From positions 62,001 to 126,000 of the forward strand of contig NZ_JACSRD010000146.1 of NCBI RefSeq assembly GCF_014879935.1: a DNA stretch of 64,000 nucleotides, given 5' to 3'. Origin of the DNA: Prosthecobacter sp. (GTDB lineage: Bacteria; Verrucomicrobiota; Verrucomicrobiia; Verrucomicrobiales; Verrucomicrobiaceae). The position numbers and the translations under genes are program-made. Of this stretch, positions 1 to 64,000 are shown piece by piece (positions within the stretch are counted from its first letter, which is position 1; every line of letters begins with the position of its first letter). Under the pieces are notes generated by a model. It made no database searches. It was not told the DNA's origin and worked only from the letters and a program-made list of their open reading frames with translations.

Positions 1-642
1 ATCCAGCCAGCGACGCGCCCAGCGTTCGCCGTATGGTTTGGAGGCGAGGAGGGTATCGACGAGCTTTTCGTAGGCTTGACCGGATTGACCGGATTGACTT
101 TGGACGAAGGCGTCGGCTTCGGCGGGTGTGGGGGGGAGGCCCGTGAGGTCGAGATAGAGGCGGCGGACGAGGGTGTAGGGGTCGGCTTCGGGGGAAGGTT
201 TGAGACCTTCTTTTTCGAGACGCTCACGAATGAAATGATCGATGCTGGCCTTCGGGTCCTTCGAAGGCTGTGGCGGTGAGTAGGCCCAATGCGCCTCATA
301 CTTGGCCCCTTCGGCAATCCATTGCTTCAGGATGCTCTTCTCCTTGTCGGAGAGCACCTTCTTCGTGTGCGGCGGCGGCATGATCTCGTCCTCGTCGGTG
401 GAGAGGATGCGTTTCACGACCTCGCTGGCGCCCGGTTTGCCGGGAATGATGGCGATCTCGCCGGATTTGCCCGCGCCGTGGGCGGAGGCCTGCAAATCAA
501 GGCGCAGCTTGCCTTTGCGGGCCTTGTCATCCATGCCGTGGCAGGTGAAGCACTGCTGCGCGAGCACCGGACGCACGTCCCGATTGAAATCGAGGGCAGT
601 GGCGGTGCTGGCGAGCAGAAAAAGAAGGAAGGGGGGCTTCAT
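1..642 (-). CDS. PSCyt1/DUF1549 planctomycete-type cytochrome protein (5' part, runs off the window)
   Basis: This reverse-strand frame is open from an ATG at 642 to the first base of the window, giving 214 codons without a stop. The ORF track misses it because the stop lies outside. The protein begins with a signal peptide (about residues 1-17). A c-type haem motif follows, C31-F-T-C34-H35, within a region typical of the PSCyt1 domain, including the usual late MPPPHTKK-type metal/haem ligand segment. A DUF1549-like region begins near residue 135 and contains the characteristic YLDLTGLPPTPAE motif. Full-length relatives normally continue into DUF1553 and total about 700-1100 residues, so perhaps a quarter is visible. 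The family is abundant in Planctomycetes and Verrucomicrobia and is presumed periplasmic. Its catalytic role is not established. Confidence 0.85.
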   Translation of the reverse strand, partial: MKPPFLLFLLASTATALDFNRDVRPVLAQQCFTCHGMDDKARKGKLRLDLQASAHGAGKSGEIAIIPGKPGASEVVKRILSTDEDEIMPPPHTKKVLSDKEKSILKQWIAEGAKYEAHWAYSPPQPSKDPKASIDHFIRERLEKEGLKPSPEADPYTLVRRLYLDLTGLPPTPAEADAFVQSQSGQSGQAYEKLVDTLLASKPYGERWARRWLD

Positions 643-738
643 CGCGGAATAAACGAACGACGAAGGCAGATTTCGCCAGTTGAACCGGGGAGAGGCCAAC
701 ATGACAAGCCGGGGGCACGATCCGACAATCTCGGACGA

Positions 739-3700
739 TCACCGACGACGGCGACGCAGGAGGGCGATCAGGCCGAAAAGGACCAGCGTGGCCCGGCCCG
801 GTTCCGGCACCACGACGACAATGCCATGGCTGAAGAACAGGCTGGTGTCATAGAGCAGATCCGGCAGGCTCAGGTCCGGCAGCCCGAGGTCGCCCACGAG
901 GCCATCACCCCGTCCCATGCCGCCGGTGCTGAAGCCGTTGGGGTTCACGCTGGACCAGTCGAGCAGATTGAAGACATCACCAAAGACCGGCTGGTAATCA
1001 GCGCCATTGTCATTGGTGAAGCTGATGATGCCACCGCTGTTCATGGTGAAGGAGCCGGTCACGACGACGCGGTCGTGATTGCCGCCCGTCTGCGTGTCGT
1101 AGGCGTCGCCCTGGGTGGTGATCCAGGTGTCGAAATCGCCGGTCCCGAGGTGGAGGAGGAAATTGGCGGAGTCGTTGTAGTCAGCACCGTTGGTGGCACC
1201 CATCTGGAGGGTGAGTCGGGTGACTCCCGTCGCATCACCTGCCAGTTCGAGATTGCCGTTCACGGTGAAGGTGCCGATTGCATCGCCCGCAGTGGCGACG
1301 GAGGCAGGGTCGGAGGACATGCCGGGGCTGAGGAAGCCGGGGGAGCCACTCGTGCCGATGATGAATGTTCCAGAGCCCGTGGCCACGGTGCCGGCACCAC
1401 TGACGGGGCCGTTGAAGGTGAAGTCGCCAGCGTTGGAGGCGGAGAAATCGAGCGTGCCGGCCGCCGCGACCTCGATCCAGCTCGTGGAGGAGATGTCCGT
1501 GTCGCCAGCGAGGGCGAGTGTGCCTTCGGCGATGGTCGTCTTGCCGGTGTAAGTGGTGTTTGGATTGTCGAGTGTCACCGTTCCGGGGCCTTCCTTGCGA
1601 ATGTTGAGCGTGTCGCCGGGGTCTGCGGTGGTGATGGGGCCGGAGATGAGCACACCGCCGCCCGCGTCGTTGGAGGACGAGATCAGGGTCAGCTCGCGGA
1701 TGTTGTCCACGCCCGGAAGCGTGAGGTGCTGCAGGGTGATCGCTCCTGCGAACTCGGTGGTGCCGCTGGTGAAGGTGCCGCCGATGTAGGTGGCTCCGCT
1801 GCCGTTGGTGTCGTTGATGTCGATGTCGGTGCTGATGTAGAGATCCGGGACGGCGGCGATGAGGCCGACATCCGGGCCGGCATCATCGGCCAGCCAGTAA
1901 ACAGGATCCGTGCCGTCGCCATTGACGGTGGTGACGTCCGTCGTGGCCACAAAGAAACGGCCGCCAGCGTGCGTGGCACCGTGTGTGACGAGGATGCTGG
2001 TGCCGTAGAGCATTTCCGTGGTCTCATCGAAATCGGCCGCGCGCACGAGGTTCATGTGCGTGCCGGTGGGATCGAGGCTGACGATCTCGTAAACGCCATT
2101 GCGCTCGGGGTTGTTCCCCTCGGACATGACGAGGATGCGCCTGCCGATGTCGGCGGTGGTGATGACGACACCGTCCACGATGGTGGACACGTTCAAGAAG
2201 GCCCCGTTGCCGGCACCGCCAGCACCATTGCTCGCTTCATTGAAGCTGCCGCCCGCCGCCGCAGTGATCAGAGACCGTGTGGTGGCCAAATAGGCATCCG
2301 TGCCGAGCTCGCGGCGTGTGTCGCCCAGTTCCACGATGGTGGTGGAGAGGGCACCTGAATCAAAGAGGCTGAGCGTGCCATGACGCACGATCGTGCCGCC
2401 GTCGATGCCCGGACCCGCCGCCCAGGAGCCTCCGGAGCCATAGGTGTTGGCCACGTGCAGCTCCACGGTGCCCGCGCCGATCTTGATCAGCGGCAAACTG
2501 CCGAAACCGATGTCCATGATCATGTCACCAAAGCGGAAGACCGAGTCCCCTTCCGCCTGGAGGAACACATTCGTGGCGATGTCCTGATAGAGCGAAACCG
2601 TGCCGCCCGTGGCGAAGCCGTAGGTGCCCGAGGTGGCACGAGTGCCGATGACGGTGATGCCCTCGTCGTTGCCGTCGAAGTTGTTCATCACCACGGGATT
2701 GACCACGGCGTCGGCCGTGCCATCCAGCAGCAGTTCCACGCGGCCATCGACGGGGTTGATGGAGACGAAGGGAATGCCGCCGAGGTTGATCACATTGAAG
2801 GCATCACCAAACGCGGTGTTGCTGCCGCCGATCAGGGTGCCCTGGAGGACGCCGATGTTCGGCGTGACGAAGGTGTTGGCACCGGACAGACGTTGCGAGC
2901 CGGAGCCGATCTTGAAGACACCGCCGGCACCGGCGCCAGGATCGCCAAAGGCATCGGTCGTGGTGATGATGCCGGCGAAGTCGGCGTCGTCGGTGTCATC
3001 GCCGCCCAGATTGAAGATCGAGTTCTCGATGTTCACCGTGGCGCCACTGCCGCCGGAGAGCGATCCGATGGTCACATTGAAGCCGGTGCCCGCATTGTCC
3101 CAGAAAGGGCTCAGTTTCGCCCCGTCAGCGACGATGAAGCGGGAATAAGGGGAGAACGGGTTGTTCGAACCCGCGTAGAGGGTGCCTTGCTGGACAAGCG
3201 TCGTGCCGTGGTAGTTGCTGAACGTGTCGAAGGTCTCGCCACCGCCCGTGCTGGCACCGAAGACGGTCTCGCCAGCGCCGGTTTTGACGACGTTGAGCAG
3301 TCCCTGATTGTACAAGGTGCCGCCAAAGGTGAGTCCGTCCGCCATGCCGACGCCAATGTCCTGGAAGTTCACGCCGGACTGCGTGCCGGAGTCAAAAGTG
3401 ACTGTCACATCGGTGAACGCGGCGTTTTCGATCTTCGCCGTGGGCGCCAGGCCGGTGGCGCCGACGAACAGAAAGTTCTGCGTGAAGGTCTTGTTGATGC
3501 CCGCGAGCTGCAGGTGGCCCTGGGAGGCGAATTTCACCAGGTTGTCGTTCAGCGCATACACATTGCCGAGGCGGAGGATGGCGATGCGGTCCACATCGTC
3601 AGCGCCGTTGGTGTTGCTGTTGTTGGTGATGAGGAGATCGCCGGTCCAGGAGCGGTTGTCGCCATTGAGGCCGAAGATGGCGTTGATCACAAAGTCATCC

Positions 3701-6700
3701 ATCGCGCCGGTGATGCTGCCGTTGGCCGAGTTGGCATTGCCGCCCTGCGGGACGTTGGTGGAGATGTTGCCGGTGCCGGTGATGACGCCGTTGAAGTTGA
3801 TGAACACCGTCTCGGCATTGGTCGGAGCACCGACGGAGCGCGTGTCGTTGCGAATGTTCGAGGCGGTGGTGCTGTTGCTGTCACGCACGTCGTCCTGGTA
3901 GAAGAATTCGACGTTGTCATGGAGCGTGAGGTCGCCGTTGTAGTTCACCACGTCAGCGTGGGCCAGGTAGCGTGCGCCGATGCGCTTGAGCTGCGTGCCC
4001 GCGCCGGCGTCATGGCGCACGATGATGTCCTGCGTGATGTTCGAGACATCACGGTAGCCGCCTTCATCGCGGAAGAGCAACTGCACGGCGGTGTTGCCGG
4101 TGACGAACTCGCCTGCCAGCTCCGCTTCGAGATTGTGGCCGAGGATGATCGGCAGCGTGCCCACGCCGAGCGGATTGCCCGCGCTGAAGACGTCCACCGC
4201 GCCCTCGCTGATGATCAACTGGCCGGTCCATTCCGGATTGCTCTCGCGGATGCCCATGTAGCCGGCCCCGGCCTTCGTGATGCCGCCGTCGCCGGTGATG
4301 TAGCCGCCGGCGTCGTTGAAATAGACGGTGTCGCGGTTGTAGATGACCGTGGTGCCGGCCAGAGTCGCGGCCGTCTGGGTTCCATCGAGTGTTCCGGGGT
4401 TGCCGAGGCTGTCGAACTGCATGATGCCGCGGAAGTAGGTGTTGAAGTCATGCGGGTTCTCCGTGGTGTTCTCCGGTGCCAGGTCCAGGATGCTGCCGCC
4501 CTGGAAGGTGAACCACTCCTGGAAGACAAAGTTCTGGTTCGAGTTGTTCGCCACCGTGCCTGGATGCAACGCGAGCGTCGCGCCGCTGTGGACGGTGGTG
4601 CCGTCGAGAAAGGCGCTGTTGGAGCCGAACGGCGTCACGGTGGCAGCCGCCTGGGCCAGCGGCTCCCATTTCAGGGTGCCGGCGATCACGTCGGTGAGGC
4701 CGTTGTAGCTGTTGTTGACGCCGCGAAGGATCAAGGTGCCGTCGCCGGTCTTGTCGATGCGGCCCACGGCGGGATTCGCGGCATAACCGACGATCACATT
4801 GGCCTCGGAGACGATCACGCCGCCGTAAGTCAGCGTGGTTCCGGCGGCCACGTTGATCTCCCCGCCATTGCCGCCCAGCATGATGCCGCGATTCGCATCC
4901 AGCGACATGTCCGCCGTGGTCTGGAGCGTGCCGCCGTTGATGTGAATGCCGTCCGCCACGGGCGAACCGGAGGCCGTGCCGAGATTGGCATCTGCGGAGA
5001 TGCTCAAGGTGCCGCCGTTCAGGAAGGTGCGGCCGGTGTAGGTGTTGATACCCGAGAGAACGAGCTCGCCGGAACCGGTTTTGACCAGTGCATTGCCCGC
5101 GCTGCTGCCTGCATGGTCAGCGATGGCCGAGGCGATGGTCAGGGTGCTGCCACCATGCTGATGCACGATCAAATCCGCGTCCGCGCCGGCGCTGAGAGCA
5201 CCGCCCGTGATGGTTTTGGCCGATGCGGCGTTCAAAACGAGCGAGCTGACCATGATGCCGCCGCTGGTGATCTCCAATCCGCCCGCATCCACGGTGATGG
5301 TGCCTGCGGCATCCGCGTCAAAGTGGAGCGTGTTGACGACCGCGCCCGCACCGGTTGTTCCCGTAAAGCCGAGCAGCTCGCTGATGTCGTTGCCATTGGT
5401 CCATGTCGCGGCGGTGTCGTTGTTCTCGCGTGAGGCACCGGAGAAGGCGGTGAGATCGCCGGTCGTGGTCATGGCAAAGTCCAGCGCGTTCAGTGTGTAG
5501 GTGGCTGAGGCGGCGTTGTAGCTGTAGCTGTCGCCATAAGTCGCCCAGGCGATGGCGGTGCCATCCGCAGGAGCACCGGTGCCCAGCAGGCTCAGCACCG
5601 AGACGCCGCCGTTGCCGTTTTCGACGAAGTTCACCGTGCCGCCGGACATGCGGTTCAGGGCGATGGTGGCCGAGCCGATGTTCATCGTGGTGGTGCGGCC
5701 AGCCTTGGAGGTGACGATGACATCCGTGCCGCCGGGGGCGATGAGCGTCTGCGCGGCAGGAAAGGCGGCATTCGCCACGACCGCCGCGCCGGTGTAGTTC
5801 GCGGTTTCGTCCTGGATCGAGCTGGCGCCATCCATTTCGATGCCGCCGCCAGCCAGGGTGATCATCGCACCGGTGTCAAAGCGCCGGCCGGTGGCGTTTC
5901 CGTAGTTGGTGAGGCGCAGCAGGCCTCCGGACATGTTGAGCTGCTCGACATCGCCATTCTGGGCGGCTCCGTTCACGTCGTTCTGGCCGTTGAAGTTCAC
6001 GACGCCGCGTCCGATCTTGGTGAACGAGGTGTGGGAGTCCGAATCGGTGTCGTCCAGGCGGAAATTCAGCTCCATCGTGCCGCCGCCGGCCTGATAGACG
6101 GTGAGATCGCGCACAAACGCGTTCGCGGCATTCGATCCATTGAACACGACACGGTCCGTGCCGTCGCCAAAGGTCACCGTGCCGGAGCTGTTCGTGCCGG
6201 CCAGCATGTCATTGCCGAGCTGGTTGTAATCGTTCGTGCCATCACCGCCGATGTCGATGCGGCTGATGTTCAGCGCCTGTCCCGGCTTTGTCAGGATGAC
6301 TGCGGCGTTCCACAGGTTGCTGTTGCCGCCGATGCGGAGGCCGCTCTGGCCGTTCGCGGCGTTCATGTTCGCCGCCGCCTGCGGTGTCCAGAAGTTGCCC
6401 TCACCTTCGTAGCGCAGGATGCCGTTTTCGACGAAGATCAGGCCCGCGGCATCCCACTGCTGCCGTGCATTGACCACGGCCTGGTCGCTGCCGCGGATGA
6501 AGAAGCGCAGGAGCTGGTTCTCGTTGTCGCTGGTGACCGGCGTGGCGATGGCGCCGTTCGCGTTGTCATGCACCTGGCCGTTGATGTTGATCACGCCACC
6601 GGCCGAATTGATGCCGTTGGTGGCGATGAGACGCGCGTCGTTCAGCGAGGTGTCGGTGTTGATCGGATTGGCTAGCTCGTTGCCATAGATGTCGCCATTC

Positions 6701-9700
6701 AGGTTCAGAGTGGCGAGGGCGTTCGTGCCGATGTACGAGGTGAAGACCCAGTTTCCGGTGTTGTCCACGTTGTCGATGATGATGTCGCCGCCCCAGGTGT
6801 TGTTGGCGTTGTTGCTGTAGAGGATCGTGCGCGAGGCGTCGTTGATGCCGACAAAGAGGTCCGGCGGGGCGCCACCGGAGGCGGAATCGACCACGTTGGT
6901 GCCCAGTTCGAGGTAGAGCTGGCCGGAGCCTTCGATCCTGACGAGCGGTGAATCCCCCAGCGCATGCTGGTCGCGGATGTCGAGGATCCCCTCGGCGATC
7001 GTTGTGATGCCGGTGTAGGTGTTGCTGTTGTCGAGGTAGATCGTCTGCACGCCGGCCTTCGTCAGACCGCCGCTGCCGGCGATCGTGGAGCGGATCAGGG
7101 CGCTGTTGCCGCTCTCATTCACCAGCAGGGCCTCACGCGTGCCGAAATCCAGCACCCCGCCGGCGATGTACTGGTTGCTGCCCGGACTGGTGCCGGAGAT
7201 GTCACGGCCGAACAGGATCATGCCCGAGCCGTGTGTGTCGATGCCGATGCCATTCGTCGCGCCCGAGGAGTCGCCCAGATACAAGGTCACATCGGCATTC
7301 AGCACGAGCACGGAGCCCAGCTCGTTGGTGTTGTTGCTGTTCACCGTCGAGGTCGGCGTGTTGGTGCCGAAACGCAGGGAATTCATCGCCACGTTGACCG
7401 TGATGCGGTTGGGATTGTCGCCGAACCAGTTCACGTCGCCATCGGGATCGCCAGCACGGTCCACGTTGTAGTTGAGCATGAAATTCTGGTCCACGCCGTA
7501 GAGCACGGTGTAGTCGCCATCGACGAGGCCTTTGACCGGCAGCGCGGAGCTGAGCAGATGCTCGGTGTTGAAGTCCAGCGGCCGCAATTCGTTGGGAGAA
7601 CTGCTGTCGAAGGTCATGAACTGGTCGGCGATGTTGTTCACCCCGCCGAAGGCACCGAGGACGATGGAACGCGTGGTGGTGCCGTTTCCAGTGCCGCTGC
7701 CATATTGCACCGCGCTGGCCCCGCCGTCGGCGAAAAGGAGGCGTGCGGTGGTGCCGAGAGCACCGGCGATGTTGTCGATGACCTGGAACTGCGTGATGGC
7801 GCCGGCCTGACGGGTGTAACTGGCGAATGTCAGGGTCGTCAGCTGCGGTGTGCTGTCATCCAGGTCGAAATTCACCTTTCCGGAGCCGGTTTCCTGAAGC
7901 AGGGCTCCGAGAGTTTCGCTTACCGCAGTGCTGCTGTTGCCGATCAGGCGCAGGCGGGCGTTGGCGCGCAGTTGGAGGTCGGTGCTGTTGCCGAGGCGGC
8001 CAATGCCATCCGTGCTTTGATCCAGGACATCAGTCGAATTGTCGAGATACAGGCTGCCATCACGGCTCAGCACGAGCGCATTCGCGGCGGAGAGCGCTCC
8101 GTTGGCCCCGGTGAGCACGAGTCCGCCCTGTGAATTCACGGACTGCGTGCCAGGACCTGCACGTTGAACGTAAATGTCGCCGGAAATGGGATTGTTCGCG
8201 GTCAGGATCAATGCGCCGACGTTCACCTTGCTGAATCCGCCCGTGCCACCCAGCGTGCCGGAGATCACGTGCTCCTCAGGCTGGGTACGGTTGCTGGTGC
8301 TGACGTCGTTTACGTCGATCAGGTTCGTCTCGGCCGCTCCGGTGAAGTTGATGTCGCCGCTCCAGATTTCCTGACCGGTGCCGACGGTCACGAGAGTGCC
8401 GAGGTCGCTGACCAGCCAGCCGCCGTTGATGTTCAGCGTGGCCGTCTGGGTCGATTCGGTGTTCACGAGGAACAGGCGAGGAAACACGCGGAAGCCGGTG
8501 CCGCCGGTGGTGACCAAACCATCGCCGAGATTGATGGTGGAGGCGCTGATGATGTGCGAGTCCGGCGTGCCTGCGATGCCATCCACGCGGAACTCGCCGT
8601 TGAGGATGTCGATGGTGCTGACGTTGTTGATCCGTGTGGGATCGCCGTTGAAGCGCACGCTGCCAGTGCCCACGGTGCGGATCGTGCCCGGCCCGTTGAT
8701 CACCGCCATGTTGGAGTCGATCGTGACCGTGGAGGTGTTGGAGAACTGCAGCACTCCGCCGTTGAGGTTCACGGTGCCGGTGGAGTCCCCGATGACCGAG
8801 GCCGCGTCCACCGTCTGTCCATTGAGATCGACGGTGCCGCCGGTGACCGGATTCAGCGTGTAACCCGTGCCGATGGAGACGCCGGTGCCGACGCGGATGG
8901 TGCCGCTGCTGGCTGTCAGGGTGCCGGTGCCGTCCGCATCCTGCGCCAGGGTCAGGATGCCGCCGCCTGCCTGATTGAGGCTGGCAGTGTCGCCCATGCT
9001 CGCATTGAAGTCGTAGTCTCCGGTCTGCACGACGGTCAGCGTGTTGTCACCCAGCACACGGCTGGTCGCGCCATTGCCGATGAGCTGCAGAATGGTGTCG
9101 CTGTTGTCCACATCGAGCCAGGCTCCGGCTTCGAGCGTGATGGAGATGCTGTCGTCGATGGCGTTGGTGGCGCCGATGAGCAATTGAGCGCCGTCGATGA
9201 CATGCAGCATGCCACCGGCGCTGTCGGAGGTCACTTTTGCCAGCCGCAGATCGCCCAGGCCCGGATCGCCATCGACCACGTCGGCGTAACCGATGGTGAG
9301 CGTCAGTCCGTGAAGCTCCACGTCTTCCAGGATGTTGAAGTAATGGCCGGTGGAGGCCGCGAAGGTGCCGCCAGCGCCTCCGGGCTTCAATTCGATGAAA
9401 CCACGTGAGGTGGCGTCGAGATTGCGGTCATACGCGTCGTTGATGACCAGGCCGCCGTCGAGGGAGAGGATGGGCGTGCCTGCGACGCTCGGATTTGCCG
9501 CATTGGCGTTGGTTCCCCATTCGTAGATGCCTGTGCCGTCAAAGTAGGTGGTGAGGGTGGGTTCCGCCGCCGTGCCGAAATTGTCCGCGTAGATCTTCAC
9601 GACCGCGAGATTTTGTCCGCTGATCAGCCCGTTCGATGGCAGCACCTGCGAACCAGTCCAGCCCGTCGCGTTGGAGATCTGGATGATCGAGCGCTCTTCA

Positions 9701-12450
9701 AACGTGAGCGTGCCGGTTCCGGTCAATCCATTCAAGTCCTGGGCCAGGAAGCGACCGCGTGACCGCACGGTGACCGCACCGTTGAACGCGTCAGCCGCCG
9801 CCAGCGTGCGCGCGGTATTGGCGGTGCTCACCGTGCTGCTGTAAAACTGCTGCAAGGTGCCGCCATCGAGCACTTCGATGCTGGCGATGCCGTTGCCACT
9901 GCCCATCGCGTTGGCCTGGGAGACTTCCAGCGTTCCGCCCGGCTCCACCAGGAAGGTGAGGGGGCTGCCGTTGGTGGTGTCGCCAAAGACGGACAAATCG
10001 TCCTCGAGCCGCACGATTCCACCGGTCACATGCGCCCGCAGCGCTCCGGGTGCCGAGCCGATGATGACCGGGCCGTTGCCATTGGTGACTCCGGCGGTGT
10101 TGTTGCCGAGTTGCAGCGTGTAGGCGCTTTGTCCCTCACCGTTTTGATTGGGGGCCAGCATGCCGTGCAGCTCAAAGTCGAATCCGTTCACCGTGATCGT
10201 GCCCAGCTCCCAGGCGCGCGTGTTGCGGTCCGTGCCGATGCCCTTCCACGGGGTTCCGATGCCGATGGTGACGCCGGAGTTGTCGTTCTGTGTCGCCGCA
10301 TCGCCAAAGTAGAACTGCATGTCGTTGGGCAGGTTCTGAATGGTGCGACTGCCGACACCCATGTCCGTCGAGTTGTTCCCGTGCAGAATGGTCGCACCGG
10401 GCTCCAGATGCACCTCGCCACCGGCGCTGACCGCTCCAGCCACGTAAGTGAGGCTGTTCAGGCCGCCGCCGGTCGCGGACACGCCGCCGATGGAGCTGTT
10501 CCCGTCGATGGTGAAACGATCGCCCGGCGTGTCGAAGGCCACAGCCGAGCTGTCGAGGTAGATGCTGCCGCCTTCAAACGCGGAGAAGCCCTGCGTCGAG
10601 GATGTGGCACCCATGCGCCGCAGGATGAGGATGCCGCGTGTCACGAAAACCGGGCCGGAGCCGAAGTAGGTCTGGTTGCTGTTGAAGCCGGTATAGACGT
10701 TTCCAGCGCCGTTGATGTAAGTGCCGCCGGAGTAGGTGTTGTTCGCGGTGCTGTAGAGCACCAGGCTGCCGCTCTGCGTCTTCACCAGCGCGGTGGGCAT
10801 GTCGCCATCCACGATGACGGAGTTGAGATAGAGGTTCGATTGCGCGTTGTGCACATACAACGCGCCGCCGTTGGCCGTGATGGTCGCGTTGCCGCCGCTC
10901 TCAGGCTGGATGTACTTCGTGTAGTTGCCCAGCGTCAGCAAACCGCCGGTGTCGATGGTCAGCGTGGTGCCGTCGAGCTGCTCGATGGTCGAATTGTTCG
11001 CCGTGACAGTCAGTTTGAGCGCGTTGAGCGTCGTGTTGCCGATGGTGGTGGTCGTCCCGGCCAGATCGAGGTCCACGTTGTCCGTGGGACCGGCGGTGGT
11101 GATGTCGGTGGAGGTATAATCCGCCACCCTCACGCCGAATTCAGCGTCGTAGTTCGCGAAGTTGACCAGGTTCACCAGCGCCCAGCCGCCGAGGATGCCG
11201 TCGTTCACCGGTTCGGGCAGATTCCCGAAGAGGATGCGTGGATTGTGACCGGGGCTGCCCAGCGTTCCGGTGGAAGTCGTCCAGTCAAAGCTGATCGTCG
11301 CATCCGGCGACCGCAGCAGATCGCCGAAGTAGAGCACCGTGTCGGCGCTGCTGCTGGTGCGGTTGATGTAGATGCGCGAGGTGCCGCGGTCGAGGTTGAG
11401 GGAGCTGAAGTTCTGCTGCCACACGCCGTTGCCTGCGCCGTTGTTGGAGGCGAAGTAGAGACGCCCGCCCTCCAGATGCAGCGGCGCGGCCTCATTGATG
11501 ATCGAATACGAAGGCGTCGAGCCGAGCGAGTCGTAACGGAGCTGCAGGTCACCGCCGGAGCGCACCGTGTAGCTGCTGGCGTTGAGAATGGGGACGTTGT
11601 TCACCTGTCCGCGGTCGGTTTCAGGCCGCAACTGCACCACGCCGCTGTCCACGATGAACGCGCCGGTGAATCCCGAGCTGTCGCCATCCAGTCGCAGTTC
11701 GCCGAAGCCCGTCTTGGTCAGTGTCGTGGAGCCGCTGATCGTGCCGCCGAGCCGCATGGAGCCGAAGGTGGAGGCGGAGCGGGTCACATCCAGCGTGCCG
11801 CCGCCATCGCCCACCGTGATGTCGCGTGTGGAGTAGAAGTTGTTTCCCAGCGCCCGCAGCGTCCCGCCATCGAGGATGATGTCACCGCCGCCGGTGCCGA
11901 GGCTTTGATCCTTGTACACCTCCACCACACCGGCGTTGATGGTGGTGTCGCCGCTGTAGCTGTTCGACGTGCCGAGGTTCAGCGTGCCATTGCCGGTTTT
12001 GAGCAAGCCCGACGTCCCTGCGAGGGTGGAGTCGATGCGTGCGAAGTTCAGGCCGGTCACATCGATCGTGGCGCTGCCGCCGAGCGTCAGCGTGCCGCCG
12101 CTGAGCAGGTAGCCGCTGCTTTGAAACACGAGTGATCCCGCGTTCAACGCTCCTGCGAGAACGACGTTCCCGGCGGTGCCGGAAAAAACGGCGGTGTCGT
12201 TCACTGAATCTGGCCAGGCAGTGTTTGCAGACACGCCATCCCACCACTGCGGTGACACCACGTCCCAGGTGCCGGAGCCACCGAGTCCCGTGCCGTCGGT
12301 GGCATTGCCGGCCGCCGTGGCATCGGCATCCCAATAGAACGTGGCGGCGCTTGATCGTGTGACGCTCATTCCGGTGAGTATGAGCAGCAAGCAAACGGCG
12401 TGGTGGATGCGAAGCTGCGAAGGCTGGGTGTGGATGGTCGGCGTCATCAT
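739..12450 (-). CDS. Giant autotransporter-type beta-strand repeat protein with PEP-CTERM anchor (3903 aa)
   Basis: The ORF is open from 12693, but the likely start is one of two adjacent ATGs at 12450/12447. They follow an AGGA sequence and precede a good signal peptide (LLLILTGMSVTRSSA, cleaved before ATFYW). The product is about 3900 residues of Gly/Thr/Asn/Ser-rich beta-helix sequence. At least ten copies of the autotransporter-associated beta-strand (PATR) motif can be read, for example KTGSGELVLSGINTYTG and KEGPGTVTLDNPN. No outer-membrane autotransporter barrel is present. The C-terminus instead carries VPEPGR, a hydrophobic stretch and an arginine run, which is the PEP-CTERM sorting signal cut by exosortase in related systems. 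A cell-surface or matrix protein, perhaps an adhesin, is the best inference. It is divergent from the two-component genes at 12722-14940. Long antisense ORFs across it are codon-bias shadows. Confidence 0.9.
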   Translation of the reverse strand: MMTPTIHTQPSQLRIHHAVCLLLILTGMSVTRSSAATFYWDADATAAGNATDGTGLGGSGTWDVVSPQWWDGVSANTAWPDSVNDTAVFSGTAGNVVLAGALNAGSLVFQSSGYLLSGGTLTLGGSATIDVTGLNFARIDSTLAGTSGLLKTGNGTLNLGTSNSYSGDTTINAGVVEVYKDQSLGTGGGDIILDGGTLRALGNNFYSTRDITVGDGGGTLDVTRSASTFGSMRLGGTISGSTTLTKTGFGELRLDGDSSGFTGAFIVDSGVVQLRPETDRGQVNNVPILNASSYTVRSGGDLQLRYDSLGSTPSYSIINEAAPLHLEGGRLYFASNNGAGNGVWQQNFSSLNLDRGTSRIYINRTSSSADTVLYFGDLLRSPDATISFDWTTSTGTLGSPGHNPRILFGNLPEPVNDGILGGWALVNLVNFANYDAEFGVRVADYTSTDITTAGPTDNVDLDLAGTTTTIGNTTLNALKLTVTANNSTIEQLDGTTLTIDTGGLLTLGNYTKYIQPESGGNATITANGGALYVHNAQSNLYLNSVIVDGDMPTALVKTQSGSLVLYSTANNTYSGGTYINGAGNVYTGFNSNQTYFGSGPVFVTRGILILRRMGATSSTQGFSAFEGGSIYLDSSAVAFDTPGDRFTIDGNSSIGGVSATGGGLNSLTYVAGAVSAGGEVHLEPGATILHGNNSTDMGVGSRTIQNLPNDMQFYFGDAATQNDNSGVTIGIGTPWKGIGTDRNTRAWELGTITVNGFDFELHGMLAPNQNGEGQSAYTLQLGNNTAGVTNGNGPVIIGSAPGALRAHVTGGIVRLEDDLSVFGDTTNGSPLTFLVEPGGTLEVSQANAMGSGNGIASIEVLDGGTLQQFYSSTVSTANTARTLAAADAFNGAVTVRSRGRFLAQDLNGLTGTGTLTFEERSIIQISNATGWTGSQVLPSNGLISGQNLAVVKIYADNFGTAAEPTLTTYFDGTGIYEWGTNANAANPSVAGTPILSLDGGLVINDAYDRNLDATSRGFIELKPGGAGGTFAASTGHYFNILEDVELHGLTLTIGYADVVDGDPGLGDLRLAKVTSDSAGGMLHVIDGAQLLIGATNAIDDSISITLEAGAWLDVDNSDTILQLIGNGATSRVLGDNTLTVVQTGDYDFNASMGDTASLNQAGGGILTLAQDADGTGTLTASSGTIRVGTGVSIGTGYTLNPVTGGTVDLNGQTVDAASVIGDSTGTVNLNGGVLQFSNTSTVTIDSNMAVINGPGTIRTVGTGSVRFNGDPTRINNVSTIDILNGEFRVDGIAGTPDSHIISASTINLGDGLVTTGGTGFRVFPRLFLVNTESTQTATLNINGGWLVSDLGTLVTVGTGQEIWSGDINFTGAAETNLIDVNDVSTSNRTQPEEHVISGTLGGTGGFSKVNVGALILTANNPISGDIYVQRAGPGTQSVNSQGGLVLTGANGALSAANALVLSRDGSLYLDNSTDVLDQSTDGIGRLGNSTDLQLRANARLRLIGNSSTAVSETLGALLQETGSGKVNFDLDDSTPQLTTLTFASYTRQAGAITQFQVIDNIAGALGTTARLLFADGGASAVQYGSGTGNGTTTRSIVLGAFGGVNNIADQFMTFDSSSPNELRPLDFNTEHLLSSALPVKGLVDGDYTVLYGVDQNFMLNYNVDRAGDPDGDVNWFGDNPNRITVNVAMNSLRFGTNTPTSTVNSNNTNELGSVLVLNADVTLYLGDSSGATNGIGIDTHGSGMILFGRDISGTSPGSNQYIAGGVLDFGTREALLVNESGNSALIRSTIAGSGGLTKAGVQTIYLDNSNTYTGITTIAEGILDIRDQHALGDSPLVRIEGSGQLYLELGTNVVDSASGGAPPDLFVGINDASRTILYSNNANNTWGGDIIIDNVDNTGNWVFTSYIGTNALATLNLNGDIYGNELANPINTDTSLNDARLIATNGINSAGGVININGQVHDNANGAIATPVTSDNENQLLRFFIRGSDQAVVNARQQWDAAGLIFVENGILRYEGEGNFWTPQAAANMNAANGQSGLRIGGNSNLWNAAVILTKPGQALNISRIDIGGDGTNDYNQLGNDMLAGTNSSGTVTFGDGTDRVVFNGSNAANAFVRDLTVYQAGGGTMELNFRLDDTDSDSHTSFTKIGRGVVNFNGQNDVNGAAQNGDVEQLNMSGGLLRLTNYGNATGRRFDTGAMITLAGGGIEMDGASSIQDETANYTGAAVVANAAFPAAQTLIAPGGTDVIVTSKAGRTTTMNIGSATIALNRMSGGTVNFVENGNGGVSVLSLLGTGAPADGTAIAWATYGDSYSYNAASATYTLNALDFAMTTTGDLTAFSGASRENNDTAATWTNGNDISELLGFTGTTGAGAVVNTLHFDADAAGTITVDAGGLEITSGGIMVSSLVLNAASAKTITGGALSAGADADLIVHQHGGSTLTIASAIADHAGSSAGNALVKTGSGELVLSGINTYTGRTFLNGGTLSISADANLGTASGSPVADGIHINGGTLQTTADMSLDANRGIMLGGNGGEINVAAGTTLTYGGVIVSEANVIVGYAANPAVGRIDKTGDGTLILRGVNNSYNGLTDVIAGTLKWEPLAQAAATVTPFGSNSAFLDGTTVHSGATLALHPGTVANNSNQNFVFQEWFTFQGGSILDLAPENTTENPHDFNTYFRGIMQFDSLGNPGTLDGTQTAATLAGTTVIYNRDTVYFNDAGGYITGDGGITKAGAGYMGIRESNPEWTGQLIISEGAVDVFSAGNPLGVGTLPIILGHNLEAELAGEFVTGNTAVQLLFRDEGGYRDVSNITQDIIVRHDAGAGTQLKRIGARYLAHADVVNYNGDLTLHDNVEFFYQDDVRDSNSTTASNIRNDTRSVGAPTNAETVFINFNGVITGTGNISTNVPQGGNANSANGSITGAMDDFVINAIFGLNGDNRSWTGDLLITNNSNTNGADDVDRIAILRLGNVYALNDNLVKFASQGHLQLAGINKTFTQNFLFVGATGLAPTAKIENAAFTDVTVTFDSGTQSGVNFQDIGVGMADGLTFGGTLYNQGLLNVVKTGAGETVFGASTGGGETFDTFSNYHGTTLVQQGTLYAGSNNPFSPYSRFIVADGAKLSPFWDNAGTGFNVTIGSLSGGSGATVNIENSIFNLGGDDTDDADFAGIITTTDAFGDPGAGAGGVFKIGSGSQRLSGANTFVTPNIGVLQGTLIGGSNTAFGDAFNVINLGGIPFVSINPVDGRVELLLDGTADAVVNPVVMNNFDGNDEGITVIGTRATSGTYGFATGGTVSLYQDIATNVFLQAEGDSVFRFGDMIMDIGFGSLPLIKIGAGTVELHVANTYGSGGSWAAGPGIDGGTIVRHGTLSLFDSGALSTTIVELGDTRRELGTDAYLATTRSLITAAAGGSFNEASNGAGGAGNGAFLNVSTIVDGVVITTADIGRRILVMSEGNNPERNGVYEIVSLDPTGTHMNLVRAADFDETTEMLYGTSILVTHGATHAGGRFFVATTDVTTVNGDGTDPVYWLADDAGPDVGLIAAVPDLYISTDIDINDTNGSGATYIGGTFTSGTTEFAGAITLQHLTLPGVDNIRELTLISSSNDAGGGVLISGPITTADPGDTLNIRKEGPGTVTLDNPNTTYTGKTTIAEGTLALAGDTDISSTSWIEVAAAGTLDFSASNAGDFTFNGPVSGAGTVATGSGTFIIGTSGSPGFLSPGMSSDPASVATAGDAIGTFTVNGNLELAGDATGVTRLTLQMGATNGADYNDSANFLLHLGTGDFDTWITTQGDAYDTQTGGNHDRVVVTGSFTMNSGGIISFTNDNGADYQPVFGDVFNLLDWSSVNPNGFSTGGMGRGDGLVGDLGLPDLSLPDLLYDTSLFFSHGIVVVVPEPGRATLVLFGLIALLRRRRR

Positions 12451-12469
12451 GGTTCCTGGTGGTTTGTAT

Positions 12470-12484
12470 CCCCGTTGTGCGGGG
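12470..12484 (-). other. Small hairpin in the 5' leader of the giant PEP-CTERM gene
   Basis: CCCCG and CGGGG flank a five-base loop, about 20 bases upstream of the ATG pair at 12450/12447. It could shape access to the ribosome-binding region. No function is shown by sequence alone. Confidence 0.3.
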
Positions 12485-12578
12485 AGGCGTTGTGATGCCC
12501 CCGAGACTAGCGAACCCACCTCTCCAAAATCCATGCGGCGAACCTGCAACGTGTTCCGGCCTCTGGCGCATCGCCGCC

Positions 12579-12613
12579 TACGCCATCCGCCACCGTGATA
12601 GGCCATTGGCGTA
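12579..12613. promoter_or_regulatory. Candidate operator: inverted repeat in the divergent promoter region
   Basis: TACGCCA (12579-12585) and TGGCGTA (12607-12613) are exact inverted copies separated by 21 bases. They lie between the giant PEP-CTERM gene and the divergent sensor-kinase gene. The layout would suit a dimeric regulator such as the LuxR-type protein encoded at 14245, but binding is inference. Confidence 0.35.
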
Positions 12614-12721
12614 TCCCTTAAACAGGGTTGGCTGATTGTGCGCGCGGGCGTGTCTCGCCACTGTCTGCCCCGTCCGGGTTCCCGGCTTCCCATGCTTCAG
12701 ACTCACACATCGCAGGCGGTC

Positions 12722-14209
12722 ATGAAACCGTCCTCAAAGAAACCCGCGAGACCGGGGGCGCGGAGGATGGAGCCCGCCTCGCACGTCAGGCTTTCGTCCG
12801 CTGAACTCGAAGCCGCCAGCGCCCTTCCGGCGCTCGTCGCCGTGCTGGATGCGGAGCGCCGCTACCGCTACTGCAATCCGGCCTTTCGTGTCTGGTTCGG
12901 GCTGGATCCGCAAAGCCTCGTGGGCCGCCGTTTCGAAGAGGTGGCGGGTGAGGCGGTGCATGAGGTCGTCAGACCGCATGTGGAGGCGGTGCTGGCGGGC
13001 CGTGAGGTGAGTTTTGAAGCGTTGTTTGTCTATCGCCATGGCCCGGCACGCCAGGTGAACGTCCATTACACACCGCAGCATGACGGCGCCGGCCGTGTCA
13101 TCGGCTATGTGTCGCTGACAGTCGATGTGTCGCGTCAACGTGAGGCCGAAATGAGCCTCCGCCGCCTCACAGCGGAGCTGGAGGCGAAGGTGGACAAGCG
13201 CACGCACGAGCTGCACCAGACCATCGAGGCCCTGCAGGCCACCGTGCAGGGTGCGCCTGACACGGTGCTCGTCCTCGACGCCTCCGGCTGCATCATCAAT
13301 GCCAATCCACCGGCCCGTCGCCTCTTCGGCCTGGCGCCGGAACGCATCCTCGGCCAGTCGCTCAGCGCCTTCCTGCCAGCCTCCGATGTGGAGGACTTCA
13401 GCGAGTTTTTTGAGGAGGCCAAACGTAGCTCGCCTGACATCCGTTCCACCGAGCCGCGCCAGTCTTTGCTCCGCCATGCCAGCGGCTCGCTCATTCCCAT
13501 CGAGGTGGCCATCGGTGTCAGCCCGCGGCTGGATCACTTCACCGCCTTCATCCGTGACATCACCCGCCGTCGCAATCTGGAGGCGGAACTCATGCGCGTG
13601 GCCGTGGATGAGCGGCGTCACATCGCGCAGGATCTGCACGACAGCCTCTGCCAGGAGATCAGCGCGGTGCATTTCGCCGTCGTGGCCCTCGCCCGGCGGC
13701 TCGCGGAAGCCGGATCCGCCGAGGCCGGCACGACGCGGAAGATCGGCCACATGATCGAGGAGACCCTCGATCACGCGCGTCACATCGCCCACGGCCTCGG
13801 TCCGGTGATGGAGGAGGGGGATGACCTCGTGCGGGCGCTGCGGCGGCTCGCCCGCACCACGGAGGACCTTTGCAAAATGCCCTGCGGCATCGTTTCCAGC
13901 GGTCACTTCGCCGATGTGGACCGCGATGTGGGCACGCAGCTCTATTACATCACGCAGGAGGCGCTCAACAACGTGCTGCGCCATGCGCAGGCCAGCCGCA
14001 TGGACATCCGCCTCACGCGTGATGGCGGTGATGTGGTGCTGTGCATCACTGACAACGGCCGCGGCTGCCATCCGTGCGGAGAATCGTCCGGCCGCGGCCT
14101 GCGTTTCATGCGTTATCGTGCTGCCGCGCTGAATGGCAGCTTGCGCTTGCGGAACCGGCCCTCAGGCGGCACAGAGCTCGAGTGCCGTGTGCCGGTGGAG
14201 GCGTCGTGA
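12722..14209 (+). CDS. Cytoplasmic PAS-PAS sensor histidine kinase, NarL/HisKA_3 type
   Basis: Read from the ATG at 12722, which follows an AGGCGG-like site; the longer ORF start at 12638 adds unconserved sequence. The 495-residue product has a first PAS domain (about 27-140), a short coiled coil, a second PAS domain (about 175-285) and a HisKA_3 dimerisation/phosphoacceptor region whose likely phosphorylated His is in RHIAQDLHDSL. A HATPase_c domain follows, with an N box (TQEALNNVLRHAQ), a DNGRG G1 box and a later SGRGL segment. No membrane helix is seen, so it probably senses a cytoplasmic signal through PAS. Its stop overlaps a possible GTG start of the response-regulator gene, so the two are expected to be co-transcribed and to work as a pair. 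The divergent giant PEP-CTERM gene is a plausible target. Confidence 0.93.
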   Translation: MKPSSKKPARPGARRMEPASHVRLSSAELEAASALPALVAVLDAERRYRYCNPAFRVWFGLDPQSLVGRRFEEVAGEAVHEVVRPHVEAVLAGREVSFEALFVYRHGPARQVNVHYTPQHDGAGRVIGYVSLTVDVSRQREAEMSLRRLTAELEAKVDKRTHELHQTIEALQATVQGAPDTVLVLDASGCIINANPPARRLFGLAPERILGQSLSAFLPASDVEDFSEFFEEAKRSSPDIRSTEPRQSLLRHASGSLIPIEVAIGVSPRLDHFTAFIRDITRRRNLEAELMRVAVDERRHIAQDLHDSLCQEISAVHFAVVALARRLAEAGSAEAGTTRKIGHMIEETLDHARHIAHGLGPVMEEGDDLVRALRRLARTTEDLCKMPCGIVSSGHFADVDRDVGTQLYYITQEALNNVLRHAQASRMDIRLTRDGGDVVLCITDNGRGCHPCGESSGRGLRFMRYRAAALNGSLRLRNRPSGGTELECRVPVEAS

Positions 14210-14244
14210 ACCGCGTCCCGGGCACGTGGTTCCCGGATGCCGTC

Positions 14245-14940
14245 ATGAATCCCCGCCAATCCAACTGCATTCGTGTCCTGCTCGTGGATGACCACCCGTT
14301 TCTGCGGCAGGGCGTGGCCTTGAGCCTGCACTCCGCGGCCGACATCCAGGTCTGCGGTGAGGCGCCCGACTCCGCCACCGCCATCCGTCTTGAGGAAGAA
14401 CTGCAGCCGGATGTCGTCCTGACCGATCTCACGCTGCCGGACAAGAGCGGCCTGGAGCTCATCCACATCCTGCACGAACGCCGGCCGGAGGTGAAGATCC
14501 TCGTCCTCTCCATGCACGAGGAGGACATCTACGCCGAGCGTTGCCTCCGCGCCGGTGCCAAAGGCTACCTGATGAAGAGCAAGGCGCCCGAGCTGCTCGT
14601 CGCCGCCGTCCGCGAAGTCGCTGCCGGACGCATCTATGTCAGCGGAAACCTCGCCCAGCGCCTGCTTCAAATCCTCACGCAGCCCGCCACCGCCGAATCC
14701 GACCGGCCGGACGGGCTCAAAGAACTGAGCGCACGCGAGTTTGAGGTCTTCGAGCTCATCGGCCGTGGCAAAACGGCGAAGGAGATCGCCCACATGCTGG
14801 GAATCAGCTCGAAGACGGTCGATGTGCATCGCGGACGCATCCGCGAGAAGCTGAACATCCAGACGAATCCGGATCTGATTCACCACGCGGTCCGCTGGGT
14901 GCAGGCGCATGAGGGTGGTGGTGCCATCGGGCCTCAATAG
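14245..14940 (+). CDS. NarL/FixJ-family response regulator
   Basis: A 231-residue regulator with an N-terminal receiver domain. The acidic pair is D15/D16, the phosphoacceptor is D61 in VVLTDLTLPD, the switch Ser is S89 and the conserved Lys is K111. The C-terminal LuxR-type helix-turn-helix runs from about 155 to 215 (LSAREFEVFELIGRGKTAKEI). It is the cognate partner of the kinase immediately upstream. The ATG at 14245 gives a normal N-terminus. An alternative GTG at 14206 overlaps the kinase stop (GTGA) and has GGAGG just upstream, which would add 13 residues and couple translation. The 3' end overlaps the convergent deoC gene by seven bases. Confidence 0.93.
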   Translation: MNPRQSNCIRVLLVDDHPFLRQGVALSLHSAADIQVCGEAPDSATAIRLEEELQPDVVLTDLTLPDKSGLELIHILHERRPEVKILVLSMHEEDIYAERCLRAGAKGYLMKSKAPELLVAAVREVAAGRIYVSGNLAQRLLQILTQPATAESDRPDGLKELSAREFEVFELIGRGKTAKEIAHMLGISSKTVDVHRGRIREKLNIQTNPDLIHHAVRWVQAHEGGGAIGPQ

Positions 14941-15716
14941 CCGCCGGTGCCGATCTTGCCGGACGACTCGCCGCTTTCACCGGCAGCCTCGCGCTTGCGA
15001 TAATCATCCATCATCGCTGCGGTGGCCGTGGCACCGCAGCGGGTGCCACCGAGATCGCGCACCTTGATGAGGCCGTCGAGATCACGCACGCCACCGGCGG
15101 CTTTCACCTGCACTTTGGGCGAGCAGCTTGCCCGCATGAGCGCGAGGTCGTGCTCAGTGGCTCCTTTGTAATTGTAGCTGCCATCGGGCTGCTTCACGAA
15201 GCCGTAGCCGGTGCTCGTCTTCACCCAATCGGCCCCGGCGCGCTCGCAGATTTCGCACAGCTTGCGTTTGAAGTCATCGCTGCTGAGGCCAGCGCCACCA
15301 TTGGTGAGGTAGTCGTTCTCAAAGATCACCTTCACCTTCGCGCCATGCTCGTGCGCCTCATCGCAGACGGCTTTCACATCCGCTTCGACGTAGCCCCAGT
15401 CGCCACCCATGGCCTTGCCGATGTTGATGACCATGTCGATCTCGTTGGCGCCGTCCTTGCAGGCGAGTTCGGTCTCGTAGCGCTTCGACTCGGTGGTGCT
15501 GTTGCCATGGGGGAAGCCGATCACGCAGCCGACCAGCACGCCGGAGCCGCGCAGCCACTCGACGGCCTGCTTCACGGCGTAGGGTTTGATGCAGACCGAG
15601 GCCACCTGATACTTTGCGGCCAGCTCGCAGCCGGCTTTGAGGTCCGCGTCCGTCATCGTGGGATGCAGGAGGCTGTGGTCGATCATCTTGGCGAGGTCGG
15701 AGTAGCTGTATTTCAT
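14934..15716 (-). CDS. deoC: Deoxyribose-phosphate aldolase
   Basis: The 260-residue TIM-barrel aldolase cleaves 2-deoxy-D-ribose 5-phosphate to glyceraldehyde 3-phosphate and acetaldehyde in cytosolic deoxynucleoside catabolism. The Schiff-base lysine is K166 in VKTSTGYGF. The second essential lysine is K205 in VKAAGGVRDL, and the acidic residue of the relay is in NEIDMVIN (D94). Length and motifs match the DeoC family, with a low-complexity Gly/Ser-rich tail. The gene is divergent from a GntR-type regulator, and two palindromic operator-like sites lie 12 and 33 bases before its ATG. It is therefore probably repressed by that regulator. No other deo genes are adjacent. Confidence 0.96.
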   Translation of the reverse strand: MKYSYSDLAKMIDHSLLHPTMTDADLKAGCELAAKYQVASVCIKPYAVKQAVEWLRGSGVLVGCVIGFPHGNSTTESKRYETELACKDGANEIDMVINIGKAMGGDWGYVEADVKAVCDEAHEHGAKVKVIFENDYLTNGGAGLSSDDFKRKLCEICERAGADWVKTSTGYGFVKQPDGSYNYKGATEHDLALMRASCSPKVQVKAAGGVRDLDGLIKVRDLGGTRCGATATAAMMDDYRKREAAGESGESSGKIGTGGY

Positions 15717-15727
15717 GGTGTCTGGAT

Positions 15728-15738
15728 TGGCTTAGCCA
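15728..15738. promoter_or_regulatory. Operator half of a paired site (TGGCTTAGCCA)
   Basis: An 11-base palindrome, TGGCT-T-AGCCA, preceded by AT. It lies 12 bases upstream of deoC and is the exact reverse complement of the second site 21 bases away. GntR-family dimers bind such short palindromes, so this is the likely operator of the divergent regulator. Confidence 0.65.
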
Positions 15739-15748
15739 GTTTCTAAAT

Positions 15749-15759
15749 TGGCTAAGCCA
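15749..15759. promoter_or_regulatory. Second copy of the paired operator (TGGCTAAGCCA)
   Basis: TGGCT-A-AGCCA lies 21 bases (two helical turns) from the first copy, so both face the same side of the helix. An extra ATTGGCT half-site occurs at 15775-15781, just before the regulator's ATG. The arrangement suggests cooperative control of deoC and autoregulation of the regulator gene. Confidence 0.65.
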
Positions 15760-15796
15760 CTTGTCAAAGCCGGAATTGGCTCCAAGATCGCCGCGC

Positions 15797-16543
15797 ATGG
15801 CCGTTCGCGCCTCCTTTCACCAGCAGCTCATCGAAAAACTGCGCAAACTGCTGCGCGGCCGCCAGTTCGCGCCCGGGGCGCGTTTCCTGACTGAGCGGGA
15901 GATCGCCGAGCGCTTCAAAACCAGCCGCCCGACCGCGAACAAGGCCCTCAGCTGCCTCGTTTCGGCCGGATTGCTGGATATTCGTCAAGGTGCAGGCACC
16001 TTCGTGCGCGAGAGCGTGCTGGACTACGATCTGCAGCGTCTCGTTAGCTTCACGGACAAGGCGCTCGCTGCCGGAAAGGAGCCGGGAACGAAAGTGGTGA
16101 CGCTTGAACAGGTTTCTGCTCCTGAAATGGCTGCGGCGATGCATCTGAAGCCTGATGAGCCGCTGTGGCTGCTGGAGCGTGTGCGCCTCGCCGATGGCCA
16201 GCCGGTCATTTTTGAGCGCAGGCATGTGGCGGCGTCGCTTTGCCCGCGATTGACGAAAACTGAGGCCAAGGGCTCGCTGTATGCGTTCTGGACGCAGAAG
16301 TGCGGCCTAAGCATTGCTGGAGCCAGCGAGGTGATCCGTGCGGTGAATGCAAACAAGGTCCAGGCGACACATCTTGGCCTCCGTGAAGGTGTTGCGTGCC
16401 TCCAAGTCGTCGCCACCGGCCATCTGGCCGATGGGAAAGTGCTCTGGCACGAAGAGACGCTCTACCGCAGCGACGTGTATGAGTTTCGCAACCAGCTCGG
16501 TGGACTCACGACTCCGAAACCGGCCGTCGGCGCGATGCGCTGA
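15797..16543 (+). CDS. GntR-family transcriptional regulator (winged HTH + UTRA)
   Basis: Read from the ATG at 15797, giving 248 residues; the ORF track start at 15761 is a TTG next to the operator. Residues about 8-75 form the GntR winged helix (LTEREIAERFKTSRPTANKAL, then GLLDIRQGAGTFV). Residues about 85-235 form a UTRA ligand-binding domain, which senses small molecules such as sugar phosphates in this subfamily. The gene diverges from deoC over a region carrying two TGGCTNAGCCA palindromes. A role as deoC repressor and autorepressor is likely, with a deoxyribose- or sugar-phosphate-like effector as inference. Its 3' end is three bases from the convergent isomerase-like gene. Confidence 0.9.
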   Translation: MAVRASFHQQLIEKLRKLLRGRQFAPGARFLTEREIAERFKTSRPTANKALSCLVSAGLLDIRQGAGTFVRESVLDYDLQRLVSFTDKALAAGKEPGTKVVTLEQVSAPEMAAAMHLKPDEPLWLLERVRLADGQPVIFERRHVAASLCPRLTKTEAKGSLYAFWTQKCGLSIAGASEVIRAVNANKVQATHLGLREGVACLQVVATGHLADGKVLWHEETLYRSDVYEFRNQLGGLTTPKPAVGAMR

Positions 16544-16546
16544 GGC

Positions 16547-17449
16547 TCACAGGCTCGCAAACACCTCGCGCACGTGCTCCGCACTTTGCTGATGCGCCTT
16601 CACGGCGTCCATCGTGTGGGGTGTGCCGTTTTCGACGGCTTGTTCGAGGACGAGGTGCGGTTTGAGGCTGTGCTGCTTCAGCCACGTAGCGAGTCGGGTG
16701 TAGTCGATGTCGCCCTGGCCGGTGAAGACTTCCGTCCACACGCCGCCCGTGGACTGGCGTAGGTGCAGCTCGGCGATTCGAGTGCCGTAGTGCTCCAGCG
16801 TGTCAAACAGTGCCACTTGCGAGTCGCCGCAGCCGCGAAAGACCCAATGGGCGTCGAGGCAGAACTTCACGTGCTCGGGATTCGTGGCGGTGAGCATGTG
16901 GTGAAACTCGCGCGCGCCGTGGCGCAGCTCGATGTCGTGATTGTGATAGGCGAGCGTGATGCCGAGCTTGCGCAGTTCGCCGCCGAGTTGATCGAGCGCG
17001 TGGGCCTGCGTGATGAGTTGCGCGTCGGTTTTGTTCTCCGCGCCGCCCCATTTGATGGGCGAGGGGTTGGTGACGATGATCTTGCAGCCGATCTCGGCCG
17101 CTTGGCGGACGATGGCGAGGATGGTGGAGAGATTGGCGGCCACCTGCGCCTCGTCGTGCAGCAAACTGCCGACGTAGAGCGAACGCATTTCGAGGCCGTG
17201 GGCCTTCAGTCGCGCACCGAGGCCATTGAACTCGTCCGGCGAGCCGACAGCGGGCTCGTAACCGGTGATGCCGCTCGAAGCGATGGCGGCGAGTGCTTCA
17301 TCGCTGTGGAGTTTGAAGCTCTGGCCGTCGCGTTTGGCAAAAGTGCCCCACGGATAGGTGTTGGTGGCGATGTGCATGGCGGAAGGAGTGGCCGCGTGTG
17401 CGCTGGCGGCCGCGGTGGTGGTCAGGGCGATGAAGTGACGACGGTTCAT
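16547..17449 (-). CDS. Secreted sugar phosphate isomerase/epimerase-like TIM-barrel protein
   Basis: Read from the ATG at 17449, one base after the stop of the upstream gene; the longer ORF start would run into that gene. The 300-residue product opens with a twin-arginine-like signal (MNRRHFIALTTTAAASAHA). It continues as an AP-endonuclease-2/xylose-isomerase-like barrel with metal-ligand candidates in AYHNHDIEL, CLDAHWVFRG and ELHLRQ, followed by GQGDIDY. The family includes isomerases, epimerases and recently recognised 3-keto-glycoside lyases, so the exact reaction is open. The near-zero spacing to the PqaA-like gene implies translational coupling. Tat export would suit a folded metal-containing periplasmic enzyme. 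Confidence 0.85.
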   Translation of the reverse strand: MNRRHFIALTTTAAASAHAATPSAMHIATNTYPWGTFAKRDGQSFKLHSDEALAAIASSGITGYEPAVGSPDEFNGLGARLKAHGLEMRSLYVGSLLHDEAQVAANLSTILAIVRQAAEIGCKIIVTNPSPIKWGGAENKTDAQLITQAHALDQLGGELRKLGITLAYHNHDIELRHGAREFHHMLTATNPEHVKFCLDAHWVFRGCGDSQVALFDTLEHYGTRIAELHLRQSTGGVWTEVFTGQGDIDYTRLATWLKQHSLKPHLVLEQAVENGTPHTMDAVKAHQQSAEHVREVFASL

Positions 17450-17450
17450 G

Positions 17451-18884
17451 CTATTCGAGACGGAGTTCGGGACTGGAGACGGTGAGCGTGGAGCCGTTTT
17501 CGGTCTGCGCATGCACGGTGATGACATTCAGCGTCTTCACATCGCCTGCGACAGTGGTTTCGCCGCTGTAGGTCGCGCTGCTGGTTCGCTGCATCGGCGT
17601 GGAAGACCACGTGTCGAACTCCATCTGGATGCTGTAGTCGGGATGGCGGTTCACGGACCACCAGAGCGCGTTCGCCTGTGGTTCGGTGCCATCGGGAAAG
17701 GTGACGGTCACCGCGAGACGATGCGTCTCCTTGTTCCACTGCGTGGTCACCTTCGGCGGTGCGATCATGCGGCGCGTGCCGAAGAAGTGATGCGTGGCGA
17801 AGGCGTAGAGGTTTTCATCGACCTCAGGCAGTCCGCCGACGGATTTGACAAAGCCGGCCTCCTTCGCGCCGCCGTGTTGGCCTCCGGGCACGATGTAAAC
17901 GGGCAGCTGCGGGAAGCGGCGGCCGAGTTCGACGAGTCCGGGACTGACGTTGTCGTTCGAGCCTTGGTTGTAGAAGATCTCGGTGCCGCGCTGCTTGAGT
18001 ACGTCGAGGTAATTCGTGGTGCGGCAGGCTTCCCACGCGGCGTTGCAGGCGGTTTTCATCTCTGCATCGCTCCAGCCGGCATCGCGGGCCATCTTCACGG
18101 TGATGCGCTCATCGGAGCGTGCCTTTTGACGAATGAGCAGCTTCTCCTTGCCCACGGGATCGGTCATGGCGGCGATGAAGGCGTCGTTCATCTGCGTGAT
18201 CTCCGGCGGCATCATGCCTTCCACGTACGGGCCGCCTGGACTTTCAATCACGGGCGCGACGACGGGCATGATGGCGGTGAAACGATCATCCGCGATGCCA
18301 GCGGCCGCGGTGGCGACGCCGCGCTTCGATCCGCCGGTGGCGAGCACATTCTTCGGCTGAAACACGTCCTTCTCTGCGATGGCGGTGGTCAGCGCGCGCA
18401 TGTCGCTGATGCCCCAGATCCATGCGGGCGTGTAGCGTGTGTCCTTCGTCTGAATGAAATGCTCCTCCATCATGAGGTGGAGTTTTCCGATCGGTTCCAT
18501 CGCATCAATCGGCACCATGCCGATGAAGACGAGGCCGACGCCGTGCTCCTTGAGCAAACGCAGCTTCGCGCCGGTCGCGGCGGCCGGTTTGGGCTGCAAT
18601 CCGGTGTTTTCGACGAGCACATTCGTGCAGACACCAGTCACGGGCGCGAGCAGCGTCACCGGCAGCCGCACCTTCATGCCGGGCCACCATTCGCAGACGG
18701 TGATCTCGACGAGTTTTTGCCGGATCGACGCGTCTTTCGGGTTCGCGTGCCAGTCCATGATGACCTTTGGCTCCAGCGTCGAGGTGTCGCGGATCGACGC
18801 CATGTCGAACTTGCCGATGGTGATGTCCGCGTGCGCGTAAACGACAGACAGGATGATGGCGGCAAAAAGGGCGGCTGGTTTCAT
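17451..18884 (-). CDS. PhoPQ-activated pathogenicity-related (PqaA-like) alpha/beta hydrolase
   Basis: Start taken at the ATG at 18884, which opens a signal peptide (MKPAALFAAIILSVVYAHA), giving 477 residues. The segment ATGGSKRGVATAAAG matches the G-x-S-K-R-G nucleophile elbow that marks the PhoPQ_related family. A later GSNDNVSPG segment and GGQHGGAKE are positioned like the acid and His of an alpha/beta-hydrolase triad. The C-terminal region (about 375-477) looks like a beta-sandwich extension. Members are widespread in Verrucomicrobia and Planctomycetes and their substrates are unknown; an esterase or peptidase is likely. It is the first gene of a two-gene unit with the isomerase-like protein. 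An intrinsic terminator directly upstream separates the pair from the peroxiredoxin gene. Confidence 0.8.
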   Translation of the reverse strand: MKPAALFAAIILSVVYAHADITIGKFDMASIRDTSTLEPKVIMDWHANPKDASIRQKLVEITVCEWWPGMKVRLPVTLLAPVTGVCTNVLVENTGLQPKPAAATGAKLRLLKEHGVGLVFIGMVPIDAMEPIGKLHLMMEEHFIQTKDTRYTPAWIWGISDMRALTTAIAEKDVFQPKNVLATGGSKRGVATAAAGIADDRFTAIMPVVAPVIESPGGPYVEGMMPPEITQMNDAFIAAMTDPVGKEKLLIRQKARSDERITVKMARDAGWSDAEMKTACNAAWEACRTTNYLDVLKQRGTEIFYNQGSNDNVSPGLVELGRRFPQLPVYIVPGGQHGGAKEAGFVKSVGGLPEVDENLYAFATHHFFGTRRMIAPPKVTTQWNKETHRLAVTVTFPDGTEPQANALWWSVNRHPDYSIQMEFDTWSSTPMQRTSSATYSGETTVAGDVKTLNVITVHAQTENGSTLTVSSPELRLE

Positions 18885-18921
18885 GCGTTCTTCAAACGAG
18901 CCCGTCACGCCGGATTGCACC

Positions 18922-18962
18922 AAAAAAACCGGCCTTGCGGACGCAAAGTCACGCAAGGCCGG
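18922..18962 (-). terminator. Rho-independent terminator of the peroxiredoxin gene
   Basis: Read on the reverse strand, an 11-bp perfect stem (CCGGCCTTGCG with CGCAAGGCCGG, 12-base loop) is followed at once by seven Ts. It begins 24 bases after the peroxiredoxin stop. Confidence 0.9.
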
Positions 18963-18986
18963 AGGGAGCGACTTGGAAGCGGTGAA

Positions 18987-19595
18987 TTAATTGCCGAGCA
19001 CGGAGGCGACGTTGCCGACGATGTCCTTGCCGGGCTTCAGCGTCTTCGCGCCGGGCGTCCACTTCGCCGGGCAGGCCTCGCTCGGGTTCGCCATGAGATG
19101 GACGTTGGCTTCCATCTTGCGCACGAGTTCGGAGGCATCGCGGCCGACATTGTAGAAGTTCACCTCGGAGGAGACCAGCTTGCCTTCCGGATTGATGATG
19201 AAGGTGCCGCGCAGCGCGAGGCCGGTGCCGCTGTCATACACGCCGAAGAGACGGCTCACCGTGCCGGTCGGATCGGCGGCGAGGGTGTACTTCACGTTCT
19301 TGAGCAGGCCTTCCGTGTTGCGCCAGACCATGTGCGCGAACTTGGTGTCGGTCGAGACGGCGATCACATGCGCTCCGAGTTCGGCGAGCTTGTCCTGCTG
19401 GTCGGCCAGATCGGCCAGCTCCGTGGGGCAGACGAAGGTGAAGTCGGCAGGGTAGAACACGAGGATCGTCCACTTGCCGGCCTTCTTGATGTCGGCGAGC
19501 GACACCTTGCCGAAGTCGCCGTGCGTGGGCTCGTAGGTTTCCATTTCAAAGTCGGGCACGATCGCGCCGACAGATGTGAGGGGGGCGGTTTCCAT
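18987..19595 (-). CDS. Typical 2-Cys peroxiredoxin (AhpC/TSA family)
   Basis: Starts at the ATG at 19595 (METAPL); the extended ORF uses an upstream TTG. The 202-residue protein carries the peroxidatic cysteine C56 in FTFVCPTEL and the resolving cysteine C175 in SEACPAKW. It also has the conserved PADF and VSTDTKFAHMVW segments. It reduces hydrogen peroxide and organic peroxides in the cytosol using a thiol donor. No AhpF or thioredoxin reductase gene is adjacent, so the donor is unknown. It is monocistronic, closed by the intrinsic terminator at 18922-18962. Confidence 0.95.
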   Translation of the reverse strand: METAPLTSVGAIVPDFEMETYEPTHGDFGKVSLADIKKAGKWTILVFYPADFTFVCPTELADLADQQDKLAELGAHVIAVSTDTKFAHMVWRNTEGLLKNVKYTLAADPTGTVSRLFGVYDSGTGLALRGTFIINPEGKLVSSEVNFYNVGRDASELVRKMEANVHLMANPSEACPAKWTPGAKTLKPGKDIVGNVASVLGN

Positions 19596-19705
19596 GAGTT
19601 TGCGTGTGTTTGGGTTTCGAACAGGCGCTGCCAAGAACGCCGGGGGCGCGATCTTTGACGCTCAAAACTTCGCGGGTCAAACGCAAAGGCTGGTGGGCGG
19701 GGACG

Positions 19706-20263
19706 TCATTTGATCTGAGTGGGAAGGAAACATCCGAGGACACATTCCGGATTGCGCACGCATACCTGCAGGTGGTTTTGATGGCGCAAGTCGCCGCCTT
19801 CATAAATCGGCTCTCCTTCGGCGAAGTAGCCGATCACGGTGTCGTAGGGTGGCTTTCCGTCGATCTCACGGAGATAGTGGAGGTGTTCCATGACCCGATG
19901 ATCGAGCGCACGTCGCTTCCCTTGATTCTTCGGAAACTCTTCCAGCCGGCCTTGGGATGCATAGGTCTCTTTCAAGTCCTGGTAGGCTGCCGCGACAGCT
20001 TCCACAGACTCGCGCTGGCTCAAGTTCAGGCACCGGCCCAGATCGACGATGACCCCCACCACGGCAGGAGATTTCAACCGAGGACGGCGTTCGCGGCCCC
20101 ATTCGACGCCTCGCTGCAAGTCGTTCACCCAAAGATAGCGACCTTCACCCAGCCAGTCATAGCCGTTCCGGCTGGGTTCCAATGCCGCCTCTCCAAGAGC
20201 AAGTCGCCGGGCTGTCTCAAGCTCACAGCCATGAAATCCAAGAATCAGGCCATGCGGCATCAT
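19706..20263 (-). CDS. ADP-ribosyltransferase-like protein of unknown function, possible toxin
   Basis: The 185-residue protein is not assigned to a named family by me. Three features recall the PARP/ART fold: GFHGCELETARRL near the N-terminus (an H-G motif followed by a helix), DWLGEGRYLWVNDLQRG (like the G-x-G-x-Y strand and following helix), and HLQVCVRNPECVLGCF at the C-terminus (like the last strands). The residue where a catalytic Glu would be expected appears to be His or Gln. It starts four bases after the stop of a 64-residue basic protein on the same strand, a spacing typical of toxin-antitoxin operons. No signal peptide or membrane helix is seen. The ART reading is inference by motif spacing. 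Confidence 0.6.
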   Translation of the reverse strand: MMPHGLILGFHGCELETARRLALGEAALEPSRNGYDWLGEGRYLWVNDLQRGVEWGRERRPRLKSPAVVGVIVDLGRCLNLSQRESVEAVAAAYQDLKETYASQGRLEEFPKNQGKRRALDHRVMEHLHYLREIDGKPPYDTVIGYFAEGEPIYEGGDLRHQNHLQVCVRNPECVLGCFLPTQIK

Positions 20264-20267
20264 TGAG

Positions 20268-20462
20268 TCACTTTGCGTTCTTTTTCATCAATGCGTGCTT
20301 GTCCGTGCCTTTCCTGATTTTTGCACTCCCGTAGATGCCAAGCTTTCTCAGATAATTAGCATGCTGCTCGGGATGCGCGCGCAACTGGTCTCCTGCCCTC
20401 CGAATCGTGGCGAGCTCGGAAGCGGCTTCCTCAGATGAAATGCGAGGCAAGAGCAACAACAT
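20268..20462 (-). CDS. Small basic protein, possible antitoxin partner
   Basis: A 64-residue ORF from the ATG at 20462 with no usable upstream ATG in frame before a stop. The product is helical in character (EEAASELATIRRAGDQL) and ends in a lysine-rich tail. It resembles no family I recognise. It lies immediately upstream of the ART-like gene, which starts four bases after its stop, so the two are very probably one transcript. An antitoxin role is inferred only from size, order and spacing. Confidence 0.55.
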   Translation of the reverse strand: MLLLLPRISSEEAASELATIRRAGDQLRAHPEQHANYLRKLGIYGSAKIRKGTDKHALMKKNAK

Positions 20463-20525
20463 GACGGGATACTGCCACGCTGGCAGAGCGAATGCACCTC
20501 TTATTTTCCCACGTCAGCAGCACGC

Positions 20526-22907
20526 TCACTTGTTCCTGAAAACCTCGCTCTGCACCACGGCGTGGAGGAGATCCCGCATGCCGTGGCCTTTGGCCTTCGA
20601 GGCGGTGAGGATGTGGTCGAGTTCGGCGCGGTCGGAGAAGCCCATGGGGCGGCCGGTGGCGAAGACGAGGAGCTTTTCGATGATGCAGCGGGCGACGCGG
20701 TCCTGATCGGCAACGAGGAGCTTTTGCAGCTCGGCAAAGCTGGCGAACTCCCGGCCATCCGGGAGCTCTCCGGCAGCATCCACGGGCGGGCCGAGGCGGT
20801 AGCGGACTTTGCGGCCTTCGATCTTGAGGCTCACCTGATCACCCTTGTCGATACTGCGGAAACGGTCGCGCCAGCCGCCAATGACGTCGTAGTTTTCGAG
20901 CGCAAAGCCGGGCGCGTCGATGACCTTGTGGCAGCCGTTGCAACTCTCCGTGTTGCGATGCTTGTCAAGCAGTTCGCGCAGCGTGGTGGCGCCGCGGATG
21001 TCGGGCTCGACGCCGGGAACACCTGGCGGTGGCGGCGGCGGCTCCAGGCCGAGGATGCGATCCATCACGAAGATCCCACGCACGACGGGCGAGGTGTTGG
21101 TGCCGTTGGCGCTGACTTTCATCACGCTGGCCTGGGTCAAAACGCCGCCGCGATGGCTGTCGGCCGGCAGCTTCACTTTGCGCAGTTCCATTCCAGCCAC
21201 GCCGGGGATGCCGTAGTGGCGGGCGAGGCGTGCATCGAGCATCGCGAAGTCACTTTGGACGATGTTGGCGGCGCTGAGGTTGTTTTGAATGAGCTCCGTG
21301 AAGAATCCACGTGTCTCGCGCAGCATGGAGTCGAGCAGCAGTTCGTCGTATTCGGGATAGAGCTGCTTGTCGGGCGTGGTGAACTCGATCTCGCGCAGGT
21401 TCAGCCAGCCGTCGGTGAAATCGGTGACGAAACGCTCCAGCGTGTCCGCTTTGAGCAAGCGTTCCGTTTGCGCGCGAAGAACGGCGGGCTGTGTGAGCTT
21501 CGCGGCGAGCAGTTCCGCGTCCGGTGTGCCGCGGGTGAGGAAGTAGCTGAGGCGTGAGGCGATCTGGAGGTCGTCCAGCCTGCCCGCAGGCTCCTTCAAA
21601 TACAGAAACTCAGGCGAGCACAGCACGGCGATGGCTGCGGTGCGCATGGCGGCGAGGAAATCCTTCCCTTCGGCGAATTCGGCATCGAAGAGCTTCACAA
21701 ATGGCTCCACCTCAGATGCCGTGACCGGACGACGAAACGCGGCCTGGGCGAACGGCGGCAGCAGTTTGCGTGCATCAGCAGTGGGATCGGCGCTGTCGGC
21801 GGTGAAAACGGGCTTGTAACCGGCCTTGCCACGCATCCAGGGCTTGTCGGGCATCAATTCGCGCAGCTTGGCGTCGCCGAGGAGCATCTTCTGGCCTCGT
21901 GGCGGCCATGCGTCGATGAAGGGGCCTGCCAGCTCGACGGACAGGAGGGCGAGTCCTTCGCCGGGATAGTTGGCGGGGCCGTCTTTGACCGGCGAATGCC
22001 CGTCCGGGCCATTGAGACCCTGCGGACTGATCCAGATGCCTTTGTTCGCGTCGAGGTGCAGCGTGATCTCGACCGTGCCGGCTTTGTCGGCGGGCAGCTC
22101 GTGAAAGCTGTGCGTGACGTTGTCCGCGTTGCGGAAATTGAAGCTGCCGGTGATGAGGGCGAAGACGGCGGGCTCCTCGATTTGATAGCCGTAGCCGGTG
22201 ACACGCAGCTTGTAGGTTCCGGCGGCCTTTGCGCGCAGATTCGGAATCACCGTGCTGGGGAAGCCGCCGTTGTTGAAAACGACGATCGCGCCGTCGTCGC
22301 GCTTCAACCAGTGCTTGCCGATGTTGTCCTTGTTGCGGTCGCTTTCGAGCGTGGCGGTCTGCGTGGTTTTTTCGGGTTTCGCATCCGCATAGAGCGCGGT
22401 GTTGAGCGCCGTCTCGGCGACTTCCATGTAGCGCTGCATCTGGATGCCGGAAATGGAGAGCGCCTCGCCGATGTTGTCGAAACCGAGCGCACGGCCGTCC
22501 TCAGGCAGCGCGTCGATGATGTTCACCTTCACACCGAGGAGGTCGTTGATCGTGTTTTGATACTCGCGGCGGTTCAGACGGCGCAGCACGGTGCCCTTCT
22601 GCGCGTTCGACTTCACCACGAGATCGGCGCCGAGAGCGCCCATGAAATCCTGTACCGCATCCTGCGACGGCTGCTTCTTTTTCGGTGGCGGCATCTCGCC
22701 CGCAGCCACGCGGTCAAAGACGCGCACCCATTTCTTCAGCGCGGCGGCGTCCGAGCCATCCGTGGGCAGGGCCGCGAGATCGAGGCCGCCTTTCTTCATC
22801 TCCGCGTCATGGCAGTCCATGCAGTTCTGGTCGAGAAACGGCTGGATGGCCGGAATGGCGGCGAAAGTCACCGGTGGGAACAGGAAGATGAGCCAAAGGC
22901 GGTGCAT
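20526..22907 (-). CDS. Planctomycete-type cytochrome protein with DUF1587/1595/1592/1588/1585 domains
   Basis: Starts at the ATG at 22907 before a signal peptide (MHRLWLIFLFPPVTFA), giving 793 residues. A haem-binding C29-M-D-C32-H33 motif lies in the PSCyt1-like N-terminal domain. DUF1587 follows (LRRLNRREYQNTINDLLGV). A beta-rich region and the DUF1595/DUF1592 core come next, including SRLSYFLTRGTPDAELL. The DUF1588 part contains CNGCHKVIDAPGFALENYD, and DUF1585 closes the protein (LLVFATGRPMGFSDR). The architecture is complete. Such proteins are secreted and are usually partnered with a DUF1552 protein. Here the only DUF1552 gene in view is far away at 59581. Function is not established. 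Confidence 0.93.
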   Translation of the reverse strand: MHRLWLIFLFPPVTFAAIPAIQPFLDQNCMDCHDAEMKKGGLDLAALPTDGSDAAALKKWVRVFDRVAAGEMPPPKKKQPSQDAVQDFMGALGADLVVKSNAQKGTVLRRLNRREYQNTINDLLGVKVNIIDALPEDGRALGFDNIGEALSISGIQMQRYMEVAETALNTALYADAKPEKTTQTATLESDRNKDNIGKHWLKRDDGAIVVFNNGGFPSTVIPNLRAKAAGTYKLRVTGYGYQIEEPAVFALITGSFNFRNADNVTHSFHELPADKAGTVEITLHLDANKGIWISPQGLNGPDGHSPVKDGPANYPGEGLALLSVELAGPFIDAWPPRGQKMLLGDAKLRELMPDKPWMRGKAGYKPVFTADSADPTADARKLLPPFAQAAFRRPVTASEVEPFVKLFDAEFAEGKDFLAAMRTAAIAVLCSPEFLYLKEPAGRLDDLQIASRLSYFLTRGTPDAELLAAKLTQPAVLRAQTERLLKADTLERFVTDFTDGWLNLREIEFTTPDKQLYPEYDELLLDSMLRETRGFFTELIQNNLSAANIVQSDFAMLDARLARHYGIPGVAGMELRKVKLPADSHRGGVLTQASVMKVSANGTNTSPVVRGIFVMDRILGLEPPPPPPGVPGVEPDIRGATTLRELLDKHRNTESCNGCHKVIDAPGFALENYDVIGGWRDRFRSIDKGDQVSLKIEGRKVRYRLGPPVDAAGELPDGREFASFAELQKLLVADQDRVARCIIEKLLVFATGRPMGFSDRAELDHILTASKAKGHGMRDLLHAVVQSEVFRNK

Positions 22908-22999
22908 GGGCTGGGCTTCAACGTCTGAGCGGCGATGAATCTGACGCAAACTCTCTGGTGCGTCCGACTCACAGTTCCCGCAGCTTCAATCCTGCGGCA

Positions 23000-23974
23000 T
23001 CAGAACACGCGCCACGCCTTCTCATCCAGTTCCTGCTTGAGCGCGTCATCGTTTACGCGGCGGAGCAGGGCGTAGTAGCTGTAGGGGTATTTGAAGGCGT
23101 GGCCGATATCGACCTGCTTGTCGCCGCGCTTCTGCCAGTATTCCGTGCTGTTCGGCCGGAGCGGGGAGCGCTTGTGCGCGGGACGCGGCGCGTCATCGGG
23201 GCCAGGGCCGTTGCGGGTGATGGTCACGTATTTGCGGAAGGCCTCGCGGCAGCTTTCGGCCCATTCGGCATCGCCCATTTCGGCGAGTTCCACGAGCGCC
23301 TGGCCGAAGGTGAGCATGTGGCCGGAAAAGCCCTGACCGTGGGCGTTCCATTGATCAATCGCGGTGCTCGCTTCGCGCAGCACAAAGGTCGCGGCGGCGG
23401 CGGTGTCCTTGAATGGCGGTGGATTGACGGCCTCATTGATGGGAACGTCATCGCGCCAGGGTTTGATGGCGCGGATGAGCTTGCACACGCCATCGATGCG
23501 CTGCGGGGTGGCCAGTTCCGGCATCAGGCGGAAGCCACGGATGGCGTGCATGGCAAAGATCGCGTTGTGCCCCACCTCGCGCAGCGATCCATGAGCCTCC
23601 ATCAGCGCCTCGCCGATCTTTTTGACCTGCGATGGGTCCGCGTCTTCCTGAGGAAAGGCCGCGCACAGCGGCGTCTTCGCCCAGTTCAGGTCAAACATCT
23701 GCTCGATGCGTGCATGAGCGGCTTCAGGCAGGTGATTCTCCTCGCACATCAGATGCGCGGCGACCAAGGCGGCCGCGCGATGGCCATCGGTGAAGTAATT
23801 CATCGTGTGCGCCCGGGCGAGCCCGTTGAGGCCGAGCACGATGAGCCGTTTCGCCGCCGGATCGCGTTCCGGCGTGCCGGTTTTGTCCGTGCCGAGGAGG
23901 CTGCCTGCCATCAGGCCACAGAGGCCCGAGGATGCCTGCCAGGCGAACTGCCTTCGATTGAGTGATGTTTTCAT
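23000..23974 (-). CDS. Tat-exported protein of unknown function
   Basis: A 324-residue protein whose N-terminus NRRQFAWQASSGLCGLMAGS looks like a twin-arginine signal. The mature part is mostly helical, rich in Ala, His and Trp, with motifs such as VGHNAIFAMHAIRG and YPYSYYALLRRVNDDAL. I do not recognise a family. It lies between the DUF1592 gene and the EF-hand sulfatase on the same strand, 40 bases downstream of the latter. The three may form one transcript for periplasmic proteins. The alternating helices could form an alpha/alpha toroid, but this is only an impression. Confidence 0.75.
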   Translation of the reverse strand: MKTSLNRRQFAWQASSGLCGLMAGSLLGTDKTGTPERDPAAKRLIVLGLNGLARAHTMNYFTDGHRAAALVAAHLMCEENHLPEAAHARIEQMFDLNWAKTPLCAAFPQEDADPSQVKKIGEALMEAHGSLREVGHNAIFAMHAIRGFRLMPELATPQRIDGVCKLIRAIKPWRDDVPINEAVNPPPFKDTAAAATFVLREASTAIDQWNAHGQGFSGHMLTFGQALVELAEMGDAEWAESCREAFRKYVTITRNGPGPDDAPRPAHKRSPLRPNSTEYWQKRGDKQVDIGHAFKYPYSYYALLRRVNDDALKQELDEKAWRVF

Positions 23975-24013
23975 GGTGGTACAAGTGGTGTGAGGATACG
24001 GCCGCGGTCATCC

Positions 24014-25600
24014 TCATCGTTTCACGAACTCCTCCTCGCTCACCTTGCCGTCGTTGTTCTTGTCGAAGTTTTTGAAGCGTTGCGGGGCATTTTCCTTCTG
24101 CGCGAGGCCATTGGTGTATTCCTCCAGCGATAGAAAGCCGTCGCTGTTCTTGTCCCAGCGTTTGAAGGCGGCGGTGTAGTCGGTTCCGGGCTTTGAGGGC
24201 GTTTTGAGAGCTGGAGCGCGAGGGCGGCGGGCCGTGGGTGCCGGCGGATCACTTTGTTCGGGCAGGGTGGCTTTCCAGTTCTTGATGGCCGCGACCATCT
24301 TCGCGGTGCGATCGGGTTCGCTGGTGGCGAGATCGTGCTGCTGGCTGCGATCCTTGGTCAGATCGTAGAGTTCGACCTGCTTTTCATCGCGCGACATGAC
24401 GAGGGTATGGAAGCCATCGCGCATGGAGAGCTGCGGCCAGTCGTGATCATGGGAATTCGGGCCACGCCATTCCCAGAAGAGCGGTTGAGGACGTGTGAAG
24501 GCCTCGCCTTGGAATGCGGCGAGCACGTTGACGCCGTCGGGCTGATAGTTCGCAGGCATCGACACGCCGGTCGCGGCCAGCAGCGTCGGCAGCATGTCCA
24601 CTCCGGCGATGACGCTGGTCTTGTCCACGCGGCCTGCGGGCACATGACCGGGCCAGCGCACGAGGAAGGGCACGTTCACGCCGCCCATGTAGAGGCTGCG
24701 CTTGCGCCCGCGCAGCCCGCCGGTGTCGCCAACGCTGAAATAAAACTTCTGCCCTGGCTCCGGCATCGAATTCTCCGGCCCGTTGTCGCTGGAGAAGAGG
24801 ACGAGGGTGTTGTCGGCGATTTTCAACTCGTCCAGCAGCGCCAGCATGCGGCCGATCTGTTTGTCGGCACGAGTCACGGCGGAATAGTAGGTGCGCTGCG
24901 GCTCGGCGGTGTCGGGATACTCCTTTTTGTCCTCATCCGTGGCGGAAACGAGGTGATGCGTCTCATGCAGCCACAGGTTCACGTAAAATGGCTTGTCCTT
25001 GGCTTTGCGGATGAAATTGAGCGCATGATCCGTGGCCGCGATGGTCATGAATGACGCGGCGTGCTTGTCATGCGCATCGCCGGAGATTTTTTCGACGCTG
25101 CTGCCTTCAAAAACGCCCGCGCCGGGTCCAGTCCACGCACGGGCCTCATCGTAACCGTATTCGGCGGGCAGTGGCGGGCTCGTGTCCTTGCCCTGGCCGG
25201 AAAGATGCCATTTCCCGAAGTGCCCTGTCGCGTAACCCGCCTCTTTGAAGATACGCGAGAGCAGGGGCGCCTTCGGATCGAGCCAGTCCGGCATCTGCCG
25301 CGCCTCATTTTCCGCATGACTGGCGAAATGCTGATGCACACGATGCCTTGCCGGATACTGCCCGGTCACGATGGCGGTGCGGCTCGGTGAGCAGACCGGA
25401 TTGCACACGACGAAGTGATGAAAATCGGTGCCCTCCTTCGCGATGCGGTCGAGGTTCGGCGTCTTCAGGTGCGGGTGGCCGTGGCAGGCCAGATCACCCC
25501 AGCCCCAGTCGTCGGCGTAGATGAAGAGGACGTTCGGCCTCTCTGCGGCGGAGAGCGCATGAACGAGGGAAAAGCCAAGGAGGCAAAGGAAGCGGCGCAT
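24014..25600 (-). CDS. Secreted Cys-type sulfatase with C-terminal EF-hand pair
   Basis: Start taken at the ATG at 25600, which opens a signal peptide (MRRFLCLLGFSLVHALSAA); the ORF track start lies 108 codons upstream. The 528-residue enzyme has D30/D31 metal ligands in IYADDWGWGD and the formylglycine site C70-S-P-S-R. The GKWHL and SSDNGPE motifs of the alkaline-phosphatase-like sulfatase fold are also present. A Pro/Ala-rich linker leads to two EF-hand loops, DKNSDGFLSLEEY and DKNNDGKVSEEEF, at the extreme C-terminus. The EF-hands may bind calcium for stability or attachment. It would hydrolyse sulfate esters, probably from polysaccharides, outside the cytoplasm. The maturase (FGE or anSME) is not in the window. 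Confidence 0.93.
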   Translation of the reverse strand: MRRFLCLLGFSLVHALSAAERPNVLFIYADDWGWGDLACHGHPHLKTPNLDRIAKEGTDFHHFVVCNPVCSPSRTAIVTGQYPARHRVHQHFASHAENEARQMPDWLDPKAPLLSRIFKEAGYATGHFGKWHLSGQGKDTSPPLPAEYGYDEARAWTGPGAGVFEGSSVEKISGDAHDKHAASFMTIAATDHALNFIRKAKDKPFYVNLWLHETHHLVSATDEDKKEYPDTAEPQRTYYSAVTRADKQIGRMLALLDELKIADNTLVLFSSDNGPENSMPEPGQKFYFSVGDTGGLRGRKRSLYMGGVNVPFLVRWPGHVPAGRVDKTSVIAGVDMLPTLLAATGVSMPANYQPDGVNVLAAFQGEAFTRPQPLFWEWRGPNSHDHDWPQLSMRDGFHTLVMSRDEKQVELYDLTKDRSQQHDLATSEPDRTAKMVAAIKNWKATLPEQSDPPAPTARRPRAPALKTPSKPGTDYTAAFKRWDKNSDGFLSLEEYTNGLAQKENAPQRFKNFDKNNDGKVSEEEFVKR

Positions 25601-25791
25601 GGCGCGGGTAAACGCGGGTGAGGGCGGCTTTTTGCGCGCGATCCCACAGGCGGCCGCCGCACCCGGATCTGGCGGGAATCGATAGCCCGGGCAGGGGAGG
25701 CCGTTTGCCCCGTGAAAAAGCAGGCTTTCCCTATTTGCACTCGCGTCGATTGGGCGCATTCTGCGAGCCCCCTCCCCGTAAAAAAGCCCCA

Positions 25792-28557
25792 ATGAGTGCC
25801 TCACTCCCCTACCGCGCCAACGCGGACTTCCTCGAGTCGAAATACCTCGACTGGAAAAAAGACCCTGACTCCGTCGAGCCGCTGTGGTCGTCATTTTTTG
25901 AAGGATTCGAGCTCGGCATGGCAAAACTGGCCGCCCAGCCGGCCAAAGGAGGCAGCGCTGACAGTTCCGTGGCGCTGTCCGAGAAAACGCTGAGCTTCCG
26001 CATGCGGGTGACGAACGCGCTGCAGCATTTCCGCTCCCTGGGCCACACCGCCGCGCATCTGGACCCGCTCAGCACGCAGGGACCGGAGGTGGCCTCGCTC
26101 ACCGTGGCCGGGCTGGGCTTCACCGATGACGAGCTGGAGGAGGAGGTGCAGACGCACATGTATCGCGGCGGACAGCCGATGAAGCTGAAGACGATGCTGG
26201 CGGAACTGCGCGCGATTTACTGCGGGAAGACGGGTTTTGAGTTCATGCACATCCACAATCCGGAGGTGCGCACCTGGCTGCTGGACCGCGTGGAGGTCAC
26301 TGAAGTGGCAAAACCGGGCGCCAAGGAGCACATCGACGCGCTGCGCTGGCTGCTGGAGGCGGAGACCTTCGAGCGCTTCCTGCACCGCCGGTTCGTGGGG
26401 CAGAAGCGCTTCTCCGTGGAAGGTGGAGAGAGCATGCTGGTGGCGCTGGAGACGATCCTCGAAGGCATGCCGGCCTACGGCGGCAAGGAGATCATCATGG
26501 GCATGGCCCACCGCGGCCGCCTGAGCGTGCTGGCGAATTTCCTGCGCAAGCCGCTGGAGTATCTCTTCTACGAGTTCAGCGAGAACTACGTGCCGAACAT
26601 GGTCGCCGGGGACGGCGACGTGAAATACCACCTGGGCTTTGAAACCATGCGCGAGACCAGCGGCGGACACCATGTGGGTGTGATGCTCGCCCCGAATCCG
26701 AGCCATCTGGAGGCTGTCGATCCGGTGGTTGAAGGCATGGCCCGTGCACGCCAGCGCGCGCTGGGCGACACGGCCGAGCGGAGAAAGGTGATTCCCGTGC
26801 TGATCCACGGCGATGCCGCTTTTGCCGGCCAGGGGCTCGTCGCCGAGGTGCTGAATCTCTCGCAACTCCCCGGTTACCGCACCGGCGGCACCATCCATGT
26901 GATCGTGAACAACCAGATCGGTTTCACCACGCAGCCGGCGGATGCCCGCAGCTCCGATTACTGCACGGATGTGGCGAAGATGATCGAGGCCCCCGTGTTT
27001 CACGTGAACGGCGACAGCCCGATGGAGGTGATGCGTGCCGCGAAGCTGGCGCTCGAATTCCGCCAGACCTTCGGGCGCGATGTCATCCTGGACATCGTCT
27101 GCTACCGCCGTCACGGCCACAATGAGACCGACGAGCCCGGTTTCACGCAGCCGAACATGGCGCGTGCCATCGGCCAGCATCCGTCCACCGCCACGCTGTT
27201 CCGCCTGGATCTTGCCAGCCAGGGCATCCTGGACGAGGCCGGCTCAGCCGCGTTGCAGAAGGAGCTGGAAGACGAGCTGGAGCAAGGGGTGCAGACTCTG
27301 GCGGACAAGGACAAGTCCGCGAATGGCGGCAATCCTTTCGAAGGCAGCATGGCGGAGCCTCAGGCGGCTTACGATTACCATCCGGTCAAAACCGGAGTCG
27401 AGTTCCCCAGCCTCAAGGCGGTGGGCCAGCGGCTGCTGGAGACGCCGGAGGGCTTCAATCTGCATCCCACGATCGCCAAACGCTTCCTCGCGGCCCGCAA
27501 AAAGGCCATCGAAGCAGGAGAAGGCATCGACTGGGCCTACGCCGAATCGCTGGCCTTCGGCACACTGCTCACGGAAGGCCACGGGGTGCGTCTCAGCGGT
27601 CAGGACGTGCGTCGTGGCACGTTCAGCCATCGCCACAGTGTGTTCTATGACTCACAAACACGTGAGCGCTACATCCCGCTGAACAACCTGGAGGCCGAGC
27701 AGGGCCGCTACTGCGTTTACAACTCGCTTTTGTCCGAGGCCGCCGTGCTCGGGTTCGACTACGGCTACTCGCTGCTCGCGAGCAACCTGCTCGTCTGCTG
27801 GGAGGCTCAATTTGGCGACTTCGTGAACGGAGCGCAGGTCATCATCGACCAGTTCATCGCCTCCGCCGAGAGCAAATGGCAGCGGCCGTGCCACATCACG
27901 CTGCTGCTGCCGCACGGCTATGAAGGGCAGGGGCCCGAGCATTCCAGCGCCCGCCTGGAGCGATTCCTGCAGCTCTGCGCCGGCGGCAACATGCAGGTGT
28001 GCAATTTCACCACGCCCGCGCAGTACTTCCACGCCCTGCGCCGCCAGATCAAACGCGGCACGCGCAAGCCGCTCGTCGTGATGACGCCGAAGAGCCTCCT
28101 GCGCCATCCGAAGTGCGTCAGCAAGCTCAGCGACATGGCGGAAGGCACCACATTCCGCGAGGTGCTGGACGACGAGCACCTGCTGGGACCGGCGGAGCGG
28201 GTCACGCGCCTCATTTTGTGCTCCGGCAAGGTTTATTATGACCTGCTTGAGTTCCGCGAGGAGCACAAGATCAAGAACGCCGCCATCATCCGCATCGAGC
28301 AGCTTTACCCGCTGAACTACGAGATGCTGAAGGAGATCGTCTCCAAGTATCCGCGGGCGCAGAAGAAATGGATCTGGTGCCAGGAGGAGCCACGCAACAT
28401 GGGTGCCTTCTACTACATCCGCCCGCGCCTCGAAGAGCTCAGCAATCACAAGCTGCGCTACGCCGGCCGCGAGCGCTCCTCCAGCCCCGCCGCAGGCTCC
28501 AAGGCCATCCATGTTCTTGAGCAGGAGAAACTGGTCGAGGACGCCTTCAGCGTGTAA
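25792..28557 (+). CDS. sucA: 2-oxoglutarate dehydrogenase E1 component
   Basis: Start at the ATG at 25792 (MSASLPYRANADFLESKYLDW), giving 921 residues, which matches OdhA/SucA. The ThDP-binding region includes GDAAFAGQGLVAEVLN near residue 340 and NNQIGFTTQP near 375. The substrate-channel motif RRHGHNETDEP and a C-terminal transketolase-like pyrimidine-binding domain (RGTFSHRHSVF, LPHGYEGQGPEHSSARLERF) are also present. E1 decarboxylates 2-oxoglutarate and succinylates the E2 lipoyl group in the TCA cycle. It heads a unit with sucB, but two toxin-antitoxin genes lie between them. No E3 (lpd) gene follows. Confidence 0.97.
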   Translation: MSASLPYRANADFLESKYLDWKKDPDSVEPLWSSFFEGFELGMAKLAAQPAKGGSADSSVALSEKTLSFRMRVTNALQHFRSLGHTAAHLDPLSTQGPEVASLTVAGLGFTDDELEEEVQTHMYRGGQPMKLKTMLAELRAIYCGKTGFEFMHIHNPEVRTWLLDRVEVTEVAKPGAKEHIDALRWLLEAETFERFLHRRFVGQKRFSVEGGESMLVALETILEGMPAYGGKEIIMGMAHRGRLSVLANFLRKPLEYLFYEFSENYVPNMVAGDGDVKYHLGFETMRETSGGHHVGVMLAPNPSHLEAVDPVVEGMARARQRALGDTAERRKVIPVLIHGDAAFAGQGLVAEVLNLSQLPGYRTGGTIHVIVNNQIGFTTQPADARSSDYCTDVAKMIEAPVFHVNGDSPMEVMRAAKLALEFRQTFGRDVILDIVCYRRHGHNETDEPGFTQPNMARAIGQHPSTATLFRLDLASQGILDEAGSAALQKELEDELEQGVQTLADKDKSANGGNPFEGSMAEPQAAYDYHPVKTGVEFPSLKAVGQRLLETPEGFNLHPTIAKRFLAARKKAIEAGEGIDWAYAESLAFGTLLTEGHGVRLSGQDVRRGTFSHRHSVFYDSQTRERYIPLNNLEAEQGRYCVYNSLLSEAAVLGFDYGYSLLASNLLVCWEAQFGDFVNGAQVIIDQFIASAESKWQRPCHITLLLPHGYEGQGPEHSSARLERFLQLCAGGNMQVCNFTTPAQYFHALRRQIKRGTRKPLVVMTPKSLLRHPKCVSKLSDMAEGTTFREVLDDEHLLGPAERVTRLILCSGKVYYDLLEFREEHKIKNAAIIRIEQLYPLNYEMLKEIVSKYPRAQKKWIWCQEEPRNMGAFYYIRPRLEELSNHKLRYAGRERSSSPAAGSKAIHVLEQEKLVEDAFSV

Positions 28558-28568
28558 TCTGACCCGTC

Positions 28569-28769
28569 ATGAAACAGAAACTCACGTTCACCTATTGGCG
28601 CGATGGCGACTGGTGGCTCGGCTATTTGGACGAGTTTCCTGACCATTGGACACAGGGCGAGTCTTTGGAGGAGCTGAAGGTGATGCTCGCAGACCTCTAC
28701 AAGGACCTCACCAGCGGCGAGATCGCGGGGATCCGTCATCGGGGTGAGATGGAGCTCGAACTGGCATGA
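28569..28769 (+). CDS. hicB: HicB-family antitoxin (short form)
   Basis: A 66-residue protein with the HicB/UPF0150 partial RNase-H-like fold: [19 protein letters not shown], then [20 protein letters not shown]. It lacks the C-terminal DNA-binding domain found in longer HicB proteins. It should neutralise the HicA toxin encoded immediately after it. The stop of this gene overlaps the hicA start (ATGA), giving translational coupling. It begins 11 bases after sucA ends. Antitoxin-first order is seen in many hic loci. Confidence 0.87.
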
Positions 28770-28945
28770 AACGGCTCGACCTTATCCGCAGACTCGAAGA
28801 CATGGGTTGTTATCTCGTCAGGCATGGAGGCAATCACGACTGGTATCGCAATCCGGTCACGAATGTTGCGGATGCCATTCCGAGACACCGCGAAATCAAC
28901 GAGCATCTCGCCCGCAAGATCATCAAGAAGCTTTCCAACGACTAA
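28766..28945 (+). CDS. hicA: HicA-family mRNA interferase toxin
   Basis: This 59-residue ORF ([14 protein letters not shown]...KKLSND) is too short for the supplied track. It matches the HicA double-stranded-RNA-binding-like fold: an initial helix ending in a Gly, the strand [15 protein letters not shown] with the candidate catalytic H24, the strand [14 protein letters not shown] and a final helix. HicA toxins cleave mRNA in the cytoplasm until bound by HicB. The start overlaps the hicB stop, and the stop is 14 bases before sucB. By my hand count it is about 52% GC, visibly lower than sucA and sucB, which fits acquisition by transfer. Confidence 0.85.
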
Positions 28946-28959
28946 ACTCCCCCACGACC

Positions 28960-30054
28960 ATGGCTGACATCAAAATCCCCGCACTCGGCGAATCCGTCAC
29001 TGGAGGCCAGATCGCCAAATGGCACTTCAAAAACGGCGACTTCGTCAAAGTCGGCGACATCCTCCTGACGCTCGAAACCGACAAAGTGGCCGCTGAAGTC
29101 ACCGCCGAGGCCGCCGGCACGCTCAGCATCGCCAAACAGCCCGGCGACGATGTCGTCATCGGCGACGTCGTCGGCCAAATCGCCGAAGGAGCCGCTCCCG
29201 CCGTCGAAAAAGCCCCCGAAGCGCCCAAACCGGCTCCTGCCGCCGCTTCCGAGCCAAAACCGGAAGCGAAGCCCACCAACATCACCGAGTTTAAAGTCGT
29301 TCCGAAGCCCGAACCGACTCCAGAACCCGCCGCGAAGCCCGCGCCTTCCCCTGAAGGCCGCATCACGCGGAAGAAGATGACCCCGCTGCGCAAAAAGATC
29401 GCCGACCAGCTCGTCAGCGCCCAGCGCACCGCCGCGATCCTGACCACCTTCAACGAGTGCGACATGTCCAACGTCATGGCGCTGCGTTCCAAGCTCCAGG
29501 ATGCCTTTGTCGCCAAAAACGGCGTCAAACTCGGCTTCATGAGCTTCTTCATCAAAGCCGTGGTCGAAGCCCTCAAAGCCGTCCCGCAGATCAACGTCCG
29601 CGTCGAAGGCGATGAAATCGTCCATCAGCACTACTACGACATCGGCGTCGCCGTCGGCACCGAGCGCGGCCTCATCGTCCCCGTCCTGCGCGATGCCGAT
29701 CAGAAGTCCTTCGCCGAACTCGAGCAGGACATCCTCGGCTACGCCAAAAAAGCCAAGGACGGCAAACTTCAGGTCTCCGACCTTACGGGCGGTGTCTTCA
29801 CCATCAGCAACGGTGGCGTTTACGGTTCTCTGCTGAGCACCCCGATCATCAACCCGCCTCAGAGCGGCATCCTCGGCATGCACAGCATCCAGCAACGCCC
29901 GATCGCCGTCGATGGTCAGGTCGTCATCCGCCCGATGATGAACCTCGCCCTCAGCTACGACCACCGCGTCGTCGATGGCAAGGAAGCCGTGACCTTCCTG
30001 ATTCGCGTGAAGGAGTGCATCGAGAATCCCGCACGCATGCTCGTGGGAGCGTGA
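28960..30054 (+). CDS. sucB: Dihydrolipoyllysine-residue succinyltransferase (2-oxoglutarate dehydrogenase E2), E3-binding domain absent
   Basis: Starts at the ATG at 28960, giving 364 residues. The lipoyl domain (1-78) carries the attachment lysine K42 in [11 protein letters not shown] Pro/Ala/Glu-rich linker (about 80-145) leads directly into the catalytic domain, which begins at [18 protein letters not shown]. The active-site motif is [13 protein letters not shown], with H335 and D339. The peripheral-subunit-binding domain normally found between linker and catalytic domain, which holds E3, cannot be found. This explains a length about 40 residues below the usual 400. The catalytic core is otherwise complete. 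The enzyme transfers the succinyl group to CoA. It belongs with sucA, across the hicBA insertion. Confidence 0.95.
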
Positions 30055-30097
30055 CTTTCGTCCTGGACGCGTCGATTTTGGCTGAACAAAGCAGTTG

Positions 30098-30121
30098 CAG
30101 TGCGTTCTCATTCACGCACTG
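30098..30121. other. Perfect hairpin between sucB and the DUF502 gene
   Basis: CAGTGCGT and ACGCACTG pair perfectly around an eight-base loop, 12 bases before the DUF502 gene start. No T-tract follows, so it is not a standard terminator. It may be an mRNA processing or stability element. Confidence 0.4.
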
Positions 30122-30133
30122 AAAAGACACGTC

Positions 30134-31030
30134 ATGACGCCGACTTCCCTCCACACGACTTCACCCGCCGAGGCGCATGCGCCGAAAGGCTGGGGTGTGT
30201 GGCTGCGGAACAAGTTCCTGGCAGGTCTGGCGCTGGCCCTTCCGCTGATCATCACTTTCTGGATCCTCTACTCGATCTACGACCTCATGCACGGCTGGAG
30301 CAAGCCGGTGCTGGCGCAGATCGTGAGCCTGGTGAACGAACTGTCCGACCAGCCGCTGCTCGACATTGATGATCCGAAGCTGGAGAACCTCACCAATTTC
30401 ATCGGCTTCCTGTTCTCGCTGCTGGTGATCCTGGGGCTGGGATTCATGGCCACCAACGTGATCGGAGTGCACTTCGTCACGGCGGTGGACAAGCTGCTGC
30501 TGCGCATCCCGCTCGTGGCGGTGATCTACCGGCCGCTCAAGCAGGTGATCGACGCTTTCCGTGGCCTCGGGGCGACGAAGCAGAATTTCAAGCGTGTGGT
30601 CTTTGTGGATTATCCAGTCACGGGCATGCGCATGATCGGTTTCGCCACGGGCCAGTATTGTGATCCGCACAGTGGAAAGGCGCAGACTTGCGTGCTGCTG
30701 CCGACCGCCCCGAGTCCCATGACGGGAATTCTGCTGGTGGTGGACTCCGAAAAAGTCAGCGATGCACCGATCACCATCGAGGAGGCGATGAAGATGATCA
30801 TTTCCGGCGGCCTGGTGGTGCCGGTGAATGCCGTGCCACCGCTGAATCAAAAGATGATCGCTCCTCCCTTGCCCGAATCGCTGCCGGTTCCGGAGCCGGA
30901 GCCCGAACTTCCGGCGGGACTGCCACGGGCGGAGGATTTCGACGCGGGAGACACGGAAATCCTGGCCCAAGCGCTCGACATCAAGAGCGGCAAGCGCTGG
31001 CTTCGGGCGCTTCCCTGGAAAAAACGCTGA
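30134..31030 (+). CDS. DUF502-family inner-membrane protein
   Basis: Starts at the ATG at 30134, giving 298 residues. Two membrane helices are evident (about 28-48 and 88-111). A soluble domain then shows the DUF502 hallmark sequence, including RIPLVAVIYRPLKQVIDAF and a later VLLPTAPSPMTGILLVV segment. The C-terminal 70 residues are a Pro/Glu-rich extension ending in a basic stretch. The function of DUF502 proteins in bacteria is unknown. A Nudix hydrolase gene follows six bases after its stop, so the two probably share a transcript that ends at the terminator at 31512. Confidence 0.88.
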   Translation: MTPTSLHTTSPAEAHAPKGWGVWLRNKFLAGLALALPLIITFWILYSIYDLMHGWSKPVLAQIVSLVNELSDQPLLDIDDPKLENLTNFIGFLFSLLVILGLGFMATNVIGVHFVTAVDKLLLRIPLVAVIYRPLKQVIDAFRGLGATKQNFKRVVFVDYPVTGMRMIGFATGQYCDPHSGKAQTCVLLPTAPSPMTGILLVVDSEKVSDAPITIEEAMKMIISGGLVVPVNAVPPLNQKMIAPPLPESLPVPEPEPELPAGLPRAEDFDAGDTEILAQALDIKSGKRWLRALPWKKR

Positions 31031-31036
31031 CTCACG

Positions 31037-31522
31037 GTGACGATCGACTGGCAGACCTGGCAGCCTGGCGTCCGAGCGACGCTGATGTTCATCATCGATG
31101 AGGCAAAGCGTGAGGTATTGCTCATCCGCAAGAAGCGTGGCCTCGGTGCTGGCAAGATCAACGGCCCCGGGGGCAAGATCGACCCTGGGGAGACCTCTCT
31201 CGAATGCGCGGTGCGAGAGACCCAGGAAGAACTGGGTGTCACCGCCTTGGATCCAGTTCATCATGGCGAGTTATGGTTCCAGTTCGTGGACGGTTTGCGG
31301 ATGCATGTGGATGTCTGGATCGCCACCCGGCACGAAGGGGAGCCTGTGGAGACGCCCGAGGCGCTGCCCCTGTGGACCTCCCTGGACGAGCTGCCTTTTG
31401 ACCAGATGTGGGCGGATGATGAGCACTGGCTGGCGCAGACGCTCGTGGATCGTCGGCGTTTCATCGGCCGTTTCGTCTTCGACAACGACACGATGCTGTC
31501 GCACGAGCTCGAATGGCGCTGA
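31037..31522 (+). CDS. Nudix hydrolase, MTH1-like oxidised purine nucleoside triphosphatase
   Basis: Starts with GTG at 31037. The 161-residue protein contains a full Nudix box at 46-68 (GKIDPGE, then RETQEELGV). The preceding KKRGLGAGKINGPG segment, and WADDEHW and NDTMLSHEL further on, resemble MTH1/NUDT1, which hydrolyses 8-oxo-dGTP and related oxidised purine nucleotides. It would sanitise the nucleotide pool in the cytosol. MTH1 specificity is inferred from these motifs. The stop codon lies inside the loop of an intrinsic terminator. Confidence 0.88.
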   Translation: MTIDWQTWQPGVRATLMFIIDEAKREVLLIRKKRGLGAGKINGPGGKIDPGETSLECAVRETQEELGVTALDPVHHGELWFQFVDGLRMHVDVWIATRHEGEPVETPEALPLWTSLDELPFDQMWADDEHWLAQTLVDRRRFIGRFVFDNDTMLSHELEWR

Positions 31523-31535
31523 CGCGCCATTTTTT
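31512..31535 (+). terminator. Rho-independent terminator overlapping the Nudix stop codon
   Basis: AATGGCGC pairs with GCGCCATT around the four-base loop TGAC, followed by a run of Ts to 31535. The loop contains the Nudix gene's TGA, so the last two sense codons form part of the stem. Confidence 0.85.
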
Positions 31536-31573
31536 GGATTCCAGACGCGGCGTGATCTGCCTATGATCGTGGC

Positions 31574-33016
31574 ATGAAAATCTCCGCGTTGCCCCTTGCC
31601 GTCATGTCGCTAGCCGCCGCCACCGCGTTCGCGGTGGAGCCGCCCAACATCGTGCTCGTGATGGCGGATGATCAGGGCTGGGGAGACATGGGTTACAATG
31701 GCCATCCGCATGTGAAGACGCCGAACTTCGACGCGATGGCGAAAGAAGGGCTGCGATTTGACCAGTTTCACGCCGCGGCACCGGTCTGCTCTCCCACACG
31801 CGGCAGCGTGATGACCGGGCGGACGCCGAACCGGTTTGGCTGCTTCTCCTGGGGGCACACGCTGCGCCCGCAGGAGATCACCATCGCCGAGGCATTGAAA
31901 ACCGCCGGATATGCGACCGGTCACTTCGGCAAATGGCATTTGGGCTCGGTGCAGAAGGCCAGTCCGGTCAGCCCGGGAGCCAGCGGCTTCGACGAGTGGG
32001 TGTCGTCGCCGAATTTCTTCGATCTCGATCCGGTGCTGAGCGTGCAGGGCAGGGCAGAAGCATTCAAAGGCGACAGTTCGGACGTGACCGTCGGGCATGC
32101 GCTGAAGTTCATCCGCCGCTGCGCTGAAACGAAACAGCGTTTCTTTGCGGTGGTCTGGTTCGGCTCGCCGCATGACCCTCATCAGGCGCTGGAGGCCGAC
32201 AGGGCACCGTATGCGGGCCTCCCGGAGAAGCAGCAGAACTTTTATGGTGAGATCACCGCCATGGACCGTGCGTTTGGACGGCTGCGATCCGCTCTGAAGG
32301 AACTGAATGTCAGCGAGGAAACTCTCCTGTGGTATTGCAGCGACAACGGAGCGTTGCCCAAAGTCGGCTCCACAGGCGGGCGGCGGGGGTTCAAAGGGCA
32401 GGTTTATGAGGGAGGTCTCGCGGTGCCGTCGCTGTTGGAGTGGCCGGCGGTTTTCAACGAACCCAAGGTCGTCAAGGCACCGTGTGTCACCTCTGACATC
32501 TATCCCACGGTGCTCGGCATCGCGGGAGTGACCATGGAAAATCAGCCGCCGCTGGATGGGATCGATCTCATGCCTTTGCTGACTGGACAGACGTCGCGTC
32601 GCACCAAGCCGATCGGGTTCTGGGATGCGGGTGTCAAAGGCATCAGCACACCATCCAAGGCATGGATGGATGAACTGCTGGCCGCACAACACCGGGGTGA
32701 GGAGCCTGAAGATCCGGCTCGAATCCGACCCGACGCGGGAAAAATGGGATCTCCACAGTCACTCACTGAGTTTCCAGGACACGCCGCCTGGCTCGACTGG
32801 CCTTGGAAGTTGCACCGCATTGAGAATCGACGCACCCACGATGTCACCTGGGAACTGTACAACCTCGCCACCGACCCCGATGAAAGCACTGTTCTTCTGG
32901 CGGAGCAGCCCGAGCGTGTGCCGGAAATGCAGGGGAATCTCGAAAAGTGGCTGGAAAACGTGGTCCAGAGCCTGAGTGGCGAGGACTACGCCGACGCTGA
33001 TTCTTCAAAAAAATGA
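31574..33016 (+). CDS. Secreted Cys-type sulfatase
   Basis: A 480-residue protein with a clear signal peptide (MKISALPLAVMSLAAATAFA). Metal-binding aspartates lie in VMADDQGWGD (D32/D33). The formylglycine-generating site is C72-S-P-T-R, followed by the usual MTGRTPNR. GHFGKWHLG and YCSDNGALP complete the sulfatase signature. There is no EF-hand tail. It hydrolyses a sulfate ester, substrate unknown, in the periplasm or outside the cell. It stands alone after the terminator at 31512 and is followed by an AT-rich gap with a tRNA gene. Confidence 0.94.
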   Translation: MKISALPLAVMSLAAATAFAVEPPNIVLVMADDQGWGDMGYNGHPHVKTPNFDAMAKEGLRFDQFHAAAPVCSPTRGSVMTGRTPNRFGCFSWGHTLRPQEITIAEALKTAGYATGHFGKWHLGSVQKASPVSPGASGFDEWVSSPNFFDLDPVLSVQGRAEAFKGDSSDVTVGHALKFIRRCAETKQRFFAVVWFGSPHDPHQALEADRAPYAGLPEKQQNFYGEITAMDRAFGRLRSALKELNVSEETLLWYCSDNGALPKVGSTGGRRGFKGQVYEGGLAVPSLLEWPAVFNEPKVVKAPCVTSDIYPTVLGIAGVTMENQPPLDGIDLMPLLTGQTSRRTKPIGFWDAGVKGISTPSKAWMDELLAAQHRGEEPEDPARIRPDAGKMGSPQSLTEFPGHAAWLDWPWKLHRIENRRTHDVTWELYNLATDPDESTVLLAEQPERVPEMQGNLEKWLENVVQSLSGEDYADADSSKK

Positions 33017-33264
33017 GGCAGCGGACCTGTCGCGCGCCCCAGGTCGGATGGATTGCATGAATGTTCAGGTCAAAATGGCTTCTTTTGACTCCCTGCTTGC
33101 CACCTTCCTCATTGGTGCTAATAAACAGCCGCAATTGAAGAGTCAGATTGGTAAACTTTTGAAATTCTGAATAGATCAGTGTTTCTAAAATTTTAAAATC
33201 TTACATTTAATTCTAAAAAATATCTTGCGGCAGTGAGGTGTTACGTGATACTATAACTTTAATT
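33017..33264. other. AT-rich intergenic stretch before the tRNA gene
   Basis: This stretch holds no gene I can support. From about 33130 it becomes markedly AT-rich, unlike the rest of the window. The last 80 bases contain the tRNA promoter. A 40-codon ORF (33048-33170) was judged too weak to call. Confidence 0.5.
33184..33254 (+). promoter_or_regulatory. tRNA-Gly promoter with UP-like element
   Basis: A -35-like TTGCGG (33225-33230) and a -10-like TACTAT (33249-33254) are 18 bases apart. They are positioned to start transcription a few bases before the tRNA. The 40 bases upstream are nearly all A and T with phased A and T runs, like an UP element of strong stable-RNA promoters. Confidence 0.5.
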
Positions 33265-33335
33265 GCGGGTATAGCTTAATGGTAAAGTTCCAGCCTTCCA
33301 CGCTGGCCATGTGGGTTCGATTCCCACTACCCGCT
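33265..33335 (+). tRNA. tRNA-Gly (anticodon TCC)
   Basis: A complete cloverleaf of 71 bases can be drawn. The acceptor GCGGGTA pairs with TACCCGC, and the D arm is GCTT/AAGT. The anticodon stem CCAGC/GCTGG holds the loop CTTCCAC with TCC at positions 34-36. The T arm is TGGG/CCCA with loop TTCGATT. The discriminator base is T and CCA is not encoded. It reads GGA and related glycine codons. Confidence 0.95.
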
Positions 33336-33382
33336 CTGATCACGCATAAAACCTTCAAAAAACTGTAAATTCACTGCCGCTT

Positions 33383-33937
33383 ATGAAAGCTGTATTTGCA
33401 TCTCGCATCGCGATCGCAGGCATGTTCTCGTTCGCAGTTCTTACCCCGGTTTTCGCCCAATCAGCGGGCGGTTGCGCTGAAATCTCCAGCGATGTGAGTG
33501 CTGCTGTCGCCAAAGATCCATCGAAGGTGCTGATGGTGGTGGAAGACGCTTTGGTGATCAATGAAAGTTGTGCGGCAGACATTGTGAAAGCCGCCATTGT
33601 GGCCTCAAAGGCCGATGCCGGGCTCGCCAGCCAGATCGTTCAAACCGCCGTCTCAGTGGCACCTAAGATGGCTGGCGTGATCAACGACGCCGCAGGTTCT
33701 GTCGTCCCTGGTCTGGCCGCTGTTACACCAGTCGATGACACACCGCGCCCAGTCACGGCGTCTGAGAAAAACCCGGTGAATGTTAAGAATCCGGTTTTGC
33801 CCCCGGCCCCCGTTGAGGAAGACTTCTTCGTCCCTTCTTCCATTCGCGGTGTGTTCCTGATCCAGCCACCTGCTTCCGGCCCGCTGCCCTGCCGTTGCGA
33901 CACCAATCCCGTGTCTCCTTCGACCTCGATTCCCTGA
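33383..33937 (+). CDS. Small secreted helical protein at the head of the polysaccharide-export module
   Basis: A 184-residue protein with a signal peptide ending at FAQS. The central part (about 30-115) is made of short Ala/Val-rich helices such as ADIVKAAIVASKADAG and SQIVQTAVSVAPKMAG, repeated with a period of roughly 20-25 residues. A Pro-rich region follows, with a short C-terminal tail containing PCRCD. Four cysteines could form disulfides. I do not recognise a named family. It lies 57 bases upstream of a beta-barrel protein and the export genes, so a periplasmic role linked to the export module is likely. Confidence 0.75.
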   Translation: MKAVFASRIAIAGMFSFAVLTPVFAQSAGGCAEISSDVSAAVAKDPSKVLMVVEDALVINESCAADIVKAAIVASKADAGLASQIVQTAVSVAPKMAGVINDAAGSVVPGLAAVTPVDDTPRPVTASEKNPVNVKNPVLPPAPVEEDFFVPSSIRGVFLIQPPASGPLPCRCDTNPVSPSTSIP

Positions 33938-33994
33938 CGAGGCATCCACCGACGGCATTGACCCCCTAATTCCCCACCTCGGACCCTTTTCGCC

Positions 33995-35197
33995 ATGCGC
34001 TTTTCACTCGCTATGCTGATTCTGGCAGCTGGACTGCTCAGCCCAGTGGTTGCGCGTGCTCAGGGATTGGTGGCCATTCAGAATTACTCCGCAGACTTTA
34101 GAACGGAACAACCGCTCACCTTCTCTTTCACGGGTCAGAGCGGTTACGACATGCTGAAATACCGCGTCAATTCGCCGCTGGTTCAGGACATCGAGTCCTG
34201 GTATGTCCAAGGAGGATTTGGTGCCGCCTATACGCGCCCGGACCGCACAACGCCGTTCAGCTTCAACCTCGACACGAGCGTCATTCACTACATCGACGGA
34301 GTGCCGCGTTTCGGCGGAACGTTCTATAACGCACGTGGGTCGGCGAGCTTCGAACACCGCTTCTCCGAGCGCCTGAAGATCAGCAACAACTTCTATCTGA
34401 CCTACGGCGTCGATCCCGGCACGGCCTATGGCTATGGCGCGTCCACCACGCTTTGGAACGGGCAGTACCTCTATGGCTACAATAACTTCAATGTCAGCTA
34501 CGCCTGGACGCCCCGGCTTTCGACCACCACTTCGTACACCATTGATGGCATCGGATATCAGGATGACTTGGTGGCCGATCCTGAAGATCGGTACACCCAT
34601 CTCTTTGCCCAGCAGGTCTCCTATGCGCTCAACAAGCGCACCAGCCTGACGGCGGAATATCGATATCGCATGGCGACCTATGTCACGCGTGCGGACAAGA
34701 ACTTCACCTCTCAGTTTGCGCTTCTCGGCGTCGATCACGCATGGAGCGAGCGCACGTCCGGTTCCTTCCGGGCTGGTGCTGAGTTCTACGATTCCGATCG
34801 TGTGAACCAGACTGCCCCTTACGCAGAAGCGGCGGTCAGCTATGCGGTGGATCGCCAGACCATGGTGCGCTGGTTTGCCGCGCTCGGCTTCAACGGGGCT
34901 GAACTCGCCGCCTTCAACAGCCGCTACGGTCTGAACACTGGGCTGCAGCTTCACCATCAGGTCACCAAGCGCTTCAGCGTCAACACCAGCGCCTCCTACG
35001 CTTACAGTGAGTTCGACAACGGCGGAACGGGCGATGTGACCGAGCATTCGGGCCTGATCTCCGCAGGAATCGGGTATCAGCTTCTCGAAAACCTCAATCT
35101 GAACGCCAGCTACTCATTCTCCACGCTTCAGTCCACCGATGCTCTGCGCGAGTTCGACCGCCACCGGGTCTCGCTTGGTGCCACCGCCTCCTTCTAG
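33995..35197 (+). CDS. Outer-membrane beta-barrel protein
   Basis: A 400-residue protein with a signal peptide (ending VVARAQ). It has a long series of amphipathic strands with frequent Tyr/Phe, for example SFEHRFSERLKISNNFYLTYG and SLTAEYRYRMATYV, each followed by a short turn. The final residue is Phe after RVSLGATASF, matching the C-terminal signal recognised by the outer-membrane assembly machinery. It resembles the barrel proteins often found beside Wza/Wzc homologues (putative beta-barrel porin-2 type). A role in letting the exported polysaccharide cross the outer membrane is inferred from position. Confidence 0.83.
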   Translation: MRFSLAMLILAAGLLSPVVARAQGLVAIQNYSADFRTEQPLTFSFTGQSGYDMLKYRVNSPLVQDIESWYVQGGFGAAYTRPDRTTPFSFNLDTSVIHYIDGVPRFGGTFYNARGSASFEHRFSERLKISNNFYLTYGVDPGTAYGYGASTTLWNGQYLYGYNNFNVSYAWTPRLSTTTSYTIDGIGYQDDLVADPEDRYTHLFAQQVSYALNKRTSLTAEYRYRMATYVTRADKNFTSQFALLGVDHAWSERTSGSFRAGAEFYDSDRVNQTAPYAEAAVSYAVDRQTMVRWFAALGFNGAELAAFNSRYGLNTGLQLHHQVTKRFSVNTSASYAYSEFDNGGTGDVTEHSGLISAGIGYQLLENLNLNASYSFSTLQSTDALREFDRHRVSLGATASF

Positions 35198-35223
35198 TCA
35201 ATCTCTCACAGCCAGACACCAAT

Positions 35224-35266
35224 CCGCCGGCGGGCAGTTTCGGACACCACGAACTCCCGCTGGCGG
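35224..35266. other. Long imperfect hairpin upstream of the tyrosine autokinase gene
   Basis: CCGCCGGCGGG (35224-35234) pairs with CCCGCTGGCGG (35256-35266), with one G-T pair. The stem can extend inward through AGTTTCG and CGAACT. No T-run follows. It may be an attenuator or mRNA processing signal between the barrel and kinase genes. Confidence 0.4.
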
Positions 35267-35318
35267 CGTTTCAAGACCCGTTTGTTAAGCTTTCCAAAAA
35301 TCTAACGCCAATGCCGGC

Positions 35319-37514
35319 ATGAACGAGACAGGATCAGAACTCCAAAAGCATGCGATGGACACCTGGCAGGTGGTCAAAAACCGTCTCGGCCTCATTTCCC
35401 TCTGTTTCATCCTCATCTTCGCCGCCGCAGCGGTCCTCACCTACATCATGCCACGCAAATATCGCGGGCATGTTGAAATGACGATTGAGCGCATCACTCA
35501 GGACATCAACGTGTTCGACCGCAACCGTGGCGACAGCCTGGCTTTCACCCAGGAATACATCAAGACCCAGTTCGAGACGATCACCAAGCCCACCACGCTG
35601 TATCCTGTCATCGAGAAACTCGATCTCACGAAGCGTTGGGAGTTGCCCAGCCGTCAGGCAGCCCTGGCCCGGTTGCGGGCGAACTTGGAAACGCAGTCCA
35701 TGCTGCGCTCTGACTTCGTCATCATCGACTACTACGACCAGGACTCCCAGCTCGCGGCCACGATCGCCAATGAGATTGCGAAGAGCTACATGGCCCAGCG
35801 CAACAACATCGAGGTTGAAAGAAAACAAAAGGCCCTCACCGTGCTGGAACAAAAAATCTCCGATCAGGAAAAACTGCGCGAACAGGCGCAAATCCGCGCT
35901 CAGGAGGCCAAGCGCAAGGCAGGCATCGTCGGTGAATGGTTCATGGGGGGAGGCAGCTCACTGAATCCTGGCAGCGATCTTCGCACCTCTGAGGAGAGCA
36001 TCCAGATGTCACGCGAGCAGTTGCTCATGCAGTCAGACCAGGACATCCTCACGCTTCAGGCCGAGATCGATCAGGTCGGCAAACTCAGCGCTGACGAACT
36101 GATCGCACGTGCCTCGGGGCTGAAACTCGAAAATCCGTCACTGATCGCCAATACGGCGAAATACAACGAACTTTTGGTGCAGCGTGAGGGATTTCTGAAT
36201 GCCGGCATGGGCCGCCGTCATCCTCAAATTGAAAGCCTCACCAGCCAGATCGACACGTTGAAAAAACAAATTGTCGATGAGGCGCAGGCGCATGTTCAGG
36301 GCCTCCAAAATCGCCTTGATGCCGCGAAAAAGAAACACGAGTCGCTCGTGGAATACACTGGCAAAGCCAAAGACGAGATCCTGGGCATGCAAACGCTCTA
36401 CAACGAGTACAAGAGCGCCAAGGACGAGGTGGCTCAGCTTGACAACATTATCGTCAACTTGAGCTCCAGAAACCTTGAGGAAAAGGTCGGCATCGAACTC
36501 CAGAAATCACCCGCCACTATCTACGCCGAGGCGGAGCCCGAAGGGAAACCCGCCAAGCCCAACGTTCCGCTGCATCTGGCCCTCGGCGGCGTGCTGGGTC
36601 TCATGTTCGGCCTCGGCCTCGCCTTCTTCCTCGAGTACATGGACACCACCGTGAAGAGCCTCGATGACGTTGAGCGCTTCCTTGGAGTCCCCGTTCTCGC
36701 CGTTGTGCCAAAGAACGTCGGCGTGCTGCACCGCTCCAGCGGCTTCAATCCCGATGCCGAGGCGTATCGCATCCTGCGCACGAACATCGAATTCAACCGC
36801 AAGTCTCCTGATGCCAACTGCCTCACTGTCGTCAGCGGTGGTGCTGGCGAAGGCAAGTCCACGACGATGGTGAACCTCGCCTACGTCTGTGCCCAGGGAG
36901 GTTACAACGTGCTGCTCATCGATGCCGACCTGCGTCGTCCCAGCATGCACACGCACTTCGACGTCAGCCACACCACGGGGCTGACAAATTACCTCACCAC
37001 CGACATCCGGCTGGAGGACGTCGTGTTGCGCACCCAGGTGGAAAATCTGTTCTTCCTGCCCAGCGGCCTGCTTCCGGCGGACAGCGCCGGATTGCTCAAC
37101 TCCCAACGCATGGTGGATCTCATCGCCGACGTGAAGAGCCGCTTCGACCTCGTGCTCATCGATTCGCCGCCAATCCTCGGTGTCAGCGACGCTTCGGTGC
37201 TCGCCAACGAGGCTGACATGACCATGATCGTCGTGCAGCACCGGAAACTGCCACGCCACATGCTCATGCGGGTGAAGCAGACCGTGGACAATGTGGGTGG
37301 CAAGGTCATCGGCGTCGTTCTCAACAACGTCGATCTGCAGAGCGACGCGCAGTATCAATACTACACGAGCTACTACACCTATTACTCGCCCACCAATTCG
37401 CCGAATGGCAGCAGTGGCAAGTCACGCCGCCGCAAGGTGAAGGCGGAGAGCACGGCTCCGGCCCTTGCCGGAACCCGGCCCATGGCACGCGCCGAGGGCG
37501 ATGATGTCTTTTGA
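35319..37514 (+). CDS. Wzc/GumC-type polysaccharide co-polymerase with BY-kinase domain
   Basis: A 731-residue protein with a Wzz-like N-terminal part. The first membrane helix is at about 22-44, a long periplasmic coiled coil lies at about 165-390, and the second helix is at about 416-440. The cytoplasmic BY-kinase domain carries Walker A GGAGEGKST with K513, Walker A' LLIDADLRRP (D535, D537) and Walker B LVLIDSPP (D615). The tail contains a tyrosine cluster with seven Tyr between 679 and 689. This is the hallmark of tyrosine autokinases that cycle phosphorylation to control polysaccharide chain export. It works with the outer-membrane export proteins encoded next. Confidence 0.95.
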   Translation: MNETGSELQKHAMDTWQVVKNRLGLISLCFILIFAAAAVLTYIMPRKYRGHVEMTIERITQDINVFDRNRGDSLAFTQEYIKTQFETITKPTTLYPVIEKLDLTKRWELPSRQAALARLRANLETQSMLRSDFVIIDYYDQDSQLAATIANEIAKSYMAQRNNIEVERKQKALTVLEQKISDQEKLREQAQIRAQEAKRKAGIVGEWFMGGGSSLNPGSDLRTSEESIQMSREQLLMQSDQDILTLQAEIDQVGKLSADELIARASGLKLENPSLIANTAKYNELLVQREGFLNAGMGRRHPQIESLTSQIDTLKKQIVDEAQAHVQGLQNRLDAAKKKHESLVEYTGKAKDEILGMQTLYNEYKSAKDEVAQLDNIIVNLSSRNLEEKVGIELQKSPATIYAEAEPEGKPAKPNVPLHLALGGVLGLMFGLGLAFFLEYMDTTVKSLDDVERFLGVPVLAVVPKNVGVLHRSSGFNPDAEAYRILRTNIEFNRKSPDANCLTVVSGGAGEGKSTTMVNLAYVCAQGGYNVLLIDADLRRPSMHTHFDVSHTTGLTNYLTTDIRLEDVVLRTQVENLFFLPSGLLPADSAGLLNSQRMVDLIADVKSRFDLVLIDSPPILGVSDASVLANEADMTMIVVQHRKLPRHMLMRVKQTVDNVGGKVIGVVLNNVDLQSDAQYQYYTSYYTYYSPTNSPNGSSGKSRRRKVKAESTAPALAGTRPMARAEGDDVF

Positions 37515-37534
37515 CCCCGAACCAGCCAACTCAC

Positions 37535-38101
37535 ATGAACTTGCGAAAAATCCTCCTCGCCATCGCCGCCTTCGGACTCCTCGTGGCCGCTGCACGTGCG
37601 CAAAACGGCGAACTGGCCCTCAAGGCCAACGACCGCGTCACCCTGTCCATCGGCGGCATTCCCGACAGCGAAGTCGCCCAGATCCGGGGCATCTACACCG
37701 TCAGCGACAACGGCACCATCAACCTCCTTTACATAGGAGAGGTCCGTGCCGCCGGCATGAAGCCTTCCTCCCTCCAGCGCAGCATTGAGCAGACCTACAT
37801 CGCCCGTGAGATTTACACCCGGCCGACCGTCACCGTCTCCATTGATGGCGACGCTGCCACGGCCCGCATGGTGTATGTGATCAGCGGTTGTGCCAAAAAC
37901 GGCCCCGTGCCCTACAGCCCCGGAATGACGATCCTGAAAGCCATCGGTGTCGCCGGCGGCTTCACTCCGTTCGCCAAACCCAGCCGCACCAAGCTCATCC
38001 GCAACGGCACCACCTCCGAGATCAATTTGAAGGACATCAGCGCCGACCCGCGTCGCGACGTCCCCCTCCAGCCGGAGGACCAGATCATCGTTCCAGAGTA
38101 A
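37535..38101 (+). CDS. Polysaccharide export protein (Wza-like, Poly_export/SLBB), copy 1
   Basis: Starts at the ATG at 37535 with a signal peptide (LLAIAAFGLLVAAARA); 188 residues. The Poly_export domain covers about 25-105 (LALKANDRVTLSIGGIPDSE). One SLBB-like segment runs from about 110 to 165 (SGCAKNGPVPYSPGMTILKA). Unlike classical Wza there is no lipobox and no C-terminal helix, so this is a minimal form. It starts 20 bases after the autokinase gene and is followed by a close paralogue. It is predicted to help form the periplasmic/outer-membrane channel for the polysaccharide. Confidence 0.9.
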   Translation: MNLRKILLAIAAFGLLVAAARAQNGELALKANDRVTLSIGGIPDSEVAQIRGIYTVSDNGTINLLYIGEVRAAGMKPSSLQRSIEQTYIAREIYTRPTVTVSIDGDAATARMVYVISGCAKNGPVPYSPGMTILKAIGVAGGFTPFAKPSRTKLIRNGTTSEINLKDISADPRRDVPLQPEDQIIVPE

Positions 38102-38152
38102 ACCCGGGACCACGGACGTCTTCGCCCTCCGAACACTCCACCGCGTTGATTT

Positions 38153-38713
38153 ATGTCCCTGATCATGAAAGCGTGCCTTGGGCTGCTTCTCCTCGCGCTG
38201 CCAGCTTTCGCGGAGAACACAGAACTGCCTCTCAAAGCCGGTGATCGGGTTGCCTTGTCGATCGGCGGGATCCTGGAGAGCGATGCGGCGCAAATCAGCA
38301 GAGTTTACAGCATCAGCGACAGCGGAACGATCAACCTCGTGCACGTTGGCGAGGTCAAAGCAGCCGGCTTGAAGCCTTCAGCCCTCCAGCGGGCCGTTCA
38401 GGACGCCTACATCAAGAGCGAGATCTACACCAGACCTGTCGTCAACGTGACCATTGACGGCGGCAACACCCCTGACCGCATGGTGTATGTGGTGAGTGGC
38501 TGCCGCAAGAACGGTCCCGTCGCCTACAACGCCGGCATGACGATCATGAAAGCCATCAGCGTCGCTGGAGGACTCAATGAATTTGCCCGGCCTAAGAACA
38601 CGAAGCTCATTCGGGCTGGCAAAACCCTCGAACTGGACCTTCGAAACGTCACATCAGACACCGCGAAGGACATCAAGCTGGAGCCTGAGGATCAGATCCT
38701 CATTTCCGAGTAG
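38153..38713 (+). CDS. Polysaccharide export protein (Wza-like, Poly_export/SLBB), copy 2
   Basis: A 186-residue paralogue of the preceding protein, aligning over its whole length: both have the LSIGGI, SGC-KNGPV and PEDQI segments. The start may be 38153 or the ATG at 38165. A signal peptide is present (LGLLLLALPAFA). Again there is no lipobox. Two tandem copies suggest a hetero-oligomeric channel or a division of labour. It is the last gene of the module; the convergent ilvD gene follows, and no glycosyltransferase or flippase is nearby. Confidence 0.9.
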   Translation: MSLIMKACLGLLLLALPAFAENTELPLKAGDRVALSIGGILESDAAQISRVYSISDSGTINLVHVGEVKAAGLKPSALQRAVQDAYIKSEIYTRPVVNVTIDGGNTPDRMVYVVSGCRKNGPVAYNAGMTIMKAISVAGGLNEFARPKNTKLIRAGKTLELDLRNVTSDTAKDIKLEPEDQILISE

Positions 38714-38769
38714 GAGAGGAATGGCCCGGGTTGTCTCTGGAGCCTGCTTTCGCTCAGCCTTGTGAACGG

Positions 38770-40485
38770 TCACAGCCCCAGATCCGTTACCGCGCCATGG
38801 CTGGCGTCGCAGGTGAGCTTCGCATACTTCGCCAGCACACCGCGAGTGTAGCGCGGTTTCGGCTGCTTCCAGGCCTTGAGGCGGGTTTTGAGCTCCTTGT
38901 CAGGAATGCCCAGCGTGATGCTGCGCTTCACCGCGTCGATGGTGATCGGGTCGCCGTTCTTGATGACGGCGATCGGGCCGCCGACAAACGCCTCCGGCGT
39001 GACATGGCCGACCACGAAACCGTGGCTGCCGCCGCTGAAACGTCCGTCGGTGATGAAGGCGACATCCTTGCCCAGTCCTTTGCCCATGATGGCGCTGGTG
39101 GGGGAAAGCATCTCGCGCATGCCGGGTCCGCCTTTCGGGCCTTCCATGCGCACGACGATGACGTGGCCCTTCTTGACCTTGTCGTTCAGGATGGCCTGCA
39201 GCGCGGTCTCTTCAGACTCGAACACGATGGCCTTGCCGCTGAATTTGGTGCCCTCTTTACCGGTGATTTTGCCGACGGCGCCTCCGGGGCAAAGATTGCC
39301 TTTGAAGATGACGAGGTGGCTGTCTTTTTTGATCGGATCAGCGAGCGGGCGCACAATCGTCTGGCTCTTCGGCCACACGATCTTGGAGTTCCGCATGTTT
39401 TCCTTCATCGTCTTGCCGGTGACGGTCAGGCAGTCGCCGTGCATGAGGCCTTCCTCGACCAGCAGGCGCATCAGCGGCACGGTGCCGCCGATCTTCACCA
39501 GGTCGTTCATGAAATATTTCCCGCTTGGGCGCAGATCGGCCAGCACCGGCGTCTTCTTGCCGATGCGGACGAAGTCCTCGATCCCAAGCTTCACGCCTGC
39601 GCTGTGAGCGGCGGCGATCAGGTGCAGCACGGCGTTCGTGGAGCCACCGAGCGTGATGATCAGCGTGATGGCGTTCTCAAAAGCCTCCTTCGTCATGATG
39701 TCGCGCGGCGTGATGCCGCGTTTGATCATGTTCATCACAGCAGCGCCGGCGTCAAAGCAGTCAATCAGCTTCTCATTCGAAACTGCCGCCTGCGCACCGC
39801 TGTTGGGAAGGCTCATGCCCATGGCTTCTATGGCGCTGGCCATCGTGTTGGCCGTGTACATGCCGCCACAGGAACCTTCACCCGGGATGGAGTGCTCTTC
39901 GATATCGACGAGCTGCTTGTCAGAGATCTGGCAGTTCGCGTGTTTGCCGATGGCTTCGAAGACGGTGACGATGTCCGCATCCTTCTTCTCCGGTCCGACG
40001 CAGCCAGGAAGGATCGTGCCGCCGTAAACAAACACGCTCGGACGATTCATGCGCCCCATGGCCATGATGCAGCCGGGCATGTTCTTGTCACAGCCGCCAA
40101 TGGCGACGTAGCCGTCCATGCCTTCGCAGCCGACGACCGTTTCAATCGAGTCGGCGATGACCTCGCGGGAAACGAGTGAGTACTTCATCCCCTCCGTGCC
40201 CATCGAGATGCCATCGGAGATGGTGATGGTGTTGAAAATCACCGACTTGCCGCCGGCGGCATCGACCCCTTTGGCCGCTTCCTTCGCGAGGCGGTCGATG
40301 TGCATGTTGCAGGGCGTGACCATGCTCCAGGTGCTGGCGATGCCGATCTTGTTCTTCTTGAAGTCCTCGCGCTTAAAACCCACCGCGTGCAGCATGGCAC
40401 GGCTGGCGGCGCGTTCCACGCCATCGACAACGACGGCGCTGTGTTTGCGATGCAGGGAGGGCTTGGAAGCGGCTTTCTTGGACAT
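38770..40485 (-). CDS. ilvD: Dihydroxy-acid dehydratase
   Basis: Starts at the ATG at 40485 ([16 protein letters not shown]), giving 571 residues, the usual IlvD length. The iron-sulfur cluster cysteines C59 (VTPCNMH), C132 (GCDKNMPGC) and C206 ([14 protein letters not shown]) are all present. The C-terminal [19 protein letters not shown] motif is intact. It dehydrates 2,3-dihydroxy-isovalerate and its isoleucine-pathway analogue in branched-chain amino-acid synthesis in the cytosol. It is downstream of the large lipoprotein gene on the same strand, 77 bases away, with no functional link apparent. Confidence 0.97.
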
Positions 40486-40562
40486 GGCTTGGGGAGGATG
40501 GGCGCGCAAAGTGCCAGACACGATCCCGCACGCAAGCAGCCTTTGCGGCAAAGGACGTGCTC

Positions 40563-43500
40563 TCAGCGCAGACTTTGGCGCCACCCTTCCAGCATCTGTT
40601 TCGCCTTCACGTCGATGGGATCGTCCAGGCTGACGCCGGCAGACTTCACACACCAGTCCAGGAACTCGCGTATGGCAGCACGATCGACGCCTGGCGTGGC
40701 GAGGGTGGTGTTGACCTGCGCCTCCACACGATCTCGAAACAGGCCTTTTTCAGAAGCGTGGTGAACGCTCCACGCGATCAGCATCCGTGTGATGGTGGTG
40801 GGATCGGGCTCATTCCACACGGCGAGTATTTGCCGGGGCAGATGGAAACGGCCGGTCACCGCATGTGCCTGTCCGCCTGCTGTCCTGGCCTCTCTCCCTT
40901 CGACGTCCGTGCCATCAAAAGTGGCCACGCGTTCCAGTTCAGACGCGGTGTCACGCAGATTGAGCACGTATATGGCGGCAAAGACGGGGTTCAGCGCCGA
41001 ATTGGTGTGGTGAAGCTGCTTCACCAGCAGGGTGCGGCATTCGTCCAGGTGCTGGCCGTTGTTGCTGCCCGAGACCAGGCGGCAAAGATAGTCGTTGGCA
41101 TCCAGATTCAGGGCGATTTCCTTCTGATGGAAGGCATTGAAGGCCTCCCAATGCCGGATCGCTCCGTCGCGTTTTGTCAGCGCCTCTGCCGCCATTCGGC
41201 CAGTGCCGGCGAACTCGCCTGCTTGATCCTTCATTTCTTTGAGCAGCGCCTTTTCGATGCGGGGATCGCGATGTCGCATCGGATCATCGGGCGGCACCAG
41301 CTTGTCGATCACCGTTCGTTTGCCCTGGTCGCCGGTCTTGGGGTCGGCTAGTACGGCGACCAAGTGGTCCACGTCCGTTTCGATGCCTACAACAGGTGGC
41401 GCGATGACCGCGCAGGCTTCACGAGCCTTTCCTTTCATCTGGGGGAGCAGTCGCGTGGCAGCGTTGATATCCGCGTCGCAAAGTTCCTCGAACAAAGCCA
41501 CTGCTGTGGGCACTTCATCGGCAGATGTCAGCTTGAGCAGGTCTGTGGAAAGAACATCGACGTAGGCTCCCAGGTCCAGCTCCCGCAGGCGACGCATGGC
41601 CCACGCAGCCTCCGGTCCGTGTGCCAGCGCCCACGTCTTCAGAGCAGCCACGTCGTCACGTGCGGCGAGTTTTCGGCGGACGACGGGCAGCGTGTTGCGC
41701 AGCATGAAGGAAAGGTCGTCCTCAAGTTCCTGGCGCAATTCGTGAGCACGCAATTCATCGTCGAGCCGCTCTTGCGCCAGCTTCTGTGCGCGTATTTCAA
41801 CGTCTGATGGCTGTTTGGGTCTGGCTGCGGTCGTATTGACGTCGCCAGCTCCACCAAAAGGATCGTCGGCTCCGGTAAACGTGTCCGGCAAGGACGGAAG
41901 AGGTCGTGGGCCGGCGGCCTTGACGCGCCTTTCCAACTCGCGCAGTTCGTTCTCCGTCCTGGACGGCGGGTGCATCCGGGTTTCAAGCTTTGTCGCCACA
42001 TCTGCGATCGGCACACCGGTCTCCGCGGCCGCTTCAAGCGCGAGGGCAATAAAAGCAGGCTTGAGGGCAGGCGGATGGTCCAACCGTTCCAAAAAGCGCT
42101 CCAGGATCACGCGGACCTCCTGTCTGCGCTTTTCCGTTGTGGTCGGGTCGGGCGGTGCGTCCTGCCACCCTCGCAATACGGGCATGGCATGATGCAGAAA
42201 GTCACGGCTGCCGCCCCAGCGCGATGGAAGCTCTTTTTCAATCAGCAGACAGGCAAAGTTCAGCGCCGTCTCTTTGTTGTAGTCGGCGTTCCAGCGCAGG
42301 CAGACATCGTTCGAGAACACCGTGCCGTCCAAGTCCACCAGCGCCTTGCCACCTGCGGACGGCTGGAGCTTGAGCTGGGCGAAACCATCGGCGGTGGACA
42401 TGGACATGCCCGATCCGCCTTGGTCTTTGCGCCGGTCACGGCTGCGCACTCGGTCCAGCCACCAGACGGTGTGCGCGAGATGCCGGGCGTCCGCATCCTT
42501 CAGCTCGTGCCAGCTAAAGTCGTAGTACACGCCATCCCGGAGTGCATTGTGAGTGGCGGCACCATTGGTCGCCGTGCGTGCACAGGCCATCCAGGAGTCG
42601 CCAGGATGAAAGGAAATGAAGATTGCCCACTGGCGGGCATTGTAGCAGCCGGATGAGCTGTGACTGAGATGGAGCGTTCCCGTTTCCGGAGGTTGCCGCC
42701 CGTCGCGATCGTCCACAGCGAGTTGAAAAAACGAGCGGTGCCTGTCTGAGCGATTGATTTCCACCAGCTTCAACGCGGCCGCCTGAGGTGCCATGTCCCA
42801 GAAACCTTCCGGAACGCGATCACGTGACTGATGCTCGCGGGCATGATCGTGAAAATTCTGCCCCGGCCCCATGAACGCGAACAGCTCTGCATGGCTCAGC
42901 CCTTTGCGTGACTGCTTCACATACGGCCGGGCCGGCGGAGGTGGTGGCACAGGTCCGTAGGCTGGCTCTGCGTCCGCCAAAGGAGATGGCTGGACCACCA
43001 CTGGGTAGGCAAGCCCGCCATCGGAATGCATTTTCTCCAGGGCGTCGCTCCATTGCAGCAGGTCGTCCTGCAGACGCGCAAAGTGGCTGCCCTTGCCGCC
43101 ATCGGGACCAATGAATCGCTTCCTGGCGGCATCCCATTCATAAACCGCGCCGGGCTTTTCAGGTGTGCCGGTGCTCGGAAAGAGCACCACCTGCCAGGTG
43201 CCATTGGTCCCCGCTCGAATGTCCCACGACCAGCGGTTCTCAGCCGTGTCAGCGTCTCTGGCGTGCCAGTTCAGCACCACGGTCAGCAGCGTTCTCGGTT
43301 TCAGCTCTGCTGTTTGAATCGTGAGAACCTCGACCTTGTCATGGCCGCCGGACACCCCTGTGTTGCAGGTGTCCAGCATCTCCACCAAACCGTCACCGTT
43401 GACGTCGAGGAGGTAACCGTCGGTGATCATGTTGTCCCCGTCGAAGGGGGTGAAGCTTCTGCCATCCGGGTGGAAGCCGTCCAAGGACTGGTCCACCAGA

Positions 43501-43868
43501 CGAGGCGGCCCCTTGCCGCCCGTGCTGAATGATGAAGGCCGCTCTTGGAACAGCTCGTCAGGCCTCATGATCTCGTAGTCGTCAGGTGAGATCAATTCTG
43601 ACGACCTCCAGTCGGGGTCATGGGACACGATATACAGCGGCGGTGCCGAACCGCGTTGAGGACACACGGTCACCCGGAGGTTGGCGTGTTGTTCGGCGAA
43701 CTCCTCAAAGCTCTGTTCCTTCGCCCCGTTTTCCATTTCATACAGCGCACGCATGCGGGTGGCTGGATCGAGCAGTTTTCGGACAAGCGCGCTCTCAGTC
43801 CTCGCTGTCGTGCATGACAGCAGCATCGCCACGGCGATGCTGCATAGTGAGATGGACGCCAGTCGCAT
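40563..43868 (-). CDS. Large lipoprotein of unknown function (1101 aa)
   Basis: Starts at the ATG at 43868. The signal peptide ends in the lipobox MLLS-C, so the protein is probably lipid-anchored in the periplasm or outer membrane. An EF-hand-like loop, [12 protein letters not shown], sits in the N-terminal quarter within a region resembling integrin/FG-GAP-type calcium-binding repeats. The C-terminal half is helical and resembles HEAT-like repeats, with a coiled-coil stretch near [17 protein letters not shown]. No catalytic signature is evident and I do not recognise a family. The gene is transcribed toward ilvD and divergently from the cytochrome gene at 43992. Confidence 0.8.
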
Positions 43869-43991
43869 TCGGGCATGATGCCTCGCCAGCCGAACGGCAG
43901 TCAAGACGGATGTGGCTGCCAGTCGAGGCTCGCTGTCTGCCAAGATCGGCGTGGTTTTACGGTTTTAGTGAACGATTCTCTTCACCCAACC

Positions 43992-44771
43992 ATGGTGACG
44001 CGCGCCCGAGTTTTCTTCCTGCTGGTCTGCTTCCATTTCCCATCGCTTTTCGCTGCGGAACCGGTGCAGCTCGACTTCAACCTGTACATGGAGGGGAAGT
44101 ACATCTATGAGCGCAATTGCATCGTCTGCCACGGCCAGCGTGGCGATGGGAATGGCGAGATGAGCCCGACTTTGAAGCCGAAACCGCGTTCGTTCCGCGA
44201 GGGCATGTTCAAATTCCGCACCACACCGCTCGGTGCCCTGCCCACGGATGACGATCTGCGCCGCACCATCCGCCACGGGCTCACCGGCACGGCGATGGGC
44301 ATGTTCACCCAGCTCACAGACGGGGAAGTCGATGCCGTCATCACCTACGTGAAGTCATTCTCCCGCCGCTGGCGGAAAGCGGAGAGCTACGCCCAGCCGC
44401 TGACGTTCTCCGCCGCGCCTGAGTGGTTCAAAGCACCCGATCAGGTGAAAACACACGCCACGGCGGGTGCGAAGCTCTTCGCCGGAAACTGTGCCGCCTG
44501 TCATGGCGAGAAGGCGGATGGCAAAGGCGCGGCCGCTGTGGCCCTGAAGGACATCTGGGGCCTGCCAGCCGCGCCTGCGGACCTGCGCCAGCCGCATCTG
44601 CGCTGCGGCGACGGGCCGGATGATCTCTTCCGCGTGCTGGCCACCGGTCTGAACGGCACGGCGATGGTCAGCTTTGAAAAAACACTCACCGAGCAGCAAC
44701 GCTGGGACATCATCGCCCACATCCTCAGCATCCGCCTCCCGGCGGTTCCGGTGCTTGGCGGTGCGGAGTGA
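43992..44771 (+). CDS. Periplasmic di-haem cytochrome c
   Basis: Starts at the ATG at 43992 before a signal peptide ([15 protein letters not shown]), giving 259 residues. Two class-I cytochrome domains are seen. The first haem motif is C43-I-V-C46-H47 with a distal Met likely in TAMGMF. The second is C167-A-A-C170-H171 with a distal Met in TAMVSF. Both domains carry the usual short spacing between haem motif and Met ligand. It should carry electrons in the periplasm. It lies 61 bases upstream of the iduronate-2-sulfatase-like gene. A link to an unknown oxidoreductase is possible. Confidence 0.9.
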
Positions 44772-44832
44772 GCCGGCCTCGGAGATCGAAAATCAGGCGC
44801 AATCGTCCTGCTGTGTGCCTCGTTCAGGCTGC

Positions 44833-46302
44833 ATGACAAAAATCACTCCCGCGCTTCGGACGGTCGCGTTCTGCCTGCTCGGTGGCGTGTCTTTGGCCGC
44901 GGCAGACGAGCGAAAGCCGAACGTCCTCTTCATCGCCATCGACGATCTGTCGAACGCGCTCGGTTGTTATGGCGATCCGGTGGCCAAAACGCCTCATATG
45001 GACCGTCTCGCGGCCTCGGGCGTGCGGTTTGACCGTGCCTACAATCAGATCCCGCTCTGCAATCCCAGCCGCGCGTCGTTGATGACCGGCCGCAGACCGG
45101 ATGCCACGCAGGTGTACGACCTCGACCGCCATTTCCGTGCGGCGTTGCCGGATGTGGTCACGCTGCCGCAGCTTTTCAAAAACAACGGCTGGTTCACCGC
45201 CCGCGTCGGGAAGATCTACCACTACGACGTGCCCAAAGGCATCGGCACCGACGGGCTCGATGACCAACCGTCATGGCAGGTCGTCGTGAATCCAAAAGGC
45301 CGCGATGTGGTGGACGAAGACAAGATCACCAACCCGACGCCCGCGAAGCCCGTCAGCGCCGCTCTGAGCTGGCTCGCCGCCGATGGTGCCGACGAGGAGC
45401 AAACCGACGGCATGATCGCCAGCGAGGCCATCAAGCTCCTCAAACAGCATCGCGACGAGCCGTTCTTCCTCGGTGTCGGTTTCTTCCGCCCGCACACACC
45501 TTTCGTCGCGCCGAAGAAGTACTTCGACATGCATCCGCTTGAAGCGATGCGCCTGCCTTATGCGCCGCCTGATGATCGTGCGGACATTCCCGTGCCCGCG
45601 TTTGCACATAACAACCCGATTCCAAACTACGGACTCGACGAACTCACCTGCCGCAGGGCGATGCAGGCCTACCATGCCTGCGTTTCGTTCGTGGACGCGC
45701 AGGTGGGTCGTCTGCTCGATGCGCTGGACCGCCTCAAACTCGCCGACCGCACCATCATCGTGCTATGGAGCGATCACGGCTATCATCTCGGCGAGCACAA
45801 CGGCATCTGGCAGAAGCGCACGCTGTTTGAAGAAGGTGCGCGGGCTCCGCTCATCATCCGTGCGCCAGCGGCGAAGGGAAATGGCCGGGAATGCCCCCGC
45901 GTTGTCGAGTTCGTGGACATTTTTCCCACTGTCGCCGGATTCGCCGCGCTGCCGCTCCCAGCCGGACTGCATGGCCGCAGCCTGGTCCCGCTGCTGAACG
46001 ACCCGCTGATGGAATGGGACGGCGCCGCCATCACCCAGATTCTGCGTCCCGCCGACGACCGGCTGCCGCAGCAGGTCATGGGCCGCAGCATCCGCACCGA
46101 ACGCTGGCGCTACACCGAGTGGAACGGCGGAACCGACGGCATCGAGCTCTACGACCACCGCGACGACCCGCATGAGTTCCGCAATCGTGCCCAAAACCCG
46201 GACCCCGAGGCAGAAGCCGCCATGAAACGGCTTCACGCTCAGTTTCGAGATCGCGCCTCGCCAAATCCTCCGGCATCTCCGGTCAACCCGAAGCGCTTGT
46301 AA
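44833..46302 (+). CDS. Iduronate-2-sulfatase-like secreted sulfatase
   Basis: Starts at the ATG at 44833 with a signal peptide ending SLAAA; 489 residues. The metal site is in [11 protein letters not shown], the formylglycine cysteine is C76 in CNPSRAS, and [11 protein letters not shown] follows. That last segment is typical of iduronate-2-sulfatase relatives. [14 protein letters not shown] and [11 protein letters not shown] are also diagnostic of this subgroup. It would remove sulfate from uronic-acid-containing polysaccharides outside the cytoplasm. The stop codon overlaps a possible start of the DUF1593 gene (TAATG), consistent with an operon. Confidence 0.93.
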
Positions 46303-47345
46303 TGCCGTTCAAAGTCCAATCCAGATCCATCATGATTGTTCGAGTCATCCTCAGCCTCCTTGCCATGGCCTCCGCATCCTTTGGTGGTCAGCGTCCTCGT
46401 CTCGCCATCCTGACTGACATTGGCGGCGATCCGGATGACCAGCAGTCGATGGTGCGACTCATGGTGTATGCGAACGAGTTCGACATCGAACTGTTGCTGG
46501 CGAGCGCGGCTGGAACGCCGGGCGAGTTGAAGGAGGCGGTGACGAAGGCGGAGCTGATCCGCGAGATCATCGGCGGTTATGAGAAGGTGCTGCCAAATCT
46601 CAAGAAACATGCGGTCGGATGGCCGGAAGCGGAGGCGTTGCGCAAGTGCGTGAAGTCCGGCAATCCTCATCGTGGCCGCGAAAACATCGGTGAAGGCCAC
46701 GACAGCGAAGGTTCGCGTGAACTGGTGCGGCTGATCGACGCAGGAACGGCGGAGCGGCCTCTGAATGTGGCGATCTGGGGTGGCCAGACGGATTTTGCGC
46801 AGGCTCTGTGGCGGGTGAAGAAGGATCGCGGCCTGGATGGCCTGGCGACATTCGCGAAGAGGGTGCGCGTGTATGACATCAATGATCAGGATCGCATCGC
46901 CGACTGGATGCGCGTCGAGTTTCCCGGGCTGAACTACATCCTGGCGAAGGCGCCGGAGGGGCGAGACAAACGCGAGGGCACCTATCGCGGCGTTTATCTC
47001 ACTGGCGATGAATCCCTGACCGGCGCAGCGTGGATCGAGGCGAATGTGAAGTCGCGAGGGCCGCTGGGGACCTTGTATCCGATGAAAACGTCCACCGCGC
47101 CGAATCCGAATCGCTGCATGAAGGAGGGCGACACGCCGTCGTGGTTCTTCTTTCTCCCGCTCGGAGGCAACGATCCGGCTGATCCGACGAAACCCGGCTG
47201 GGGCGGCCAGTTCCGGCGGGAAGCCGACGGCTGGTGGCGTGATCTGCCGGCGAAGGAAGGTTTTGACCCGCGTAGCACGGTGACGCGCTGGCGTGGTGAT
47301 TTTCAGGCCGACTTCGCGAAGCGCATGACTTGGTGTGTGGAATGA
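46302..47345 (+). CDS. DUF1593 secreted nucleoside-hydrolase-like protein
   Basis: Called from the ATG at 46302, which overlaps the preceding stop (TAATG), giving 347 residues. An alternative ATG at 46332 gives 337 residues and a tighter signal peptide (MIVRVILSLLAMASASFGG). The metal-binding motif TDIGGDPDDQQSMVR matches the aspartate cluster of the inosine-uridine nucleoside hydrolase fold. LNVAIWGGQTDFAQALW is also conserved in DUF1593. Substrates of DUF1593 proteins are unproven; a glycoside of some kind is likely. Its neighbours (sulfatase before, DUF1080 after) suggest a shared carbohydrate pathway. Confidence 0.9.
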   Translation: MPFKVQSRSIMIVRVILSLLAMASASFGGQRPRLAILTDIGGDPDDQQSMVRLMVYANEFDIELLLASAAGTPGELKEAVTKAELIREIIGGYEKVLPNLKKHAVGWPEAEALRKCVKSGNPHRGRENIGEGHDSEGSRELVRLIDAGTAERPLNVAIWGGQTDFAQALWRVKKDRGLDGLATFAKRVRVYDINDQDRIADWMRVEFPGLNYILAKAPEGRDKREGTYRGVYLTGDESLTGAAWIEANVKSRGPLGTLYPMKTSTAPNPNRCMKEGDTPSWFFFLPLGGNDPADPTKPGWGGQFRREADGWWRDLPAKEGFDPRSTVTRWRGDFQADFAKRMTWCVE

Positions 47346-47352
47346 GTCATCG

Positions 47353-48309
47353 ATGATCATGATCCGATTGCTGCTGATTCTCCTCACCACCTCGTTGTCC
47401 GCCCAGGACGCGCTCACCGGCCAATGGTCGCTCGATCTGCCCAAGGATGAGAAAGGCTGGCTCTCCGTCGAGCAGGACAAGGTCGAACTCATGTGGGGCG
47501 TCGGTTCGGCGAGGCCGCTGGACTCGTTCGAGCGGCAAAACGGCACGCTGAGCTTCGACAAGGCCATCAAACGACCGCTCGCGCCGAAGGAGGAGCCTGC
47601 GGTGAAGTATCGCATCACGATGACGGCGGAAGGCGAAGCAATGCGTGGATCAATGCAGCCTGAAAACGGCCTCGCAGTCGTCTTTTCCGGCAAAAAGCAG
47701 CCACCGATGCCTCCGCCGCCTGATTTGTCGAAGGTCGTGTTTGGCGAACCCATCACGCTCTTCAACGGACGTGATCTCACGGGCTGGCGTGTCAGCAATC
47801 CGGCCAAAAAGAACGGCTGGAGCGCGCGTGACGGCTTTTTGACCAACGACACACCGAAGACGGACTTCAGCGCCTATGGCGAGCACACGAACCTGCGCAC
47901 CGAGGCCGAGTTTGAGGACTTCCAGCTTCACATTGAGTATCGCCTGCCGCCCGAGACCGGTGGGAACAGCGGCATCTACCTGCGCGGCATGTATGAAGTG
48001 CAGGTGACGCATCGCGACAGCAAGATGCAGGGCATCAACGGTCCTGGTGCGGTCTTTGGCCGCATCACACCGACGCACAACGCGGGCAAACCGGCAGGCG
48101 AGTGGGATGTGCTCGACATCACGCTTGTAGATCGTCACGTCACCGTCGTGCTCAATGGCGACAAGGTCATCGACAACCAGCCTGTTCCCGGCTGCACCGG
48201 CGGCGCGTTGAAGAGTGATGTCACCCAACCCGGCCCCATCTACTTGCAAGGCGACCACACCAGCGTGCAATATCGCAACCTCATTCTTCGTCCCGCCCGC
48301 CAGCCATGA
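47353..48309 (+). CDS. DUF1080 (3-keto-disaccharide hydrolase-type) secreted protein
   Basis: Starts at the ATG at 47353, seven bases after DUF1593 ends; 318 residues with a signal peptide ending SLSA. Residues about 20-115 form a beta-rich N-terminal domain. The DUF1080 domain begins with [13 protein letters not shown] near residue 135 and includes [16 protein letters not shown] and [10 protein letters not shown]. This jelly-roll domain has been linked to cleavage of 3-keto-glycosides. The sulfatase-DUF1593-DUF1080 cluster suggests stepwise breakdown of a modified saccharide. Its stop overlaps the next gene's start (ATGA). Confidence 0.92.
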
Positions 48310-49178
48310 AATCTCTTCTCTGCCTTCTCCTTCTCTCTGCGGTGTCATCTTTTGCCGCCGATGTTGAAGCACTCAAGAAACTCGGCGCGAAGGTCACGGA
48401 AACCGGTGGTGTCGTCACGCAGGTGCAGGTGAAGTGCGATGCGTTCACCGAGGCGGATTTCAAAACGCTCGGAAGCTTCACGACGATCAAGGATCTCTCG
48501 ATCAGCGGCAAAACGATCACCGACAGCACGATCGCGTTGCTCACCGGGCTCACGGAGCTCGAACGACTCAGCACCGACGGCATCCAGCTCACCGACGCGG
48601 GCTACAAGCACTTTGCCGCGTTTCAGAAGCTCAAGACGCTCGCGTTTTTCCATCCCGCGTTTCGCTCGAAGGACTTCACCGGCAGCGGATTGATTGAATT
48701 GAAGGCACTGCCAAAGCTGGAGAATCTGACCTTCGCCGGATCGACGGCCGGGGATGTCGCGCTGGAGGCCATCGGGCAGCTCACGCAGTTGAAAGGGTTC
48801 CGCACCTGGCACACGGCGCAGACACAGGCGGGCAATGCGCATCTCGCAAAGCTGTCTCTGACCTCGCTCCGCATGGGCCAGCGTTTGCCCGAATGGGGCA
48901 AGGATTCGCCCGCGAGCTTCGATGAATCGACGATGGAGGTGATCGCGCAGATCAAGACGCTCGAATCCCTCGAACTCACCGAGGCGCGTCTCAGCGCGAA
49001 GATCATTCCGCAGCTCAAATCGCTGCCGAAGCTGACCAAACTCAAGATCGAGACCGTGGACATCTTTGAAGCCGATGTGGAGGCGATCAAGGCGGCGCTG
49101 CCGAACTGCAAAGTCGATTTCAAACCGATGACCGAGGCCGAGAAGGAGGCCCTTCTTGCGAAGAAGCTGCGGCTTTGA
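48306..49178 (+). CDS. Secreted leucine-rich-repeat-like protein
   Basis: A 290-residue protein starting at an ATG that overlaps the DUF1080 stop. A signal peptide ([15 protein letters not shown]) is followed by irregular leucine-rich repeats of about 22-25 residues: [33 protein letters not shown] and [11 protein letters not shown] mark successive units. LRR solenoids bind proteins or glycans, and this one likely has a binding rather than catalytic role. Its convergent end directly abuts the sensor-kinase stop at 49179. Confidence 0.85.
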
Positions 49179-51320
49179 TCAGGCTGGTAGTCTGACGTTC
49201 GCGATCAAGGTGGTGCCGCCTGTGGGCTTGCTTTGGATCGTGAGACTGCCACCGAGGCGTTTCATGCGCTCCTTCATGCCCTGGACGCCGAAGTGGCCCT
49301 GCTGAATGCCAGGAACGGTGTCGGGATCGAAGCCGCGGCCGTCATCATGGATGGCCAGGGTGACGACGGTGTCCTGACAGGAGAGTTTCAGGGTGATGTG
49401 CTTCGGCTGGGCGTGCTTCAGGGCATTGGTGATGGCCTCCTGGGCGATGAGCAGCAGGTTCCCGGCGATGTCGTCGGGGACGTGCGGCAGCGAGCATTCG
49501 CCTGCGACCGTGATCCGGGTGGCGATGCCGAGAGAGCGGTCGTCGGCGATGCGTTGGAGCGCGGCGGCGAGGCTGCCGCCTTCGAGCAGGTGCGTGCGGA
49601 GGTTGAAAACGCTGCGCTGCACATCCTCGCGGCTGCGGGCGAGGAGCTGGCGTGCGAGATCGAGGTGATAGGCGCTTTTTTCCGGCTGCCCGACACGCAG
49701 ATCATCCGCGGCCTCGAGCTGCATGGCCATGCCGGTGAGGGTTTGGGCCATCGTGTCATGCAGATCGGCGGCGAGACGCGTGCGCTCGCGTTGAACGGCT
49801 AGAAACTCGACCTCCGCATCGCGTCGTGCGCGGGTTTCCTCGGCAAGCTGGCGGCTGCGGACGTTGACGAGATGGCGCAGCACGCGCACCCAAATCAAAG
49901 CGAGCAGCAGAATGACCAGCGTGATGCCGAGGGCGATGGCGAGGCGGCGCACGTTCCACCACGGTGCCGCGGCGATGACACGCACATCACCGGCATTGCG
50001 CAGCAGGAGTTCGATCGCGGTGGGGCTGAATCCCTTGTCCGGCACGAGGCGCTCGCGCTGGAAAGTCGTGCGGCAGACGCCGGTGATGGACAGTTCGGCT
50101 CCGGTCAGGAGCGCATCGAGCGTGCCATGGGGGTGTGCCTCCGGCAGGCTGGCGCGGATGAGTTCGCCATCGCACTCGAAGAACAGGTGGACGGGGTTCC
50201 CGGCCACATGCTGGAGGCTGATCATGCGGCCGCGCAGCGTGACGAGGCGGCCGTCGTAGTCCTCGACATACGAGCCGCTGCGGCCGAGGCGCACGCCGCG
50301 GATTTGCGCCAGGGTGGCCGGCGCTGGTGGCGGCGGTGTGCCGGATGACTTCACCCGCAGCAGCGCCTCCTCCATTTCAGCGTAGTAGTGGGGCGTGGCG
50401 ATGAACCCTGCCGCCTCAATGACGGAACCCAGCGCGAAGGCGTCTTCCTGCCGTGTCTGCACACGGACACCGCGACTGCCATGCTGCAGGTAGAGAAACC
50501 GGCCGGGCTCGATGTAGGTGAGCACACCCGTGATGCGCCGCAGATGCAGCGGATCGAACGAGGCGTGGAAGCCGGAGATTTTTTCCAGCGGCACCAGCGG
50601 CGCGGAGAATGGATCGGCGATGCCGGGTTTGAGGATCGCGATGTCGGAGGAGTCGGTGGACTGGATGCGCACGCCGACGAGTTCGCCGCGGGAGTTGAAG
50701 CTGGGGCCGCAGACGCCGGTGACTTTCACCTCGGCGTCGAGGTAGCGTTCAGGCCGGGTGTCTGTGCCAAGATCGAAGTGCCAGAAGAAGGCGCGGCCGC
50801 CGAGGGTGGAAAGGGTGAATTGGAGCACGGGTTCGTCGCGGTAGGTTCTGGCCCTCTCGACGACTTGCACGACTCCGGAGAGCGAGACGCGCTGGCTGTC
50901 GTGAAATCCGGTGTTCAGCTCCGCCAGAGTCACGGGAACGGCGGGCGGCAGCGCACGCCGGCCGATGATGCGGGCGCGTTGCGGCCAGATGGTGGAGGCA
51001 AAGTGCCCCAGGCCGCTCACACCGGTGATTTCGATGACATCGCCCACGTTCATGGCAGGAAGCGGCTGCTGGAGGAACTTCAGCTTCACATCCTCGTTGG
51101 TCGAAACCCACACCCCGGCATCATCGTGCACGACGAAACCGTTCCCGCCGGCGTCGATCCGGGTCACCACGCCCGTCACTTCCACGGGAATGGCCGTGGC
51201 GGCCTCCTCGCGGGTGAGCAGGCGGATTTCGGAGCAACTGCGCAGGACCTGCGGGGCCGTCTGGGCCACGACCGGACCGCAAAAGCCCAGGATGGCGCAG
51301 ACGATGACGCGGGGTGACAT
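49179..51320 (-). CDS. Membrane sensor histidine kinase with periplasmic OB-fold domains (HisKA_3)
   Basis: Starts at the ATG at 51320; a signal-peptide-like N-terminus (VIVCAILGFCGPVVA) exports the sensor part; 713 residues. The periplasmic region (about 25-455) contains several OB-fold-like strands such as VEVTGVVTRIDAGGNGFVV, RRITGVLTYIEPGRFLYL and VTLRGRMISLQHV. One membrane helix lies at about 458-480. The HisKA_3 phosphoacceptor is in AADLHDTMAQTL. The HATPase_c domain has QEAITNALKHAQ and DDGRGFD. The kinase diverges from the response regulator at 51424, its probable partner. The second PEP-CTERM repeat gene lies just beyond that regulator. The OB-fold sensor could recognise a nucleic acid, glycan or peptide; this is unknown. 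Confidence 0.92.
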   Translation of the reverse strand: MSPRVIVCAILGFCGPVVAQTAPQVLRSCSEIRLLTREEAATAIPVEVTGVVTRIDAGGNGFVVHDDAGVWVSTNEDVKLKFLQQPLPAMNVGDVIEITGVSGLGHFASTIWPQRARIIGRRALPPAVPVTLAELNTGFHDSQRVSLSGVVQVVERARTYRDEPVLQFTLSTLGGRAFFWHFDLGTDTRPERYLDAEVKVTGVCGPSFNSRGELVGVRIQSTDSSDIAILKPGIADPFSAPLVPLEKISGFHASFDPLHLRRITGVLTYIEPGRFLYLQHGSRGVRVQTRQEDAFALGSVIEAAGFIATPHYYAEMEEALLRVKSSGTPPPPAPATLAQIRGVRLGRSGSYVEDYDGRLVTLRGRMISLQHVAGNPVHLFFECDGELIRASLPEAHPHGTLDALLTGAELSITGVCRTTFQRERLVPDKGFSPTAIELLLRNAGDVRVIAAAPWWNVRRLAIALGITLVILLLALIWVRVLRHLVNVRSRQLAEETRARRDAEVEFLAVQRERTRLAADLHDTMAQTLTGMAMQLEAADDLRVGQPEKSAYHLDLARQLLARSREDVQRSVFNLRTHLLEGGSLAAALQRIADDRSLGIATRITVAGECSLPHVPDDIAGNLLLIAQEAITNALKHAQPKHITLKLSCQDTVVTLAIHDDGRGFDPDTVPGIQQGHFGVQGMKERMKRLGGSLTIQSKPTGGTTLIANVRLPA

Positions 51321-51423
51321 GCGCGGCGAGCCTAGAGTGCGCGGCTGTGGGTGGCAAGGAGCAGCCATATCGCCGGATCGGGCAATGGAAGGCGCCGCGG
51401 TTTGATGGTATCACAGCGAACTC

Positions 51424-52056
51424 ATGCCTCCGCGAACTGCCATCCGAATCATGCTGGTGGACGATCATTCCATCGTCCGCATGGGACTGGTGACGCTGCT
51501 TTCGAGCGAGCAGGATCTGCTCGTCGTGGCCGAGGCGGATGACGGGATGCAGGCGGTGAAACTGCACGCCGAGGCGCGGCCGGATGTGACGCTGCTGGAT
51601 CTGCGGATGCCGGGCGGCATCGACGGCATAGAGACGCTGAAACGAGTTCGCGAGCAATCCCCCGAGGCGAAGGTGATCGTGCTGACGACCTCGGAGTTCG
51701 ACGAGGACGTTCTGAGGTCGGTGGAGGGCGGTGCGGCGGGTTATTTGTCGAAAAACGTGAGCCGTGCCGACTTGGCGGCGGCGATTCGTCAGGTGCACGG
51801 CGGTGGGAGCTGCCTGCCCGCGCGGCTGGCGCAGCGCATGGATGAGTGGGCACAGCGGCGGCAGCTCACGGGGCGCGAGCTCGAGGTGCTGGAGTTCATG
51901 CGCCGGGGGCTTTCGAACCGGGACATCGGAAGGGCGCTGGAAATCAGCGAGCACACGGCCAAGGCCCACGTCTGCGCCATTTTGGGCAAGCTGGGCGCGG
52001 CAGACCGGGCCGAGGCGGTGAACATCGCCTTCGAACGCGGGCTGGTGCGGGCATAG
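51424..52056 (+). CDS. NarL/FixJ-family response regulator
   Basis: A 210-residue regulator. The receiver domain has D13/D14, phosphoacceptor D59 (VTLLDLRMPGG), switch Thr T88 and Lys K110. The LuxR-type helix-turn-helix covers about 140-200 (LTGRELEVLEFMRRGLSNRDI). It is divergent from the OB-fold sensor kinase, with a 103-base intergenic region. It is upstream of, and codirectional with, the second PEP-CTERM repeat gene, 48 bases away. Copies of TCGGGYAA before this gene and again before the PEP-CTERM gene are candidate binding sites. Confidence 0.93.
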   Translation: MPPRTAIRIMLVDDHSIVRMGLVTLLSSEQDLLVVAEADDGMQAVKLHAEARPDVTLLDLRMPGGIDGIETLKRVREQSPEAKVIVLTTSEFDEDVLRSVEGGAAGYLSKNVSRADLAAAIRQVHGGGSCLPARLAQRMDEWAQRRQLTGRELEVLEFMRRGLSNRDIGRALEISEHTAKAHVCAILGKLGAADRAEAVNIAFERGLVRA

Positions 52057-52059
52057 CCA

Positions 52060-52086
52060 GATCGGGTAATAGCCGTTTCGGGCAAA
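52060..52086 (+). promoter_or_regulatory. Direct repeat of TCGGGYAA before the second PEP-CTERM gene
   Basis: TCGGGTAA (52062-52069) and TCGGGCAA (52078-52085) are 16 bases apart in the short gap after the response-regulator gene. A third copy (51378-51385) precedes that gene itself. They may be binding sites for the regulator. Confidence 0.35.
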
Positions 52087-52104
52087 AATGGTCAGGATGG
52101 CCGG

Positions 52105-55100
52105 ATGCGCGCTTCCAACCTCACGCGGGTGCACTCGTTTCGTGCCCTTTTCCGGCTTCGGATCCTCGGCCTGCTGCTGTGCTGTGCCGATGCCGGAGCG
52201 GCGACGCTGGTCTGGAACGGCGGAGGCGGTGACGATCTGTGGTCCACGGCGGCGAACTGGTCCGGAACCGCGTTCACGGCCGGTGATGTGCTGCAGTTTG
52301 GCGGCAGCACGCGGCTGGCACCGGTGAACGATCTGGCGGCGGACACGATCATCGGAGGCATCACGTTTCTGAACGACACGAATCCGAATGTCTCGGCCTT
52401 CACGCTCAGCGGAAACCGCGTCACGCTGGGCGGTGACATCGCGACCAGCGCGGGAGCCGGTCCCACCTTCAACGCGACGATCACCGACACGATCGGGTTG
52501 GATCTTCTGCTCAATGCCACGCGAACGATCACCGTGGCCAACAGCGGTGACAAGACACACAACCTGACGATCAGCGGCAGCGTCAGTGACGGCGGTCTTG
52601 GCCACGGATTGACCATCGCGGGCGGAGCCCGGCTGACGCTGGCAGGCGCGAACACTTACAGCGGCGGCACCACGCTCGGCGGCACGGCGGTGGTGGTGCT
52701 CAGTCATGCGAATGCCTTGCCCGGCGGCATCGGCGCGGCGGGCGGCCTGAGCGGGCTGACCTTCGCAGGCGGCATCCTCGGCCTTGGCGCGGGCGATTTC
52801 ACCCGTGGCCTCGGCACGGGCGCGGATCAGGTGCAGTGGACGGGAGCGGGCGGTTTTGCCGCTTTCGGCGCGGATCGTGGGGTAAACATCGGCGGTGCCG
52901 GAGAGACGATGGTGTGGGGCGCGGGCGGCTTCGTGCCTGCGGGCAGCGCCCTGCTGTTCGGCTATGGGAACGGCAGCGACACGCAGGATTCCTCGCACAC
53001 GGTCGATTTCCAGAACCCGATCGATCTGAACGGCGGCACGCGGACCATCACTGTGAACGATGGCAACTCGGGCACCACATCGCTGATCGATGCCGCGCTG
53101 AGCGGAGGCGTCATCAGCGGCACAGGCACCGGCTCACTGATCAAAAACGGCTCCGGCACGCTGAGCCTCACCGCCGCAGGCACCTACACCGGCCAGACTT
53201 TTGTGAATGGCGGCGTCTTGGTGCTGAATCATGTGAACGCGCTGCCCGGCGGCGTCGCAGTCACGGGCGGCACCAGCAATCTGCGCATCGGCGGCGGTGG
53301 TGTGGCGGGCCTCGGCACGGGGAATCTGACTCGGGCGCTCGGCACCGGAGTGGATCAGGTGCAGTGGACCGGCGGCGGTGGTTTTGCCGCGTTCAACGCA
53401 GATCGCATCGTGAACCTCGGCGGCGCGGGTGACACCGTGATCTGGGGGAGCGGCAGTTTCGTGCCGAACGGCTCCTCTCTCTATCTCGGAGCAACGTCCG
53501 CCACCCATACGATCGATTTCCAGAATCCCATCGACCTCGGTTCCGCTGTGCGGACGCTGGAGATCGCCAACGCCGCCGCAGTGAACCTCGACGCCATCAT
53601 CAGCGGTGCCATCGGCGGTTCCGGCGGCCTGACGAAGAACGGCGATGGCACCCTGCTGCTGCAGGCCACGGACAGCAGCTACACGGGGCAGACTTATCTC
53701 GCCGTGAATGTCACCATGATCACCAAGATGGCCGACTACGGCCAGAACAGCTCCATCGGCCAGGGCGAGGCTGGGGTGCCGGTCCTGATTAGCACCCAGT
53801 TCCGCATGGGGACGCTCGAATACATCGGCAGCGGTGACAGCTCCGACCGCAGCTTCCAGCTCGGCACCAGCACCGCGACCCACGGCCAGGGAGGCACGAT
53901 CGCGAACAACGGCACGGGGGCACTGGTCTTCGATGCCCCTGTGTTCAATGTCGCCGTTCCCGGCGTCACCACGGCACGCTCTCTGACGCTGAGCGGCTCA
54001 AACACGGACCTCAACACGATCTCCGGCGTCATTCAGAACACGGACGGCACCACCGGTGTCCTCAGCCTGACCAAGAGCGGCACCGGCACCTGGATTCTCT
54101 CCGGAGCGAACACTTACACCGGCACCACGACCGTGTCAGCCGGTGCGCTGCATCTCAACAGCACCTCCGCCATCGGCACGGGCGGCCTGACTTTGAACAC
54201 GGGATCCATGATCGACAACAGCAGCGGGGCCACGATCACATTGAGCACCCCGAATGTGGTGACGTGGGGCGGGAATTTCGCGTTCGGTGGCACCAACGAC
54301 CTCAGCTTTGCCAACGGCACCACCCTCGCCACCGGCAGCCGTACGATCACGCTGAACGGCACGGGCCGGACGCTCGCATTCGGCCAGCTTTCCATCACGA
54401 ATGCGACCACGATGACCGTGAACGATGCGGGAACGGGGAACAAGCTCGTGCTTGGCGGGCTGGTGCTGGCGGAGAACAACCAGACACGCACGCAAACTTT
54501 CGCCGGCAGCGCTGCCATCGACATCGTCGGCGCGGTGGTGGATGGCACGGGAACAGGCGCGGACGCCCTCAGCTACACCGGCAGCGGCACCCTGAACCTC
54601 GTGGCAAACAACACCTACACCGGTGCCACGACGCTGAACAACACCGCAGGCACGCTCATTCTCGGCGGATCGAGCACCACCTCGCTGGTCACTCTTTCGG
54701 CAGGCACGCTGCACATCAATCATGCCGCCGCCATCGGCAGCGGCACGCTGGACATCAACGCTGGTGCCATCGACAACACGAGCGGGGCCGACATCGTGGT
54801 CGCCACGGCCAATCTGGTCACGCTGGACGGCAATTTCTCCTTCGGCGGCACGAACAGCCTCAGTTTCATCAATGGAACCGCCAGCGCCGGCGGCAGCCGC
54901 ACGGTCACGCTGAATGGCACGGGACGCACGCTCAGCTTCGGCCAGCTCAGTTTCACCAATTCCACCGTTCTCACAGTGACCGACGCCGGCACGGGCAACA
55001 AGCTGGTGCTGGGCGGAGTGGTGCTGGCGGAAAACAACCAGGCGCGCACGCAGACCTTCGCAGGCAACGCCGCCATCGACATCACCGGCCCGATTGTCGA

Positions 55101-57267
55101 TGGTCCGGGCACGGGCGCGGACAATCTCACCTACACCGGCAACAACGTGCTCACGCTCTCCGCAGCGAACACCTACACCGGCACCACCACCGTCAACACG
55201 GCCGCCGGCACCTTGCGTGTGACCTCCAGCAGCAGCCTCAGCACCGCCAGTCTGGTCGTGGTGCAGGGCTTGCTCGAGCTGAATCAAGCGGCGCAGACGG
55301 CCAGTCTGCTCACCTTTGGCTCCACCACAAACACCGCCCAGACCGTTGCGGCCACCATCACGCTGGCCAGCGGCACGGTGCTCACCCTCGGCGGCAATCT
55401 GACCGCCAATGACAATGTCAACGGCCAGGCTTCCTTCCTGAGCGGCGGCACGGTCGATTTGAACGGTGTGCGCACGTGGACGGTGGATGATTCCACGGCG
55501 GCCGATGTCGATCTGACCGTCACCTCGGTCATTCAGAACAGCGGAACGCCGGGGACCTTCACCAAGAATGGCCTGGGGCGTCTCGTGCTCTCCGGCGCCA
55601 ACACATTTGCCGATGTCTTTGCCGTGGGGGACGGCGTGGTGCGCATCCAGCATGCCAGCGCCCTGGGCAGCACGGCCGGCGGCACCACGATCAACAGCGG
55701 CGACGCGCTGGAGATTGATGGCGGCATCACCGTCAGCGGCGAGAGCCTGCTCATCGCAGGCGGCGGCCCGTCATCCACGGGAGCGCTGCGCAGCGTCGCG
55801 GGCATCAATGCCTGGACCGGTGCGATCAATCTCGCTGCCGATGCACGCATTCATGCCGATGCCGGCTCAAAGCTCACCGTTTCCGCCATCGTGGCCGGCG
55901 GAACGTTCCGTGATGTCACCTTTGGCGGCGAGGGCGACATCATCGCCAGCGGCCGGATCGGCTCCGGCGATGTCTCTCCGGTGGATCAGGTGCTCAAGGA
56001 CGGCGCTGGAACCTTGACGCTGGAGAATGCCGGCAATGATTTCACGGGCACGCTCACCATCAACAACGGCACCCTCAAGCTGGGCGCGTCGCAGGTCATT
56101 CCCGACGCCGAGAACGTGACAGTCAATCGCGGCACCTTCGAGCTGAATGGCATGACGGAAACCATCGCCGCGCTCACGCTCGGCAGCTCCACCACCACGC
56201 TGGCAGGAGCCACGCCGGGCATCATCGACACGGCCGGGGGCGGTCTTTTGCGCCTGGGAGGCAGTGTGGCTTCCAACGCGGGCTCGGCGGGCTTTGAAAA
56301 CGGCCAGGCGGTCATCTCGGCCGGCCTGGACCTCAACAACGCCTCCCGCACCATCACCGTGGCGGACAATCCCACGCTGGATGTGGAGCTGGTCATCTCC
56401 GGCGTCATCAGCAACAGTGGCGCGACGGCCGCTGGCATCGTCAAAGACGGCGCCGGGACGCTGATCCTCAGCGGAGCGAACACTTACAACAACACCTCGA
56501 CCATCCGCAACGGCACGATGCGCCTCGGTGCCGACGAGGTGCTGCCGAACGGCTTTGGCCTCACGCTGGACCAGCGTGCGGCGGGCACTTCGACACTGGA
56601 CCTCAACGGGCACGTCGAGACCATCGGCGGCACGCTCACGCTCGGTTCGAATTCGACCACGGTGGCCGGTTCCGTGAACCAGATCATCGACAGCGCAGGC
56701 GGTGGCGTCCTGCGGCTCGGCGGCGGCATCACCTACAACACCGGCGCGGCCACCTTTCACAACGCCACCTCGAACATCTCCGCGAACCTCGACGTCAACG
56801 GAGCCACACGCACCTTCACCGTCAACGACAGCACAGTGGCCGCCAACGATGTCGTCATCAGCGGCGTGATCAGCAACAGCGGCGGCAGCGCGGCCGGAAT
56901 CGCGAAGAGCGGCACCGGCACGCTGGTCCTCACAGGCGCGAATTCGTATGATGGAAACACCGCGGTGAATGCCGGCGTCCTGCGTGCGGCGAACAATTCG
57001 GCCCTCGGCACCCTCGGAACCGTCACTCTGGCCAACACCGACGCCGTTCTCGAGCTCGCGCAGGGCGTGACCATCAGCCGTGCCCTCACCGTTTCTGATT
57101 CGGGCAACAACAAGGTCCTGCGCCTCCAGGACGGCGCCACTGCGGCCACTTATGCCGGAAATGTGGGCATCTCCGAGGCCACCGCCGGGAACTTGATGTC
57201 TCCGCCAGTTCTGGCGGCACACTCACGCTCTCAGGCGTCATCAGCGGCACAGCGGCGGCTGGCGTGA
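52105..57267 (+). CDS. Autotransporter-type beta-strand repeat protein, N-terminal part (frameshifted)
   Basis: Starts at the ATG at 52105, seven bases after AGGA, with a signal peptide ending DAGAA; 1720 residues. About ten PATR repeats can be read, for example KNGSGTLSLTAAGTYTG, KSGTGTWILSGANTYTG and KDGAGTLTLENAGNDFTG. Three pairs of longer modules are tandemly duplicated (see the repeat entries). The last 25 residues (after ATAGNL) are out of frame with the family. A one-base shift near 57193 restores SASSGGTLTLSG and joins this ORF to the one at 57264, which supplies the PEP-CTERM tail. As it stands the product would lack its anchor. It is likely a surface or matrix protein under control of the adjacent two-component system. 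Confidence 0.9.
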   Translation: MRASNLTRVHSFRALFRLRILGLLLCCADAGAATLVWNGGGGDDLWSTAANWSGTAFTAGDVLQFGGSTRLAPVNDLAADTIIGGITFLNDTNPNVSAFTLSGNRVTLGGDIATSAGAGPTFNATITDTIGLDLLLNATRTITVANSGDKTHNLTISGSVSDGGLGHGLTIAGGARLTLAGANTYSGGTTLGGTAVVVLSHANALPGGIGAAGGLSGLTFAGGILGLGAGDFTRGLGTGADQVQWTGAGGFAAFGADRGVNIGGAGETMVWGAGGFVPAGSALLFGYGNGSDTQDSSHTVDFQNPIDLNGGTRTITVNDGNSGTTSLIDAALSGGVISGTGTGSLIKNGSGTLSLTAAGTYTGQTFVNGGVLVLNHVNALPGGVAVTGGTSNLRIGGGGVAGLGTGNLTRALGTGVDQVQWTGGGGFAAFNADRIVNLGGAGDTVIWGSGSFVPNGSSLYLGATSATHTIDFQNPIDLGSAVRTLEIANAAAVNLDAIISGAIGGSGGLTKNGDGTLLLQATDSSYTGQTYLAVNVTMITKMADYGQNSSIGQGEAGVPVLISTQFRMGTLEYIGSGDSSDRSFQLGTSTATHGQGGTIANNGTGALVFDAPVFNVAVPGVTTARSLTLSGSNTDLNTISGVIQNTDGTTGVLSLTKSGTGTWILSGANTYTGTTTVSAGALHLNSTSAIGTGGLTLNTGSMIDNSSGATITLSTPNVVTWGGNFAFGGTNDLSFANGTTLATGSRTITLNGTGRTLAFGQLSITNATTMTVNDAGTGNKLVLGGLVLAENNQTRTQTFAGSAAIDIVGAVVDGTGTGADALSYTGSGTLNLVANNTYTGATTLNNTAGTLILGGSSTTSLVTLSAGTLHINHAAAIGSGTLDINAGAIDNTSGADIVVATANLVTLDGNFSFGGTNSLSFINGTASAGGSRTVTLNGTGRTLSFGQLSFTNSTVLTVTDAGTGNKLVLGGVVLAENNQARTQTFAGNAAIDITGPIVDGPGTGADNLTYTGNNVLTLSAANTYTGTTTVNTAAGTLRVTSSSSLSTASLVVVQGLLELNQAAQTASLLTFGSTTNTAQTVAATITLASGTVLTLGGNLTANDNVNGQASFLSGGTVDLNGVRTWTVDDSTAADVDLTVTSVIQNSGTPGTFTKNGLGRLVLSGANTFADVFAVGDGVVRIQHASALGSTAGGTTINSGDALEIDGGITVSGESLLIAGGGPSSTGALRSVAGINAWTGAINLAADARIHADAGSKLTVSAIVAGGTFRDVTFGGEGDIIASGRIGSGDVSPVDQVLKDGAGTLTLENAGNDFTGTLTINNGTLKLGASQVIPDAENVTVNRGTFELNGMTETIAALTLGSSTTTLAGATPGIIDTAGGGLLRLGGSVASNAGSAGFENGQAVISAGLDLNNASRTITVADNPTLDVELVISGVISNSGATAAGIVKDGAGTLILSGANTYNNTSTIRNGTMRLGADEVLPNGFGLTLDQRAAGTSTLDLNGHVETIGGTLTLGSNSTTVAGSVNQIIDSAGGGVLRLGGGITYNTGAATFHNATSNISANLDVNGATRTFTVNDSTVAANDVVISGVISNSGGSAAGIAKSGTGTLVLTGANSYDGNTAVNAGVLRAANNSALGTLGTVTLANTDAVLELAQGVTISRALTVSDSGNNKVLRLQDGATAATYAGNVGISEATAGNLMSPPVLAAHSRSQASSAAQRRLA
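52654..53577 (+). repeat. Tandem module pair A inside the PEP-CTERM gene
   Basis: Two units (about 52654-53067 and 53179-53577, offset 525 bases) encode related sequences containing NALPGG, DQVQWTG and FQNPIDL in the same order. The first unit has an extra loop around YGNGSDTQDSS. Confidence 0.8.
54133..55203 (+). repeat. Tandem module pair B inside the PEP-CTERM gene
   Basis: Units at 54133-54642 and 54694-55203 (offset 561 bases) encode about 170 residues each. Shared segments include FGGTN-LSF-NGT, LNGTGRTL-FGQLS and DAGTGNKLVLGG. This is the closest of the three pairs. Confidence 0.88.
56152..56949 (+). repeat. Tandem module pair C inside the PEP-CTERM gene
   Basis: Units at 56152-56490 and 56611-56949 (offset 459 bases) encode about 113 residues each. 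They share ETI-ALTLGS, LLRLGG and VVISGVISNSG-type segments, and each ends in a PATR motif. Confidence 0.8.
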
Positions 57268-58049
57268 GCAAGGAAGGCGCGGGCACGGTGGCTCTTTCCG
57301 GTGCGAACACTTACACAAGCGCCACGAATGTGAACGCGGGCGCGCTGCAGGTCGGTGCCACCGGCGTCGGACAGACGGGCACGGGGGCGCTGTCCGTGGC
57401 CTCGGGCGCGTCACTGCTCGGCACGGGCGTGGTTCGCAGTTCCAGCGTGATCCTGGCCGCCGGCTCGACTTTGACCGCAGGGGACTCCGCCGCCGTTTCC
57501 AGCCACGGCACGCTCGTTTTCACGCCTGCGAGCGCCAGCGGCACCGTGCACGACCTGCAAGGCTCCATCGTCCTGGGCATCACGTCCGCCACCTTGGAGG
57601 ACGGCACCTTTGGCGGTCATGAGGTCGGTTCCATTGGCTATCAGGCCTGGATCGATGCGGTGGCCGGAACGGGCAGCCACGACCTGTTGGTGTTCAACAA
57701 TCCGGCCGCAGGCACCGGCTACACGCTGAACTTTCTCACCACCACCGGCACCTTGCAGGTCGCGCCTTCCTCTTTCACCGCACGCTCAGGTCAGGTCTTC
57801 AATCTGCTCGACTGGAGCGGCATGGTGACCGCCAACTTCACCGGATTCAGCTTCAACAGCGGCTATCTCGTGGGCAATGGTGACGAAGGCGCCGACCTCG
57901 ACCTGCCGGACCTCACCGGCACCGGCCTGTTTTGGGACATGAGCCGTTTCACCCTCTCAGGCAACATCGCCATCGTTCCGGAGCCCTCCCGCATGCTCCT
58001 CATCCTGCTGGGTTTCATGGGGATGATCCTCCGCCGCAGCCGCCGTTGA
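57264..58049 (+). CDS. C-terminal part of the frameshifted repeat protein with PEP-CTERM anchor
   Basis: This 261-residue frame opens with GTG inside the coding continuity of the previous ORF and has no signal peptide of its own. It begins with a PATR repeat (KEGAGTVALSGANTYTS). A terminal module follows, containing QVFNLLDWSG, that is homologous to the end of the giant protein at 739 (VFNLLDWSS). It closes with VPEPSR, a hydrophobic helix and RRSRR, the PEP-CTERM signal. In frame with the upstream sequence through a single one-base shift near 57193, it is best read as the rest of the 52105 gene. The intact protein would be about 1980 residues. Confidence 0.85.
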   Translation: MSKEGAGTVALSGANTYTSATNVNAGALQVGATGVGQTGTGALSVASGASLLGTGVVRSSSVILAAGSTLTAGDSAAVSSHGTLVFTPASASGTVHDLQGSIVLGITSATLEDGTFGGHEVGSIGYQAWIDAVAGTGSHDLLVFNNPAAGTGYTLNFLTTTGTLQVAPSSFTARSGQVFNLLDWSGMVTANFTGFSFNSGYLVGNGDEGADLDLPDLTGTGLFWDMSRFTLSGNIAIVPEPSRMLLILLGFMGMILRRSRR

Positions 58050-58099
58050 TGAGCAGCCCGGTGCCAGAAACACGATTCGCAGCCGTTCATGGCGGCACC

Positions 58100-59536
58100 A
58101 TGAGCATGCGCCCCTCTCAGAACCGCCGCCGATTCCTGCAAACCACCGCCGCCGCGGCCTTGACGGCACCCTGGCTGGCCGAAGCCGCCGATGCGGGGCC
58201 GTTTCAGGCCACGGGCACGCGTGTGGGCGAGGTGACGGACTCCACGGCCATCGTGTGGACTCGCCTGACGAAGAACGCGACGCGCAACAACGACGGCGTG
58301 ACCTTCGCCCTCCGAAAGGGCAGGAACAAAGGCAGGACGCAGCCTCCCGTGCCGCCTGTGGCCGAGATCGAGGGCGCGTGTCCGGCGGCGTCAGGCCAGG
58401 TGCGTGTGCGGTTCGGTTTGAAGGAGGATTTGAGCGATGCGGTCGAGACGCCTTGGACGGAGGTGAGCGATGCTGGCGATGGCATTCACCAGTTCAAGCT
58501 CAGCGGGCTCAAACCCGGCCGCACGTATCACTATGTCAGCGAGACACGAGGCGGGGGCAGCTTCGCGGGCCGGTTTCACACCGCGCCTGCCGCTGAGTCG
58601 CCCACGGCCCTGCGCTTCTGCGTGATGACCTGCCAGGGCTATCAGGACCGCGATCACGCCGATGGGCATCCGATTTATCCCTCCATGACCGCGCTCGATC
58701 CGCGCTTCATCGTCATGACGGGCGATCTGGTGTACTACGACAGCAATCCGCCGCGTGCCGTCTCGCCTGCGCTCGCACGATTGCACTGGGAGCGCATGTT
58801 CAGCCTGCCGCGTCTCGTCGCCGCCACGCGCAGCACCTCGACCTACTGGTTGAAGGACGACCACGACACGCTCACCAACGACGCGTGGCCCGGCATGAAG
58901 GCGGGCGAGCTCACGTTCAAGGAAGGCGTGCAGATTTTCCGCCAGCAGGCCCCCATCGGCGATCTCGACTATCGCACCATCCGCTGGGGCCGCGATTTGC
59001 AGGTGTGGTTCACCGACGGACGCGATTATCGCTCGCCCAACACGATGCCGGACGGGCCGGAGAAGACCATCTGGGGAGCGGAGCAGAAGGAGTGGTTCAA
59101 ACGCACGGTGAAGGAGAGCACGGCCACGTGGAAGGTGCTCGTCAGCCCCACGCCGCTCGTCGGTCCGGACCGCGAGAACAAGCACGACAACCACAGCAAC
59201 GACGCCTTCACTCATGAGGGCGATGAGATCCGCGCGTGGCTGAAGGCGAACGCGCCGGGCAACTTCTTCGTCGTCTGCGGCGACCGCCACTGGCAGTATC
59301 ACTCCGTGCATCCGGTCAGCGGCCTGAACGAGTTCAGCGTCGGCCCGGCCAGCAATTCGCACTCCGGCGGCACTCCGGGCGAGGACAAGGCCTATCACAG
59401 GTTCCACCGCGTGAAGGGCGGCTTCCTCTGCGTCGAACTGCGCCCGGATGGAAACGAAAGCGAGATCGCCTTCCAACTTCGCGGAGTCGATGGCGCCATC
59501 GGCTACGAGGCCAACTTCAGACGCGCCGCAGGTTAG
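58100..59536 (+). CDS. PhoD-like alkaline phosphatase (Tat-exported)
   Basis: Called from the ATG at 58100; an in-frame ATG at 58049 overlaps the previous stop and would add 17 residues. The N-terminus contains a twin-arginine signal (QNRRRFLQTTAAAAL). A fibronectin-like N-terminal domain (VGEVTDSTAIVWTRLTK) is followed by a metallophosphatase domain with MTGDLVYYDSNP, DDHDTLTNDAWP and VCGDRHWQYHS as metal-binding motifs; 478 residues in all. PhoD enzymes are calcium/iron-dependent phosphodiesterases and monoesterases acting outside the cytoplasm. The DUF1552 gene follows 44 bases later, probably in one transcript. Confidence 0.9.
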   Translation: MSMRPSQNRRRFLQTTAAAALTAPWLAEAADAGPFQATGTRVGEVTDSTAIVWTRLTKNATRNNDGVTFALRKGRNKGRTQPPVPPVAEIEGACPAASGQVRVRFGLKEDLSDAVETPWTEVSDAGDGIHQFKLSGLKPGRTYHYVSETRGGGSFAGRFHTAPAAESPTALRFCVMTCQGYQDRDHADGHPIYPSMTALDPRFIVMTGDLVYYDSNPPRAVSPALARLHWERMFSLPRLVAATRSTSTYWLKDDHDTLTNDAWPGMKAGELTFKEGVQIFRQQAPIGDLDYRTIRWGRDLQVWFTDGRDYRSPNTMPDGPEKTIWGAEQKEWFKRTVKESTATWKVLVSPTPLVGPDRENKHDNHSNDAFTHEGDEIRAWLKANAPGNFFVVCGDRHWQYHSVHPVSGLNEFSVGPASNSHSGGTPGEDKAYHRFHRVKGGFLCVELRPDGNESEIAFQLRGVDGAIGYEANFRRAAG

Positions 59537-59580
59537 CCTTTGTGTCAGACTTCACCGCCCATCATCGTTCCCCATCCGCC

Positions 59581-60852
59581 ATGTACACCGCCACCAAACG
59601 CCATCTCGACCGCCGTGTCTTCCTGCGCGGCACTGGAACCGTGCTCGCACTGCCGTTTCTGGAGGCGATGGTGCCGGCTTTCGCCACGAAAGCGCAGGCA
59701 GCGGTTGGGAACCCGCCGCCACGGTTCCTCGCGATGTGCGCCACGCTCGGCTTTCACACGCCGTTCCTGTTTCCCAAGGAGACTGGCGGCGACTACGCGC
59801 TCACGCCTTATCTGGAGCCGTTGAAAGACCTGCGGAAGGACTTCTCCGTCATCTCCGGCCTGCAGCACATGGAGCAGAATGGCGCGAACGGTCATACGTC
59901 CGAAATGACCTGGCTCACGTCTGCGAAGCATCCGGGGCTCGCCGGATTCAAGAACACGATCAGCATTGACCAGCTCATCGCCGAACAGATCGGCTCGCAG
60001 ACGCGTTTCCCGAGCCTGATCCTCGGCACGGGGAGCGATTCGCTCTCCTGGTCCTCCAGCGGCGTGCCGCTGCCGGCGGAAAGTTCGCCGTCCAAGGCGT
60101 TCACGCAGCTCTTCATCGACGGCACGCCTGCGGAAGTCGCCGCACAGGTGCGCAATCTCAAACGCGGCCGCAGCATTCTCGACACGGTGATGGGCCAGGC
60201 GAAAAAACTGCACGGCGACCTCGGCAAACGCGACCAGGAGAAGCTCGACGAGTATCTGAGCGCCGTGCGCGATCTCGAAGGCCGCCTCGTGCAGAACGAG
60301 GAGTGGGCGCAGAAGCCGAAACCGAAGGTGGATGCGAAGCCGCCCACGGACATCCAGAGCCGCACGGACGCGATCGGCAAAATGAACCTCATGCAGGACC
60401 TCGTGGTGCTCGCTTTGCAGACGGACAGCACACGCACCGTCACGCTCCGCCTCAACGGCATGAATGCGGTGCCGGAGATCGAGGGTGTGAAGAACGACTG
60501 GCACAATCTTTCCCATCACGGGCAGGACGAGGCCAAGATCGCCGAGCTGGAGATCATCGAGAAGGCGGAGTTCGCCGCCTTTGCCAGCTTCCTCACCAAA
60601 CTGAAGGCCGCGTCGTTGCTGGACACCACTGCGGTCATCTTTGGCTCCAATCTTGGCAACGCCAGCTCACACAGCACCGCGAACATTCCGCTCGTCCTCG
60701 CCGGCGGCGGCTACAGGCACGGCCGCCACATCGCCATCGACAAGGAGAAGCACGTTTTTTCGAACCTCTTCGTCAGTCTGGCACAGCGCATGGGCGTCGA
60801 GACGGACAAATTCGGCTTCAGCACCGGCGTGCTGGACGTCAATCAGGCGTGA
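59581..60852 (+). CDS. DUF1552 Tat-exported protein
   Basis: A 423-residue protein with a twin-arginine signal (LDRRVFLRGTGTVLALPF). The DUF1552 domain follows: FLAMCATLGFHTPFLFP, SVISGLQHM, a conserved NGHTSEMTWLT, and FGSNLGNASSHSTANIPLVLAGG near the end. The HXS and NLG segments recall alkaline-phosphatase-superfamily (DUF1501-like) proteins. Family members usually sit beside a DUF1592/DUF1588 cytochrome protein; here the neighbour is a PhoD-like phosphatase and the DUF1592 gene is about 37 kb away. Function unknown, probably periplasmic. Confidence 0.92.
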   Translation: MYTATKRHLDRRVFLRGTGTVLALPFLEAMVPAFATKAQAAVGNPPPRFLAMCATLGFHTPFLFPKETGGDYALTPYLEPLKDLRKDFSVISGLQHMEQNGANGHTSEMTWLTSAKHPGLAGFKNTISIDQLIAEQIGSQTRFPSLILGTGSDSLSWSSSGVPLPAESSPSKAFTQLFIDGTPAEVAAQVRNLKRGRSILDTVMGQAKKLHGDLGKRDQEKLDEYLSAVRDLEGRLVQNEEWAQKPKPKVDAKPPTDIQSRTDAIGKMNLMQDLVVLALQTDSTRTVTLRLNGMNAVPEIEGVKNDWHNLSHHGQDEAKIAELEIIEKAEFAAFASFLTKLKAASLLDTTAVIFGSNLGNASSHSTANIPLVLAGGGYRHGRHIAIDKEKHVFSNLFVSLAQRMGVETDKFGFSTGVLDVNQA

Positions 60853-60898
60853 TCCCGGATTCTGAGGCATTCACGCGGGCGGATCCGCCGCGCGGAGA

Positions 60899-61735
60899 TC
60901 AGGCCGCCGCTTTCATGTACCGCAGGACGCGGGCCAGGGTGGCGCGCATGTCCTTGCGATCGACGATCATGTCCACCAGGCCGTGCTGGAGCATGAACTC
61001 GGCAGTCTGGAAGCCAGGAGGAAGGTCGGCATGAGTGGTCTCCTTCACGACACGCGGACCAGCGAAGCCGATCATGCACTTCGGCTCGGCGATGATGAGA
61101 TCGCCCAAGGTCGCAAAGCTGGCGGTGACGCCGCCGGTGGTCGGATGGGTGAGGATGGAGATGTAGGGCAGGCGGGCCTCGGCATGGCGGGCCAGGGCGC
61201 CGCTGGTCTTGGCCATCTGCATGAGGCTGAGGATGCCCTCATGCATGCGGGCGCCGCCGGAGGCGGAGAAGACGAGGACCGGCTTCTTCTCGGCGGTGGC
61301 CGCCTCGATGGCGCGGGTGATTTTTTCACCGACGACGCTGCCCATGCTGGCGCCGAGGAAGCGGAAATCCATGATCGCCAGCAGCACCGGGATGCCTTCA
61401 ATGCTGGCACGGCCGGTGAGCACGGCTTCGGTGAGACCCGTCTTGGCCTGGTAGGCCTTCACCTTGTCGAGGTAGCCTTTGAAGCCGAGCGCGTTGACGG
61501 AATCGAGGTCCTTGTCCATCTCGGCAAAGGTTCCCTCGTCCACGAGACTGGTGACGCGTTCGTCGGAGCCGATGGTGAAGTGGTAGCCGCAATGGGTGCA
61601 GACGCGCAGGTTCTTGTTCAGCGCATCCTCAAAAAGGCTTTCGTTGCAGGACGGGCACTTCGTCCAGAGGCCCTCCGGCATGTCGCGTTTCTTTTCCCCA
61701 AGTTCGTCAACGGAGCGTTTTTTGAAAAATCCCAT
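60899..61735 (-). CDS. accD: Acetyl-CoA carboxylase carboxyltransferase subunit beta
   Basis: A 278-residue protein starting MGFFKKRS at 61735. The N-terminal zinc ribbon has C27, C30, C46 and C49 (CPSC, CTHC). The carboxyltransferase domain contains SASGGARMHEGILSLMQMAK and GGVTASFATLGDLIIAEP, both diagnostic of AccD. With AccA it transfers the carboxyl group from biotin to acetyl-CoA, the committed step of fatty-acid synthesis in the cytosol. The folC gene often found next to accD is not present; comF lies upstream on the same strand. Confidence 0.97.
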   Translation of the reverse strand: MGFFKKRSVDELGEKKRDMPEGLWTKCPSCNESLFEDALNKNLRVCTHCGYHFTIGSDERVTSLVDEGTFAEMDKDLDSVNALGFKGYLDKVKAYQAKTGLTEAVLTGRASIEGIPVLLAIMDFRFLGASMGSVVGEKITRAIEAATAEKKPVLVFSASGGARMHEGILSLMQMAKTSGALARHAEARLPYISILTHPTTGGVTASFATLGDLIIAEPKCMIGFAGPRVVKETTHADLPPGFQTAEFMLQHGLVDMIVDRKDMRATLARVLRYMKAAA

Positions 61736-61876
61736 GGCAGGTCAGTCGGTGTGGGCGTCCTGCGGGGCGGGGCCGGGCGGTACGTCTCCCCGATAGGCAT
61801 TCGCAGGAGGTGCCCGGGGGAGGCCCCGCGGCGTTCGCACTGTCCGGCCCGGACGGTGCCGGACGCGGGGGCGAGA

Positions 61877-62704
61877 CTAGCCGCGTGCGACGGTGATGAC
61901 CACTACTTTTTCAGCCCCGCCCTCCTGCCGCAGCACGCGGGCGCACTCGCTGGTGGTGGCACCGGTGGTGAAAACATCATCCACCAGGAGGATGCGACCA
62001 CCCTGGAGGGATGGAGGCCTGCGGCGGTAGCGTGTGCGCCGCAGCGCAAAGGCTCCGCGCAGGTTTTGCAGCCGCTCCTCGCGGTCGAGCCGCGCTTGGG
62101 TGTCGGTTTCACGGCAGCGGAGGAGGGCATCGCTGACGGGGATGCCGGTCGCTTGGCCCAGGCGCAGCGCCAGTTCGCGGCTTTGATTGAACTCGCGATC
62201 ATGCTCGCGGGAACGGTGCAGGGGGACAGGCACGAGCCGCCACGTGGCGAGGTCCTCGCCGGCCAGGCGCGGGTCGTCGAGCGTCTTGAGGAGCAAGGCG
62301 GCCAGGACACCGCGCAGGTGCAGTTTCCGCTCATATTTGAACTGATGCACCAGCTCGCGCACGGGGCCCTCCGCGCGGCAGGCGGCGATGGCGAAGTCAA
62401 ACGCGAGCCGCCGTCCGTCGCAGTTCATGCAGCGGAAATCGTGGGTGAAAGCGCCGTCATACATCTCCCCGCAGACCTTGCAGAAAGGCGGCTCCACCCA
62501 GGGCACCTCATCCGCGCAGGGCTGGCAAAACCAGGCCCGCATCCCGGCACGGGGCGCGTCCAGAGGCACCGGCACCTTGCACAGGCAGCACAGCCGCGGG
62601 TAGATGAGATCCAGCAGTCCGCCGAACACCGGGCGCAGCAGGCCTTGCAGACGGTTGGGCGCTGGCGGACCGGGGAAGGGCATGGCGCGAGGAAGGTCCG
62701 CCAT
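61877..62704 (-). CDS. comF: ComF-family phosphoribosyltransferase
   Basis: A 275-residue protein. The N-terminal region has Cys pairs typical of the ComF double zinc finger (RLCCLCK, CQPC, CKVCGE, CMNC). The C-terminal phosphoribosyltransferase domain has the PRPP-binding motif ILLVDDVFTTGATTSE and the upstream VPLHRSREHDREFNQS. ComF-type proteins act in natural DNA uptake in some bacteria, but the family is broadly conserved outside competence. The role here is inferred from similarity. It lies 141 bases upstream of accD on the same strand. Confidence 0.93.
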   Translation of the reverse strand: MADLPRAMPFPGPPAPNRLQGLLRPVFGGLLDLIYPRLCCLCKVPVPLDAPRAGMRAWFCQPCADEVPWVEPPFCKVCGEMYDGAFTHDFRCMNCDGRRLAFDFAIAACRAEGPVRELVHQFKYERKLHLRGVLAALLLKTLDDPRLAGEDLATWRLVPVPLHRSREHDREFNQSRELALRLGQATGIPVSDALLRCRETDTQARLDREERLQNLRGAFALRRTRYRRRPPSLQGGRILLVDDVFTTGATTSECARVLRQEGGAEKVVVITVARG

Positions 62705-62824
62705 GGAGGCCGGAGATCGTGAAACTGCAAATCGAGAATGTGATGATGGGAACCCTGCCGCTCCCGGCCGGCGGACTCGAAAACGGACGTTTGAAAGGCG
62801 GCGCGGGCCGTCCTAAATGGCCGC

Positions 62825-64000
62825 ATGGCACGCATCGGCACTCCTTTTTCCTCCACCGCAACGAAAGTCATGCTCCTCGGCTCGGGAGAGCTGGGCAAGG
62901 AGGTGGTGATCGAGCTCCAGCGCCTCGGTTGCGAGGTGATCGCGGTGGACCGCTACGCGAACGCCCCCGCCATGCAGGTGGCGCATCGCAGTCACGTGAT
63001 CTCCATGCTCGATGGGGACGCACTGCGCCGCATCGTGGATGTGGAAAAGCCGAACTGCATCGTGCCTGAAATCGAGGCGATCGCCACCGACACCCTGCTG
63101 GAACTGGAAAAAGAAGGCTATCGCGTCGTTCCCACCGCCCGCGCGGCCAAGCTCACGATGAATCGCGAGGGCATCCGCCGTCTCGCCGCCGAGGAGCTCG
63201 GCATCAAGACCTCGCCGTATGTGTTTGCGGCCACGGAGGAGGAATTCCGCGCCGGCATCGAGAAGATCGGCATGCCCTGCGTGGTGAAACCGATCATGAG
63301 CAGCTCCGGCAAGGGACAAAGTGTCGTGAAACGCAAAGCGGACATCGCCAAGGCCTGGCAATACGCGCAGGAAGGCGGACGTGCGGGGAAGGGGAAGGTG
63401 ATTGTCGAGGGCTTCGTCGAATTCGACTATGAAATCACCATGCTGACGGTGCGGCATGCCGGCGGCACATCCTTCTGCGCTCCAGTGGGGCATACCCAGA
63501 TCAAAGGCGACTATCGCGAATCCTGGCAGCCGCATCCGATGTCGAAAAAGGCGCTCAAGGCGGCGGAAAAGATGGCGGGAGCCATCACCGAGGCGCTCGG
63601 CGGCCGCGGGCTGTTCGGCGTGGAGCTGTTTGTCAAAGGTGACGACGTGATCTTCAGCGAAGTCTCGCCTCGCCCGCATGACACCGGCCTCGTCACGCTC
63701 ATCTCACAGGACTTGAGCGAGTTTGCGCTCCATGTGCGGGCGATTCTCGGCCTGCCGATTCCGAATGTCAGCCAGCACGGACCCAGCGCGAGCTGCGCCG
63801 TGCTCGTCGCTGGTGAATCCTCCCAAGTTCAGTTCGGCCGCCTCGACAAAGTGCTCGCCGAGCCCGACACGCAGATCCGCCTCTTCGGCAAACCCAACGT
63901 CAGCGGCCAGCGACGAATGGCCGTGACGCTCGCCCGCGCCAAAAACATCAACGAAGCCCGCGCCAAGGCCCACCGGGCTGCGAAAGCGATGCAGATCCGG
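62825..64000 (+). CDS. purT: Formate-dependent phosphoribosylglycinamide formyltransferase (3' end outside window)
   Basis: Starts at the ATG at 62825 ([24 protein letters not shown]). All 392 codons to the window edge are open. PurT of E. coli is 392 residues, so only a handful of residues are missing. The ATP-grasp fold is evident: [45 protein letters not shown] and [13 protein letters not shown]-like segments ([19 protein letters not shown]). It formylates glycinamide ribonucleotide with formate and ATP in purine synthesis. The ORF track does not list it because no stop is reached. Confidence 0.96.

Follow-up and report, generated by a model that had tools for sequence, protein, structure and literature searches.

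A hicBA toxin–antitoxin cassette lies between sucA and sucB, the E1 and E2 genes of 2-oxoglutarate dehydrogenase, in Prosthecobacter sp. We consider it probable that this is a functional Class 2 cassette embedded in the suc operon and expressed from suc mRNA, not from a promoter that it represses itself. The stretch of DNA analyzed (the window) comprises 64,000 nt and corresponds to positions 62,001–126,000 of the forward strand of contig NZ_JACSRD010000146.1 (assembly GCF_014879935.1).

The arrangement of the locus is summarized in Table 1. A preliminary description of this DNA had located a hicBA pair between sucA and sucB at spacings of 11 and 14 nt, and its coordinates turned out to be exact to the base. 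It had further remarked that one of the two genes is missing from the list of open reading frames, for which the length of the hicA product (59 aa against a listing cut-off of 60 aa) would account, and that hicA is lower in GC. The latter is borne out by values of 52.5% for hicA and 62.7% for the window, those of hicB, sucA and sucB being 57.1%, 63.6% and 61.8%, respectively. The start of sucA was placed at the beginning of the family match near residue 60 (about position 25792) of a frame that is open from position 25618. The stop of hicB and the start of hicA share an ATGA motif, by which translation of the two genes is presumably coupled. The spacer between hicA and sucB is similar to the 3′ portion of the uninterrupted sucA–sucB junction in relatives (AAACTCCC...ATGGCT).

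Table 1. Features of the sucA–sucB region, in positions of the window.
Feature	Description	Position	Strand	Basis
sucA	2-oxoglutarate dehydrogenase E1	25792..28557	+	NCBIfam PRK09404, 1203 bits
Spacer sucA–hicB	11 nt	28558..28568	+	sequence
hicB	antitoxin of 66 aa, short form, UPF0150-like; candidate partial RNase H fold; without DNA-binding domain	28569..28769	+	ORF, relatives, model
ATGA overlap	hicB stop / hicA start, 4 nt	28766..28769	+	sequence
hicA	mRNA-interferase family toxin, 59 aa	28766..28945	+	PF07927, model
HicA His24 codon	catalytic-type histidine	28835..28837	+	alignment
Spacer hicA–sucB	14 nt	28946..28959	+	sequence
sucB	dihydrolipoyl succinyltransferase E2	28960..30054	+	NCBIfam PRK05704, 496 bits

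Profile searches had been proposed as a check on both proteins. They were successful for HicA, which matches PF07927 with an E value of 3.9e-11 and 43.3 bits (curated cut-off, 27), and failed directly for HicB, whose assignment comes by way of its relatives. The HicA model (mean pLDDT 93.2) adopts a small dsRBD-like fold of a helix, three strands and a second helix (H-E-E-E-H), and superimposes on the solved HicA toxins 6hpb and 6g26 with TM scores of 0.75 and 0.83, respectively. His24 is invariant across all 44 aligned HicAs, and the equivalent residue (His23, His24 or His28) is required for the RNase activity of those HicAs that have been studied (PMC11594946).

HicB itself has no family match in Pfam, NCBIfam or PADLOC, and PDB sequence searches with the protein and with its profile returned nothing useful. 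Its identity is deduced from three observations taken together. First, 47 of 65 aligned relatives, which are 35–82% identical, match the UPF0150 family PF21748 (E≤0.1; best value, 2.3e-6). Second, the HicB model (pLDDT 94.8) consists of a single domain of three strands and one helix (b-b-b-a), and its top five fold matches, all weak with E≥0.2, include 6g1n, 3k6q and 2dsy, HicB antitoxins ranking first. Third, a HicB-like open reading frame lies directly upstream of hicA for each of 80 HicA relatives drawn from a genome collection. The claim that HicB is a short form devoid of a DNA-binding domain was upheld, as the 66-aa model has no room for a helix-turn-helix (HTH) or ribbon-helix-helix (RHH) element. 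Chance open reading frames were considered as an identity for hicB and hicA; the profile and fold evidence, together with conservation and purifying selection, rules them out.

Class 2 hicBA modules consist of hicB followed by hicA, with a HicB of 63–103 codons that is devoid of a DNA-binding domain (Gerdes 2024, PMC10865869). They are bicistronic operons and, by that account, make up the commonest arrangement of hicA; none has been analyzed experimentally, and how they are transcribed with a HicB unable to bind DNA is stated to be an open question (PMC10865869). Judged by its sequence, the pair between sucA and sucB fits this class in that the antitoxin gene comes first, HicB is small (66 codons), the genes overlap and HicA has the canonical fold. 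It differs from Class 2 as described in that genes of a metabolic operon adjoin it at distances of 11 and 14 nt and in that no promoter was detected; a text search of PMC10865869 yielded no account of a metabolic-operon setting in the text searched. With the classical hicAB systems of E. coli, Yersinia and Burkholderia (Classes 3 and 4) the pair shares the HicA fold with its catalytic histidine and possibly the partial RNase H-type domain of HicB. By contrast, those systems have the reverse gene order, a HicB with an HTH or RHH domain, and their own autorepressed promoters (PMC10865869, PMC11594946). TTHA0281 (2dsy) and TTHA1013 (1wv8), two short UPF0150/COG1598 proteins with a single small HicB-like domain, are among the closest fold matches of HicB, albeit weak ones (E>0.2) at a sequence identity of about 25%. 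The HicB and HicA proteins are ordinary members of Class 2.

A separate promoter and terminator that isolate the module had been named as an observation that would speak against transcription with suc, and neither came to light between positions 25300 and 30300. A scan of this region for the sigma-70 consensus, to which other promoter types are invisible, recovered nothing that resembles a promoter, where chance alone would yield 0.9 sites; of six terminator-like sites, none is on the plus strand. Two marks of a self-regulated type II toxin–antitoxin operon, a promoter-like site and a DNA-binding domain in HicB, are therefore both missing, the consensus scan on its own being weak evidence. We infer that hicBA is co-transcribed from suc mRNA. 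If hicBA, and perhaps sucB, were driven by a promoter within the 3′-terminal part of sucA, the operon setting would lose most of its meaning. Promoters within coding regions are common, and the restriction of the scan to the sigma-70 consensus leaves room for one. Nevertheless, we regard such a promoter as quite unlikely in view of the 11-nt gap between sucA and hicB, the lack of a consensus promoter, and a HicB that has no DNA-binding domain with which to repress it.

The order sucA-hicB-hicA-sucB recurs in three further genomes, all of the same family, one of them from the same genus (G063) and two from other genera (G022 and G006). Nearly all other genomes of the family that could be read at this place have a plain junction of 21–124 nt, including the nearest relatives of the window (G060, G040, G064 and G044). 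There are two exceptions. In a near relative (G031), the junction measures 284 nt (L004) and contains a hicB-like fragment with hicA gone; among all HicBs, this fragment is most similar to the suc-located copies in the window and in G063, and the junction likely represents a decay stage of the module found in the window. In the other exception (G002, L222), the junction has taken up a different piece of DNA, about 1.4 kb long, whose two open reading frames include one that apparently encodes a DKNYY-like lipoprotein.

Comparison of the window with G063 by the Nei–Gojobori method gave dN 0.16 and dS 1.01 for hicA (dN/dS about 0.16), dN 0.15 and dS 0.85 for sucB, dN 0.14 and dS 1.07 for sucA, and dN 0.11 with saturated dS for hicB; beyond G063, synonymous sites are saturated. 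These substitution patterns indicate that hicA and hicB are both under purifying selection. The synonymous divergence of hicA equals that of sucA and sucB, and the module has therefore been at this place for about as long as the window and G063 have been separate. Its low GC content is no sign of recent arrival because the copy in G063 is equally GC-poor (hicB, 52.5%; hicA, 49.1%). In a tree of HicB plus HicA, the window and G063 form one pair, and G022 and G006 form another. When the four suc-located modules were constrained to one clade, the log-likelihood was 19 units above that of the free quick tree (AU p 0.75), and a single origin is not contradicted by these sequences. On the SucA/SucB tree a single old origin takes at least 13 losses, whereas plain parsimony takes four gains. 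The equal synonymous divergence and the hicB remnant in G031 lead us to prefer one origin followed by losses.

The preliminary description had spoken of an insertion, and as a recent event this did not survive: the same module occupies the same site in three other genomes, and hicA has diverged at synonymous sites about as far as sucA and sucB. The check that it had proposed, whether relatives lack hicBA (insertion scar), showed the plain junction in most relatives and the module in three, and no clear target duplication is present. A recent insertion with a scar was rejected as a candidate on the latter ground and on that of a divergence matching the neighbors. Recent horizontal arrival, or repeated insertion into the same junction, is unlikely more generally. 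The lower GC content, the lack of the module in the nearest relatives, the four gains of plain parsimony and the different insert with two open reading frames (about 1.4 kb) that G002 carries at this junction would all agree with it. They are opposed by the synonymous divergence, by the pairing of the suc-located modules in the manner of their hosts, by the remnant in G031 and by the GC content of the G063 copy. All in all the module gives the impression of being old, under selection and frequently lost. The survey of locations was confined to places sufficiently close to the query; within it, no global HicA relative out of 80 lies at suc or pdh, save for L062, which is G063's own record, and neither order-level loci outside the family nor further phylum-level loci have E1 or E2 genes of suc or pdh as neighbors.

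Related Class 2 cassettes are embedded in other operons of the family, most of them metabolic. They are flanked by a metallo-beta-lactamase-fold gene and a 3-hydroxyisobutyrate-dehydrogenase-type gene in two genomes (G040, L238; G052, L239), and by an AP-endonuclease-2-type gene and a GFO/IDH oxidoreductase gene in another (G011, L241). A fourth genome (G004) has two cassettes (L240 and L061), one with a PSCyt1/FGE gene on one side and apbE on the other, and one between the gene for a sugar-binding protein and that for its ABC ATPase. If hicBA depends on host transcription, co-orientation with the neighbors is predicted. It was observed in 8 of 9 cases in the family; elsewhere in the order the count is 20 of 23, and for the global set it is 19 of 26, but co-orientation was not evident in a wider sample of the phylum (6 of 11, that is, 6:5). 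These counts rely on mechanical gene calls, include partly related loci and are restricted to places whose two neighbors share a strand and are no more than 300 nt away. Insertions that oppose the direction of an operon may simply be harmful, which would produce the same bias.

The spread over unrelated operons raises the possibility of a selfish addiction cassette that enjoys free transcription between needed genes and is costly to delete, without any metabolic sensing or regulation; loss of the locus would leave HicA unopposed for a while. Such a cassette would have the patchy distribution and the many apparent losses seen here; in keeping with it, sibling cassettes sit in unrelated operons and the same HicBA type occurs across many phyla. 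It also agrees with the finding that the HicA of the window is the only one in its genome. Less easily accommodated are the precise losses that left plain junctions, which addiction should make rare, and purifying selection on both genes over a dS of about 1, although addiction alone could bring about the latter. We consider this a serious possibility, albeit one that falls short of being probable.

A different hicBA is located directly behind pdhB in nine congeners (G026, G030, G033, G036, G052, G053, G056, G057 and G059; loci L042–L049 and L200), with aceF as the next gene in eight of them. In this cassette, hicB2 starts 12 nt past the end of pdhB and hicA2 comes next; in the eight genomes, aceF begins about 14–17 nt further on. 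Its HicA is about 50% identical to that of the window, and its HicB (72 aa) matches UPF0150 directly. In G057 a sulfatase gene takes the place of aceF behind the cassette, and in G052 hicA2 looks altered. The remaining congeners that were read have a plain pdhB–aceF junction of 42–80 nt or have aceF elsewhere. The pdh and suc cassettes are alike in their Class 2 architecture, in their position at the E1–E2 junction of a 2-oxoacid dehydrogenase and in their nearly equal spacing; they differ in HicBA subgroup and in the enzyme complex concerned. Two distinct Class 2 cassettes thus occupy E1–E2 boundaries of two homologous complexes, a coincidence whose significance is uncertain as it was found post hoc. 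By chance a few hundredths of a second E1–E2 site would be expected, a rough and likewise post hoc figure that assumes about 15–20 distinct sites in the family and a few E1–E2 junctions among a few thousand tight junctions.

In the genome from which the window derives (G000, contig C240), pdhB and aceF, adjacent in many congeners, are about 3 kb apart, and a PD-(D/E)XK transposase-family gene and a sulfatase gene lie between them (L313, about 2600–5000). Just upstream of aceF is a gene for a ParE-family toxin (L313:1980–2482; PF05016, E 8e-13) whose start is overlapped by a 68-aa open reading frame, a possible antitoxin gene. The pair is flanked by copies of the palindrome GGTCGCAAATTGCGACC, and homologues of this ParE are found at other places in relatives. 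In this genome a toxin–antitoxin pair is thus present upstream of both E2 genes, the ParE antitoxin being putative.

The recurrence at E1–E2 boundaries invites two further readings. One is that HicA cleavage, or translation of hicBA, tunes the polycistronic mRNA at this point and so sets the E1:E2 ratio. The presence of two different hicBA pairs at near-equal spacing in two homologous complexes would suit this regulatory role; yet most relatives lack the module, other cassettes reside in unrelated operons, and the HicAs known so far show no specificity for their own mRNA, all of which makes it very unlikely. The other is that selection favors hicBA at the E1–E2 boundary of 2-oxoacid dehydrogenase operons, where two unrelated Class 2 cassettes would have settled in the same geometry, and that release of HicA is tied to central-carbon transcription and growth arrest ensues when expression of the TCA cycle or of pyruvate dehydrogenase stops. 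This, too, we hold to be improbable; if true, it would mean that toxin–antitoxin modules are governed by a host operon and not by self-repression.

How might a cassette that is made from suc mRNA work? HicB would bind HicA and mask its active site, and the ATGA overlap would keep translation of the two genes coupled. As long as the suc operon is transcribed, fresh HicB would cover HicA. Upon a collapse of transcription, be it by loss of the locus, starvation or shut-off by a phage, HicB would be depleted first, provided that it is the shorter-lived partner, and HicA would then cleave mRNA. Neutralization of HicA by HicB, lability of HicB and shut-off as the trigger are assumptions of this model. 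The preliminary description had suggested that toxin dose could follow expression of TCA-cycle genes. Dose alone would not free HicA because toxin and antitoxin rise and fall on the same mRNA; release would take a drop in synthesis combined with faster decay of HicB.

It is tempting to see in this scheme a phage-defense device in which a strongly and steadily expressed operon supplies HicB until a phage stops transcription, whereupon HicB decays and HicA aborts the infection. Patchiness among close relatives, as displayed by the module, is typical of defense genes, and central-metabolism operons would presumably provide the steady expression. On the other hand, PADLOC has no match for HicB or HicA, and the immediate neighborhood is free of defense genes. 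A role of HicA in anti-phage defense, argued by Gerdes (2024, PMC10865869), counts for this interpretation, which on balance appears rather unlikely. On the evidence of sequence, the beneficiary may be the cell (by a shut-off sensor or phage defense), the cassette (by addiction) or the enzyme complex (by its E1:E2 ratio).

No report of hicBA in suc or pdh operons was found in the open-access literature. It is the setting that appears new: an old, selected residence in operons of central metabolism, which we did not find described, and this twice at an E1–E2 boundary. Cassettes that depend on a host operon would be one concrete answer to the question of how Class 2 modules are transcribed. If this holds true, control of the toxin lies with the promoter of the host gene, and it becomes possible to test how growth arrest responds to the expression of central metabolism or to its shut-off. 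Since some close relatives carry the module at this junction and others lack it there, they offer, together with the parallel case at pyruvate dehydrogenase, a good natural experiment.
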